Program-made: the position numbers and the translations under genes
Assembly (NCBI GenBank): GCA_021831685.1
Contig: JAKBMG010000172.1
Span: 1-48,057, forward strand
DNA length: 48,057 bases
Origin: Bacteroidota bacterium
GTDB lineage: Bacteria > Bacteroidota > Ignavibacteria > Ignavibacteriales > Ignavibacteriaceae
Direction of reading: 5' to 3'
In this document: positions 1 through 48,057 of the stretch, in pieces
How positions within the stretch are numbered: position 1 is the first letter of the stretch
Layout of the letters: each line of letters starts with the position of its first letter
Notes under the pieces: model-generated
Told to the model about the DNA's origin: nothing
Seen by the model: only the letters and a program-made list of their open reading frames with translations
The model's database searches: none

Positions 1-125
1 TGAACTCCAATAAATACTGGGCTTCAGCCCCATTTGTGCTATTTATGTGGCTAAAGCCATAATTATCTTTTTTACACTAATCCCCGCCATAAACCTGCCT
101 GACCGGTAGGCAGGTGGCGGGGCAA
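1..125 (-). repeat. Dispersed repeat copy A with a nested hairpin
   Basis: This copy contains GGGCTTCAGCCC, then GGCTAAAGCC at 49-58, then a nested stem. The outer arms CCCCGCCA at 82-89 pair with TGGCGGGG at 115-122. The inner arms CCTGCCT at 94-100 pair with AGGCAGG at 108-114. Read on the minus strand, the block aligns along most of its length with 37595-37685, so the window carries two inverted copies. It lies upstream of a response-regulator gene and has no coding appearance. It may extend beyond the window edge. Confidence 0.7.
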
Positions 126-264
126 TAGATGAATAAATTTTAAGTAATAAAAATTAAAATGGCTTATACAAAAATATTAATATTTATTCTTTGAAAACTA
201 ATTTTCACACAGCCTCTGAAGGTTGTGACTATTTATAACCTCATTCTACGTAAGGTTAATTATT

Positions 265-927
265 ATGACAGAAAGTAAAATATCAGTATTGATTGCCGAC
301 GACCATCCGCTGTTTCGAGCCGGCGTTAAACAATGCATCGATGACGACCCTTCAATGTTTGTAGTTGCAGAAGCATGTAATGGCGAAGAGGCGCTGGAGC
401 TTATTCATAAACACAATCCGCATGTTGCAGTTTTAGATATTCAAATGCCAATACTAAGCGGACTTGCTGCTGCTCAAAAGTTGAAAGAAGAAACAAGCAA
501 AACTTGCATTATTTTATTGACCATGTTTAATGATCAAAACATTTTTTTTAAGGCTATCGATCAGGATGTAAAAGGCTACATCTTAAAAGATGCCGCCGTC
601 AATGAAATTGTTAAAGCCATTCATTCCGTTGCCGGGGGAAAATATTATTTAAGCCCCGAGCTTTCCGGATTGCTGGTTTCGTATAGAAAGACAAACCCGT
701 CAAAATTAAATGTTCATCCTTCCGTGCAATTATTAACTTCAACTGAGCGGCATATTCTATTGATGATTTCCGGGTTGAAATCGAACAAGGAAATTGCCGG
801 AGAGCTTTTTGTAAGCAAGCGTACCATTGAAAACCACCGCACCAATATTGCTAAGAAACTCGGGCTTACCAATACAAACGGCTTGCTTAAGTTTGCCGTA
901 AATAATAAAGCCGCACTAAAAGACTAA
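265..927 (+). CDS. NarL/FixJ-family response regulator (receiver + LuxR-type HTH)
   Basis: This is a DNA-binding response regulator of 220 residues, the usual family length. The receiver domain covers about residues 5-122: acidic pocket D12/D13, phospho-acceptor D58 (LDIQMP), switch T86 and conserved K108 (GYILKD). A LuxR-type helix-turn-helix covers about 155-215, with LTSTERHILLMISGLKSNKE and a recognition helix near SKRTIENHR. It would be phosphorylated by a histidine kinase and then bind DNA; no kinase lies in the window. A separate CheY-like gene follows about 350 bp downstream. Neither its target genes nor its signal can be read from the sequence. A 10-bp palindrome, TGTGTACACA, lies just after its stop at 939-948. 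Confidence 0.93.
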   Translation: MTESKISVLIADDHPLFRAGVKQCIDDDPSMFVVAEACNGEEALELIHKHNPHVAVLDIQMPILSGLAAAQKLKEETSKTCIILLTMFNDQNIFFKAIDQDVKGYILKDAAVNEIVKAIHSVAGGKYYLSPELSGLLVSYRKTNPSKLNVHPSVQLLTSTERHILLMISGLKSNKEIAGELFVSKRTIENHRTNIAKKLGLTNTNGLLKFAVNNKAALKD

Positions 928-1282
928 CCCAAATTGTGTGTGTACACATAGAAGAATATGTGTATTCACCTATTCACTTCTTTAACCGCCTGCAATAATT
1001 TAATACTTAAATTTTACTTTGAAGTCTGTCTATCAAGATTGTTGAAGAATTTTTAATTGCCACGACCTTTTAGGTCGTGGGCGAAAGTAAAAAAAATAAG
1101 CCGGCTTTAGCCGCATATGTTAATAATTTTATGAGGCTAAAGCCGAATTCCTATTTCCAATTTTATCCACGTCCTGAAGGACGTGGCAATTAAAATAAAA
1201 ATTAAGTTGCACAACACTCTTCGGAAACAGGATTACATTCTAAAAACTTCAAGGTTATTCTAAAAAGCATTTGGGAAAAATT
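928..1282. other. Non-coding gap with repeats
   Basis: I see no gene in this 355-bp gap. It holds the 145-bp inverted-repeat element described separately at 1051-1195. It also holds a lone palindromic decamer GTTGCACAAC at 1206-1215, which is identical to the arm tip of the fold-back element at 37349-37589. A GGGA ribosome-binding site at 1273-1276 serves the next gene. Confidence 0.6.
1051..1195. repeat. MITE-like inverted-repeat element with four hairpin arms
   Basis: The 14-bp ends are perfect inverted repeats: 1051-1064 TTTTAATTGCCACG pairs with 1182-1195. Each end also forms its own hairpin. Arms 1060-1068 and 1072-1080 have a 3-nt loop; arms 1167-1174 and 1179-1186 have a 4-nt loop. 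An inner pair, GGCTTTAGCC at 1103-1112 and GGCTAAAGCC at 1135-1144, folds as well. The layered symmetry over 145 bp suggests a small non-autonomous mobile or palindromic element. No target-site duplication was identified. Confidence 0.65.
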
Positions 1283-1627
1283 ATGAAGCTATTAATCGTA
1301 GATGATAATCCGCAGATGCGGCAGATGATTCGCAATGTGGTTGAAAATCCCGGCGATGAAATTATTGAACTGAGCGACGGCAGTGAAGCGCTTAAAACTT
1401 ACGCGCATTATAAACCCGACTGGGTATTGATGGATATTAAAATGAAAATCGTTGACGGTATTACTGCAACCCGCCGGCTGAAGAAAGCTTATCCCGAAGC
1501 GCGAGTTGCAATAGTAACACAGTACACCGATAAAAAATTTCTCGATGAAGCACAAAGCGCTAAAGCTGATGCTTTCGTATCGAAAGAAAATCTTTTAGAG
1601 CTTAAAAACATTATTGGTCGGAAATAA
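1283..1627 (+). CDS. CheY-like single-domain response regulator
   Basis: The 114-residue protein is a receiver domain with no output domain. The acidic pair is D7/D8, the phospho-acceptor is D51 (LMDIKM), and the TQYTD and FVSKENL segments supply the conserved Thr and Lys. I chose ATG 1283 over the in-frame TTG at 1271 because GGGA sits 6 bp upstream of this ATG. The stop lies 33 bp before the ATG of the T9SS cargo gene, so the two are probably co-transcribed. A second, internally deleted copy of this gene lies at 4505-4618. It probably relays phosphate or acts by protein contact; the partner is unknown. Confidence 0.9.
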   Translation: MKLLIVDDNPQMRQMIRNVVENPGDEIIELSDGSEALKTYAHYKPDWVLMDIKMKIVDGITATRRLKKAYPEARVAIVTQYTDKKFLDEAQSAKADAFVSKENLLELKNIIGRK

Positions 1628-1660
1628 TATTTTAATAATAAACTTACATTGCGTATAAAT

Positions 1661-4483
1661 ATGAAAACTAAACTATTACTAACCGTAATTACAATAGCAT
1701 TTTTTAACGCAGCACTGTTTGCCCAAACGCCAATTGTGTTAACCCTCAAAGCATCTGGCGTTAGCTCCACCGAAACACCCGAAGGAAGTGCTAATATCAG
1801 TATTTCTGCAACACTAAACGGAGCGGTAAATGCCAACGGAACAAATTGCGACGTAAGTTTTGAATATGGACTTACAACAAGCTACGGCAATACTGTTTCT
1901 GCAAGCCCCGGAACGGTAACCGGAAACTCTGGCTATGCAGTGGCTGCAAGCGTTGTTTTAAACTATTTTACCACCGGACAAGAGCGGCTTATCCATTACC
2001 GCTTAAAAGTTACCAACGAATACGGAACCTATTACAGCAGAGACTTTACAGCTATACCTATTGACCCAACCCGTAACATTGCTATTGTTGCTACTTGTTC
2101 CGATAGTCCAACAATGGCAAATTTTGATATGCAGAATAATAATAATACGCTTGATTATGTTACCGTTTATTATAATGCGGGTGCTTCATACACAGGAAGT
2201 GTAATAATAGGAACTTACCAAACACAACAAATTTTTATAGCCAAACAGAGCATTTGTTCATTTTCATATCACTTTACCTTATTTAGGCAGGTCCTCACTA
2301 ACGACCAACTTTGTTCAGAAACACTATTGCCTAAACAGAAAATCTTTATGACAGCTACCGGAAAAATAGCTTCTGATAAAATGATGTATAGAATTGAAAA
2401 TGGAAATTCAAGTTCAGTTAATATTGAAATTACATGTGGCTCTTCAATTTATCTATACACCATAGCGCCACAGTCTGTTGCTTATTTTGCAGGTCCTTTG
2501 GCTGAAGCTATGATTAGTACTTCGGGAGAAGCATTTGCTATTTCCTCACCATCATCGGGTTACGCCTACGAAGGAATGGCTTGGCTTTTGGTAACGCCGC
2601 TTTCAACAACCGCCACCACTGCCAATTTCGAACTATATAACCGCGACGATGCCACGCATACTTTTGTGATGCGTAACGCCGGCGGAACAGAAAATAGTTA
2701 TACCCTTGCAGCCTACGAAAGCAAAACTATTACGCTTTCCAATGAAAATTGGGATGTTTATACCTCCGTTTGGGATCCTACCGGAATGAACTATGCACCT
2801 CCATGGGGGAATATTTACACTGGTCCCGTATTTGGCGATGCAGCGAGTTTTTACAATGGATTATTAAAAGTTGCTGCGGCAATTCCGGGCAGTTCGATAG
2901 TCCCAAATGTTGCTTCAAGCTCTGTTACATCATCTACATCAATTACTCTTAACGGAACCATTACAAACAATGCATTTACCGCCGAAAGTGTGGACTACTA
3001 TTTTGTTTATGGAACCGACCCCGAAAACTTAAACCAAAGTACAGCAGCTCAAAATATTAGTGTTTCGGCTCAAAGCAGTGTTAATGTAAACGCAACTTTA
3101 ACCGGATTAACCACCGAAACAATGTATTATTTCAAACTTGTTGCTGCAACAAATCAAAGTTCAGCAAAGAAAATATTTGTAAGTACAGCAATACCTACAA
3201 CAAATCTAAAATTACATCTTCGTTCGGATTTGGCTGTAACGTCGGCAAGTTCCGCTGTTTCAACTTGGGGAGATGTTTCCGGTTTCGATAATGATGCCTC
3301 GCAAAGCACAAGTGCAAATCAACCAACACTTGTTTCTAATTCCATGAATGGAAATCCGGTAATTAGATTTAATGGAACAACATCAAAAATGAGTTTGCCG
3401 GCTTCTTCAACTTTAGGAATACAAAGCAATCCGTATGAAATGTTTATTGCAGCAAAATCAACTTCAAGTAATGTTCAGTTTCTAATTAGCGGCGGCGCAA
3501 CGGAACAATTTGAATATCATCTTAATGGCGTTGGCGCAAGGTTTATTCCCATAACATCTACTTATTTGGATTTAGGAACTGCGGGAAATTATACCGATGG
3601 AAATGCGCATATCTTTTCAGCAAGAGCTTCATCTTCCGGCGGCGCTGTTAGAGTAGATGGAATTGACGGCGGAACATCAAGCGGTAATATTCTATCATCC
3701 AATTCCGGCGCTCTACAGCTTGGTGTGCGCAGTGATGGCACTTATTATTTTAACGGAGATATTGCGGAAGTAATTCTTTACAACACTAATTTAAGTACAT
3801 CAGATAGAAGTACAGTAGAACACTACCTTGCAAATAGATATGGAATTACATCCAGTGCACTGCCAGTTGAGTTAACATCTTTTACGGCAAATGTTATTGA
3901 TGGAAAAGTTTTGCTTAACTGGCAGACTGCAACGGAAGTAAAAAATTACGGCTTTGAAGTTGAACGGGCTGCAAACCTCCGAGGTTTACAGAACGGAAAT
4001 GGAGATTCAAACCTCGGAGGTTTTTCCACCATCGGTTTTACACAGGGACATGGAAATTCCAATTCTCCAAAGAGTTATTCTTTTACTGATTCAAATACAC
4101 CAAGCGGAAAAGTAGAATATAGATTGAAGCAAATAGATAATGACGGCACATTTAAGTACTCTTCGATCGTAACTGTAAATTCATTGCCTACACAATTTTC
4201 ATTAGGACAGAATTATCCGAATCCGTTTAATCCCAGCACAACAATAAAATTTGGTTTGTCGTCTGATGCAAAAGTAAAATTGGAAGTATATAATACCATA
4301 GGTCAAAAAGTAGCGACTTTAGTAAATGGAGAAATGACTGCCGGATATCATCAAGTTGAATTTTCCGCCGGAGGCGGATCCGCCTCCGGCGGAAATGCGA
4401 GCAGACTCGCCAGCGGGATATATTTCTACAGAATGCAGACTGGAAGTTATATAGAAACGAAAAAATTAATATTGATGAAATGA
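1661..4483 (+). CDS. Secreted multi-domain protein with LamG-like domain and T9SS type A sorting domain
   Basis: The predicted product has 940 residues. It starts with a signal peptide (MKTKLLLTVITIAFFNAALF, cleaved after AQ). I chose ATG 1661 over an upstream in-frame TTG at 1649. The N-terminal half has fibronectin-III-like phrases such as FEYGLTTSYG and TETMYYFKLVAA. A concanavalin/LamG-like domain follows, starting near LKLHLRSDLAV and GDVSGFDNDASQ. Then come the linker phrase LPVELTSFTANV and a C-terminal T9SS sorting domain containing NYPNPFNPST, ending in GIYFYRMQTG and KKLILMK. It should cross the outer membrane through the Por/T9SS machinery and be released or anchored at the surface. 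Two palindromic repeat insertions lie inside the reading frame, at 3973-4023 and 4362-4395. The exact ligand or substrate cannot be read. Confidence 0.88.
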   Translation: MKTKLLLTVITIAFFNAALFAQTPIVLTLKASGVSSTETPEGSANISISATLNGAVNANGTNCDVSFEYGLTTSYGNTVSASPGTVTGNSGYAVAASVVLNYFTTGQERLIHYRLKVTNEYGTYYSRDFTAIPIDPTRNIAIVATCSDSPTMANFDMQNNNNTLDYVTVYYNAGASYTGSVIIGTYQTQQIFIAKQSICSFSYHFTLFRQVLTNDQLCSETLLPKQKIFMTATGKIASDKMMYRIENGNSSSVNIEITCGSSIYLYTIAPQSVAYFAGPLAEAMISTSGEAFAISSPSSGYAYEGMAWLLVTPLSTTATTANFELYNRDDATHTFVMRNAGGTENSYTLAAYESKTITLSNENWDVYTSVWDPTGMNYAPPWGNIYTGPVFGDAASFYNGLLKVAAAIPGSSIVPNVASSSVTSSTSITLNGTITNNAFTAESVDYYFVYGTDPENLNQSTAAQNISVSAQSSVNVNATLTGLTTETMYYFKLVAATNQSSAKKIFVSTAIPTTNLKLHLRSDLAVTSASSAVSTWGDVSGFDNDASQSTSANQPTLVSNSMNGNPVIRFNGTTSKMSLPASSTLGIQSNPYEMFIAAKSTSSNVQFLISGGATEQFEYHLNGVGARFIPITSTYLDLGTAGNYTDGNAHIFSARASSSGGAVRVDGIDGGTSSGNILSSNSGALQLGVRSDGTYYFNGDIAEVILYNTNLSTSDRSTVEHYLANRYGITSSALPVELTSFTANVIDGKVLLNWQTATEVKNYGFEVERAANLRGLQNGNGDSNLGGFSTIGFTQGHGNSNSPKSYSFTDSNTPSGKVEYRLKQIDNDGTFKYSSIVTVNSLPTQFSLGQNYPNPFNPSTTIKFGLSSDAKVKLEVYNTIGQKVATLVNGEMTAGYHQVEFSAGGGSASGGNASRLASGIYFYRMQTGSYIETKKLILMK
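3973..4023. repeat. Inverted pair of 15-bp palindromes inside a coding sequence
   Basis: AAACCTCCGAGGTTT at 3973-3987 is followed after 21 nt by its reverse complement AAACCTCGGAGGTTT at 4009-4023. Each unit is itself an odd palindrome, and the pair can fold into one long hairpin. The block is read in frame as a stretch beginning NLRGLQNGNG. That stretch interrupts the otherwise ordinary transition from FEVERA to FSTIGF in the cargo gene. Confidence 0.8.
4362..4395. repeat. Perfect 34-bp palindrome inside the T9SS sorting domain
   Basis: The segment is perfectly symmetric about the centre of GGATCC at 4376-4381, giving 17-bp arms. It is markedly GC-rich compared with flanking DNA. It is translated in frame as a Gly/Ser/Ala-rich stretch around GGGSASGGNA, between VEFSA and SRLASGIYF. 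The sister sorting domain at the end of the gene at 7682-10456 has no such stretch at this point, so it looks like an insertion. Confidence 0.85.
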
Positions 4484-4504
4484 GTTCAATAGTTTTGAAG
4501 AAAA

Positions 4505-4618
4505 GTGCCCGATGAAATAATTGAATTGAGCGACGGCGATGAAGCTATAAGCGCGAAGGCTGATGCTTTTGTATCGAAAGAAAATCTGTTAGAACTTAAA
4601 AAAATAATTAAACAATAA
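4505..4618 (+). pseudogene. Internally deleted remnant of a CheY-like response regulator
   Basis: Reading from GTG 4505 gives an open 37-residue stretch that matches two separate parts of the intact regulator at 1283-1627. DEIIELSDG matches its residues 25-33, and AKADAFVSKENLLELK matches residues 93-108. The join removes about 54 codons, including the phospho-acceptor Asp. No convincing ribosome-binding site is present. Its position between the T9SS cargo and the beta-barrel gene mirrors the intact copy's position before the cargo gene, which suggests a past duplication and then decay. Confidence 0.85.
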
Positions 4619-4637
4619 TAATCAAAAGGAAAAAATC

Positions 4638-5309
4638 ATGAAAAGAACAACACTTGTAATTCTCGCCCTTATTTTTTCTTGTGGCTTTCTCTCCGCGCAA
4701 ACCAATTTTAGTATTGGAGTGAATGGCGCTTATTTGTCTCCCACCGGCGATTTCGGTAATTTATACAAAAGCGGTTTCGGAGGATTAGCTTGTTTGACTT
4801 ATAACGTTACGGAGAATATCCAACTTTCGTTAGGTACGGGTTACTCCCGGTTTTCTTTTAACAATGATCAGTACAACCAGATGTTGAGAGACTTTTACAG
4901 CGACTACGGAACACCGCCAACCGTTAACATAAGTTCCAATTTAAAAATTATTCCGGTAATGCTTGGCGGAAAATATTTCTTTACTAATACTGCTTTTAAG
5001 CCTTATGCAGGGCTGGATTTAGGGCTTCATATTGTTTCGGTTGACGGAGCCACTATCAAGGTAAACGGTCAAACGCTTGATGCCGTAAAGGGAGAATCAA
5101 AAGCTGCAACTGCGTGGGGGCTTGCAGTAGGTTTCCTTTATAAAGTGGCGCCTAAAATTAACCTCGATGTTAATGCAAAGATAAACGGCGACAACCTTGA
5201 GACTGGAACAAACTTTTCTACCAGCGGAAGCGGCTATTCTTCATCCCAATCATCAAATTCAACCGTTACTTTCATATCCGTAAGCGCAGGGTTGCTGTTT
5301 GAATTATAA
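4638..5309 (+). CDS. Outer-membrane beta-barrel protein
   Basis: The 223-residue product has a clear signal peptide (MKRTTLVILALIFSCGFLSA, then Q). It continues with alternating strands rich in Gly and aromatic residues: NFSIGVNGAYLSPTGDFGNL, IQLSLGTGYSRFSF, KIIPVMLGGKYFF, AYAGLDLGLHIVS-type strands. It closes with a strand ending SAGLLFEL. This is the pattern of the 8-strand OmpA/OmpX-like barrel families (outer membrane protein beta-barrel domain). An AAAAGGA ribosome-binding site precedes ATG 4638. The sequence does not show whether it acts as a porin, an adhesin or a structural protein. Confidence 0.82.
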   Translation: MKRTTLVILALIFSCGFLSAQTNFSIGVNGAYLSPTGDFGNLYKSGFGGLACLTYNVTENIQLSLGTGYSRFSFNNDQYNQMLRDFYSDYGTPPTVNISSNLKIIPVMLGGKYFFTNTAFKPYAGLDLGLHIVSVDGATIKVNGQTLDAVKGESKAATAWGLAVGFLYKVAPKINLDVNAKINGDNLETGTNFSTSGSGYSSSQSSNSTVTFISVSAGLLFEL

Positions 5310-5402
5310 TTTTAGGATATACCGCTAATTATGTTAAAGTATATTAAGAAATGTTTGCAATACTCAGAGGCAATAATGGAAAAACCTTATCGAAATAAAT
5401 TC

Positions 5403-5616
5403 ACCCTGTTGGATATTTTTCTCCTTGTTCAGACAGTCGTTCGTCCTGTCTACCGAGGGTGTTGCAGAACTAACATACTTGTCATTTCGACCGAAGGGAG
5501 AAATCTCTTTAATATCAAATTCGAAAGATTTCTCAGTCGAAGACTTCTTCGAAATGACAGATTGGGAGTTGTGCAACACTACCTACCGACAGGCAGATGG
5601 GAGCATCCAACAGGGT
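5403..5616. repeat. Nested fold-back repeat element
   Basis: Four pairs of arms are nested around one centre. ACCCTGTTGGA at 5403-5413 pairs with 5606-5616. GTTGCAGAACT at 5461-5471 pairs with 5567-5577 with one mismatch. GTCATTTCGA at 5481-5490 pairs with 5549-5558. GAGAAATCT at 5498-5506 pairs with 5526-5534. The same inner words (TTGCACAACT, CGAAATGACA, AGAGATTTCTC) recur at 37349-37589, so this is a dispersed family. Confidence 0.75.
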
Positions 5617-5617
5617 A

Positions 5618-5728
5618 AACCTTAGTAGCATTAGTAAACGCTTACTTGTTAACCTTATTAACTTATCAAAAATCAATAAGGTAATAAGGTTAAAGTATGA
5701 GGGGTAAGCGTAGTCAATTACTAAGGTT
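5618..5728. repeat. Left REP-like palindromic element
   Basis: The ends AACCTTAGTA (5618-5627) and TACTAAGGTT (5719-5728) are inverted repeats. The match continues imperfectly to CGCTTA. An inner arm TTAACCTTATTA at 5649-5660 pairs perfectly with 5682-5693. It belongs to the same family as 6282-6405. Confidence 0.8.
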
Positions 5729-5809
5729 AAAGGATAATATTTAAGGTTTTATAATTGAACTCATTTAATACAATGTAAAACCAATTCTAAATTCATTATT
5801 AGGTAATAA

Positions 5810-6256
5810 ATGAAAATAAAATATAATAACCTATATACCCATTTTATATTAGTAACACAGGATCGTTTGCCTATCATTCATGAAAAGAATAGGCAACGAA
5901 TTGAAAAATACATAACAGGTATAGTTAATAATAACGATTCTAAATTATATGCAATATATGCCAATCCAGAACATGTTCATTTTCTTTTATCACGTTCTCC
6001 CACATTATCAGAAGAAGACTTAGCTACAATTGTTTCAGACAGTTCTGAACGATTTATAAATGAAAATAAACTGTGTATTGGACGGTTTGCGTGGCAAGAA
6101 TCTGCCGCTGCATTTTCGGTATCAAAGTCGGATGTAGATAAAGTTTGTAAATATATACTTAATCAACCTCAACATCATCATAAAGTAACTTTTGCAGAGG
6201 AATATGAATCTTTTATAAAATTTTATCAGAAGACACTGCAATTAAATAAAAAATGA
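5810..6256 (+). CDS. IS200-like / REP-associated tyrosine transposase (TnpA_REP)
   Basis: The 148-residue protein is a Y1-type HUH transposase, which cuts and joins single-stranded DNA at hairpins. The HUH motif is H55-V-H57 in NPEHVHFLLSR, and the nucleophile is probably Y115 in VCKYILNQPQHHH. The phrase FAWQESAAAFSVS is characteristic of the Bacteroidota TnpA family. Length is complete for the family. It has no partner TnpB. Related palindromes on both sides (5618-5728 and 6282-6405) are its likely DNA substrates. The ribosome-binding site is weak (AGGTAATAA before ATG 5810), which is common for self-limiting transposases. Whether it is active cannot be judged. Confidence 0.9.
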   Translation: MKIKYNNLYTHFILVTQDRLPIIHEKNRQRIEKYITGIVNNNDSKLYAIYANPEHVHFLLSRSPTLSEEDLATIVSDSSERFINENKLCIGRFAWQESAAAFSVSKSDVDKVCKYILNQPQHHHKVTFAEEYESFIKFYQKTLQLNKK

Positions 6257-6281
6257 TGGCTAAAGCCTTATGAAATTAAAT

Positions 6282-6405
6282 AACCTTAGTAACATTAGTT
6301 GGCCTCTACCTTCTTAACATTATTACCTTATTATCAAACACTACTTCTAAAGAAGTAAGGTAATAAGGTTAAAGTACTAAGGGACAAACAGATGTTACTA
6401 AGGTT
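6282..6405. repeat. Right REP-like palindromic element
   Basis: Perfect 14-bp terminal inverted repeats AACCTTAGTAACAT (6282-6295) and 6392-6405 enclose a second perfect arm pair, TTATTACCTTA at 6320-6330 with 6356-6366. Sequence and layout match the left element at 5618-5728. A GGCTAAAGCC decamer at 6258-6267 lies between the transposase stop and this element. Confidence 0.82.
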
Positions 6406-6464
6406 AAGGGTTAGAAGACCAATGAGAAATAAAACTTATTGCTAAATTAATTTGAAAGGATAAA

Positions 6465-7163
6465 ATGAAAAAGTTATTACCGTTTCTATTTTTCCCGGTC
6501 ATTATATTTTTAGCCGGTTGCGCTCATACAAATGAGCTGGCTAAATACGATTTGACGGGCAGGAGAATGTTATTTTCTGACAACACCTCTCCAAACGCTA
6601 AGAGTTTGCAATTTGTAAACCGCGTTCCGGATAAAAAAGAAAAGGACAAGACTGATCTTCTCTCTATAATGGCGTCAGTTGGATCTGATATTCTATCCGA
6701 AACAAGCAAAAATAAAATTGCCGGTGCGGTTAGCACCGATTCGGTCGCAAGTTATGTATCGGGTGGTTTGAAAAACGCATTGGTAACATTTCTGAATGTT
6801 AATCCGGTAAATTCTATAAATGACAGCCCCCAATTTTTAACTGAAACTGTTATAAACAGTTGCCAGTTGGTAACCGGCACACAAAATGTTTCCATTTATG
6901 TGGAGGCTTCTTCCAGAATAATTGATAGGAATTCAGGAAATATTGTTTGGGATGACAACGAGTCTGAAACAGTTCCGATTGAAAAAAATGAAGCCGCTAG
7001 CAATGATAATTCCCGCGCTTTGAATAAAGTATTTAGCGCCGTTCAACTCTCATCTCTTTCTCCGGTAGAAATTCAGAAGGATATAGATGAAGCTGCAAGC
7101 AGCGCCGGCAGAATGATAGGGGATACTTTTCGTAAAGATGTAGTCAAATTAAGAAATAAATAA
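6465..7163 (+). CDS. Lipoprotein of unknown function
   Basis: The 232-residue product begins with a lipoprotein signal (MKKLLPFLFFPVIIFLAGC). The lipobox Cys is residue 19, so it should be lipid-anchored in the envelope. A GAAAGGA ribosome-binding site lies just upstream. The mature part has a mixed alpha/beta look, with a phrase ASSRIIDRNSGNIVWDDNESE that reads like a strand-turn-strand. I do not recognise the family. It is followed 15 bp later by a second lipoprotein and then by a large T9SS cargo, so the three may form one transcription unit. Confidence 0.8.
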   Translation: MKKLLPFLFFPVIIFLAGCAHTNELAKYDLTGRRMLFSDNTSPNAKSLQFVNRVPDKKEKDKTDLLSIMASVGSDILSETSKNKIAGAVSTDSVASYVSGGLKNALVTFLNVNPVNSINDSPQFLTETVINSCQLVTGTQNVSIYVEASSRIIDRNSGNIVWDDNESETVPIEKNEAASNDNSRALNKVFSAVQLSSLSPVEIQKDIDEAASSAGRMIGDTFRKDVVKLRNK

Positions 7164-7178
7164 TCTGCAGGTTTTAAT

Positions 7179-7643
7179 ATGAAAATTATATTTTCAGTAA
7201 TTGCGCTTATTCTTTTCGCCGGGATAAGCGGTTGTGTTTCTAATAAAAAAATTGTAAATGAAAAGACAGCATTAGATCAAAATATTCCGCCCGGTCAATG
7301 TAGAATTGAAGCGCGTGTAATAAAAATCGATTCAACTCTTTTAAGCAGCTCCGTCAATGACCCTTGTTCAAAATCGCCTTGCGTAGCATGGATCAAAATA
7401 AAAGATATAATCGGTTACGGAGCCGGCAGCAGCGCCTTAAACAATGGGGATACTTTAAAGACAAAATTCGCTTTCACTTTAGCGCCGACTACCAAAGAAA
7501 CTTTTCCAAAACTAATTGAAAATCTTCCCGGCTTAACCGATGGTTCTACATTTGAAGCCGACATACAACTGCTTCCTTCAAATCCGTCAAGTAAAAACAA
7601 AGAAAAGATTTATTTGATTTATGGATATAAAAAAATCAACTAA
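7179..7643 (+). CDS. Small lipoprotein of unknown function
   Basis: The 154-residue product has a lipoprotein signal peptide, MKIIFSVIALILFAGISGC, with the acylated Cys at residue 19. The mature portion contains two closely spaced Cys (PCSKSPC) and phrases suggestive of a beta-barrel or OB-like fold (RIEARVIKID, AWIKIKDIIGYG, KIYLIYGYK). I do not assign a family. It lies 15 bp after the preceding lipoprotein gene and 38 bp before the BNR-repeat T9SS gene, which suggests co-transcription. Confidence 0.78.
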   Translation: MKIIFSVIALILFAGISGCVSNKKIVNEKTALDQNIPPGQCRIEARVIKIDSTLLSSSVNDPCSKSPCVAWIKIKDIIGYGAGSSALNNGDTLKTKFAFTLAPTTKETFPKLIENLPGLTDGSTFEADIQLLPSNPSSKNKEKIYLIYGYKKIN

Positions 7644-7681
7644 GATATTTTATAATAATTAATCTTTGAAAGGATATAATA

Positions 7682-10456
7682 ATGTATAAAAGAATTTTTT
7701 ACTTAAATATTATTCTTGCACTTCTAATTTCTTTTAGAATGGATTTTGCACAGAGTATTTTCGGAAAGAATAACGGCGCACAACCCACTTTTTATAATAA
7801 CTCATTTACTACCAAAGAAGATTTATCATCTCGAAGAAAATGGGAATTCATGAGATTAAGAGATCCATATACAAATGCTATCCCAACCAATATTTCCTTT
7901 TTGGAGCGTGAGTTTGCTAAAACTTTACCGGATGATAAAACAATGAGACTTCAAAAAGGAAGTGAATTATTTTCAACAACTGCGTGGACTAATAGAGGAC
8001 CTTATAATCAAGGCGGAAGATCAAGAGCGCTTGCTGTTGATGTTAACAATCCAAACATAATTTTAGCCGGCGGAACAACCGGAGGTATGTGGCGTTCAAC
8101 TGATAGAGGACTTAGCTGGACAAAAGTGACTCCGGCTAATGATACAGTTCAAACCGTTACTTGCGTTGTTCAAGATACAAGACAAGGAAAAACAAATATC
8201 TGGTATTACGGCACCGGCGAGTATGCTTCCAATTTAGAATTGCCCGGCAACGGCGCCGGGTTTACTACGTTTCTTGGGGATGGAATTTATAAATCAACTG
8301 ACGATGGAGTAAGCTGGACCCGTTTGGAATCTACTGCTCCTAATTATTCTCCAACTTTTGTTAATCCTTTTCAAATAGTTTGGAATATTGCGGTCGATAC
8401 TTCCAACAGCCAGCAGGATATTGTTTACGCCGCGGTTTATGGAGGGATATATCGCTCGACAGACGGCGGCACAGCCTGGAGTGCAGTCCTTGGAGATAAA
8501 AATAATACTTCCATTTATACTAATGTTGCTGTAACAAGCAAAGGGGATGTTTATGCTGCGTTAAGCAACGGCGCAACGCAAGGTATCTGGCATTCCACAG
8601 ACGGCGTTAATTGGACGGATATTACACCTCAAACTTTTCCTTCGGTTTATGCAAGAATTGTAATTGCAAACGCACCAACAAATTCGAATCTACTTTACAT
8701 CCTTGCTAACACACCAGGCAGCGGAAAACCGGGCGCGCCGGATAACGGCACAGATGATTATCATAGTCTATGGAAGTATGATGCGGCTTCAAATCAATGG
8801 ACAGATTTATCAGACAATTTACCGGACTGGTCGGGCAATGTTGGAGGTTACTCTTCACAAAGTAGCTACGATATGGTTATAAAAGTAAGCCCAAGCGATT
8901 CCAATTTTGTAATTATAGGCGGAACTAATTTATATAGAACTACAGACGGCTTTGCAACGAAAGTTGATTCCACAAATTGGATTGGCGGTTATTCGCCGGT
9001 AAATGATATTTCAAGCTACCCCAATCAGCATCCTGATGAACATGATCTTTTCTTTCTGCCTTCAGATACAAAAATTGTTTATTCAGCTAATGACGGCGGA
9101 GTAAGCTACACTAACGATGTAACTGCAAGCCAGGTAAATTGGACAAGCATGGATAACGGATTTTCTACAACTCAATTTTTTTCTGTTGCCCTTGACCATG
9201 CAACTCAAAATTCTCCTTTAATTGTGGGCGGTATGCAAGACAACGGAAATATGTTGGACACAACCTGGAATGCAAATTCAAACTGGTATGTTCTTCCTTA
9301 CGGCGGTGACGGATGTATTTCTGCCGTTGCAGACGGCGCGCAGTATATCTACTTCTCAACTCAAAACGGAAACATTATGGAAGGCAGGCTGTCCGATCAA
9401 CAAGGCGCTCTTATTAAACCTACCGGTGCAAGCGGATTTATGTTTGTTACTCCTTATGTGCTCGACCCTTCAGACAGCAAAATTATGTTCCTTGCCGCCG
9501 GTGTCCATATCTGGAGAAATTCAGACGTGCTTAGCATACCAATCGGAACAGACTCTACCACTTCAATTAACTGGACTGAGTTTACAAACATAAATACAAG
9601 CGCAGGTATTAGCGCACTTAGCGTATCGCTACAGCCATCGCATATTTTATATTACGGAACTAATAATGGAAAACTTTTTAAAGTAGCTAATGCTGATCAA
9701 GGCAATCCTTCTTCAACAGATATTACTGGAAATAATTTTCCGCAAGGATTTATTAACAGCATTTCCGTCGACCCGCAAAACGCAAATAATGTTATGGTGG
9801 CTTTTTCAAATTATAACATCATAAGTATTTTCTATACCAGCGACGGCGGAACAACATGGGATGCAGTTTCAGGTAATCTTGAACAAAACCCCGATGGAAC
9901 AGGAAACGGACCCTCTGTTCGTTCCGTAAAAATTCTAAACGTTAACGGAAGTAAAATATATTTTGCGGGGACAAGCACCGGACTGTACTCTACCGCAAGC
10001 TTAAACGGAACGTCAACTACCTGGGTACAACAAGGCGCGGATAATATCGGAATGGTTGACGCCGAAACAATAGACACAAGAGATTTAGACGGGACGGTTG
10101 TTGTCGGTACTTTTGGAAACGGTGTTTATAGTGCAAAGATACTTGTTACAGGCGTTAAGAACGAAAGCAATATCCCGCTTGCGTATACTCTTGATCAGAA
10201 TTATCCTAATCCGTTTAATCCTTCAACCAAGATTAGATTTAGCCTAGCCGCAAGTACAATTGTTTCCGTTAAAATCTTCAACTTGCTGGGGCAGGAGGTA
10301 AAAACACTTGTTAATAATGAAATGCAAGCCGGCTCTTACGAAGTAAATTGGAATGGCGATAATAATTTTGGGCAAAAAGTTTCAAGCGGAATTTATTTAT
10401 ATACCATCAATGCGGGTAAATTTATTCAATCCCAAAAGATGATACTCTTAAAATAA
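7682..10456 (+). CDS. Secreted BNR/sortilin-type beta-propeller protein with T9SS sorting domain
   Basis: The 924-residue protein has an N-terminal signal sequence (about residues 1-23, ending DFAQ). A long series of BNR/VPS10-like repeats follows, with repeated phrases such as GGMWRSTDRGLSW, GIYKSTDDGVSW, GIYRSTDGGTAW and IFYTSDGGTTW. These build sialidase- or sortilin-like beta-propellers. The final ~85 residues form a T9SS type A sorting domain (NYPNPFNPST, LLGQEVKTLV, GIYLYTINAG, KMILLK). It is probably exported by T9SS and cell-surface or secreted. The repeats carry no clear glycosidase signature that I can name, so an enzymatic role is not claimed. A GAAAGGATATAATA leader supports ATG 7682. 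Confidence 0.88.
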   Translation: MYKRIFYLNIILALLISFRMDFAQSIFGKNNGAQPTFYNNSFTTKEDLSSRRKWEFMRLRDPYTNAIPTNISFLEREFAKTLPDDKTMRLQKGSELFSTTAWTNRGPYNQGGRSRALAVDVNNPNIILAGGTTGGMWRSTDRGLSWTKVTPANDTVQTVTCVVQDTRQGKTNIWYYGTGEYASNLELPGNGAGFTTFLGDGIYKSTDDGVSWTRLESTAPNYSPTFVNPFQIVWNIAVDTSNSQQDIVYAAVYGGIYRSTDGGTAWSAVLGDKNNTSIYTNVAVTSKGDVYAALSNGATQGIWHSTDGVNWTDITPQTFPSVYARIVIANAPTNSNLLYILANTPGSGKPGAPDNGTDDYHSLWKYDAASNQWTDLSDNLPDWSGNVGGYSSQSSYDMVIKVSPSDSNFVIIGGTNLYRTTDGFATKVDSTNWIGGYSPVNDISSYPNQHPDEHDLFFLPSDTKIVYSANDGGVSYTNDVTASQVNWTSMDNGFSTTQFFSVALDHATQNSPLIVGGMQDNGNMLDTTWNANSNWYVLPYGGDGCISAVADGAQYIYFSTQNGNIMEGRLSDQQGALIKPTGASGFMFVTPYVLDPSDSKIMFLAAGVHIWRNSDVLSIPIGTDSTTSINWTEFTNINTSAGISALSVSLQPSHILYYGTNNGKLFKVANADQGNPSSTDITGNNFPQGFINSISVDPQNANNVMVAFSNYNIISIFYTSDGGTTWDAVSGNLEQNPDGTGNGPSVRSVKILNVNGSKIYFAGTSTGLYSTASLNGTSTTWVQQGADNIGMVDAETIDTRDLDGTVVVGTFGNGVYSAKILVTGVKNESNIPLAYTLDQNYPNPFNPSTKIRFSLAASTIVSVKIFNLLGQEVKTLVNNEMQAGSYEVNWNGDNNFGQKVSSGIYLYTINAGKFIQSQKMILLK

Positions 10457-10499
10457 TTTTTGCAAGAATATAAATTGAACAGCAGTATAAATGAACTCA

Positions 10500-11750
10500 T
10501 TAATAGACCTTCTCTTCCGATTTTTCTGAGTCAGCTGCATCAGCCTCTATATCACGAAGGTTTTTTTCCATAAATTCACCATCCGGAGTAAGGAGTTGCT
10601 TGTAATATTCATGCTGGATAACAAGGTTCATTATTTCGTTTGTGCCGGTCCAAATCATGATGAGTCTTGCGTCGCGCAGCAGTCTTTCGATCGGGAAAAC
10701 ACTTGTATATCCGATTCCCCCCATGACTTGCATGGCTTTATTTATAACTTCCCATGCGGTGTCAGTGGCAAATTTTTTCGATTCTGAGACGAGCCGTCGC
10801 TGCAATGACGCATCTACACTGCTGTCAATTGCCTGCGCCGTAGCATGAACTAACGCTCTGGCAGCATCTAATTTCGTTAAACTGTCGGCTATCATAAAAC
10901 TAACTGCCTCAAAGGATCGGATTTTCTGTCCAAAGGCTTTCCTCTTGTTGCTATAACGAGCGGCGATCTCGAGAGCAGCGCGAGCCATTCCTAAAGCTCC
11001 GGCAGCGCTTGTCATCCGCTCAGGTATCATCATCTGATTAAAAATTTCATTTGCATCGTTCTCCTTCCCAATGAGATTTTCTTTTGGGACTCTCACATCA
11101 CGAAAAACGATTCTCCCTGTCCCGCCTCCTCTTGTTCCCATCAATCCATAAAGGTGGTGTACTTCAACACCCATTTCCCTGTCAACAAGGAACGCACTCA
11201 TTGAATTTTTTCCTTTCGCATCATCCCGGGTGCGGGCATATATAAAAAAGTAGTCGGCTCCTTCAGCGCCTACAACGAATCTTTTCTGTCCGTTCAGGAT
11301 ATAATAATCGCCATCTCGTCTTGCGGTCGTCGTTACGCCGAAAAAGTCTGATCCGCCTCGTGGCTCCGTCAAACCTTCTGCCGCTGTCAATTTTCCTGCT
11401 ATCGTCGGGGCAAAATATTTCTCCTTTTGTTCCCGTGATCCGAACTTATTTATTGCTTCGCCGACTATGCTCACCAACGAGTAAAGGCAAGGCAATGCCG
11501 TCCCCAATACTCCGATTTCCTCCAGAGCTACCACTTCTTCTTTCCATCCCAATCCGCGCCCTCCATACTCTTGAGGAAATCTCAATCCCAATAATTTTCT
11601 CTGAGCAGCTTTCTCAATGAATTCCCTCGGATATCTCACTTTATCCGCATCAAGATCTAACAAAAGTTGACGCGGCACATCTTCCTTAACAAAAGCCCGC
11701 ATCTCAGACTGAATTTGCAATTGAATATCCGTGTAAATGTTCGGGTTCAT
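10500..11750 (-). CDS. Acyl-CoA dehydrogenase
   Basis: This FAD-dependent enzyme (416 residues) oxidises an acyl-CoA at the alpha-beta bond and passes electrons to an electron-transfer flavoprotein. The N-terminal helical domain has [13 protein letters not shown]. The middle beta-domain has [12 protein letters not shown] and LNGQKRFV. The C-terminal domain has [20 protein letters not shown] and [10 protein letters not shown]. The usual catalytic Glu of the medium-chain enzyme is replaced by T368 (IWTGT). E244 in MIPERM lies where isovaleryl-CoA and long-chain dehydrogenases carry their base, so activity is probably kept. GGAG precedes ATG 11750. It lies directly downstream of a truncated acyl-CoA ligase. 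The substrate is unknown; branched or long acyl chains are possible. Confidence 0.92.
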
Positions 11751-11769
11751 GGCTTATCTCCAATATTAG

Positions 11770-11892
11770 TTAGATTTTTCGATTGGTGTCTTCCCTCAAT
11801 TTTTGGTATGTCATTTTTCCTTCAGTCCAGACTATTGCCTCTTTCCCGGGGAAGCGATCCGCAGCGAAATCCAAAACCTCGTACAAATTCAT
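11770..11892 (-). pseudogene. 5' stump of an AMP-dependent acyl-CoA synthetase
   Basis: A good ribosome-binding site (AGAGG) precedes ATG 11892, and the frame runs for only 40 codons. The start (MNLYEVLDFAADRFPGKEAI) and the following LTY-type phrase MTYQKLRED are the N-terminus of the acyl-CoA ligase (ANL) superfamily. These proteins normally have 500 or more residues with a YTSGTTG-like P-loop, which is absent here. The frame ends after NRKI, 20 bp before the acyl-CoA dehydrogenase start. The rest of the gene appears deleted. A short peptide may still be translated and couple expression to the dehydrogenase. Confidence 0.8.
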
Positions 11893-11924
11893 ACTTACCT
11901 CTTTTTTAATCTTTGAAACATATT

Positions 11925-13067
11925 TTAACATATTGATTGATATCCTCCGAGAATTCCATTTTTCGATAAAACGATCTGCCAAAGCTGATTTCGACTTCTT
12001 GCCCGAAACGCACCGGCGGAGGAAATTAAAAAATATTTCCACATTCTGTAAAAGCGTTCATCATACTTATCTTTAATTTTATTCCAACTGTTTTTAAAAT
12101 TATCGTACCAAGCCATTAATGTTTTATCGTAATCTGCGCCGATGTTGTGCCAATCCTCCATCACAAATAAACCTTCTATTGCTTTACCGAGTTGAGCTAC
12201 AGAAGGCAGCATACCGTTGGGGAAAATATATTTATGAGTCCAAGCGTCTGTGCTTTTTAAAGAGCGGACATCGCCAATTGTATGAAGTAAAAAAAGTCCG
12301 TTATCTTTTAAACATTTGTTAGCAATGCTAAAATATTCCCGGTAATTCTTATAGCCAACGTGTTCAATCATTCCAACGCTTACTATTCTATCAAACTTTT
12401 TCCGAAGGGACTCCTTTGGAGCATTCACATCGCGATAATCCATAAGCCGGAATTCAACAGGAAGACCCCCGCATAACTTTCTACCAAGCTCTACTTGCTC
12501 TTTTGAAACCGTAATTCCAACTGTCTCAACATTATATTTTTCAGCCGCATATTTACCAAAAGCTCCCCAGCCGCAACCAATATCGAGCACACGCATACCG
12601 GGTTCAAGATAAAGTTTTTTACAGATTAACTCTAATTTATTCTCTTGAGCTTCGTCCAATGTCTTTGCATCTTTCCAATAAGCGCAGCTGTAGTTCATCC
12701 GTTTATCGAGCATGTTTTGAAATAGTTCATTGCCTAAATCATAATGTCTTTCACCAACTTCAAAAGCTTTACGGCGGGATTGCATATTTATAAGATAAAA
12801 TCCGGCGAGCTGGAGGGCAACTTTGTAGTTCCTGCGCAATTTTTCTTGAAGATCTGCACGCACTATTCTAAATATTAATGCATCAATATTTTCCGCATCC
12901 CACCATCCGTCCATATAGGATTCGCCCATGCCTAATTCCACTTCCGTAATCGCACGCTTATAAAATCTTTCATCATATACTTGAATATCCCACGGATTGC
13001 TGCCATTAATTTTTACTCCCGCAAGTCCCAAAACCCTTTCAGTTAATTTTTGATATCGCGAACTCAT
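11925..13067 (-). CDS. cfa: Cyclopropane-fatty-acyl-phospholipid synthase
   Basis: The 380-residue SAM-dependent enzyme adds a methylene bridge to cis double bonds of membrane phospholipid acyl chains. The SAM loop LDIGCGWG is at residues 161-168. Family marks include GESYMDGWW, ERHYDLGNELF, MNYSCAYW, ERIVSVGMIEHVG-type text and the C-terminal AGAFRARSRNQLWQIV. I chose ATG 13067 over the longer frame to 13124. GGAG lies 5-6 bp upstream of this ATG, and MSSRYQKLTERVLGLAGVKI lines up with the normal N-terminus. The stump of an acyl-CoA ligase begins 32 bp downstream. The enzyme typically acts in stationary phase or membrane stress; its regulation here is not visible. Confidence 0.93.
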   Translation of the reverse strand: MSSRYQKLTERVLGLAGVKINGSNPWDIQVYDERFYKRAITEVELGMGESYMDGWWDAENIDALIFRIVRADLQEKLRRNYKVALQLAGFYLINMQSRRKAFEVGERHYDLGNELFQNMLDKRMNYSCAYWKDAKTLDEAQENKLELICKKLYLEPGMRVLDIGCGWGAFGKYAAEKYNVETVGITVSKEQVELGRKLCGGLPVEFRLMDYRDVNAPKESLRKKFDRIVSVGMIEHVGYKNYREYFSIANKCLKDNGLFLLHTIGDVRSLKSTDAWTHKYIFPNGMLPSVAQLGKAIEGLFVMEDWHNIGADYDKTLMAWYDNFKNSWNKIKDKYDERFYRMWKYFLISSAGAFRARSRNQLWQIVLSKNGILGGYQSIC

Positions 13068-13295
13068 AAATGCTCCACTGATATTTCTTGTTTGCTTCAA
13101 TCTCAACAGATACACCATGCACATTTTTCTTTGCTAAAGATAATAAATTTGCTTTCAGATTTCCATTCACTTGGGCATTTAGTTCTGCTGTCGTATTGTT
13201 TAAGGCAGGTTCTATGAATTCTTTCACAGTCGGCGCTTTAGCAGATAAAACCGGTATTAACCCTTAACTTAAAAACCATTCTATAACCTGTCTAA

Positions 13296-14057
13296 TTACT
13301 TCTTCCCGATAAAATCAAGTATTGCATTAATAAATGTCAGTGGGTGGGGTGGGCATCCCGGTATATATAAGTCAATTTTTATTTTGCTCAAAAAGCTTCG
13401 GTTTAATACTTCCGATTCTTCAAATACTCCCCCGCTTATAGTGCAAGCTCCAACCGCAATTACTATCTTCGGGCTGTTCACGCTTTTATAAGCGTCCATT
13501 AAAGCCGGAGCCATATTTTTCGTGATAGGACCTGTAATTACTATTCCGTCTGCATGTCGTGGAGAAGCCACAAAATCAATTCCAAATCTGCCCATGTCAA
13601 AATTTACATTTCCACAAGCAGCAAGCTCCATCTCACATCCGTTGCAGCCTCCGGCAGATACTTGCCGTAGCTTTAATGAGTGCCCAAATATTTTATGAAT
13701 TTCCTTTCTCGACTCAATCGCTTCCTTTTCGTAATCAGCAAATAAATTTCCCGAAGTAATTATTAATTTATTCCTTCCGGTGCTGCCCAATTTATATTCA
13801 TTCGTAAATTTAATTGCTCCCGCCTGACAAGCACTTTCACACTCTCCGCAGAATATACATTTACCCAAATCAATCGAAAGAGGATTTACTTTTATTGCGT
13901 TCGTCGGACAAACATTTTCGCAGTCTGAACAACCGCCGGCGCATTTTGACTCGTCAATTACCGGGTATCCTCGATGTGTAGATAAAATCTCTGCGTTTTT
14001 AATATCAGGAATTGCCTGGTAACCGTGCTGTCTTCTAAGTTTAATTAAGTCTAACAT
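13296..14057 (-). CDS. Ehr/HyfI-type small subunit: 2x[4Fe-4S] ferredoxin fused to NuoB-like domain
   Basis: This is the electron-transfer subunit (253 residues) of a group-4-hydrogenase-like membrane complex. The N-terminal ferredoxin part has C39, C43, C46, C50 and C67, C70, C73, C77, consistent with two [4Fe-4S] clusters. The NuoB/HycG-like part keeps four cluster ligands: C138 and C141 in GGCNGCEMEL, C205 in GACTISGG and C235 in PGCPPHP. Fusing the HycF-like and HycG-like modules is compact compared with E. coli Hyf. It is the last gene of the minus-strand operon, 17 bp after the large subunit. It probably passes electrons from a soluble donor towards the large subunit, whose metal site is altered. 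Confidence 0.88.
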   Translation of the reverse strand: MLDLIKLRRQHGYQAIPDIKNAEILSTHRGYPVIDESKCAGGCSDCENVCPTNAIKVNPLSIDLGKCIFCGECESACQAGAIKFTNEYKLGSTGRNKLIITSGNLFADYEKEAIESRKEIHKIFGHSLKLRQVSAGGCNGCEMELAACGNVNFDMGRFGIDFVASPRHADGIVITGPITKNMAPALMDAYKSVNSPKIVIAVGACTISGGVFEESEVLNRSFLSKIKIDLYIPGCPPHPLTFINAILDFIGKK

Positions 14058-14074
14058 TTTTACCTAAACTAATT

Positions 14075-15562
14075 TTACAAATCGAATCCACTGTAAGAAA
14101 GATTAAAGCTTTTATTGCATAAAGGGAAATCAGAAATTCCTTCATTCCGCACTGAAAGCGAAACAGCAAACCAATTATGAAACGAGGGATCCTTTATTTT
14201 TATTCTCTTAATTTTACTATCATTGCCGGTTAGAATAACATGAGCAATTTCACCGCGCCACCCTTCTACCATCGAAACAACTAATCTATTTGGCTCGAGT
14301 AGGAGTATAGCATTATTCGCCTTTCCCTCTGTAAAATTTCCCAATTGATCATTAATAATCTTTACCGATTGTTGTATCTCTATAAACCGAATGTAACTAC
14401 GCGCAAAAACATCACCCGAATCTAAGGTAAGCTTATGCACAGGAAAAAACTCATAAGCGCCGAACGGATGATCTGAACGTATATCAACAGCAACCCCGCT
14501 TGCTCTTGCAGAAGGTCCTACCATTCCAATTTCTAATGCTGTAGCCTTATCAACAACACCTGTCTTTTCAAACCGCTCTAAAACAGACGCTGAAGAAAAT
14601 AAAACCTCTGCGGCAAGAGCAGTCTCATCATTCACCTGATTTACAGTGGATGATATTTTCTCTCTAAGTTCCTGTGAAATATCAAAATTTACTCCACCCG
14701 GTATGATTAAGCTTCTACCAAAACGATTTCCGCATATTGCCATAGTTGTATTAATAATTCTCGTCCTGAGCGCACCAAAAACCGAGTTCCCCGTTAAATA
14801 TCCAACATCGTTTGAAAGAGCTGACAAGTCTCCTAAATGTATTGCAATTCTTTCTAACTCAAGAGCTATAGTACGTATTAACTTTGCCCTTCTGGGTATG
14901 GATGTATTGGCAAGTGATTCAATAGCTCGTGCAAATGTTCCGGAATGCCCTATTACGGTGTCACCCGCAATAGATTCAGAAAGCTTTTGAAGGTATATGG
15001 GACGAGCATTGTTTTTTACAAACAGTTCCTCTACTCCCCTATGCTGAAATCCAAGCTTTATTTCAAGATGATATATCTTTTCACCATGACAAGAAAATCT
15101 AAAATGTCCGGGTTCTATTATTCCTGCGTGAATTGGACCAACGCCTACTTCATGAACCTCCTCCCCCTTCATACTAAAAAACTCATAGGGAATTTCGGAA
15201 CTATCGATTCCCGCAATACCTTTTCGTAACGGCTTTAACCAGGGATGACCTTCCGGCTTTATCTTGTATTGCTCAAAAAATTCTCTTTCAAATAAATGAG
15301 CCGAAGGTATTTCTGGAGTGATTGATTGATATTCTTTTTGTGATGTAAACTTAGTTGAAGCGATAAAAAGCTTTGAAGCATTATCATCAGCGGCAATTGC
15401 ATACAGTACCACATCACCGTTTTCTGTATCCCCGAAAAATTGTACTAATCTTTTTCCGCCTTTAATTTTCTCTATTAATTGATCTCTTAAATCTTCTACC
15501 TTCAATCGCGGAATATCGTTTAACAAAACCGACTGAAGATTTTTTATTTCTATCCAGCTCAA
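14075..15562 (-). CDS. Ehr/HyfG-type large subunit (NuoC-NuoD fusion) lacking Ni-binding cysteines
   Basis: The 495-residue protein joins a NuoC-like N-terminus (HLFEREFFEQYKIKPEGHPWL) to a NuoD/HycE-like body (GPIHAGIIEPGHFRF, LGFQHRGVEEL). True NiFe hydrogenases have CGIC and DPCxxC here. In this protein the first motif reads AGDT (199-202) and the second reads DPSFHN (458-463), so all four Ni ligands are gone. That places it with energy-converting hydrogenase-related (Ehr) complexes rather than with H2-forming enzymes. It would still form the quinone- or substrate-facing part of a membrane oxidoreductase, but its reaction is unknown. It is encoded between the HyfF-like membrane subunit and the small subunit. 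Confidence 0.88.
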   Translation of the reverse strand: MSWIEIKNLQSVLLNDIPRLKVEDLRDQLIEKIKGGKRLVQFFGDTENGDVVLYAIAADDNASKLFIASTKFTSQKEYQSITPEIPSAHLFEREFFEQYKIKPEGHPWLKPLRKGIAGIDSSEIPYEFFSMKGEEVHEVGVGPIHAGIIEPGHFRFSCHGEKIYHLEIKLGFQHRGVEELFVKNNARPIYLQKLSESIAGDTVIGHSGTFARAIESLANTSIPRRAKLIRTIALELERIAIHLGDLSALSNDVGYLTGNSVFGALRTRIINTTMAICGNRFGRSLIIPGGVNFDISQELREKISSTVNQVNDETALAAEVLFSSASVLERFEKTGVVDKATALEIGMVGPSARASGVAVDIRSDHPFGAYEFFPVHKLTLDSGDVFARSYIRFIEIQQSVKIINDQLGNFTEGKANNAILLLEPNRLVVSMVEGWRGEIAHVILTGNDSKIKRIKIKDPSFHNWFAVSLSVRNEGISDFPLCNKSFNLSYSGFDL

Positions 15563-15575
15563 TTAAAACTCCAAA

Positions 15576-17006
15576 TTAATGAAAGAAACCGGCGGCATTA
15601 TTCAAAAGCGTAAACATTTGCTGCGGCATATTTATTCCGATTATCAATAGAATGAAAAGCAAAACTAACTGCGGAGCATAAGCGCTAAAACCTAATCTCT
15701 GGTCTTCCGGTTGTTCAGGTGATACTTCACCGAAAGCCATCTTAAATACTGTGCCGCCCATTCCAAACGTTATTATTATTAAAAATATAAAAAACGGTAT
15801 TGCAAGCCAGCTCAGTCCGCTTAACCAGAGGGCTTTGACTATTAGAAACTTACTTAAGAAAACTGGAAAAGGAGGCATCCCGATTATTGCCAGCGTTGAA
15901 GCAATCCATAGCCATCCGGTACGTGGATCTTTCTTTAACAATCCGTTAACGTCGTCAATCTTTTTACTTTTATACAAATGAAGAATATTTCCCGATGTTA
16001 AAAACAACGAAGCTTTTGATAAAGAGTGAGCAAGAATATGAAGCATTACTGCAAAGACGCCAAACTTTCCCAGCGATATTCCTATGAATATAATTCCCAT
16101 ATTTTCTATCGATGAATAGGCAAGCATTCGCTTGTAGTTTTTTAGCCTTAGCATAAATACTGCGCTAACCATTATCGATAGAAAACCTGTTAAAAGAAAA
16201 AGAAAGTTTGAGAAACTTTCTAAATGTGCGTGTATTAGAATTTCCTGCACCCGAATTAAACCGAGCAATGCGGAATTAAGCAGCGTACCTGATAGTAATG
16301 CGGATACTGGCGAAGGAGCCTCAGAGTGTGCATCCGGAAGCCAGGCATGTATAGGAGCTATTCCTATCTTTGTTCCAAGCCCTACAAATATAAAAGCAAA
16401 TGAAACTTTTAACCAGAATGGATTTATTTCTGCTGCCCGATTATATAAATCATTAAAGTAAAGAGAGTTTATGCTTCTGCTGCCGATTGAAAGAAGAATT
16501 ATTCCGACAAACGCCAGCGCTATTCCTATTGAACAGATAAAAACATATTTCCAAGCAGCCTCAAGCGACGATTTCTTCTTTTCAAAATAAATAAGTATTG
16601 CACTTGTCAATGTTGTTGCTTCTACAAATACCCATAACAATGCCAAATGTGTCGATAAAATTACTCCGGTCATTGCAGTAACAAATAAAAGAATCTCTAT
16701 AGTGTAAATCGATTCCTGCTTAGCATTCAAGTTGTGAGCTTTAAAGTAAAACAAGCTGTAAACCGAAACACTTGCAAACACAATAGTCATTACCGAGAAA
16801 AAGAAAATTCCGATAGAATCAAATTGAAAATATGATATCAACCAATTAGGAAGTATGTACCATTGAATATTTAACCATTGAGCGATAGTTATTAAAATAT
16901 AAACAATAGCAGTGCCGAGTAATGCAATACGATTGACAATTTTATTCTTAACAATCAAACTTATGACGCCGAATAACACTGGAATAAATAGCACTATACT
17001 TATCAT
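15576..17006 (-). CDS. HyfF/NuoN-like proton-translocating membrane subunit
   Basis: The 476-residue polytopic protein belongs to the Mrp antiporter/NuoL-M-N family. The helix with the essential Glu reads LLWVFVEATTL. The broken-helix region GLGTKIGIAPIHAWLPDAHS, followed by EAPSPVSALLSG, is the family hallmark. About 14 membrane segments are expected. It would form a proton or sodium channel of the complex. The gene follows the HyfE-like gene by 2 bp and precedes the large subunit by 13 bp on the minus strand, so expression should be tightly coupled. HyfF of hydrogenase-4 is the closest named relative I recognise; NuoN/NuoM annotation is also possible. Confidence 0.88.
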   Translation of the reverse strand: MISIVLFIPVLFGVISLIVKNKIVNRIALLGTAIVYILITIAQWLNIQWYILPNWLISYFQFDSIGIFFFSVMTIVFASVSVYSLFYFKAHNLNAKQESIYTIEILLFVTAMTGVILSTHLALLWVFVEATTLTSAILIYFEKKKSSLEAAWKYVFICSIGIALAFVGIILLSIGSRSINSLYFNDLYNRAAEINPFWLKVSFAFIFVGLGTKIGIAPIHAWLPDAHSEAPSPVSALLSGTLLNSALLGLIRVQEILIHAHLESFSNFLFLLTGFLSIMVSAVFMLRLKNYKRMLAYSSIENMGIIFIGISLGKFGVFAVMLHILAHSLSKASLFLTSGNILHLYKSKKIDDVNGLLKKDPRTGWLWIASTLAIIGMPPFPVFLSKFLIVKALWLSGLSWLAIPFFIFLIIITFGMGGTVFKMAFGEVSPEQPEDQRLGFSAYAPQLVLLFILLIIGINMPQQMFTLLNNAAGFFH

Positions 17007-17008
17007 CG

Positions 17009-17644
17009 TTAATCCTTCAATTCAGTCAATACGTCAATATGATTACCATCGTACATCTCCTGGATTTTATTAAAGAAGATTACAAACAAAAAAATACCGA
17101 CGAACAAATCCAAAAGAACGCCAATATTTACGAGCATCGGCATTTCGTTAGCAACAGAAAGCGATAGAAGGAAAATCCCGTTCTCTAACATCATGTAGCA
17201 CAAAATATGAGTGATGATTCTTTTACGGTTAACTATCAAAAATAAACTTGCAACGATAAGAACTATTGAAATTCCAAAGTAAAGAGGTTTAATTCCTGCA
17301 TTCGTTTTGGCTGCCCAGAATGCTGCTACAAACCCGAACATAAAAATAGCGCTTGCAATAAGCACGGAATAAAATTGTGATATGTATGGCTCTATCTCTC
17401 TACCGATTTCATTTTTACGAATAACTTTTAATAAAAAATAAGGTATAACAATAGTCTTAATAATCAGCGTCTCAACAATTAGAAATGCAATATTTAGCCA
17501 GTTGATTTCTTTTATATCTACAACTACCAGTAAAAAAAGAAGTGTGCCTTGTAAAGCCAAAATTTTTACGTATGCTTCTATCCTGCTTGCGGCAAAAACG
17601 TACAGCATACTAGTACCAAGCAGAATTATAATTATGTTCGACAT
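17009..17644 (-). CDS. HyfE-like (NuoK-type) membrane subunit
   Basis: The 211-residue protein is almost entirely hydrophobic. About six to seven membrane helices are interrupted by short charged loops (VIRKNEIGREIE, NRKRIITHILCYMMLENGIF). The phrase ENGIFLLSLSV matches the NuoK/HyfE signature, in which a buried Glu takes part in ion transfer. Its ATG overlaps the TAA of the upstream HyfC-like gene (TAATG), so translation is coupled. It should connect the antiporter-like subunits of the Ehr-type complex. Confidence 0.85.
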   Translation of the reverse strand: MSNIIIILLGTSMLYVFAASRIEAYVKILALQGTLLFLLVVVDIKEINWLNIAFLIVETLIIKTIVIPYFLLKVIRKNEIGREIEPYISQFYSVLIASAIFMFGFVAAFWAAKTNAGIKPLYFGISIVLIVASLFLIVNRKRIITHILCYMMLENGIFLLSLSVANEMPMLVNIGVLLDLFVGIFLFVIFFNKIQEMYDGNHIDVLTELKD

Positions 17645-18558
17645 TAAAAACCTCCCCGTAAAAAGAAAGCAATCACGGCAAAAGCCGTTAACGAAAGAGC
17701 TGTCATTAGAAAAATAAATTGTGGGACGTGAGAAATCCTTAATCGTGCAATTAAAGATTCAACAAAACCGACTACCATAAAAACCAAAAAGAGAATAAAA
17801 ACAAACAACGGTAACGCCGCCGCTAATGTTAAAAAGGAGGGAATCAATAAATTTGCAATAAGCATAGAAATAATCACCATCTTTAATGACGTTGCATATA
17901 AAATAAATGCAAGGTCGGGACCTGAGTAATCTAAAATCATTACTTCGTGAATCATCGTAAGTTCAAGGTGAGTATTAGGATCGTCAACCGGAATGCGGCT
18001 TCCTTCTGAAAGCAGCATAATGAAAAGAGAAACCACCAATAAAATTTTTACAAGTACTGTATAGCCGGCACTCATATTTAGCACAGAGAAAATTGCATTG
18101 AAAGAAATTTGATTTGTTAATAATGCAAGAGAACCCATAATAATGAAAAAGGCAGTTTCAACAATTGTAGAAAAAGTTGCTTCTCTACTGGCACCCATTC
18201 CTTCAAAGCTGCTTCCGGTATCAAGAGCAGCTAAAATCATCATAAATTTCGAAAGTCCTAACGCATAAGAAAATAAAACAAAATCACCCGGCAAGCTTAT
18301 TACTGAACCGGCAAAAGGAATCGGGACAATCATCAAAGCAAAAATTGTTGCTGCTATATTTAGAGAAGATGAAATCTGAAACACGAAAGAAGTGGTTTTG
18401 CTAATTACCTCTCCTTTCCGGATAAGCTTAAAGAAATCAAAATATGGTTGAAAAACAGAAGCGCCTTTTCTACCCGCCCAGATAGCTTTTACTTTATTTA
18501 TTAATCCCGTAAAAAAGAAAGGAGAAATAATTATTAATATGAACGGAATAAATTTCAT
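17644..18558 (-). CDS. HyfC/HycD-like (NuoH-type) membrane anchor subunit
   Basis: The 304-residue protein is the NuoH-like subunit that docks the soluble arm onto the membrane arm. Recognisable family text includes WAGRKGASVFQPYFDFFKLI near the N-terminus, MILAALDTGSSFEGMGASRE, and the charged loop SRIPVDDPNTHLELTMIHE, followed by LDYSGPDLA. Eight or so membrane helices are expected. It ends in a TAATG overlap with the HyfE-like gene and starts 1 bp after the HyfB-like gene, so it sits inside one tightly packed operon. No missing residues stand out. Confidence 0.92.
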   Translation of the reverse strand: MKFIPFILIIISPFFFTGLINKVKAIWAGRKGASVFQPYFDFFKLIRKGEVISKTTSFVFQISSSLNIAATIFALMIVPIPFAGSVISLPGDFVLFSYALGLSKFMMILAALDTGSSFEGMGASREATFSTIVETAFFIIMGSLALLTNQISFNAIFSVLNMSAGYTVLVKILLVVSLFIMLLSEGSRIPVDDPNTHLELTMIHEVMILDYSGPDLAFILYATSLKMVIISMLIANLLIPSFLTLAAALPLFVFILFLVFMVVGFVESLIARLRISHVPQFIFLMTALSLTAFAVIAFFLRGGF

Positions 18559-18559
18559 T

Positions 18560-20542
18560 TTAGCTTACTCCTAAAATCCAAATGAGAAGGAATACTAAAA
18601 AGATTAATCCGTAGATGATATACTGCTGCATCTTGCCGCTTTGTATCCACGAAAATAGATTTAAGGATTTCTTTAAGAATTTAAGATTAGGTTGAATTAG
18701 AAATCTTTCAAAGAAATCCTGTGAGTGGCTTTCTAAAGATGCTTCTTTAGGAAAGAGCACAGGTTCTTTCTCTACCTGAATTTTCTGCGGAACGAATTCT
18801 GAGACAAGATTCAAAAAGGGCTGTGCATAAGAACTGCTTGAATATTGTAACCGACTGCTGCTTTGTTGATAGCCGCAATCCCATGTTTTAAATACCTCAA
18901 CTTTCTTTTTCTTTAACAAAAGCAAACGGATTAAATAGAAGAAAACTATTAATGAACCAAAAATTAAAAGGTAATTAGAAAGCAGCTTCAAGGTCGTTTG
19001 AATTTGCGAGAAATCAGCAACAGAGTTGGCAGGCAAAAATTGTCTTACCGCATTACCGAGAAGCTGGAAAGCCAGGTACGGAAACAAACCCAACGTGAAA
19101 ATTATTACTACGAGAAATATCATTGGCACCAAAAGAGACAAATCCTTTTCATTTGGTTGACCATGTAGCTGAGAACGCGGTGATCCAAGAAATGCAATTC
19201 CGAATACTTTTGTAAAACTCAACAGCGCCATTGCTCCAACAAATGCTAAACCCGATATGCCTAGCACTGCAAAAATATTGATTGCAAGATTGCTAACTGA
19301 AAAACATTTTATTAATCCAAGGTAGATTAATAATTCACTTACAAAACCGCTTAATATAGGCAATCCGCTAATTGCAAGAGCTGAAATTAAAAATAAAAAT
19401 GAAGTCACAGGCAAATATTTAATTAGTCCACCAAGCTTATCGACATTTCGTGTGTGAGTCTGAGTGTAAACAACTCCGGAGCCGTAAAATAAAACACTCT
19501 TGAAAGTGAAATGATTCACCACGTGTAACATTGCTCCGAAAAACCCCAATAGTGCAATCGTATTATTATTGTATGCTAATCCGAGCATTCCGGTACCTAT
19601 GCCGATTCCAATGATCCCAATGTTTTCAATGCTTGAGTATGCTAATAACTTTTTCATATCCTTTTGAGAGACAGCATTGGCAATCCCGGTTAAACCGGTA
19701 ATTAGAGAAACGGCAAGAACAAAATATGCTACAGTTGCATTAGGCGTTCCGCTAAGCAAAACAATTCTAAGGATTCCATAGATTCCGGTTTTAATCATTA
19801 CACCAGACATAAGTGCTGAGACTCCCGTCGGTGCTGCCGGATGAGCTTTTGGCAACCAGGTATGCATCGGAACAAATCCTGCCTTTGTGCCAAATCCAAT
19901 AAAGAAAAGAACAAACAACAAAACTGATATGAAGCTTGAATTATTTAGTACATTTTTGAATGAATAAAAATCAAGAGAACCTGAAGATGCGGAAATCCAG
20001 GCAAATGCGGAAATTAGAAAAGCCGCTCCTATCTGCATAGCTATCAAATAATAAATACTAGCCTTGCGGACTTCGATTTTATTATTTTCAAAACTAACCA
20101 AAAAGAATGAGGAAATTGACATCACTTCCCAGACTATCATAAATAACATAGCATTCTGAACTATAACAACAAGCAGCATCGAAGCAACCATCAACCCTAA
20201 AAAGAAATAATATGATGATAAAGCAGATTTATTCCCCGAATACATTTTCATATAACCTTTGGAATAAATTGCGGCAAGCAGAGAGCCTAAAGAAATGATG
20301 AGAACAAACATTGCTGCCAAAGGGTCTAACCGGAGAAATGAAATCCCAATTGGTTCCGAAAAAAATAATTGAATTTCTATTTGACTTCCTGTAAATAAAA
20401 CTCTTAAAGTTTCCGGTAGAATAAAAACTTGAGCTAATACAGCAAAAGAGAGAAAACCTATTCCCTTAAATTTTTCTTTTATAAATACGGAAAACAGTCC
20501 GCCGATAAAAAACAAAATAGTTCCGGCCAATATATAGCTCAT
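18560..20542 (-). CDS. HyfB/NuoL-like proton-translocating membrane subunit
   Basis: The 660-residue protein is the first structural gene of the Ehr-type operon. Antiporter-family marks include the helix MLFMIVWEVMSISSFFLVS with the conserved Glu, and GFGTKAGFVPMHTWLPKAHP followed by TGVSALMSGVMIKTG. Another is AMLHVVNHFTFKSVLFYGSG, with His/Lys residues used in proton transfer. The C-terminal TWDCGYQQSSSRLQYSSSSY and the final membrane helix are typical of HyfB rather than NuoL. Its ATG overlaps the stop of the HTH-EIIA regulator gene (TAATG), which ties regulator and pump expression together. Confidence 0.9.
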   Translation of the reverse strand: MSYILAGTILFFIGGLFSVFIKEKFKGIGFLSFAVLAQVFILPETLRVLFTGSQIEIQLFFSEPIGISFLRLDPLAAMFVLIISLGSLLAAIYSKGYMKMYSGNKSALSSYYFFLGLMVASMLLVVIVQNAMLFMIVWEVMSISSFFLVSFENNKIEVRKASIYYLIAMQIGAAFLISAFAWISASSGSLDFYSFKNVLNNSSFISVLLFVLFFIGFGTKAGFVPMHTWLPKAHPAAPTGVSALMSGVMIKTGIYGILRIVLLSGTPNATVAYFVLAVSLITGLTGIANAVSQKDMKKLLAYSSIENIGIIGIGIGTGMLGLAYNNNTIALLGFFGAMLHVVNHFTFKSVLFYGSGVVYTQTHTRNVDKLGGLIKYLPVTSFLFLISALAISGLPILSGFVSELLIYLGLIKCFSVSNLAINIFAVLGISGLAFVGAMALLSFTKVFGIAFLGSPRSQLHGQPNEKDLSLLVPMIFLVVIIFTLGLFPYLAFQLLGNAVRQFLPANSVADFSQIQTTLKLLSNYLLIFGSLIVFFYLIRLLLLKKKKVEVFKTWDCGYQQSSSRLQYSSSSYAQPFLNLVSEFVPQKIQVEKEPVLFPKEASLESHSQDFFERFLIQPNLKFLKKSLNLFSWIQSGKMQQYIIYGLIFLVFLLIWILGVS

Positions 20543-21228
20543 TAAATGAGATTACCTTTCTTTTGCCAATCAAGTTCTCTCAAACGAACATAATCCAATA
20601 TCTCCTCTTTTTTAATTTGTTTCTTAAGCATTTCCAAAAATGTTATATCCTGGCATAAATAGGATAATTTAGAAAGGACATTTAGGTGCATTTTAGGACT
20701 TGAGGTGAACAAAATAAAAAGAGTATGAACCGGTTGTTTATCCAGCGCGCCAAATTCCAAAGGCTTAGCCAAATAACAAATTGAAATACTTGCATTATTT
20801 ACGTCGGTTACAATAGGGGTGCGGGGATGCGGGATTGCAATTCCGTTGCCAATTGCTGTTGGCATTAACTCTTCACGGCTTAACAGTGCATCTAAGATTT
20901 CCTCCTTCGATAAATTTCTCGGGGTATTAATCTTTTCTAATGCAATTTTCAGGACATCTTTTACATTTTCAGCGGTATCTAAAGGCAAAATCCCGCCTTT
21001 TTCAATCAACTTAAATAAAACTTCGGAACTTTGGGAAGCTGCTAAATTTATCAATGAAGGCGATAGTTCAATCTTATTGCTTAAAATCCATTCATTTATT
21101 TCAGCGCGATTAAACCGGTATTGATGATTTATCCGGTAACATGGGATTTTCTGATCTTTTATCCATCTATAAATCGTTTTTTCAGACACCTGAAAAAGAT
21201 TAACTATATCTTTTATTTTTAATTCCAT
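20542..21228 (-). CDS. HTH-PTS EIIA (Ntr/fructose-type) fusion regulator
   Basis: The 228-residue protein has an excisionase/MerR-like helix-turn-helix at about residues 3-50 (KIKDIVNLFQVSEKTIYRWI, HQYRFNRAEINEW). After a linker comes a PTS EIIA type-2 domain at about 78-222. The phosphorylatable His is H134 in the canonical IGNGIAIPHPR context. It probably senses phosphate flow through a PTS-Ntr chain and adjusts transcription. No EI, HPr or sugar EIIBC gene lies in the window. The stop codon overlaps the start of the HyfB-like gene, so it is the leader gene of the Ehr-type operon and a likely local regulator. The direct target is not proven. Confidence 0.88.
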   Translation of the reverse strand: MELKIKDIVNLFQVSEKTIYRWIKDQKIPCYRINHQYRFNRAEINEWILSNKIELSPSLINLAASQSSEVLFKLIEKGGILPLDTAENVKDVLKIALEKINTPRNLSKEEILDALLSREELMPTAIGNGIAIPHPRTPIVTDVNNASISICYLAKPLEFGALDKQPVHTLFILFTSSPKMHLNVLSKLSYLCQDITFLEMLKKQIKKEEILDYVRLRELDWQKKGNLI

Positions 21229-21244
21229 ATAAACTCTCTGGAAT

Positions 21245-21252
21245 CAAATTTA
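21245..21252 (-). promoter_or_regulatory. Candidate TAnnTTTG promoter box for the Ehr-type operon
   Basis: On the minus strand the word TAAATTTG lies 17 bp before the ATG of the HTH-EIIA gene and matches the Bacteroidota -7 consensus TAnnTTTG. I do not see a good -33 TTTG at the right distance, so this is tentative. The implied 5' leader would be very short. Confidence 0.3.
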
Positions 21253-21370
21253 CATAATTTTCTAATAAAGTCTAAATATTGGATTAGATTATCTTAATTG
21301 TCCTCTAATGTACTGAGTTTGGTACTTCAAGATATAAAGAATTCGCCTATTTGTTCTTGATATCGATGTT

Positions 21371-21820
21371 TTAGAGAATACCGGTCAGCCTTCGATGATA
21401 GTTTATTTGACCCAGATGGTAGTTCAAATGTCCATAAAGATGAATTATTAAATATTCCGTTGATACCTCATTGTTGGATAATTTAACCGGAAATGTTTTC
21501 TTTAAGTCTGATTCAGTCAAAGATCCTAAAACACGGGTTATAACTTTCTTTGCTTCATCAATTCCGGCAAGAAGATTTTCCTTAGAAATATTTTTCGCAG
21601 AGAACTCCGCATCTCTATTACGAATGTATTCGGTATGACCCAGTAAATTCCCTATCATATATCGCAGCCCTCCGGTAATATGCATGCAAAGATTTCCGGC
21701 TGAATTCTTTATCTCATTTTTTATAATCCAAAGATTACTTTCAGGCTCATAAGCCGAGATTTCGTCTCTTAATTTATTCAAATCTTTTTCAAACAATGTG
21801 ATGATTAAAGGTATAGTCAT
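21371..21820 (-). CDS. DinB-superfamily protein
   Basis: The 149-residue protein is a four-helix-bundle DinB-like protein. The C-terminal helix carries the His pattern HLYGHLNYHLGQINYH, and an earlier MHITGG supplies another His. These are probable metal ligands, as in DinB/YfiT families. I chose ATG 21820 rather than the longer frame to 21889. GGAG lies about 6 bp upstream, and MTIPLIITLFEKDLNKLRDE is a normal family start. Some relatives are thiol-transferase-like or damage-induced; the role here is unknown. It is a lone gene between the GH92 enzyme and the HTH-EIIA operon. Confidence 0.85.
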   Translation of the reverse strand: MTIPLIITLFEKDLNKLRDEISAYEPESNLWIIKNEIKNSAGNLCMHITGGLRYMIGNLLGHTEYIRNRDAEFSAKNISKENLLAGIDEAKKVITRVLGSLTESDLKKTFPVKLSNNEVSTEYLIIHLYGHLNYHLGQINYHRRLTGIL

Positions 21821-21904
21821 AATAAACTCCAAGTTATGTATATTAAACTTAATACATACGGAGGAAAATCTAATTGATAAAAAATACACTCAAAAAAATA
21901 ATCA

Positions 21905-24277
21905 TTACTTGAATTCACCTCCATCAGAAACTATATCTTTTGAAATAGACGGTGGTTCACTGTCCTTTCCGGTTCCCCAATTTTTATTTGGTTTATCGCC
22001 CATAACAAAAACTAACTTACCTCCGTTTGCGACTGCATCATAAGGAATATAGGTTTTGTTCCATTCTTTTCCGTTAAGGGTAACGGATTGTATATAAATA
22101 TTCTCTTTTGAATAATTTATAGCTTCAGTTGTAAATGTTTTACCGTTTCCTAATTTCATTGTAACCTTCTTAGCGCAAGGAGTGCCGATTACATAAAAAT
22201 TATTGCTGGGGCAAAAGGGGTATATTCCCATTGTATTAAATAGAAACCATGCTGACATTTGTCCGCAGTCGTCATTACCGCTGAGAGAGTTCGGCTTATT
22301 ACCATAGAATGTAGTCTCAATTCTTCTAACAAGCTCTTGCGTTTTCCAGGGTTCGCCGGCATAATCATACAAATAGGTAATATGATGTGAAGGCTCATTG
22401 CCGTGCCAGTATTCACCTATTCGCCCTGCTATATCATCGTTCCCGGTAGCGATACTTTCTGATTTTTTTTCCAAAAAGAGAGTATCAAGTTTTTCGGCAA
22501 AATATTTTTTGCTGCCCATTAGATTTATTAGTCCTTGTACATCCTGCGGGACAAACCACGTATATTGCCAGTTTGTACCTTCTGTAATATCGCGCTTAGT
22601 CATATCGTCAATATACTCATGCGGATAAAACGGCATTCTCCAATTTCCTTTTGAATCCTTACCGCGCATTAGTTTTGTAGAAGGATCAAAAAGATTTTTA
22701 TAATTCATTGCTCTGTTCATAAAATATTTATAATCATCTTCCTTACCGAGTTTTTTAGCTGTCTGTGCAATGCAGTAATCGTCGTATGCATATTCTAAAG
22801 TCTTGGATACTGATTCATTCTCCTTGTCAAATGGTACATAACCTATCTTTGCATATTCCATTACATTGTCGTAATGAGGATTCATTGCTGTGGTTTTCAT
22901 TGCGTTATATGCCCGCTCATAATCAAAACCTTTAACTCCTTTCATAATAGCGTCAGCAATTACTGCTACGGCGTGATAACCTATCATGCACCATGTTTCG
23001 TTATTATTTAAGGACCAAATTGGAAGCAAATGCTCGACACTTTGATCGTAATGAGCAAGCATAGAATTAATCATATCGGCGTCGCGCTTTGGTTGGAGTA
23101 AAACAAACAACGGATGCTCTGCACGAAAGGTATCCCACAAAGAAAATATAGCATAATTAGTAAACCCTTTTGCAGTATGAATATTTTGGTCAAGTCCACG
23201 GTACTGTCCGTTTATGTCTTCATAAATTGTCGGCACTAGCAGTGCATGATATAGTGAAGTATAAAATGTTTCTTTTTCATCTTGCGAGCCTTCTATTTGC
23301 ATCATCTGCATTTCTTTGTTCCATTTAGCGCGGGTGTCTCTTACGACTTTATCAAAATCCCATCCCGGTATTTCGGCATCAAGATTCAAAAGTGCGTTTG
23401 CCGTGCTGACACCTGAAATGCCAACCTTCACCATTATGACTTCATTTTTCTTTGTAGAATACGTGGTATAGTACTGCAAATCGGAGCCCGCGGCTTCGTA
23501 CCTACTTCTAAATCTTGGTGTATTATAAACAACAGGCTTTCCGCTCATCATTATTCCAAAGCTATCATAAGGACGAGAATACCTTGCGGCAAAATAAAGG
23601 TATCGTTCCTTTGCCCAGCCATTTACTAAATGAAAACCTGTAATAAGAGTTTTGCTTTCGCGTCTTACATCAGACCAAATAACTTTCCATTGAAGCATCT
23701 CTGCTAAGTCCATCATAATGTTTGCGCTATCGGTTTTGGGAAAGGTAAACTTTAAGATTCCTGCGCGTTCTGTCGCGGCAAGTTCAACTAAAATACCGTG
23801 CGGAAGCTTCACCGAATAATACCCTGCTTTGACTACTTCATCTTTATGAGAAAAAGGAACGCAATAGCCTGAGTCAGGATCCTGGTAGTAACTAATATCT
23901 TCATTCGGTGATTTTTTTTTGACTGTGCCGGGAACAAATTTCATGTTACCAACAGAAGGCATGATCAGAAAATCCCCGAGATCAGGAATTCCAGTTCCGC
24001 TTAAATGCTGCATACTAAAACCAATTAATACACTATCGTCATATTCATAGCCTGACGCTGTTGCCCAGCTTCGTCTATCCGTATCGGGACCTAATTGAAC
24101 CATTCCATGGGGAGCAACCGGACCGGGATACACATTCCCCTCTCCCTCGGTTCCTATAAGCGGATGGATATAATCTACGAGATTTTCGACCTTGTTTTGT
24201 GCTTGGATAAAAGTACTAACTAAAAAAAACAATGCAGTTATAAAGGCAAGTAAAATAAATGAATTATTAGTTTTCAT
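21905..24277 (-). CDS. GH92 family alpha-mannosidase, secreted
   Basis: The 790-residue protein has a signal peptide (about residues 1-26, ending FIQAQ), so it acts in the periplasm or outside. Glycoside hydrolase family 92 marks are clear. They include DYIHPLIGTEGEGNVYPGPV and APHGMVQLGPDT near the N-terminus, then MQHLSGTGIPDLGDF, SLWDTFRAEHPL, EGTNWQYTWFVPQD, GNEPSHHITYLYDY and SGNDDCGQMSAWF with the acidic cluster. GH92 enzymes are calcium-dependent exo-alpha-mannosidases that trim N-glycans or mannans. No partner SusC/SusD pair is nearby. Length fits the family, and no key motif appears lost. Confidence 0.93.
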   Translation of the reverse strand: MKTNNSFILLAFITALFFLVSTFIQAQNKVENLVDYIHPLIGTEGEGNVYPGPVAPHGMVQLGPDTDRRSWATASGYEYDDSVLIGFSMQHLSGTGIPDLGDFLIMPSVGNMKFVPGTVKKKSPNEDISYYQDPDSGYCVPFSHKDEVVKAGYYSVKLPHGILVELAATERAGILKFTFPKTDSANIMMDLAEMLQWKVIWSDVRRESKTLITGFHLVNGWAKERYLYFAARYSRPYDSFGIMMSGKPVVYNTPRFRSRYEAAGSDLQYYTTYSTKKNEVIMVKVGISGVSTANALLNLDAEIPGWDFDKVVRDTRAKWNKEMQMMQIEGSQDEKETFYTSLYHALLVPTIYEDINGQYRGLDQNIHTAKGFTNYAIFSLWDTFRAEHPLFVLLQPKRDADMINSMLAHYDQSVEHLLPIWSLNNNETWCMIGYHAVAVIADAIMKGVKGFDYERAYNAMKTTAMNPHYDNVMEYAKIGYVPFDKENESVSKTLEYAYDDYCIAQTAKKLGKEDDYKYFMNRAMNYKNLFDPSTKLMRGKDSKGNWRMPFYPHEYIDDMTKRDITEGTNWQYTWFVPQDVQGLINLMGSKKYFAEKLDTLFLEKKSESIATGNDDIAGRIGEYWHGNEPSHHITYLYDYAGEPWKTQELVRRIETTFYGNKPNSLSGNDDCGQMSAWFLFNTMGIYPFCPSNNFYVIGTPCAKKVTMKLGNGKTFTTEAINYSKENIYIQSVTLNGKEWNKTYIPYDAVANGGKLVFVMGDKPNKNWGTGKDSEPPSISKDIVSDGGEFK

Positions 24278-24841
24278 ACTTCACGCTTTCAATTTAAAAT
24301 CCTATATGAGCGAAGAGAAATTAAGTTAGTTTGTAAAAAATAAGTACAAAATAATTATAGTCAATCCCTATGTTAAATAGTCTTGGATAATTCCAGAGAA
24401 TTGTATAAGTCATATCTAAAAACTATATAAAATATATAAGAGGTCAAAAAATATAATTATATTAATAACTCATGTAACGCAACCTTTGGAGAAATGTAGT
24501 AATGGAATAGCCAATTTTCTCAATTATTCCAACATTCCATTACCCCAAAGAGAAATCCTTTGTGTGCAAAAGAAAATAATGATCGAGTTAAGAAAACCAT
24601 TATAACCAAAAAATAACTTAATGAATTTGAACAGCCCAAATCGGCATAGAAAAAAATCTTAATTGTTAGGTTACTACTAATTGATGGCTATTCGAAAGGA
24701 TGATATTTTATTTATATTTAAAAATAATTTCTACTTTTAGCGATAAGCGAGATTATTTTCGTAGCTGGCTTATCTGCTTCAATTATTTTCCTTAAAAGAA
24801 ATTTGAAAAATTGCACTTCATTTCAATAACTCATACCTAAA

Positions 24842-24866
24842 AAACCCTACGAAATAGCGTAGGTTT
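24842..24866 (+). terminator. Possible intrinsic terminator hairpin
   Basis: AAACCCTACG pairs with CGTAGGTTT around a short AAATAG loop, with one bulged C. The plus strand continues into ACCCCTCTTTTTT, so it could end transcription on that strand. No gene upstream on the plus strand is intact, which makes it either an orphan or part of a lost gene. Confidence 0.35.
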
Positions 24867-25120
24867 TACCCCTCTTTTTTCTCACAGCACTTCGATTTTC
24901 TTACCTCCCCTATATTTCCTCTCCCTCATAAATAAATACCCCCTCAGAATCGATTTTCACATTCTTACCCGTTAATGAAACCATCAGTCTGTTTCAACGG
25001 AGACATTACCGGCTTTATCCGCCCGGAAATAAACTACGATGGAAATAAAGCCTGGAAAAATGTTAAAAATCTAAAAATAAATTTTATCTAATAAATTATA
25101 CAATTCAACTTAAATGTCTT

Positions 25121-25128
25121 TAACTTTG
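25121..25128 (+). promoter_or_regulatory. Candidate TAnnTTTG promoter box before the radC-like gene
   Basis: TAACTTTG matches the Bacteroidota -7 box and lies 85 bp before the first gene of the defence-island operon. A clear -33 element is not visible. Confidence 0.35.
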
Positions 25129-25212
25129 TAATATATATAAGTTTATTCAGTTAATTAATATGCGTTTTTTTATTTTTAATCATTCCTACTAATTAAGGTT
25201 AAATACTTCAAA

Positions 25213-25899
25213 ATGGGAATTCTAAATATTTCAAATCATCAAGACCATCGTAAAAGATTAAGAAAAAGATTTCTTGAATTAGGAATAAATGGATTGTTAC
25301 CTCACGAAGTTATTGAATTATTTCTAACCTTTGTAGTTCCTCAGCAAGATGTCAAAGAAGAAGCTCACCAGATAATTAAAAAGTTTGGTTCAGTAAAAGG
25401 ATTTTTTGAAGCAAGTGATGAAGAACTTTCTGAAATTAAATTCTTTAAAGAAAAAGCTATTTCATTAAGGAAATTTATAAGAGAAGTTTCCTTATTGTAT
25501 CACAAACAAATTGCCGAAGAAACGTTAATATCATATTCCAAAAAAGAATTGATAGATTACTGTATAAAAAAACTCGGCAACCTTAAAGAAGAAGAATTCT
25601 GGATATTTACAATTGATAGCAAGCAGCAGATAATTAAAGAACATTTAATTTCAAAAGGATTAACTGATAAAACTCCCGTTTATCCAAAGCGTATATTAGA
25701 GTTAGCGTTAAACGACAAAGCACATTCAATATTAATTACACACAACCATCCAAACGGTAATAACAAACCATCCGATTATGACATTACTGTTACCAAGGCA
25801 TTAGACATCCCCGCACAAGTTTTAGGTATAATTATCATTGATCATATTATTGTTTCTTCAAAAAACTATTTGAGTATGAAAGAAGAGCACTTAATATGA
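25213..25899 (+). CDS. radC: RadC-family JAMM/MPN+ protein
   Basis: The 228-residue protein has the N-terminal helix-hairpin-helix part of RadC (HRKRLRKRFLELGINGLLPH) and a C-terminal JAB/MPN domain. The metal motif is THNHPNGNNKPSDYD, with H177, H179 and D190 as zinc ligands, and EEEFW upstream supplies the acid. Classical RadC is not clearly a repair enzyme, and RadC-like proteins are common in mobile and defence loci. The last 4 bp overlap the next start (ATGA), so it is translationally coupled to the helicase-nuclease. It probably works with that complex, possibly as a peptidase or nuclease. It leads the five-gene run into the type III restriction system. Confidence 0.88.
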   Translation: MGILNISNHQDHRKRLRKRFLELGINGLLPHEVIELFLTFVVPQQDVKEEAHQIIKKFGSVKGFFEASDEELSEIKFFKEKAISLRKFIREVSLLYHKQIAEETLISYSKKELIDYCIKKLGNLKEEEFWIFTIDSKQQIIKEHLISKGLTDKTPVYPKRILELALNDKAHSILITHNHPNGNNKPSDYDITVTKALDIPAQVLGIIIIDHIIVSSKNYLSMKEEHLI

Positions 25900-28733
25900 T
25901 CGACTCTGAGCTTCAAAAATTATTTCTCAAAGAATTCCCGGAATTAGAAAACAATAGAGCTCAGCGTGAAGCTATTTTTCAAACAGAAGGACCTGCTTTA
26001 ATAATTGCCGGTCCTGGTACAGGAAAAACTTTTACTTTAGTATTACGTACACTTTATATTATACTTTCGGAACGAGCTAAACCTTCAGAAATAATCCTAT
26101 CCACTTTTACGGAAAAATCTTCTTTTGAAATAAGAGACCGTTTGAGCCAATTTCAAAAAAAACTTAATGTTAAAATTGATCTTCACGAATTACGCACGGG
26201 TACCCTTCATAGTATTTGCGAAAGCTTTATCAGCAGCTATATTAAAAAAACTCCACTCAATAAAAGTTATTCTGTCCTGGATGATTTGACATTATCATTA
26301 TTTATAAATGAAAACTTTAATGAGGTTGTTGAACCTTATTTAATAGATACCAAGTATTTTGATAAGTGGTCAAGCAAATGGAATACAATTTCTAACCTTT
26401 CAATTTATTTTAATAAAATTACTGAGGAACTAATTGACCTAGATGATTTAAGAAATAATAGCAATAATTTTATTAAAATGATTGGCGAGTCATATTCTAA
26501 ATATCAGTCTTTATTATTTGAAAATAACAAAGTGGATTTTGCTTTCCTGCAAAAAATATTTTATGATTTGCTGCTTGATCCCGCTATAAACAAAAAAATT
26601 ACTTCTGAAATTAAATATGTTCTTATAGACGAATATCAAGACACTAATTATATTCAGGAACAAATTGCTCTAAAACTATCAGAGTCTAATAATAATATTT
26701 GTGTAGTTGGCGATGAGGATCAGGCACTATACCGTTTTCGTGGAGCAACAGTTAGAAATATACTTGAATTTCCTAAAAAATATTCAAGCTGCCGCACTAT
26801 AAAATTATTAAACAATTACCGTTCTCATGAAAAAATCATCGCCGCATATAACACTTTCATTAACTCAATAAACTGGCATAGTGACGATAAGAAGTCATAT
26901 TATCGTTTCCCTGATAAAACGGTTAAGGTTGCTGACACAACGAAATCACCTGGTTATCCTGCAGTATTTTCAATCTGGGTTGATTCCGAAAAAGAAGAAG
27001 CTAATCGTTTTGCTGATCTCGTTGAATTCCTATTAAAAAATAAAATCGTAAATGACCCCAGCGATATTGCGCTTTTATTAAGAAGCGTGCGTATCGATTT
27101 TTCAGGTCCCTTTATTGATGCACTTGCTAAAAAGAATATTAAAGCTTTTTGTCCACGTGCCCGTGCTTACTTCGAAAATGATGAAGTTAAACTGGCTTTC
27201 ACATGTCTTGCACTTATTTTCGGTTTTATAGATAAAGACCTGAATGATTATTCTCATAAATATATCATCGAAGAAGGATTAGGACTATTAGCTCCTTTTA
27301 TTGGCACACCGCTAGCTTCATTTATTAAAAGACAAGCAGAAGAATTTTCTAACCTATCCGGTAAAGATACTCTTGATAAAAATATTCCGGATTTCCTTTA
27401 CCTGCTTTATGCTTATAAACCTTTTTCCGACTTCCTAAAGGATGAAAATCAATCGCGTAATCTTTCAATATTTTCATCATTGCTAAACACCTTTCAACTC
27501 TATTATCATTTCCCTGTTATTTCAGCAAAAAATAAATTAGCTGTAAAGCATAATTTGTTTAATAGTTTTTTTAATCTTCTTCTAAACTCCGGTCAAAATG
27601 AATACGAAGATGATAATAATCCTATCCCCAAAGGCTATGTACAGATTATGACTATACACCAATCAAAAGGGCTTGAATTTCCTGTAGTTGTTGTTGGTTC
27701 ATTAGATAAACGTTTTTCAGTTGGGAAAGAAGTTGACCGGCTGCTTTCTCCATTTTATAAAAGAGAAGAATTTGAACCCGAAGATAAAATTACAACTTTC
27801 GATCATGCCCGCTCTTTTTACGTTGCTTTCTCACGTCCTCAAAAATTACTTGTGCTTACAAACAGCTCTCAACCCAAACCAATTTTTAATCCAATTTGGG
27901 AAGGTCTTGACCAATGGCCGCATGTAAAAAAACAAACTCTTTTAGCTCAGCAATTTCAATCAAAGGCGCCGTTTATCCCTAAGCAAAGTTTATCTTTAAC
28001 ATCACATATAAATATTTATGAAACTTGTCCTCGTCAGTATCAATATTATAAAGATTTAGAATTTACCCCCAGCCGTACTGGTCAGGTTTTATTTGGAACT
28101 CTTGTCCATGCAACTGTAGAAGATTTGCATCGAAGTATCATTGAAAATGAATCGGTTGACGAGAAAAAAATAGCTTTAGATTTTGAACAAAATTATAAGG
28201 GACTAGTTGCATCTGGTCTTCGTCCGCTAGCTCTACACCAAAAGGAAGCCGCTCTCAAACAAGTCATAACCTATTTCCAAAATAATAAAGATTTACTAAA
28301 AAGAGTTATTGATACTGAAGTAGATGTCTCTATTGAAAAAGATGAATATATTATCACCGGTAAAGTTGATCTTTTATTGGGCCGTGATAATAAGCTTGAA
28401 GTTCTTGATTTCAAATCTCAGCAAAGACCTGATTCAAAAGATTCAATCCTTGAACGTTATAAAAAACAATTAAACCTCTATGCTTATATTTTAAGGGAGC
28501 GTTATAAAAAAGAACCTGAACGTCTTTATATTTACTGGACTGCTGAAGACAAAAGAAAAGATGCGCTTATGGAAATTGATTATGATCCCCAATTAGTTGA
28601 AGAAGCGGGCAAACACTTTGATTCAGTAGCTAAATGTATCCTTGATCGTGACTTTGAAATTCATAACTGGCCCGATAAAACAAAAGTTTGCAAAGAGTGC
28701 GATTTTAAATTTTACTGCAGAGTGGAGAAATGA
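25896..28733 (+). CDS. UvrD/RecB-like helicase with C-terminal Fe-S PD-(D/E)XK nuclease
   Basis: The 945-residue protein is a superfamily-1 helicase fused to a RecB-type nuclease, an AdnB/AddAB-like layout. Walker A GPGTGKT is at residues 39-45, motif II DEYQD at 245-249 and motif III GDEDQALYRFRGA at 272-284. Motif V reads IMTIHQSKGLEFPVVVVG and motif VI FYVAFSRPQKLL. The nuclease part has FGTLVHATVEDLH, KVDLLL and LEVLDFKSQ, which give the His, Asp, Asp and Lys of the active site. Cys in YETCPRQYQYY together with CKECDFKFYC supply an Fe-S staple. It would unwind and degrade DNA ends. It overlaps both neighbours by 4 bp. Confidence 0.92.
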   Translation: MIDSELQKLFLKEFPELENNRAQREAIFQTEGPALIIAGPGTGKTFTLVLRTLYIILSERAKPSEIILSTFTEKSSFEIRDRLSQFQKKLNVKIDLHELRTGTLHSICESFISSYIKKTPLNKSYSVLDDLTLSLFINENFNEVVEPYLIDTKYFDKWSSKWNTISNLSIYFNKITEELIDLDDLRNNSNNFIKMIGESYSKYQSLLFENNKVDFAFLQKIFYDLLLDPAINKKITSEIKYVLIDEYQDTNYIQEQIALKLSESNNNICVVGDEDQALYRFRGATVRNILEFPKKYSSCRTIKLLNNYRSHEKIIAAYNTFINSINWHSDDKKSYYRFPDKTVKVADTTKSPGYPAVFSIWVDSEKEEANRFADLVEFLLKNKIVNDPSDIALLLRSVRIDFSGPFIDALAKKNIKAFCPRARAYFENDEVKLAFTCLALIFGFIDKDLNDYSHKYIIEEGLGLLAPFIGTPLASFIKRQAEEFSNLSGKDTLDKNIPDFLYLLYAYKPFSDFLKDENQSRNLSIFSSLLNTFQLYYHFPVISAKNKLAVKHNLFNSFFNLLLNSGQNEYEDDNNPIPKGYVQIMTIHQSKGLEFPVVVVGSLDKRFSVGKEVDRLLSPFYKREEFEPEDKITTFDHARSFYVAFSRPQKLLVLTNSSQPKPIFNPIWEGLDQWPHVKKQTLLAQQFQSKAPFIPKQSLSLTSHINIYETCPRQYQYYKDLEFTPSRTGQVLFGTLVHATVEDLHRSIIENESVDEKKIALDFEQNYKGLVASGLRPLALHQKEAALKQVITYFQNNKDLLKRVIDTEVDVSIEKDEYIITGKVDLLLGRDNKLEVLDFKSQQRPDSKDSILERYKKQLNLYAYILRERYKKEPERLYIYWTAEDKRKDALMEIDYDPQLVEEAGKHFDSVAKCILDRDFEIHNWPDKTKVCKECDFKFYCRVEK

Positions 28734-30259
28734 AAATAATTAAAATCTTCATCAGTAGTGTTCAAAATGAATTTTCTCAAGAGAGAAACATGCTTTATGA
28801 ATATCTTTCTACTGATGCTCTTTTAGGCAAATTCTTCGAGCCTTTTATTTTCGAAAACCTTCCTGCTAAAGATCAAAAAGCCGATGAAGCTTATCTTTCG
28901 CATGTAAAAAAATCAGATATTTATCTTGGTATATTTGGTAAAAATTATGGCTATGAAAATAAAGATGGATTTTCTCCAACGGAAAATGAATATAATTTTG
29001 CGTGCAAAGAAAATAAAACTCGCTTAATTTTTATTAGCAATCATAAAAGCAATGAACGCAATTCAAAAGAACTTGCTTTAATCCATAAAGCCGAAAATGA
29101 GGTAATACGAAAAAAGTTTTCATCAATTTCAGAACTCAGAACTTTAGTTTATGCTTCGCTCGTAAACTATTTGGAAGAAAAAGATTATTTACGTACCGTT
29201 CCTTTTGATGCCTCAATTTGTAAAAATGCTACATTTGATGATATTGATAATGAAAGAATTTCTGAGTTTGTTGCCTTAGCAAGAGAAAAAAGAAAATTTC
29301 CTTTACCTGTATCTTCAAGACCGGAAAAAGTTTTAACCCATTTAGATCTTTTTAATGATGGTAAACTAACCAACGCTTCCATTTTGTTATTTGGTAAAAA
29401 TCCGCAACATTATTTTATATCGTCAGAAATTAAGTGTGTTCAATTTTACGGTACTGAAATAGTTAAACCTATTCCATCATATCATATTTATAAGGGTGAT
29501 GCTTTTCAGCTTGTTGATCAAGCCGTTGATTTTGTTCTTTCAAGAATTGACGCCAGAGTAGGTACACGTAATAAATCTAATGCTGTTCCTTTTGATTATG
29601 AAATACCTCGATCAGTTGTCTCAGAAGCTATTGTTAATGCGGTAGCACACCGGGATTATACAAGCAATGCATCTGTTCAGGTAATGCTTTTTAAAGACCG
29701 CCTTGAAATTTGGAATCCTGGTCAACTTCCTGATAAATTAACCCTTGCTAATTTAAAATTCTCTCACAGTTCAATTCCAAGAAATCCCTTGCTTGCCAAT
29801 CCTTTGTTTTTTGCTGGTTATATTGAAAAAGTCGGTACTGGTATTCCAGATATGCTTACAAATTGTAAACTAGCTGGACTTAAAGAACCAGATTTTAAAA
29901 TTGACGATGCTTTCAAAATAATAATTTATCGTGCTATACAAATAACCGGACAAGCTGCCCCACAAGTTAGCGGACAAGTTACCCCTCAAGCTGCCCCACA
30001 AGTTACCCCCCAAGCTGAGTCAATTCGACGTGTTGTTTTAGTGCTAAAGGGCGAACTGACAAGAGCAGAAATTCAAGAATTACTTAAACTTAAAGATAGA
30101 AAATCATTTATAGCAAACTATCTAAATCCCGCTCTTGAAAGTGGATTTATAGAAATGACTTTACCGGATACACCAACAAGTCCAAATCAACGTTATCATT
30201 TAACTACAAAAGGCAAACGTTTTAAAACAAAATTAAATAAAGAGATTAAACAGGAATAA
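28730..30259 (+). CDS. DUF4062 - RecG-like HATPase - winged-helix protein
   Basis: The 509-residue protein opens with a DUF4062 domain (KIIKIFISSVQNEFSQERN, VKKSDIYLGIFGKNYG), about residues 1-150. Next is the linker typical of Schlafen/AlbA-type ATPases (GKLTNASILLFGKNPQ). A GHKL-type HATPase_c_4 domain follows, with E299, N303, H307 and D309 in SEAIVNAVAHRDY, then LEIWNPGQLP and EKVGTGI. A Gln/Pro/Ala-rich tether spans about 407-430 before a winged helix at 431-509. Its relatives usually carry an AlbA_2 DNA-binding domain at the N-terminus; here DUF4062 takes that place. It overlaps the helicase gene by 4 bp and sits 10 bp before mod. A sensor or regulator role in defence is inferred. Confidence 0.85.
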   Translation: MKIIKIFISSVQNEFSQERNMLYEYLSTDALLGKFFEPFIFENLPAKDQKADEAYLSHVKKSDIYLGIFGKNYGYENKDGFSPTENEYNFACKENKTRLIFISNHKSNERNSKELALIHKAENEVIRKKFSSISELRTLVYASLVNYLEEKDYLRTVPFDASICKNATFDDIDNERISEFVALAREKRKFPLPVSSRPEKVLTHLDLFNDGKLTNASILLFGKNPQHYFISSEIKCVQFYGTEIVKPIPSYHIYKGDAFQLVDQAVDFVLSRIDARVGTRNKSNAVPFDYEIPRSVVSEAIVNAVAHRDYTSNASVQVMLFKDRLEIWNPGQLPDKLTLANLKFSHSSIPRNPLLANPLFFAGYIEKVGTGIPDMLTNCKLAGLKEPDFKIDDAFKIIIYRAIQITGQAAPQVSGQVTPQAAPQVTPQAESIRRVVLVLKGELTRAEIQELLKLKDRKSFIANYLNPALESGFIEMTLPDTPTSPNQRYHLTTKGKRFKTKLNKEIKQE

Positions 30260-30269
30260 AGGCAAACCT

Positions 30270-30743
30270 ATGTCCAAAATCGAAATCAAAAAAACTGAGC
30301 TTGTCTGGAAAGGCAAATACGATGATGAAGGTAAACTTGTTCCGGTTGAAAAACCCGGTCCATATCCCTTCCAGATAATTGAGGTTGTTAACCAGCCCCG
30401 CAGCGGTAACGAAGAACTTAAACCACAGCAAAATCTTTTTGATACCTACAAAGGCGATGAAGGCGATACTTTTGAAACCGGCTGGCGCAACAAACTTATT
30501 TGGGGAGATAACAAATTTGTTATGTCCTCTCTCCTTGAGAAGTTTGCTGGCAAAATTGATTTGATTTACATAGACCCTCCCTTTGCTACCGGTGCGGATT
30601 TTAGAATGAATATTGAAATTGGCGAAAAAGGAGATGAGGTTTATAAAGAACATTCAATTATTGAGGAAAAAGCATATAGAGATACTTGGGGTCAAGGTAT
30701 TGAAAGTTTTTTAAAGATGATGTATGAAAGAATTTCTTTCTGA
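30270..30743 (+). CDS. mod: Type III restriction-modification methyltransferase Mod, N-terminal part (frameshifted)
   Basis: The 157-residue piece carries the beginning of a class-beta N6-adenine methyltransferase. WGDNKFVMSSLLEKFAGKID leads into motif IV DPPF (102-105) within DLIYIDPPFATGADF. The frame then ends after FLKMMYERISF. In intact relatives MMYER is followed by a few residues and then by KEFLSEKGSIYIHLDWR, which appears here in the next frame. The break is at about 30723-30735. ATG 30724 of the second piece lies inside this frame, so the cell may make two polypeptides. It follows the DUF4062 gene by 10 bp. Confidence 0.88.
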   Translation: MSKIEIKKTELVWKGKYDDEGKLVPVEKPGPYPFQIIEVVNQPRSGNEELKPQQNLFDTYKGDEGDTFETGWRNKLIWGDNKFVMSSLLEKFAGKIDLIYIDPPFATGADFRMNIEIGEKGDEVYKEHSIIEEKAYRDTWGQGIESFLKMMYERISF

Positions 30744-32151
30744 AAAAGGCTCAATTTATATACATCTAGATTGGAGAATGAATAGTTATGTTAGATTGTT
30801 ATTAGATGAAATTTTGGGATTTGATAATTTTCAAAGAGAAATAATTTGGGATATATCCGTCCTCAGCGGTTTCAAATCTTTAGCTAATAATTGGATAAGA
30901 GGTCATGATACAATACTATTCTATTCAAAAGATACAAATAACATTATTTTTAATAAACAGACTACAGAACATAGGGAAGAATATATCAAAAGATTTAATA
31001 AAGCAGATAAAGATGGTAGGAAATACTTTGATGGAAGAGGAGTTAAACGTTACTTAGACGAAGTTCTTGAAAAAGGTAAGCCGATTGGTGATGTATGGAA
31101 CGATATTATGTCTTTTCAGCAAATACCTACAGCTGTAGAACGCTTACCTTATCCGACACAAAAACCAGAATTACTTTTGGATAGAATAATAAGTGCTAGT
31201 TCAAATGAAGATTCTTTAGTTGTCGATTTCTTTTGTGGTTCCGGTACAACTTGTGCGGTTGCAGAAAAGCTTAATCGCCGCTGGATAGGTGTTGATCTCG
31301 GTCGTTATGCAATACATACAACGCGCAAAAGAATATTAGAAATAGCAAACTCAAAGGACTTAAACGATACTTCAAAAAAATATGGCAAACCCGCCCGCCC
31401 GTTTGAAATACTTAACCTTGGTAAATATGAAAGACAGTTTTGGCAGGTAAAAGCTTTCAACCGTAAAGATGAAAAACAAGCTTTGTATGAGTACCTTGCT
31501 TTCATTCTAAAACTTTATGGCGCTGAACCAATTGCCGGTTCCTCTCACATTCACGGCAAAAAAGGTAATGCGCTTGTTTACGTTGGCGCAGTGGATTCGC
31601 CAGTTACAATCCAAGAAGTAAACGATGCAATGCACGACTGCAAAGAAATGGGACAAAAAGAACTCCACATTCTCGGCTGGGAATGGGAAATGGGGATGAA
31701 TGACACCATTAAAGATGTGGCAAAACAAGGCGGTATAAAATTACTCCCGATAACTATACCGATGGATGTACTTGAACCCGAAGCAGCTAGGAAAGGTGAT
31801 GTCCGTTTTTTTGAACTTGCTTACTTCAAAGTTGACACAGAAACCGATAATAAAGATTTAAAAATAAAACTGGAAGATTTTGTAGTCCCTCATACAGATT
31901 TAATTCCGCAAGAAGTAAAAGACTCAATAAAAAAATGGAAAGACTGGGTAGATTATTGGGCTGTAGATTTTGACTTCAAGAATGATACATTTAATAACAC
32001 ATGGACTTCATACCGGACAAGGCAGGACCGCAAACTTAATTTTACAGCAAAGCATACTTACGAAAAAACGGGAACTTACAAAGTACTCGTAAAGATAATT
32101 GATATTTTTGGGATTGATACTTCACAACTTTACGAAATCAAAATTAAATAA
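30724..32151 (+). CDS. mod: Type III restriction-modification methyltransferase Mod, C-terminal part (frameshifted)
   Basis: The 475-residue piece holds the rest of Mod. LSEKGSIYIHLDWR is followed by the target-recognition region (about 30-140), YPTQKP (143-148) and SAM motif I DFFCGSGTT (168-176), with RWIGVDLGRYA after it. A long C-terminal tail ends in a PKD-like beta-sandwich (HTYEKTGTYKVLVKIIDIFG). The order IV-TRD-I is that of beta-class enzymes. Because the split falls between motif IV and the recognition domain, function would need trans-assembly or ribosomal frameshifting. It is separated by 9 bp from res. If Mod is dead, Res should be inactive too, because type III Res works only in a complex with Mod. 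Confidence 0.9.
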   Translation: MKEFLSEKGSIYIHLDWRMNSYVRLLLDEILGFDNFQREIIWDISVLSGFKSLANNWIRGHDTILFYSKDTNNIIFNKQTTEHREEYIKRFNKADKDGRKYFDGRGVKRYLDEVLEKGKPIGDVWNDIMSFQQIPTAVERLPYPTQKPELLLDRIISASSNEDSLVVDFFCGSGTTCAVAEKLNRRWIGVDLGRYAIHTTRKRILEIANSKDLNDTSKKYGKPARPFEILNLGKYERQFWQVKAFNRKDEKQALYEYLAFILKLYGAEPIAGSSHIHGKKGNALVYVGAVDSPVTIQEVNDAMHDCKEMGQKELHILGWEWEMGMNDTIKDVAKQGGIKLLPITIPMDVLEPEAARKGDVRFFELAYFKVDTETDNKDLKIKLEDFVVPHTDLIPQEVKDSIKKWKDWVDYWAVDFDFKNDTFNNTWTSYRTRQDRKLNFTAKHTYEKTGTYKVLVKIIDIFGIDTSQLYEIKIK

Positions 32152-32160
32152 GGGGGAAAA

Positions 32161-34902
32161 ATGGCAAAATCTTGGGTACAATACGACAAAGAACTTCCTT
32201 TTATTGAAGACCGCAATCCCTGGGATATACCGAATTGCTATTTACGCAAAACCGGAATTAATGAGTTTGAAGTAATTGAAGGCAGAAGACCAAGCAGAAT
32301 GTTTCTTGTAAATAATCTTCGAAAAGAAATAGATGCGTGGCGTTCAAGCGATTATCCCGGGATAACAAGTACAACTTATGAATTGATAACGCATTGGTTC
32401 GAAAACTCACATCAGCCAGTATTTGGAAGTGAACCGTTCAACTTTTATTTCTGTCAGCGTGAAGCAATTGAAACTATAATCTATCTTTTTGAAATTAAAC
32501 ATTTCAATGATATTATTCCCTTAATTCAAGAGTATGCTGAAGAAGATCAAAGTGCTCTCTTTGGTCAAAAAATAGAATTCTCTGAAAGAATGGACGGGAA
32601 AAGAATACTTAAAAGATATTTTCCTGAACTTCAAAATGTAGGCGAACAGGAACTCCCGGAAGAAAACCTTTTACGTTATGCCGTTAAAATGGCAACCGGT
32701 TCAGGCAAAACAATGGTTATGGCTTTTGTTATTGTATGGTCATTCTTCAACCGCTTGCGTGAAAAAGACAGAAGATTTGCAGATAATTTTTTAATTATTG
32801 CTCCAAACGTCATTGTTTATGAACGCCTTGCTAAAGACTATGCCGATGGAAAAATATTTAATGATTTCCCGTTCATTCCAGCCGCTTGGAAACATCAATG
32901 GAATCCAAACACAAAATTGCGCGGCGATGAATCTCCGTTAAGTACAAGTGGTAATATCATTGTAAATAACATTCATCAGCTTTACGAATCAAGAATCAAA
33001 GAATGGCAACCGGATACAATTGTTAATGCCATTTTGGGTAGAACTCCACAAAAAGATCCTACCAAACCTCCTCAAGTTCTATTGGAAAGGATTAAAGAAC
33101 TTGATAATCTTATCGTCCTTAATGATGAAGCTCACCACGTACATGATGATGAATTAAAATGGAATGAAGCGTTATTATCAATTCATAATTCAATTCCGGG
33201 AGGTTTAACAATGTGGCTCGACTTTTCAGCCACACCTAAAACTCCAAATAATACTTATTATCCCTGGATAATTTGTGATTATCCTTTGGCTCAAGCTGTT
33301 GAAGACCGGATAGTAAAAGTCCCGCTCATCGTTCACGGCTTCGATAAGAAAGACCCTGAAAGTATAAACAAACAGAATGTTGTTGTTAAATATGGAGCAT
33401 GGATTAAGGCAGCTCTTATTCGCTGGAGAGAACATTATGATACTTTTAAGAAAGTTAAAAAGAAACCCGTTCTTTTTGTTATGGCGGAAAAGAATGATTA
33501 TGCAGATAAAATTGCCGAAGCCATAAAGAAAATCAGTGATTCTGAAAAACTTGGAATCAAAAAAGATGAAATCCTTATCATTCATACAGATTCATCCGGC
33601 GAAATAAAAAAAGGTGATATCGAATCTTTACGGGAAGAAGCCCGTGATATTGACAAACCTGAAAACAAAATTAAAGTAATAGTAAGTGTTCTTATGCTTC
33701 GTGAAGGTTGGGATGTTCAAAACGTAACGCTTGTTCTTGGATTAAGGGCATTTGATTCTCCGATATTACCTGAACAAGCTATTGGTCGAGGGTTACGCTT
33801 AATGAGAGATGTTAGTCCTGATAGAACCCAAACACTTGAAATCATTGGTAACAATAAATTCGAAGAAATCATAAAGCAGCTTGAAGAAGAGGGAGTTGGA
33901 ATCAGAACTACAAAAACTCCGCCGCCATTACCAATTACAATTGCACCTGAGACAAAAAGATTGGAATATGACATTACAATTCCGGCTACAGATTATTCAT
34001 ATAATCGTGTTTATAAAAGATTAGATGAAATAGATGTATCAAAAATCCCTTCGCTATTTACTTCTTCAAAGTTACAAGAAGATCGAAAAACAGTTCTTAA
34101 ATTGAATATGTTTCAGCTTGATTACGAAGTTCACACAGCTCCTTTAGAAGAAGATATTCTCGAGCTTGGAAAAGATTTAGTATCTCACATTACCGGCGAA
34201 GTAATCCGAAAAGCTCGCCTTACTAATTGCTTCAATATACTCTATCCTAAAGTTGAGCAATACATTTTAGAAATATGTTTTGAAGTAAAACTAAAGAATA
34301 TTGAAAACGAAAATCTACGTAAAGAATTAAAAGACATAGCAATACGAGAGATTATTATTGATCATCTTTCCGCAGCAATCGGAAATGCTACAGTGGAAAA
34401 GAAGACAATTAAAGTCCAAGGTAAACCAATTAGGCTATCTAATACACCGCCATTTACATGGAGACGAAAGCGCGAAAGGTTAAACAAAACAATATTTAAT
34501 TTTGTTGCCCTTTTTAATGATTATGAAGGTGAATTCGCAAAATTTTTAGATAAATGCGAAGACATTACTGCTTTTGCTGCTTTAGCCGGAACAGATTTTA
34601 AGATTGATTATCTAACTTCAAAAGGAGCCATTCGATTTTACTATCCCGATTTTGTAGCTGTTCAAAAAGTTGGTAAAGAAAAGGTTAATTGGATACTCGA
34701 GACAAAAGGTCGCGAATTTCCTGAACTTGATAACAAGAACAAAGCAGTTGAACGCTGGTGCAAACAAGTTACTGAACAAACCGGAAAAGAATGGAAATAC
34801 TTAATGGTGAAACAATCAAAGTTTACTTATGCGTCAAAAAACGTAAAATGTTTTTCGACTTTCCTTGAAGGTTATTTACATGATGAACAAGAGCTCTTGT
34901 AA
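32161..34902 (+). CDS. res: Type III restriction endonuclease subunit Res
   Basis: The 913-residue protein is an ATP-dependent superfamily-2 translocase-nuclease. Walker A MATGSGKT is at residues 177-184 and the DEAH box at 322-325 (LNDEAHHVHDDE). Motif VI reads EQAIGRGLRLMR. The C-terminal PD-(D/E)XK nuclease has YPDFVAV and WILETKGRE. No frameshift or lost catalytic residue is visible, so this gene looks intact, unlike mod. Res partners with Mod to cut DNA that carries unmodified, inversely oriented sites. The GGGGGAAAA leader before ATG 32161 is a strong ribosome-binding site. Confidence 0.94.
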   Translation: MAKSWVQYDKELPFIEDRNPWDIPNCYLRKTGINEFEVIEGRRPSRMFLVNNLRKEIDAWRSSDYPGITSTTYELITHWFENSHQPVFGSEPFNFYFCQREAIETIIYLFEIKHFNDIIPLIQEYAEEDQSALFGQKIEFSERMDGKRILKRYFPELQNVGEQELPEENLLRYAVKMATGSGKTMVMAFVIVWSFFNRLREKDRRFADNFLIIAPNVIVYERLAKDYADGKIFNDFPFIPAAWKHQWNPNTKLRGDESPLSTSGNIIVNNIHQLYESRIKEWQPDTIVNAILGRTPQKDPTKPPQVLLERIKELDNLIVLNDEAHHVHDDELKWNEALLSIHNSIPGGLTMWLDFSATPKTPNNTYYPWIICDYPLAQAVEDRIVKVPLIVHGFDKKDPESINKQNVVVKYGAWIKAALIRWREHYDTFKKVKKKPVLFVMAEKNDYADKIAEAIKKISDSEKLGIKKDEILIIHTDSSGEIKKGDIESLREEARDIDKPENKIKVIVSVLMLREGWDVQNVTLVLGLRAFDSPILPEQAIGRGLRLMRDVSPDRTQTLEIIGNNKFEEIIKQLEEEGVGIRTTKTPPPLPITIAPETKRLEYDITIPATDYSYNRVYKRLDEIDVSKIPSLFTSSKLQEDRKTVLKLNMFQLDYEVHTAPLEEDILELGKDLVSHITGEVIRKARLTNCFNILYPKVEQYILEICFEVKLKNIENENLRKELKDIAIREIIIDHLSAAIGNATVEKKTIKVQGKPIRLSNTPPFTWRRKRERLNKTIFNFVALFNDYEGEFAKFLDKCEDITAFAALAGTDFKIDYLTSKGAIRFYYPDFVAVQKVGKEKVNWILETKGREFPELDNKNKAVERWCKQVTEQTGKEWKYLMVKQSKFTYASKNVKCFSTFLEGYLHDEQELL

Positions 34903-34981
34903 TTAAGAAATTAATAAATGTTATTCAAATATGAAGATTCATTAAATTAATATTTATAAAATATGATTATGAGGTTATAAA

Positions 34982-35287
34982 ATGGACTGGAATTATTTAC
35001 TAAATGATTCAAGATTAAGACCAACAACAAGACAAAATGATGCTCGAAATGAATTTGAAAGCGATCTTGGAAGAATAATATTTTCACCAGCCATCAGAAG
35101 GATGCATGATAAAACCCAAGTATTTCCGCTTCTACTCAAAAGGCATTTACACACTCACCTGGGAAAAACTTACCCTGCTTACATCCGCCTTCGGTCTAAA
35201 AGCCATCTAAAAATTCCCCGAAACAAATCCCGTTTGGCAACACAGCCCTTGAATTCTAAGCAATTTTTACGTGTCCTATTCAATTAA
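34982..35287 (+). pseudogene. 5' stump of a dGTPase (dNTP triphosphohydrolase) fused to unrelated sequence
   Basis: With a good ribosome-binding site (GAGG), ATG 34982 opens a frame whose first ~50 residues are the classic dGTPase N-terminus: RQNDARNEFESDLGRIIFSP and RRMHDKTQVFPL. The family then needs RLTHSLEV and an HD metal site across about 400 residues, all absent here. After residue 50 the frame becomes Lys/Arg/His-rich and unconvincing. In the next frame, 35121-35210 reads like the end of another protein (YSKGIYTLTWEKLTLLTSAF). The gene therefore looks broken by a deletion or recombination joint. dGTPases are known anti-phage enzymes, so it fits the island. Confidence 0.82.
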
Positions 35288-35516
35288 TCTTTTTCATTTC
35301 AACTGTTGACAATAATATGATTCCCCAAGCTCTACACTTGTTTACCTGGTGAAGATGTAATGTTGGCTGTTATTAATAAATGGCTATATTTTAGAGACCC
35401 CGGGTATGCGGAATAAGTTTTTCACATTTGACTTTATTCTTTTCTCACTATTGATTAAAATTAAATGGTTTAGGATAAATCGTTTCTAGTTAACTTACTT
35501 TTGTAATAAAAAAAAT

Positions 35517-36032
35517 ATGGAAGTAATGATTGATAAGATGAGAATAATAATTTCTATTATATTTATTTCAATGATAGCAAATGGCTGCGGACTAGTCGAT
35601 TCTAATTCCAACCTCAAAATAAATAATAATCCTTCCTTCACGATTACCGATACAACCGGATATTCTAAAACAACATTTTCTCCGGGCGAACATTTTGATT
35701 TATCATTCACATATGTAAACACTACTACGGATACCTTGACTTATATCCGTGGTAGCTCTGCTCCACCGGTAATCTTTGAAATCTTGAAAGATGACATCGT
35801 TATTGCATCATCGGTAGACGGCTATAGCTTTGTTCAAGTTCTTTTGGGCGGTCATTTGACACCAAAAGATACTCTCAAGGGGCAATGGCAGGCACCAAAT
35901 ACACAATATCAGTACCCGAAAGCCATTCTCACTCCTGGTTTATATCAGGCTAAAGTAATATTCCCTACTTTCGGGCAAACGGCGGCTAGTTCTCATTTGG
36001 ATATTGCATTTTCTATAGTTCAAAAAGACTAA
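35517..36032 (+). CDS. Lipoprotein with BsuPI-like (proteinase-inhibitor fold) domain
   Basis: The product of up to 171 residues carries a lipoprotein signal (MRIIISIIFISMIANGC, in-frame ATG 35538). The exact start among 35517, 35526 and 35538 is unclear because the upstream GGAAG fits none of them perfectly. The mature domain has the BsuPI/intracellular-proteinase-inhibitor pattern. FSPGEHFDLSFTYVNTTTDT is followed by FEILKDDIVIAS, LTPKDTLKGQWQAP and LTPGLYQAKVIFP. It is an envelope-anchored beta-sandwich; whether it inhibits a protease is unknown. The following gene is a diverged, frameshifted paralogue. Confidence 0.78.
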   Translation: MEVMIDKMRIIISIIFISMIANGCGLVDSNSNLKINNNPSFTITDTTGYSKTTFSPGEHFDLSFTYVNTTTDTLTYIRGSSAPPVIFEILKDDIVIASSVDGYSFVQVLLGGHLTPKDTLKGQWQAPNTQYQYPKAILTPGLYQAKVIFPTFGQTAASSHLDIAFSIVQKD

Positions 36033-36047
36033 ACAAAGGCAAATTAT

Positions 36048-36498
36048 ATGAGGCATATATTTTGCGTAGCAATTATTTTGATTATCATAAACGGATGCGG
36101 CCAAAATAGTAACCCCGTATCTACTACAAACACAATTACATCCGGATCTCTTAAATATACGTTTTCCACTTCTAAGACATTATATGAAGCGCACGATACA
36201 TTAAAGGCAACTATGGCAGTTTACAATGACGGCTCTGCTGTTGATTCCATAGTAGTGGGAGATGGTATATTCAGATGGTCTCTTCAAAATGGTAACGGAC
36301 AAACAATAATGTTTGGTGGAGGCTCTAACAATGTTGTAGAGCTGTTGCCTATAAATCCCGGACAGACAAAGCAAATCTATTTTATCGAACAAATAATAGC
36401 TGACACGTCAGGAAAATACCGTTGCTCCGGGATTATATAGCCTGAAGGCTGCCTTGCGTCCAACTTTATCCTTTTCACTTAAATTAACGATTCAATAA
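36048..36498 (+). pseudogene. Frameshifted BsuPI-like lipoprotein
   Basis: The gene starts with a lipoprotein signal (MRHIFCVAIILIIINGC) and a beta-sandwich domain (LYEAHDTLKATMAVYNDGSA, LPINPGQTKQIYF). In the main frame it stops early at 36440. In the next frame, from about 36418 to TAA at 36496-36498, the text reads TVAPGLYSLKAALRPTLSF, which matches the end of the upstream paralogue (LTPGLYQAKVIFP). Removing one A from AAAA at 36413-36416 restores the whole ~150-residue protein. It is therefore either a recent one-base mutation or a sequencing or assembly error in a homopolymer. Confidence 0.82.
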
Positions 36499-36670
36499 AC
36501 CATAATAAGTAACCATTTTTTGGAGCTGTTAGTCATGGTGGAACATTTATAAATGTTCTTAAGGAAATATTCTCTGTAAGCAGCGTGACTTCTTATATCG
36601 TATATTATACGAAAGTTAAATTAATAGACGCATGCGAAGGAAACTGCCTGATGATTGGAGTATTCTAATT

Positions 36671-36976
36671 ATGGAATGGTATAATTACATAGAATGTTTT
36701 TTAGCGGGTTTATTCCTTGCAAATTTTGTCCCTCATTTTATTCACGGCATTTCCGGCGAATCATTTCCATCGCCGTTTTCCAACCCGCCAGGGAAAGGAA
36801 TGTCCTCCCCGATTGTAAATGTTTATTGGGGCTTGTTTAATCTGCTGATGGGTTACCTATTATTCAGGGCAGCAGAAATATCCGATAAAAATATTTGGGC
36901 GCTTATAGTACTTTTCGCAGGTATTATACTGATGAGTGTATTTAATAGTATAGCTTTTGCCGGTATTAAACAATAA
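36671..36976 (+). CDS. Conserved small membrane protein
   Basis: The 101-residue protein has about three membrane helices. The phrases LANFVPHFIHGISGESFPSP, FSNPPGKGMSSPIVNVYWG and FNLLMGYLL match a widespread, uncharacterised family. I chose ATG 36671 because it starts the conserved region and GGAG lies about 10 bp upstream. The longer frame from 36632 adds a charged tail with no ribosome-binding site. Its role is unknown. Confidence 0.8.
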   Translation: MEWYNYIECFLAGLFLANFVPHFIHGISGESFPSPFSNPPGKGMSSPIVNVYWGLFNLLMGYLLFRAAEISDKNIWALIVLFAGIILMSVFNSIAFAGIKQ

Positions 36977-37348
36977 GCATATACGGCTTTAGCCAAAACA
37001 TGAGTCCCTTAATGGACTAAAGTCCGGAGGTGGAGTTGAATTTACCAATCCCTCCTGATTGAATCGGGGCAGGCTCAGTTAAAAGTCGGGGCTTCTAAAA
37101 AAAATATTATCACATTAAAAGAATAGCGTCCCCTTTTCCTGTTTCCCAATCGACCTCAAATGAATTCCGTGTAGAAATTTTGTGTAATGAAGCGTGAACA
37201 GAAAAAGCTGTTTGAGTCCGGTTCCTACCGGACGAGTTCTTTTTCTGTAGTTTACCCCGATGAAAATCGGGCCAAGAAAAGCAAGAATAAATTATGGATC
37301 AAATCCAAGGTAAATTGTAAAGTTTTACCCTGCCTGCCGTTAGAGACT

Positions 37349-37589
37349 GTTGCACAACTCTATTATTTAGTCTCGAACGAAGATAAAGGTTTCAAAAATG
37401 TCTAAAAAGAGATTTCTCTCTCCGGTACTAATGACAACTGCTTGAGAAATGCGTTTTTGAGCAAAAATAGGCTAAGAGATTTCTCACCGGCTAAAGCCGG
37501 ATTCGAAATGACACAAGTGGTCTTTCTTTTAATAAATAAAGGCAATGCCTTTTTCAATAACTCGAAATGACATTTTGGAGTTGTGCAAC
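37349..37589. repeat. Second member of the TTGCACAACT fold-back family
   Basis: The 12-bp arm GTTGCACAACTC at 37349-37360 pairs perfectly with 37578-37589. Inside are AGAGATTTCTC words and two CGAAATGACA words. The same building blocks occur in the nested element at 5403-5616. The lone decamer at 1206-1215 has the same end sequence. Confidence 0.75.
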
Positions 37590-37594
37590 AGCCA

Positions 37595-37685
37595 CGGTCA
37601 GGCAGGTTTATGGTGGGGATTTAATATACAAAAAACGATATTGGCTTTAGTCACATAAACAGCAAATATTGGGCTATAGCCCATG
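37595..37685 (+). repeat. Dispersed repeat copy B (inverted relative to copy A)
   Basis: This segment matches the reverse complement of the first ~105 bp of the window. It has GGTCAGGCAGGTTTATGG, a GGGGAT segment, GGCTTTAGTCACATAAA and GGGCTATAGCCC. One half of copy A's large hairpin is missing at its left end, where the neighbouring fold-back begins 6 bp away. Confidence 0.75.
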
Positions 37686-37838
37686 TTTTGTTTTGATAAC
37701 CCTGCCCGGCATGAATGCCGGGACAATACAAAAAATACTATATTTTAGAAACAGCTTCATAATAATAATTGGAATAATTATTTATTACATTTAAATTTTC
37801 ATACAACCTCTTAGCCGGGGGAGTGGATTTTCTATAAT

Positions 37839-38528
37839 TTACAACTCGAAAATAAATCCTTTATCCTTTAACTTGTTGTAATTATTCTTATCGAATTTAT
37901 ATAAATGAGCAGCCCTTGTTTTATTGCCTTCCTCTTTTTCTTTAAGTTTCTTAAGAAGATTCATATTTAGTAGTTTCTTCCTAAAATTTCTTTTATCAAG
38001 TTTTTTACCCAAGATAACTTCGTAAAGTTTTTGAAGTTGAGGTAATGTAAACTTCTCTGGTAAAAGCTCAAAACCTATCGGTCGGTACATAACTCTTGTT
38101 CGTAATTTACTCAAGGATAGTTCAATTATATCTTTATGATCAAAGGGAAGACGGGGAAGTTCATTTAATTTGAACCATTTTACTGCAGTGGTGTCTACCC
38201 CGGGCGTTAACGAATAAAATTCAGGACTAACTAGCGCAAAGTGCGCAATTGTGAATACACGCCACGTTGGATATCTATGAACTTTATCAAAGATAGCCAC
38301 TTCTTCTAAGTAGATACCTTTTACTCCTGTAGTCTCATATAAGATTCTTTCGGTTGCATGTTCAATTAGCTCACTCTTTTTGATAAATCCTCCGGGTAAT
38401 GCCCACTGACCTTTCGAAGGATTAATCGCACGTTTGACAAGAAGAACTTCAAGGCATTGTTTTTCAAACCCAAAGATTACACAATCGATAGAAATGTTCT
38501 TAATTATTTCTTTAAGTATATGAGACAT
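37839..38528 (-). CDS. Nudix-domain transcriptional regulator (NrtR/AraR-type), likely pentose regulator
   Basis: The 229-residue protein has an N-terminal Nudix fold and a C-terminal winged helix (KFTLPQLQKLYEVILGKKLD then RNFRKKLLNMNLL), the NrtR architecture. The Nudix box reads GFIKKSELIEHATERILYET. The catalytic RE is RI and the EE is ET, so hydrolysis is probably lost and the pocket is used to sense a ligand. Bacteroidota members of this family (AraR of Bacteroides) control pentose genes. This one faces xylB across a spacer with a palindrome, so a xylose-responsive role is likely. I chose ATG 38528 (MSHILKEIIK) over 38582, which adds an odd hydrophobic tail. Confidence 0.86.
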   Translation of the reverse strand: MSHILKEIIKNISIDCVIFGFEKQCLEVLLVKRAINPSKGQWALPGGFIKKSELIEHATERILYETTGVKGIYLEEVAIFDKVHRYPTWRVFTIAHFALVSPEFYSLTPGVDTTAVKWFKLNELPRLPFDHKDIIELSLSKLRTRVMYRPIGFELLPEKFTLPQLQKLYEVILGKKLDKRNFRKKLLNMNLLKKLKEKEEGNKTRAAHLYKFDKNNYNKLKDKGFIFEL

Positions 38529-38632
38529 TTGTTGACCATGGTTGTGAATATATATTAAGTATTTAAAATAAATATAGATCATCTGTAAAACAAAAAATAT
38601 ATTAATTTTTAAATTAGTTTTTTAAATTGAAA

Positions 38633-38649
38633 AGTGTATATTATACACT
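38633..38649. promoter_or_regulatory. Candidate operator for the Nudix-family regulator
   Basis: AGTGTATATTATACACT is a perfect palindrome with 8-bp arms around a central T. It lies between the divergent regulator and xylB, about 107 bp before xylB. Size, symmetry and position fit a dimeric winged-helix regulator site. No second copy was looked for outside the window. Confidence 0.6.
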
Positions 38650-38755
38650 ATATATTTTAATGACTTTGGAAGTGAAGAAATATTTTTTATAAAAAATGGT
38701 TTTCAGAACTTCATATAAGTAAAACTAATGTGCGTGGAAATTAAAAAATAATAAT

Positions 38756-40267
38756 ATGATTACTATAGGCTATGATATCGGTAGCTCCTCTGTTAAAGCT
38801 GCTTTGTATGATGCCGGTACCGGCAGAGCGCTATTGCAAAGTTTTTATCCAAAAAATGAAATGAAGATTGATTCGCTTAAACCGGGCTGGGCGGAACAAG
38901 ATCCGGAAATTTGGTGGGAAGCTGTAAAAATCGTAACCCGGGAATTACTGTCTGATTCAAGAGTATCTGCAAAGGATATCCAGGCTATCGGAATTACTTA
39001 CCAAATGCATGGCTTGGTTTTAGTTGATAAAAATCAGAATAGCTTAAGACCTTCAATTATTTGGTGCGATAGCAGAGCAGTCGAAACCGGCAATAATGCT
39101 TTTAAAAAGATTGGTGAGAAAAAATGTCTTCAACATGTTCTTAATTCTCCCGGAAATTTTACCGCTTCAAAATTACGATGGGTTATAGAAAACGAACCAA
39201 AGGTTTTTGATAAAGTTTATAAATTTATGCTGCCTGGTGATTTCATTGCTATGAAATTATCGGGAGAAATTACTACTACACCCCAGGGACTATCGGAAGG
39301 CATTCTCTGGGATTTTGAATCTGATGAGCCTGCTAAATTAATAATGAATCATTACGGCATTGATGAATCCCTAATCCCAAAAATTGTTCCCGGATTTGGA
39401 TTCCAATGTTCTCTTTCAAAATTGGCAGCAGCCGAAATCGGTCTGAAAGAAGGAACGCCAATAACATATAGAGCGGGTGATCAGCCTAACAATGCTTTCT
39501 CATTAAATGTATTACAGCCCGGTGAAATAGCTTCCACTGCGGGAACATCCGGAGTCGTTTACGGTATAAGTGAAAAAATAAAGTACGATATAAAAGGAAG
39601 GGTGAACACTTTTGCTCATGTTAATCATACTAAAGAATTAAAAAGATTGGGGATTCTTCTTTGCATAAACGGAACCGGAATTTCAAATAGTTGGATAAGA
39701 AAAATGTTGTTCGATTCTTCTGTTTCTTATGAAGAGATAAATCATCTTGCGGATGAAATTAAAATCGGTTCCGGTGACATAACTTTTCTTCCTTTCGGCA
39801 ACGGTGCGGAAAGGATGCTTTCAAATAAGGAATTAGGTTCTTCGTTTTCAGGACTGAATTTTAATATTCACAACAACAAACATTTAGTTCGCTCTGTTGT
39901 AGAAGGAGTCGCATTTTCTTTCTATTACGGTATAAATATTTTGAAAGAACTTTCCGTAAATCCAAAAGTAATCCGTGCGGGAATGGCTAACATGTACTTA
40001 AGTAAAATTTTTAGAGATACAATTTCCACTCTTAGCGGAGCTGTTATCCAGCTTTATAATACAGACGGTTCGTTAGGCGCAGCAAGAGCAGCAGCTTACG
40101 GCGCTGGTTTTTATACATCTTTTAATGAGGCATTTAAAGGATTGGAATGTTTAACGACCGTTGAACCTGATATTCAGAATAAAGATCAATATTTATCGGC
40201 ATATAATAATTGGTTAAGAGAATTACAAATTAAATTAAATAATCAAGGTGCACAAAATGAAGCTTAA
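38756..40267 (+). CDS. xylB: Xylulokinase
   Basis: The 503-residue FGGY-family kinase phosphorylates D-xylulose to xylulose-5-phosphate, the entry to the pentose phosphate pathway. N-terminal phosphate loop [15 protein letters not shown], the MHGLVL motif, IIWCDSRA and [14 protein letters not shown] fit xylulokinases. GDQPNNAF supplies the probable catalytic Asp. The C-terminal [18 protein letters not shown] is standard. Length is full. The end overlaps the xylA start by 11 bp, so the two are coupled. The palindrome upstream is a likely control site. Confidence 0.94.
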
Positions 40268-41591
40268 ACTAACTCTTGGAGATAATGAATATTTTAAAGG
40301 GATTGATCAAATAAAGTATGAAGGGAAGGATTCCCGGAACACATTGGCTTTTAAGTGGTATGCTGCGGATAAAGTTGTAGCCGGTAAAACAATGCAGGAA
40401 TATCTTAGATTTGCAACTGCATACTGGCATTCGTTCTGCAATACTGGTGGCGATCCATTTGGACCGGGAACAAAAAATTATCAGTGGAACAACTCTGATG
40501 ATTCTGTAAAAAAAGCAAAAGCAAAAATGGATGCGGCGTTTGAATTCATTACAAAAATCGGTACTCCGTTTTATTGCTTCCATGATCTCGATATTATCGA
40601 TGAAGGTTCGTCTATTGCTGAATCCGATAAGCGTATAAATATTATGGTTGAATATGCAAAAGAAAAACAAGCGGCTTCCGGTGTTAAATTACTTTGGGGA
40701 ACATCTAATCTTTTTTCTAATCCCCGCTATATGAACGGCGCCGCCACAAATCCCGATTTTAATGTAATCGCTTACGCCGGTACTCAAGTTAAACGTGCTA
40801 TTGATGCAACGATTGAACTCGGCGGTGAAAATTATGTCTTCTGGGGAGGCCGTGAAGGTTACTTCTCGCTGCTCAATACCGATATGAAAAGAGAGAAGGA
40901 ACATCTTGCAACTTTCTTAAAGTTGGCGCGCGACTATGCTAGGAACAAGGGATTCAAAGGAACATTTTTAATTGAACCGAAACCAATGGAGCCGACTAAA
41001 CATCAATATGATTTTGATACGGAAACAGTTATCGGTTTTCTGAATAAACACGGTTTGGAAAATGACTTTAAACTTAATATTGAAGTGAACCATGCTACGC
41101 TTGCCGGTCATACTTTCCAGCATGAGCTGCAGGCCGCTGCAGATTCCGGCTTACTTGGCAGCATTGATGCAAACCGAGGTGATTATCAGAACGGATGGGA
41201 CACCGATCAGTTTCCGGTTAATGTTTATGAAACTGTCGAAGCAATGCTTGTTATTCTTCAGGCGGGAGGATTTAAGAACGGCGGAATAAACTTTGATGCA
41301 AAAACAAGAAGAAACTCGACTGATCCGGAAGATATTTTCATCGCACATATCTCCGGTATGGATACTTTTGCCCGCGCTTTGATCATTGCTGATAAAGTGT
41401 TAAATGAATCTGATTACCGGAAGCTAAGAAATAATAGATACTCTTCTTTTGATAAAGGTGCCGGAGCCGACTTTGAGAAAGGCAAAATGTCTTTGAATGA
41501 TCTAAGAATACAAGCTGAAAAAAGCGGCGAACCATTGCAAATAAGCGGCAAACAGGAATTATATGAAGCAATTCTCAATCAAATGATTTAA
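40257..41591 (+). CDS. xylA: Xylose isomerase
   Basis: The 444-residue enzyme converts D-xylose to D-xylulose using two divalent metals. Family text is clear: [29 protein letters not shown] with the catalytic His, and [15 protein letters not shown]. The metal-binding [31 protein letters not shown] and [19 protein letters not shown] follow. I chose ATG 40257 over GTG 40248. The AAGGTG that contains that GTG is better placed as the ribosome-binding site, 6 bp upstream of this ATG. It overlaps the last 11 bp of xylB. Confidence 0.95.
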
Positions 41592-41642
41592 TTTTTAATT
41601 GAAATATAATAAAGATTTGGAAATTCACTGGAGAAATTAGAA

Positions 41643-42737
41643 ATGAAAAAAATTAGTATCCTATCATGCGTATTAGTTAGCGGATTAATTTTACTAATGT
41701 CCTTTTCCGGATGTGGGAAAAAGAAAAACTTGGATCCAAGCGGTATAAAGGTTGGACTTTTAATGGATACTTATGACCTTGACAGGTGGAAGCGCGATGC
41801 GGATTTCTTTACAAATAAATCGGATTCTCTCGGTATGCAGGTCTTAAGAGCAGTTGCAGATGGAGATCAAGATAGGCAGAATAAGCAGGCAGATGATTTT
41901 CTGACACAAGGTGCAAATGTTCTTGTTGTTATTTCTCAAAATCTAAAAACTGCCGGAAGAATCATCAGAAGCGCGCATGAAAAAAATGTTCCTGTTATTG
42001 CCTATGATAGATTAATTCTTAACAGCGATGTTGATGTTTATATTACATTCGACAATGAAAAGGTAGGATACCTTCAGGCAAAAGGTATCCTCGAAAAAGT
42101 TCCCACTGGAAATTATATACTCCTGGGCGGAGCTGCTTCCGATAATAATGCAAAATTGGTAAGAGCAGGTCAGATGAGAGCTATTACTGAATATGAAAAG
42201 AAAACCGGTAAAAAAATTAATATTCTCGCCGATCCGTTTCTTGATAATTGGGATCGGGATGAAGCAAGAAGAAAGATAAGCAATCTACTTACAAAGTTTA
42301 AAGCCGAAGGTAAAAAAGTTGACGCTATTATTGCTTCAAATGATGCAACAGCAGGTGGGGTGGTCGCAGCGTTAATGGCGGAACATGAAGCCGGCAAGGT
42401 CGCTGTCTCCGGACAGGATGCTGAGCTTTCCGCATGTCAAAGAATTGTAGAGGGTACTCAAACGGTTACGGTTTACAAACCGGTAAGACAACTTGCGACT
42501 GTGTCCGCAAAAATTGCTTTCGATCTTGCGAAAAAAGAAAAACCTGAAGACATAATTAAGAACCTGGGTTTCAAAGTTAACTATATAGATAACGGTTTTA
42601 AGAAGGTTCCGACTATTTTACTTGATCCGGTTTTTGTTACTAAAGAGAATATGTATCAAACAGTAGTTAAAGATGGATGGCAGACTTTGGATAGGGTTTA
42701 TACCAATGTTCCCAAAGCTCAGTGGCCGAAACTATAA
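41643..42737 (+). CDS. xylF: Xylose ABC transporter substrate-binding lipoprotein
   Basis: The 364-residue binding protein has a lipoprotein signal (MKKISILSCVLVSGLILLMS, then FSGC), so it is anchored rather than free in the periplasm. The two-lobed periplasmic fold follows: GIKVGLLMDTYDLDRWKRD, ANVLVVISQNLKTA, YILLGGAASDNNAKL, and VSGQDAELSACQRIVEG, which is typical of xylose binders. It starts 51 bp after xylA and its stop overlaps the annotated longer start of the next gene. It captures D-xylose for the XylGH importer. Confidence 0.92.
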   Translation: MKKISILSCVLVSGLILLMSFSGCGKKKNLDPSGIKVGLLMDTYDLDRWKRDADFFTNKSDSLGMQVLRAVADGDQDRQNKQADDFLTQGANVLVVISQNLKTAGRIIRSAHEKNVPVIAYDRLILNSDVDVYITFDNEKVGYLQAKGILEKVPTGNYILLGGAASDNNAKLVRAGQMRAITEYEKKTGKKINILADPFLDNWDRDEARRKISNLLTKFKAEGKKVDAIIASNDATAGGVVAALMAEHEAGKVAVSGQDAELSACQRIVEGTQTVTVYKPVRQLATVSAKIAFDLAKKEKPEDIIKNLGFKVNYIDNGFKKVPTILLDPVFVTKENMYQTVVKDGWQTLDRVYTNVPKAQWPKL

Positions 42738-42760
42738 TTATTAATTCCTGTGAAAAAAAT

Positions 42761-44272
42761 ATGACTGAACCGATTTTAATAATGCAGGATATCGTCAAGG
42801 ATTTTCCCGGTGTCCGTGCTCTAGATAAAGTTTCATTCGATGTTTTAAAAGGAGAAATCCATGCCCTTGTCGGCGAAAACGGTGCTGGTAAATCAACATT
42901 GATGAAAATCCTTAGCGGCGTTTATCCTCACCATTCTTTCTCGGGATCATTAACGCTGAATGGAAAAAAAGTTGAATTCAATTCAACAAAAGATTCCGAA
43001 AAGGCAGGCATCGCGATAATTCACCAGGAACTGACGCTGGCTAATAATCTTAGCGTTGCTGAAAATATTTTTCTGGGCGATGAAATATGTAAATTTGGAT
43101 TTGTGAACTATAGCTTAATGGTAAGCGAAGCTCAAAAGCTAATCGATAATCTTCAGCTTGATATCGACGTTCGGATGGAAATAGCTGAGCTCGGAATTGG
43201 CAAACAGCAGCTTGTCGAAATAGCTAAAGCCCTTAAAAAAGAAAGCAGCATTCTAGTCCTCGATGAACCTACTGCGGCGTTAACAGAGAATGAAACGGCA
43301 CATCTTCTTAAACTTCTCAAAGAGCTTTCTGCAAAAGGTAAATCAATAATTTATATTTCTCATAAGATTGAAGAAGTCTTTGAAATTTCAAACAGAATAA
43401 CTGTATTAAGAGACGGGCAAACGGTAAAAACAGACTTAAGTTCAAACTGGAATCGTCAATCTCTGATAAATGCTATGGTCGGTAGAGAGTTGTCGGATAT
43501 GTTTCCTAAAGTTCAGTCTGAAATTGGGGAAGTTTTATTCGAAGTTGAGAACATAAATGTCAAGCACCCCCAAATCGAATCCAAAAATATTTTAAGCGAT
43601 ATATCATTTAAATTGAGAAAAGGAGAGACGCTCGGCATTGCCGGACTTATCGGTTCGGGCAGAACAGAGTTATTGTCTACAATATTCGGCGCACCGCCGG
43701 GATTACGAACAAGCGGAAAAATAAAGCTTGAAGGGGAAGAGATAAATTTTCAAACTCCCCGCCAAACTATATCCGGCGGATTGGCATTTGTTTCGGAGGA
43801 TAGAAAAAATTCCGGACTGGTATTAGGGCTTAATATTAAAGAAAATATTTCAATTGTGCATTTAAATGATTTTTGCAAATTCGGTTTTATAAATGAAAAT
43901 AAAGAAATATTAAAATGCGAAAAACTATTTGACCAGCTTGATATTCGTGCATCATCAATAAATGTATTAGTTGAAACACTTTCCGGAGGTAATCAGCAAA
44001 AAGCAGTATTAGGTAAATGGTTAATTAAGCAGCCAAAAGTGCTTCTTCTGGATGAGCCGACAAGAGGAATTGATGTCGGAGCAAAAGTTGAAATTTATAA
44101 TTTGATTAATAAATTAAAGTTAAACGGCGTTGGAATAATTGTAGTTTCCAGCGAACTACCGGAAATCATTGGAATCTGCGACAGAGTCCTTGTAATGAAA
44201 GAAGGGAAAATCAATGCAGAGCTTGAAGGCGGTAGTATTACTCAAGAAAAAATTATGGAGAATGCTGCGTGA
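42761..44272 (+). CDS. xylG: Xylose ABC transporter ATP-binding protein
   Basis: The 503-residue protein has two ABC domains in tandem, as in sugar importers of the CUT2 class. The first has GENGAGKST, the signature-like LGIGKQQLVEIAKAL and LDEPTAALTE. The second has the degenerate loop GLIGSGRTE, LSGGNQQKAVLGKWL and LDEPTRGIDVG. I chose ATG 42761 (MTEPILIMQDIVKDFPGV) over GTG 42722, because that start would overlap xylF and add an odd tail. It powers xylose uptake and overlaps the permease start by 4 bp. Confidence 0.92.
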   Translation: MTEPILIMQDIVKDFPGVRALDKVSFDVLKGEIHALVGENGAGKSTLMKILSGVYPHHSFSGSLTLNGKKVEFNSTKDSEKAGIAIIHQELTLANNLSVAENIFLGDEICKFGFVNYSLMVSEAQKLIDNLQLDIDVRMEIAELGIGKQQLVEIAKALKKESSILVLDEPTAALTENETAHLLKLLKELSAKGKSIIYISHKIEEVFEISNRITVLRDGQTVKTDLSSNWNRQSLINAMVGRELSDMFPKVQSEIGEVLFEVENINVKHPQIESKNILSDISFKLRKGETLGIAGLIGSGRTELLSTIFGAPPGLRTSGKIKLEGEEINFQTPRQTISGGLAFVSEDRKNSGLVLGLNIKENISIVHLNDFCKFGFINENKEILKCEKLFDQLDIRASSINVLVETLSGGNQQKAVLGKWLIKQPKVLLLDEPTRGIDVGAKVEIYNLINKLKLNGVGIIVVSSELPEIIGICDRVLVMKEGKINAELEGGSITQEKIMENAA

Positions 44273-45483
44273 AAAATTCTAATTTATTGGATGGTTCCAA
44301 AGTTCCGCTAAAATTAAATTTAAGATTATTTTCGATGGTTATAATCCTTGTAGTAATGTGGGTCTTCTTCAGACTACAGGTTGGCAGCTTTTATTTTAGC
44401 GGTGAAAGTTTTGCAAAGCTGTCGCGCGATATGGTAAGCTGGACTATACTTGCCGCGGGCGCTACTCTGGTTATTGTCTCAGGCAATATTGATCTTTCGG
44501 TAGGTTCGCTTCTTGCCTTGTGTGCTGCCACGGCTGCAATTTTAATAAATCCTGATTACGGTTTAGGGCTTTCTGCTTCTATCGCGGTGCCGATTGCAAT
44601 TCTTGTCGGAACATTGCTCGGGGCTTTTCAAGGTTTTCTAACAGCCTACTTTAAAATTCCCTCATTTATAGTTACTCTTGGAGGATTCTTTGTTTTTAGA
44701 GGAATGACTCAAAAGGTAAGCGCCTTCGATCCGAGAGTACCGGACAAAAGCTGGATAGTAAGAATCGGTTTTGATTATGTTCCGCAAAATATCGGATGGA
44801 TAATCGGTATAGCAGCGTGCATTATTCTGGCTGTGGTTTTACTCTGGACATCTGCAAAGAAAAAAAAATTGAATATAGAAACGCTCCCTTTGTGGTTGAC
44901 GATTTCAAAAATTGTAATTTTCTCCTTGATAATTCTTCTATTCATTCTGAAGGTTAATCAATATAAAGGCCTGCCTTATCAAACTCTTGTTATGTTCGTT
45001 GTTCTTGTCGCTCTCTTTATTATTTCTAAAAACACCAGGTTCGGTCGCTACCTTTACGCTATTGGCGGAAATATGCAGGCGGCAAGGTTATCGGGAATAA
45101 AAGTAGAAAGAAAAATTGTCGGTGTATTTGCTTTAATGGGTATGCTTGCTGGAGTTGCGGGTGTTGTTTGGATGGCGCAAAATCAAGGCTCAACAAAAAA
45201 TGCCGGAGAGTTTTATGAACTATATGCAATTGCGGCTGCTGTTATTGGCGGTACAAGCCTTATGGGCGGCAGAGGGACAATTTTCGGAACCTTTTTAGGC
45301 GGACTGGTAATGGCTACGGTTATTCAAGGAATGGATTATACAAGCCTTGACAACTGGCTGCAGCTTGTTGTAAGAGGAAGCGTTTTAGTCCTTGCGGTTG
45401 GTATTGATATAATGACAAAGAATCCGCCCCTGTGGCTGCAGCAATTTAAATATAAATTGAGCCGTAAAAACTCAAAAGCATAA
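44269..45483 (+). CDS. xylH: Xylose ABC transporter permease
   Basis: The 404-residue CUT2-class permease has about ten membrane helices. The family text GATLVIVSGNIDLSVGSLLA, FIVTLGGFFVFRG and NMQAARLSGIKVERK is clear, as is AVIGGTSLMGGRGTIFGTFL. GTG 44269 is the start: it overlaps the xylG stop in GTGA, and GGAG lies 8 bp upstream. It forms the transmembrane pore for xylose. Longer than RbsC-type permeases, it fits XylH length. Confidence 0.93.
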   Translation: MKNSNLLDGSKVPLKLNLRLFSMVIILVVMWVFFRLQVGSFYFSGESFAKLSRDMVSWTILAAGATLVIVSGNIDLSVGSLLALCAATAAILINPDYGLGLSASIAVPIAILVGTLLGAFQGFLTAYFKIPSFIVTLGGFFVFRGMTQKVSAFDPRVPDKSWIVRIGFDYVPQNIGWIIGIAACIILAVVLLWTSAKKKKLNIETLPLWLTISKIVIFSLIILLFILKVNQYKGLPYQTLVMFVVLVALFIISKNTRFGRYLYAIGGNMQAARLSGIKVERKIVGVFALMGMLAGVAGVVWMAQNQGSTKNAGEFYELYAIAAAVIGGTSLMGGRGTIFGTFLGGLVMATVIQGMDYTSLDNWLQLVVRGSVLVLAVGIDIMTKNPPLWLQQFKYKLSRKNSKA

Positions 45484-45646
45484 AATCCTGTAGCTATTTA
45501 ATGGATTATCCTTAGAAGATTGTCATTTAATTTATTAAATCACCCCACGTAATTTGTTTCGTTCATTAATATTGAAATCTTTTTTGAAAGTTATTATTAA
45601 TACTCAATCCATTATTCAAAATAAAATTGAAGGAACAATTATAAAA

Positions 45647-46648
45647 ATGGGTAACTCACAAAAAATAAAATGGGGTATAATAGGTGCCGGGATCATTGCT
45701 GGAAAAATGGCTGATGCTCTCAGGATATCCCCAAATTCTCAGTTATACGCTGTAGCATCCCAAACACCTTCTAAAGCTAGAATGTTTGCGGATAAATATG
45801 GAATTGAGAATGCTTATACCTACAAAGAGATTGTAAGCAGTAGGGAAATAGATGTAATTTATGTTGCCACTACTCATAATTTTCATTTCGAGAATGCAAA
45901 ATTGGCTTTGGAACATGGCAAGCATGTACTGGTTGAAAAGCCATTCACTGTAAACGCAATTGAAGCCCGTGAACTTGTTCGCATTGCCCGTGAAAAAAAT
46001 CTTTTTTTAATGGAAGCAATTTGGGTCAGGTTTTTACCAAGCCTGAAATTATTGAAAAACAAAATTAAGAATCATGAAATTGGTGAAGTAAAATTGTTTA
46101 ATATTTCTTTTGGCGGATTTGTTAGTCCCGATTATGAAAGGAGACTCAAGGATCCATTATTGGCAGGCGGAGTTACTTTGGATATGGGAATTTATCCCAT
46201 TTCTTTTGTTTGTTATTTACTTGATGAGCTTCCAATTGAAATCAAATCCATGACGCGTTTCAGTGACCTTGGTGTCGATGAAACATCCAATTATATGTTT
46301 CGATTTCCATCAGGATGCTTTGCCAATATATCTACAAGCTATAATCTGAAAATGAGAAACGAGGCAAAGATTTATGGCACCGAAGGATTTATAGAATTTC
46401 CTGAATTTCAGGCAGGAGAGCATTTTACTATCTTTAAACATTTGGGCACTAATAATATAAAAGATACAATTGAGGTCATTGAAAAAAATCATAGCAATGG
46501 ATTTATTTATCAGGTGGAAGAAGTTACTCGTTGTATTCGGGAAGGAAGGCTGGAAAGTAAGATTATACCATTGAATGAAACAATAGCCATTATGGAAGTG
46601 ATGGATAAAATGAGGGCTGAATGGGGCTTTAAATATCCTTTTGAATAA
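45647..46648 (+). CDS. Gfo/Idh/MocA oxidoreductase (dihydrodiol / D-xylose dehydrogenase-like)
   Basis: The 333-residue protein binds NAD(P) through an N-terminal Rossmann fold (KWGIIGAGIIAGKMADAL). It carries the family EKP motif (HVLVEKPFTVNA) and the MEAIWVRFLPSL phrase of dimeric dihydrodiol dehydrogenase and related D-xylose dehydrogenases. LAGGVTLDMGIYPISFV supplies the catalytic region. I chose ATG 45647, preceded by AAGGA, over the long start at 45554, which adds an atypical N-tail. It follows xylH by 163 bp, so it may belong to the xylose regulon. A sugar oxidation role is inferred from context. Confidence 0.85.
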   Translation: MGNSQKIKWGIIGAGIIAGKMADALRISPNSQLYAVASQTPSKARMFADKYGIENAYTYKEIVSSREIDVIYVATTHNFHFENAKLALEHGKHVLVEKPFTVNAIEARELVRIAREKNLFLMEAIWVRFLPSLKLLKNKIKNHEIGEVKLFNISFGGFVSPDYERRLKDPLLAGGVTLDMGIYPISFVCYLLDELPIEIKSMTRFSDLGVDETSNYMFRFPSGCFANISTSYNLKMRNEAKIYGTEGFIEFPEFQAGEHFTIFKHLGTNNIKDTIEVIEKNHSNGFIYQVEEVTRCIREGRLESKIIPLNETIAIMEVMDKMRAEWGFKYPFE

Positions 46649-46693
46649 ATTCATAACCCAGATAAAACAATACAACACACTGAACTCTGAATA

Positions 46694-47758
46694 TTATTTT
46701 GCCCTTAAATATTGTTTCGGAAAATTTTCCAACTCGACATTTAATTTCTTAGCCGCGTGTAAAGCCCAGTATGGATCTCGAAGCATTTCTCTTGCGAGAA
46801 AGACAAAATCTGCCTGGTCGGTCTTGATTATTTGATCTGCCTGTTCTGCTGTCGTAATAAATCCTACCCCTCCTGTAAGAATATTTGCTTCTTTTTTAAT
46901 TCTTTGTGAGAATGGAATTTGATAACCTGGTCCTGCGGGAATTTTAGCGTTCGAAACATTTCCGCCGCTTGAACAATCAATTAAATCAACGACAATATCT
47001 TTTAGCCACTTTGCTAATTGAACAGATTGTTCAATATCCCAGCCTCCTTCGACCCAATCACTTGCTGAAATTCTTACAAACAATGGTATCGCATCCGGAA
47101 TGACTTCTCTGACAGATTTTACTATCTCGATTGCAAAACGACACCTGTTCTCAAGACTTCCGCCATAGTTATCCGTCCTATGATTTGATATTGGAGATAA
47201 GAATTCGTGAACCAAATAACCATGTGCAAAATGCAATTCAATTATTTCAAAACCAGCGTCAATACTTCTTTTTGCTGCTTCCCGGAATTGATCAATAATA
47301 ACTTTAATATCTTTATAATCCATTTCTTTAGGACTAGGATAATCATCTCCAAATTGTATTGCGCTTGGAGCTAATGTCTGCCACCCTCCGTTTTCGATAC
47401 TTACTTTACCGTTACCTTTCCAGGGTGAAAACGTCGACGCCTTTCTTCCGGCGTGCGCTAATTGAATGCCGGGAACAGAGTTCTGTGACTTGATGAATGA
47501 TGTAATCTTTTTATAAGCATTAACCTGAACGTCATTCCAAATTCCTGCATCATCAGGAGAAATTCTTCCCTCCGGAGAAACGGCTGTTGCTTCTGTAAAT
47601 ACTATCCCTGCCCCACCAACAGCACGGCTTCCCAGGTGAACCAGATGCCAATCAGTTGGAATTCCACCATAGCTGGAATACTGGCACATCGGGGAAACAA
47701 CAATTCTGTTTTTTATCTCAATACTTCTGATTTTTATTGATGAAAATAATTTGCTCAT
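46694..47758 (-). CDS. YqjM-like old yellow enzyme (NADH:flavin oxidoreductase)
   Basis: The 354-residue FMN enzyme reduces activated C=C bonds. MSKLFSSIKIRSIEIKNRIV is the standard N-terminus. SPMCQYS carries the YqjM-type redox-sensing Cys. QLAHAGRKAS, then ELHFAHGYLVHEFLSPISNH with the substrate-binding His pair, and DNYGGSLENR are class marks. TGGVGFITTAEQAD and LAREMLRDPYWALHAA close the barrel. Length fits the thermophilic-like/YqjM subgroup. It converges on the Gfo/Idh/MocA gene with a 45-bp gap. Physiological substrate is unknown; stress detoxification is often proposed. Confidence 0.93.
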   Translation of the reverse strand: MSKLFSSIKIRSIEIKNRIVVSPMCQYSSYGGIPTDWHLVHLGSRAVGGAGIVFTEATAVSPEGRISPDDAGIWNDVQVNAYKKITSFIKSQNSVPGIQLAHAGRKASTFSPWKGNGKVSIENGGWQTLAPSAIQFGDDYPSPKEMDYKDIKVIIDQFREAAKRSIDAGFEIIELHFAHGYLVHEFLSPISNHRTDNYGGSLENRCRFAIEIVKSVREVIPDAIPLFVRISASDWVEGGWDIEQSVQLAKWLKDIVVDLIDCSSGGNVSNAKIPAGPGYQIPFSQRIKKEANILTGGVGFITTAEQADQIIKTDQADFVFLAREMLRDPYWALHAAKKLNVELENFPKQYLRAK

Positions 47759-48057
47759 ATTAATATTTAGTCTGCTAAATTATAAAATCTCTGTTGTGCT
47801 ATCATAGCCCTAGATAAATATAAATCATTTGCCCTGAAAAGAAAATAATGATCTGAGAAAAGTTAGCGAAGTATAATTGATTCGCATCTTTTTATTTATC
47901 AGATAAGGTTTATCCCACATACGAAAAGGCAAGCTTAATAGCTTGCCTTAGATTTATATATATGTCTCTTAATTATTAAATAATGTTCTCTAAACATTAT
48001 ATTTTAACAATTTCCACCCTTCTATTGTCAAGGGCCACGAAAACCAGCCACAAAAAT
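47759..48057. other. Right-hand non-coding end of the window
   Basis: The last 299 bp upstream of the old yellow enzyme hold no gene that I can support. The one clear structure is the hairpin at 47926-47949. Any promoter for the enzyme would lie here, but I see no full TAnnTTTG/TTTG pair. Confidence 0.5.
47926..47949 (-). terminator. Possible terminator hairpin
   Basis: AAGGCAAGCT pairs perfectly with AGCTTGCCTT around a TAAT loop. On the minus strand it is followed by a short T run (TTTT), so it could end a gene lying beyond the right edge. The T run is short. Confidence 0.4.

What the first reader, a model, noticed from the sequence alone, without database searches (positions are those of the whole stretch)
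25213..30259. Three translationally coupled genes (RadC-like, helicase-nuclease, DUF4062-HATPase) ahead of a type III RM system: candidate undescribed defence module
The sequence shows start/stop overlaps of 4 bp at 25896-25899 and 28730-28733, and only 10 bp to mod. Each protein has full motifs: JAMM H177/H179/D190, Walker A 39-45 plus a RecB-like Fe-S nuclease, and a HATPase with E299/N303/H307. A known pairing of these three is not something I recall. Tight coupling suggests a stable complex; a role against phage, or as an add-on to restriction, is inference.
Basis: partly seen in the sequence, partly recalled or inferred. Interest (0 to 1): 0.82.

Follow-up and report, generated by a model that had tools for sequence, protein, structure and literature searches.

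The report
RadC-coupled restriction operon with cargo slot
The flagged genes belong to a widespread bacterial restriction-modification operon that couples a dedicated version of the poorly understood protein RadC to a DNA-cutting helicase and leaves a slot that different genomes fill with different antiviral-type genes, which gives RadC a concrete setting in which its function can be tested.

Summary
In detail: coordinates, 4-nt overlaps and motifs are as stated, except that mod is broken into two frames (30270-30743, 30724-32151). In 80 relatives from public genomes the recurrent unit is radC - uvrD-cas4 - [slot] - mod - res, on one strand. RadC lies directly upstream of the helicase-nuclease in 52 of 68 loci with room to see it (21 named phyla), with a possible 4-nt overlap in 39 of 53. 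Operon RadCs form one lineage apart from other RadCs, and RadC, UvrD and Res co-diverge (r 0.90-0.95; r 0.26 against another RadC of the same genomes). The third gene (DUF4062-GHKL-HTH) is not core. It is cargo in a slot between uvrD and mod that elsewhere holds Tiamat-like TmtA, Schlafen-GHKL, STAND or YhcG genes, or nothing. UvrD-Cas4 + Mod + Res was described in 2017; I found no mention of RadC or of the interchangeable slot in the held library. Best reading: a type III restriction system with an end-processing arm (RadC + UvrD-Cas4) and a nested, swappable backup effector, here a probable NADase. Mechanism is inferred. The window's own copy may be inactive.

The parts
25213..25899 (+). radC of the operon lineage: helix-hairpin-helix N-terminus + JAB/JAMM domain (E127, H177, H179, D190)
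   Evidence: PF04002 122.3 bits; TIGR00608 138.2 bits, cut-off 133.85; AlphaFold2 pLDDT 91.7, JAB part matching PDB 2QLC RadC, E 2.6e-11, with weak XPF helix-hairpin-helix matches; in the operon RadC lineage
25896..28733 (+). uvrD-cas4: SF1 UvrD-type helicase fused to a Cas4/AddB-like Fe-S PD-(D/E)XK nuclease
   Evidence: PF00580 210 bits, PF12705 88.5 bits; active-site and Fe-S residues conserved in 68-69 of 69 sequences; 4-nt overlap with radC
28002..28721 (+). nuclease domain of UvrD-Cas4 (residues 703-942)
   Evidence: PF12705 match range; alignment A1
28730..30259 (+). slot cargo gene: DUF4062 (TIR-like) + GHKL ATPase (HATPase_c_4) + Fic-like_C winged helix
   Evidence: conserved E87 and GHKL E299/N303/H307; Foldseek: GHKL-type protein 3LMM, then nucleoside deoxyribosyltransferases and, at rank 45, the SARM1 TIR domain
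28742..29002 (+). DUF4062 domain (residues 5-91)
   Evidence: PF13271 72.9 bits
29669..29920 (+). GHKL ATPase domain (residues 314-397)
   Evidence: PF13749 75 bits
30270..30743 (+). mod, first frame (DPPF motif at residues 102-105)
   Evidence: PADLOC MTase_III PDLC03633 model positions 17-159
30724..32151 (+). mod, second frame; mod is frame-broken in this copy at about 30724-30743
   Evidence: PDLC03633 model positions 162-613, PF01555; one ORF holds both halves in 64 of 65 relatives
32161..34902 (+). res: SF2 translocase + PD-(D/E)XK nuclease, related to the BPTD_3080 family
   Evidence: PF04851, NF046055 327.8 bits, below its cut-off of 800; catalytic residues conserved in 48-49 of 49 sequences, window included

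Best explanation
A type III restriction-modification operon of a RadC-containing branch of the UvrD-Cas4 class: radC - uvrD-cas4 - [cargo slot] - mod - res. SHOWN by sequence comparison: recurrent order and strand, closely coupled radC/uvrD, one dedicated RadC lineage, joint divergence of RadC, UvrD-Cas4 and Res, intact catalytic sites, and a slot that accepts unrelated defence-type genes. INFERRED: Mod2Res finds unmodified target sites and cuts incoming DNA; RadC and UvrD-Cas4 act together on the ends or branched intermediates, the helicase unwinding 3'-5', the Cas4-like nuclease degrading, and RadC (helix-hairpin-helix + JAMM metal site) positioning on or processing DNA. The slot gene is a second line that fires when restriction is blocked or overrun, as PrrC does inside EcoprrI; here it would be a DUF4062 NADase held in check by its GHKL-HTH part.
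For: Order in 80 relatives. RadC directly upstream in 52 of 68 loci with more than 700 nt upstream; Mod downstream in 51 of 54 loci with more than 6 kb downstream, Mod+Res in 48 of 54. Start codon giving a 4-nt overlap in 39 of 53, a 1-nt overlap in 5. Operon RadCs lie on one side of a branch: 51 vs 22 (support 99), and 55 vs 48 rows (100 different sequences in all, support 97.8) after adding the nearest stand-alone RadCs. Reverse test in 895 genomes of three phyla: of 11 RadC places scoring 298 bits or more, 10 lie next to UvrD-Cas4 and 1 is cut off by a contig end; 0 of 63 fetched places at 284.4 bits or less do; 7 of the 11 were already in the set, 4 were new, the contig-end one among them. 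Mantel r: RadC-UvrD 0.908 (n 48), UvrD-Res 0.95 (44), RadC-Res 0.902 (31), pairs with Mod 0.737-0.789, pairs with cargo 0.28-0.64; RadC-UvrD 0.935 (20) vs RadC-other RadC of the same genomes 0.259 (19). Controls: RadC in 0 of 59 other loci. Slots: 39 of 48 filled slots hold a TmtA-like or HATPase_c_4 protein, both GHKL-type ATPases (for the Sacsin domain of TmtA this is recalled). DUF4062 proteins are antiphage NADases (preprint PMC13174449). PrrC precedent (PMC12707154 passage).
Against: 16 of 68 loci lack RadC, including the three archaeal ones, so RadC is not essential. The 10 plasmid-type UvrD-Cas4 proteins form a separate clade without RadC. Two loci with more than 6 kb downstream have RadC + UvrD-Cas4 but no Mod (L127, L152), and a third (L119) has neither. 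24 of 72 slots were scored empty, so cargo is optional. Cargo occupancy is more clustered on the tree than shuffled labels (28 changes vs 35.3), so swapping is not free, and most cargo-core correlations, though low, exceed permutations. No experiment bears on RadC or on a link between cargo and restriction. The window's mod is broken, so this copy may be dead or misassembled.
Confidence: 0.58

Rival explanations
1. RadC and UvrD-Cas4 are a repair arm that protects the host from its own restriction enzyme (repairing or resecting accidental breaks), not a part of the attack.
For: AddAB/RecB-like nuclease architecture; PMC5704561 suggests an ancillary role like RecB/AddB; RadC and UvrD-Cas4 are kept together in L127 and L152 without Mod within about 10 kb downstream.
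Against: Co-divergence with Res as tight as with RadC fits either reading; defence-type cargo next to it favours defence.
Confidence: 0.25
2. The slot genes are independent defence genes that merely share a permissive insertion point and the operon's promoter (a cargo bay), with no functional link to restriction.
For: Cargo divergence correlates less with the core (r 0.28-0.64 vs 0.90-0.95); ORF3 relatives occur without the operon: UvrD-Cas4 in 0 of 17 loci, RadC in 0 of 18, Legionella L098 also by annotation; TmtA and DUF4062 proteins are modelled or shown as defence proteins on their own.
Against: 39 of 48 filled slots hold a GHKL-type ATPase, more uniform than a random bay would be expected to be; one stand-alone relative (L088) also lies between type III res- and mod-like genes.
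Confidence: 0.35
3. RadC is a hitchhiker: a RadC of the type that many mobile elements carry (with ArdB-like anti-restriction genes) that happened to lodge upstream once and was inherited.
For: RadC occurs on mobile elements (107 plasmid records with a match; passages of PMC5512222 and PMC12458937); the tree allows a single origin of the operon lineage.
Against: Kept with intact JAMM residues in 51 of 51, with a possible 4-nt overlap in 39 of 53 across phyla and r 0.91 co-divergence; a hitchhiker should decay.
Confidence: 0.08
4. The locus in this window is a decayed remnant (broken mod, dGTPase fragment downstream) and does nothing here.
For: mod frame break; truncated dGTPase.
Against: RadC, UvrD-Cas4, ORF3 and Res are all full length with intact motifs; a draft assembly of 221 contigs may carry a base error.
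Confidence: 0.3

Closest known systems
UvrD-Cas4 fusion with type III Mod/Res (PMC5704561; section 8 and passages read)
   Same: Monophyletic helicase-nuclease fusion, most often next to Mod and Res, sometimes with a Schlafen-like ATPase fused to HTH
   Different: RadC does not occur in its text (0 occurrences; its supplements were not seen); in the section read neither TmtA- or DUF4062-type cargo nor the slot as such is mentioned; Res here is of a different subfamily from the plasmid-type Res of L070 and L071 (about 20% identity)
m4C type III systems with a third 5' helicase-like ATPase, Eco86II group (PMC8259958; abstract, sections 17-18 read)
   Same: Extra helicase-like gene immediately 5' of mod, role unknown, said to recur in more than 500 genomes
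   Different: That protein is described as SF2 without a nuclease motif; here an SF1 helicase fused to a Cas4-like nuclease and coupled to RadC
Swarozyc (DUF4062 NADase; preprint PMC13174449, abstract and first part of Results read)
   Same: DUF4062 domain with a conserved Glu, C-terminal part with an HTH/winged fold, linked to defence genes
   Different: ORF3 adds a GHKL ATPase domain; sits inside an RM operon; trigger unknown
PrrC inside EcoprrI (passage of PMC12707154)
   Same: Effector gene that shuts down the infected cell, embedded in an RM operon
   Different: Type I not type III; PrrC is a tRNA nuclease; coupling to RM inhibition is reported there and only inferred here
Tiamat / TmtA (PADLOC model; the system name and its paper are recalled)
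   Same: 21 of 80 relatives carry a TmtA-like SACS + NOV_C protein in the same slot (one cluster; 2 of 21 members scanned)
   Different: Not the occupant in this window; as recalled, a single-gene system
Ordinary (stand-alone) RadC
   Same: Helix-hairpin-helix + JAB fold, same metal site
   Different: Operon lineage has its own conserved residues against 22 others (H12, R13, L16, F20, D46, K48, Y96, G122 and more), sits in one clade and is coupled to UvrD-Cas4

Membership tests
Type III restriction-modification | beta-class Mod with catalytic motif next to Res with SF2 motor and PD-(D/E)XK | tested here: met
   MTase_III model, DPPF in Mod; Res motor and nuclease residues
Type III restriction-modification | one intact Mod reading frame | tested here: not met
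   Mod is split over two frames in the window; one ORF in 64 of 65 relatives. The relatives meet it; the window copy may be inactive
UvrD-Cas4 / Mod / Res systems (PMC5704561) | UvrD helicase fused to Cas4-like Fe-S nuclease, encoded with Mod and Res | tested here: met
RadC family (TIGR00608) | score above the curated cut-off, JAMM residues | tested here: met
   138.2 bits vs 133.85; E127/H177/H179/D190
RadC equivalog (NF000642) | score above the curated cut-off | tested here: not met
   155.3 bits vs 180
Swarozyc (DUF4062 NADase) | DUF4062 domain | tested here: met
   PF13271 72.9 bits, cut-off 24.7
Swarozyc (DUF4062 NADase) | catalytic Glu equivalent to KpSwz E97 | tested here: inconclusive
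   E87 is invariant in 15 of 15 aligned sequences, window included, but I had no KpSwz sequence to align
Swarozyc (DUF4062 NADase) | NAD+ hydrolysis and abortive infection | not testable with these tools
   needs biochemistry and phage assays
Nested guard effector (PrrC/EcoprrI type) | effector gene inside an RM operon | tested here: met
   position only: 48 of 72 slots between uvrD-cas4 and mod are filled, the window's among them
Nested guard effector (PrrC/EcoprrI type) | activation when the RM enzyme is inhibited | not testable with these tools
   inference only
Gabija | GajA next to the UvrD-like GajB | tested here: not met
   GajB models hit ORF2 as UvrD kin; no GajA among the hits shown for the seven proteins of 25213-35287 (two of the seven lists were cut at 25)

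The most novel reading that the evidence does not exclude
A layered immune operon: restriction (Mod/Res), a RadC-guided helicase-nuclease that finishes or senses cut DNA, and a socket that holds an interchangeable GHKL-type suicide effector kept silent by the intact complex and released when phage blocks restriction. RadC's unknown activity would be DNA-end or junction processing in partnership with a helicase-nuclease.
Probability: 0.33. Interest if true: 0.87.

Novelty: new variant of a known kind. Interest (0 to 1): 0.7.

Why it matters
RadC is widespread (found in 8 of 14 well-known control genomes) and still without an agreed function ('RadC, a misleading name?', a reference seen in the PMC11981726 passages). 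A RadC lineage tied to a helicase-nuclease and a restriction enzyme in about 20 phyla gives a defined substrate context and partner for testing what RadC does. It also extends type III restriction, usually drawn as two genes, to a four-gene core with a swappable effector slot, and links three effector types (DUF4062 proteins, Schlafen-GHKL, Tiamat-like TmtA) by a shared position and, as far as annotated or recalled, a shared ATPase superfamily.

Tried and rejected
Plasmid-only view: tblastn of the helicase in PLSDB first suggested a three-gene core without RadC and RadC/ORF3 as chance neighbours; rejected after the genome scan. Viral contigs: no relative found. Same-phylum sample: 29 of 296 genomes (own included) hit at 1e-40, but the best non-self matches are 27-28% identical fusions (L004-L006) without RadC, Mod or Res nearby, so the operon looks rare among near kin. 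dGTPase as a conserved downstream member: rejected, 0 hits in 80 loci. Island ends by repeats: nothing convincing. Promoter scan: 9 sites vs 7.0 (sd 2.8) in shuffles, no signal. RadC-DinG fusions and ArdB-linked RadC (papers) considered and not matched. ORF3 structure: pLDDT 64.4 overall, only about the first 150 residues and the C-terminus are confident, so the middle is not interpreted.

Caveats on counts: the 80 loci are the best of 343 relatives found through two peptide patterns and were ranked by similarity to an alignment led by the window. They are not all independent: L107/L108 and L178/L183 come from one assembly each, and L149/L150, L167/L169 and L129/L185 are near-copies. Twelve loci were left out of the upstream count for lack of sequence; L107, one of them, does have a partial RadC. 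L148 (partial UvrD) is counted as RadC-lacking and its slot as empty although its frame runs on to a GHKL match, so 23 empty slots is safer. Slot families were assigned by blastp clustering; only two members each of the TmtA and GHKL clusters, besides the window's ORF3, were scanned with Pfam, and the N-terminal type of the rest by blastp. Overlaps count any in-frame ATG/GTG/TTG at the right distance. In the 103-row RadC tree some rows are duplicates (100 different; L222 = L121, L224 = L180). Trees are quick searches with SH-aLRT support only. Mantel tests ignore shared descent except for the same-genome RadC control (that control, r 0.259, was itself reached by 11 of 1000 permutations). Literature: 10 searches of the held open-access library listed no paper that I recognised as linking RadC to UvrD-Cas4 or type III RM; several listed papers (for example PMC5167688, PMC12757443, PMC2651432) were seen as listings only, and subscription papers and supplements were not searched.
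Full report
Observation. In relatives the two halves lie on one ORF in 64 of 65 loci. Either the window's mod is truly broken or the draft assembly (221 contigs) has an error there. Intact copies exist in relatives.

What the genes are. ORF1 is a RadC (TIGR00608, 138.2 bits over a 133.85 cut-off, but under the cut-off of the RadC equivalog NF000642), confidently folded (pLDDT 91.7); its JAB part is closest in the PDB to RadC 2QLC, and weak short matches to the helix-hairpin-helix part of XPF also appear. The host genome has a second RadC elsewhere. ORF2 is a UvrD helicase fused to a Cas4-like Fe-S nuclease; the catalytic and cluster residues that I checked are conserved in 68-69 of 69 sequences. 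ORF3 is DUF4062 + GHKL ATPase + winged helix; the structure model is confident only at the two ends and its best PDB matches are the protein 3LMM, then nucleoside deoxyribosyltransferases among others and, at rank 45, the SARM1 TIR domain. Res is related to, but below the cut-off of, the BPTD_3080 family.

First comparison: plasmids. tblastn of ORF2 found 21 plasmid records with at least 80% coverage at 25-36% identity. Of ten bacterial neighbourhoods read, nine put the UvrD-Cas4 gene upstream of mod and res, directly in eight and with two genes between in Spirosoma; one cyanobacterial plasmid (L074) has only a short mod-like match nearby. A further Fusobacterium stretch carries no annotation and a haloarchaeal one has no mod or res annotated. 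None of the ten has RadC. This three-gene association is already in print: PMC5704561 describes monophyletic UvrD-Cas4 fusions whose most common neighbours are type III Mod and Res, sometimes with Schlafen-like ATPases fused to HTH (section 8 read).

Second comparison: genomes. A scan of one genome per species (84,980) with the nuclease-domain alignment found 343 relatives; the best 80 were fetched. In these the order is radC - uvrD-cas4 - slot - mod - res on one strand wherever the genes are found. With room to see it, RadC is directly upstream in 52 of 68, Mod downstream in 51 of 54 and Mod+Res in 48 of 54. The 53 RadC-positive loci (one of them cut at a contig end) come from 21 named phyla, all bacterial, plus three loci without a phylum; the three archaeal loci lack RadC. 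An in-frame start codon makes radC and uvrD-cas4 overlap by 4 nt in 39 of 53 and by 1 nt in 5 of 53. The closest relatives (L106-L113) share 63-68% of UvrD-Cas4, 52-62% of RadC and 67-69% of Res where these lie on the contig.

Is RadC a real partner? Three tests. (i) Lineage: operon RadCs are one side of a branch against other RadCs, including other RadCs of the same genomes (51 vs 22, support 99) and the closest stand-alone RadCs (55 vs 48 rows, 100 different, support 97.8). (ii) Reverse search with the operon RadC model in 297 + 297 + 301 genomes of three phyla: 11 places score 298 bits or more, 10 adjoin UvrD-Cas4 and the last is cut by a contig end; none of the 63 fetched places at 284.4 bits or less does. 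Seven of the 11 were already in the set and four were new, the contig-end one among them. (iii) Co-divergence: r 0.908 RadC-UvrD (n 48), 0.95 UvrD-Res (n 44), 0.902 RadC-Res (n 31), and 0.737 to 0.789 for pairs with Mod (n 30-41), 0 of 1000 permutations as high; operon RadC against another RadC of the same genomes gives only 0.259 (n 19; 11 of 1000 permutations as high), so host phylogeny explains little of it. Controls without the operon: RadC in 0 of 25 other UvrD loci (short flanks), 0 of 3 distant fusions, 0 of 10 plasmid-type loci, 0 of 3 BPTD-type Res loci, 0 of 18 stand-alone ORF3 loci. Against: 16 of 68 loci lack RadC; the 14 of them that are in the UvrD tree are scattered, and the RadC label needs 13 changes, so RadC has probably been lost repeatedly.

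The slot. In 72 loci including the window the stretch between uvrD-cas4 and mod was measurable: empty 24 (L148 among them doubtful), TmtA-like 18, DUF4062-GHKL 8 (window included), Schlafen-GHKL 8, Schlafen-GHKL plus TmtA 3, GHKL with unclassified N-terminus 2, other 9. The TmtA-like protein of L140 scores 1522.8 bits with a PADLOC TmtA model and that of L173 203.7; the other 19 of that cluster were not scanned. Others hold STAND/AAA ATPases (L118), a YhcG-type nuclease (L165) or an HTH-peptidase like PD-Lambda-2_B (L132, beside TmtA; L144 by similarity); L145 holds a TIR-TPR gene beside its Schlafen-GHKL gene. Occupants change at least 28 times on a tree of 62 loci (shuffled mean 35.3, 0 of 200 as low): frequent but not free exchange. 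Cargo correlates less with the core (r 0.28-0.64), though most of these values still exceed permutations. The window's ORF3 is 46-60% identical to six slot copies and 45-60% to eight stand-alone copies, which fits cargo. One stand-alone relative, L088, lies between genes similar to type III res and mod.

Mechanism. Established: type III enzymes need Mod2Res at unmodified sites (PMC12707154 and PMC8259958 passages); DUF4062 proteins can be NADases that abort infection (preprint PMC13174449, abstract and first part of Results read); PrrC inside EcoprrI is woken when the restriction enzyme is inhibited (passage of PMC12707154). Inferred: UvrD-Cas4 and RadC process the ends made by Res, and the slot gene is a backup that acts when restriction fails. 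RadC as a nucleic-acid enzyme rather than a peptidase agrees with the argument in PMC5512222 (passages) and with its helix-hairpin-helix part, but nothing here measures its activity.

Novelty. Known: UvrD-Cas4 + Mod + Res, Schlafen-type neighbours (PMC5704561); extra 5' helicase genes in other type III systems (PMC8259958, sections 17-18 read). Not found in ten searches of the held library: RadC as a member, the dedicated RadC lineage, the coupled overlap, the interchangeable slot with TmtA and DUF4062 genes. PMC9674854 (passages) reports a RadC and a UvrD-PD-(D/E)XK protein on archaeal plasmids but as separate ORFs (11 and 40), not as a pair. I rate it a new variant of a known kind.

Noticed in passing
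window 34982-35287: Truncated dGTPase: the first 60 residues match (45% to the genome's full-length copy on contig C3), then unrelated sequence to a stop; not found in the 80 related loci.
   Followed up: partly
window 29938-30009: 12-nt tandem repeat in ORF3 coding a Q-rich linker between the GHKL and winged-helix domains; similar QV repeats in some relatives.
   Followed up: no
20 genomes; 297 genomes: Genomes with the operon carry one to five RadC matches each (19 of 20 at least two); a RadC type that also scores with the operon model is common in the phylum sampled (171 of 297 genomes at 1e-45), and 26 of 26 fetched examples below 285 bits have no UvrD-Cas4 neighbour.
   Followed up: partly
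L088 5190-11154 (minus strand): DUF4062-GHKL gene between type III res-like and mod-like genes (about 26% identity) with no UvrD-Cas4 match: a possible second RM operon that nests the same effector.
   Followed up: no
L078, L079, L080: A second, about 25% identical family of full-length UvrD-nuclease fusions in the window's phylum with no RadC, Mod or Res match nearby.
   Followed up: no
L076 and L105, upstream of uvrD-cas4: Plasmid-type UvrD-Cas4/Mod/Res next to a recombinase-family gene and an ABC-three-component system in two alphaproteobacterial plasmids.
   Followed up: no
window 18560-21228 (minus strand): A NuoL/antiporter-like membrane protein gene and next to it an HTH gene with an EIIA-like part, by my reading of the translations only.
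   Followed up: no
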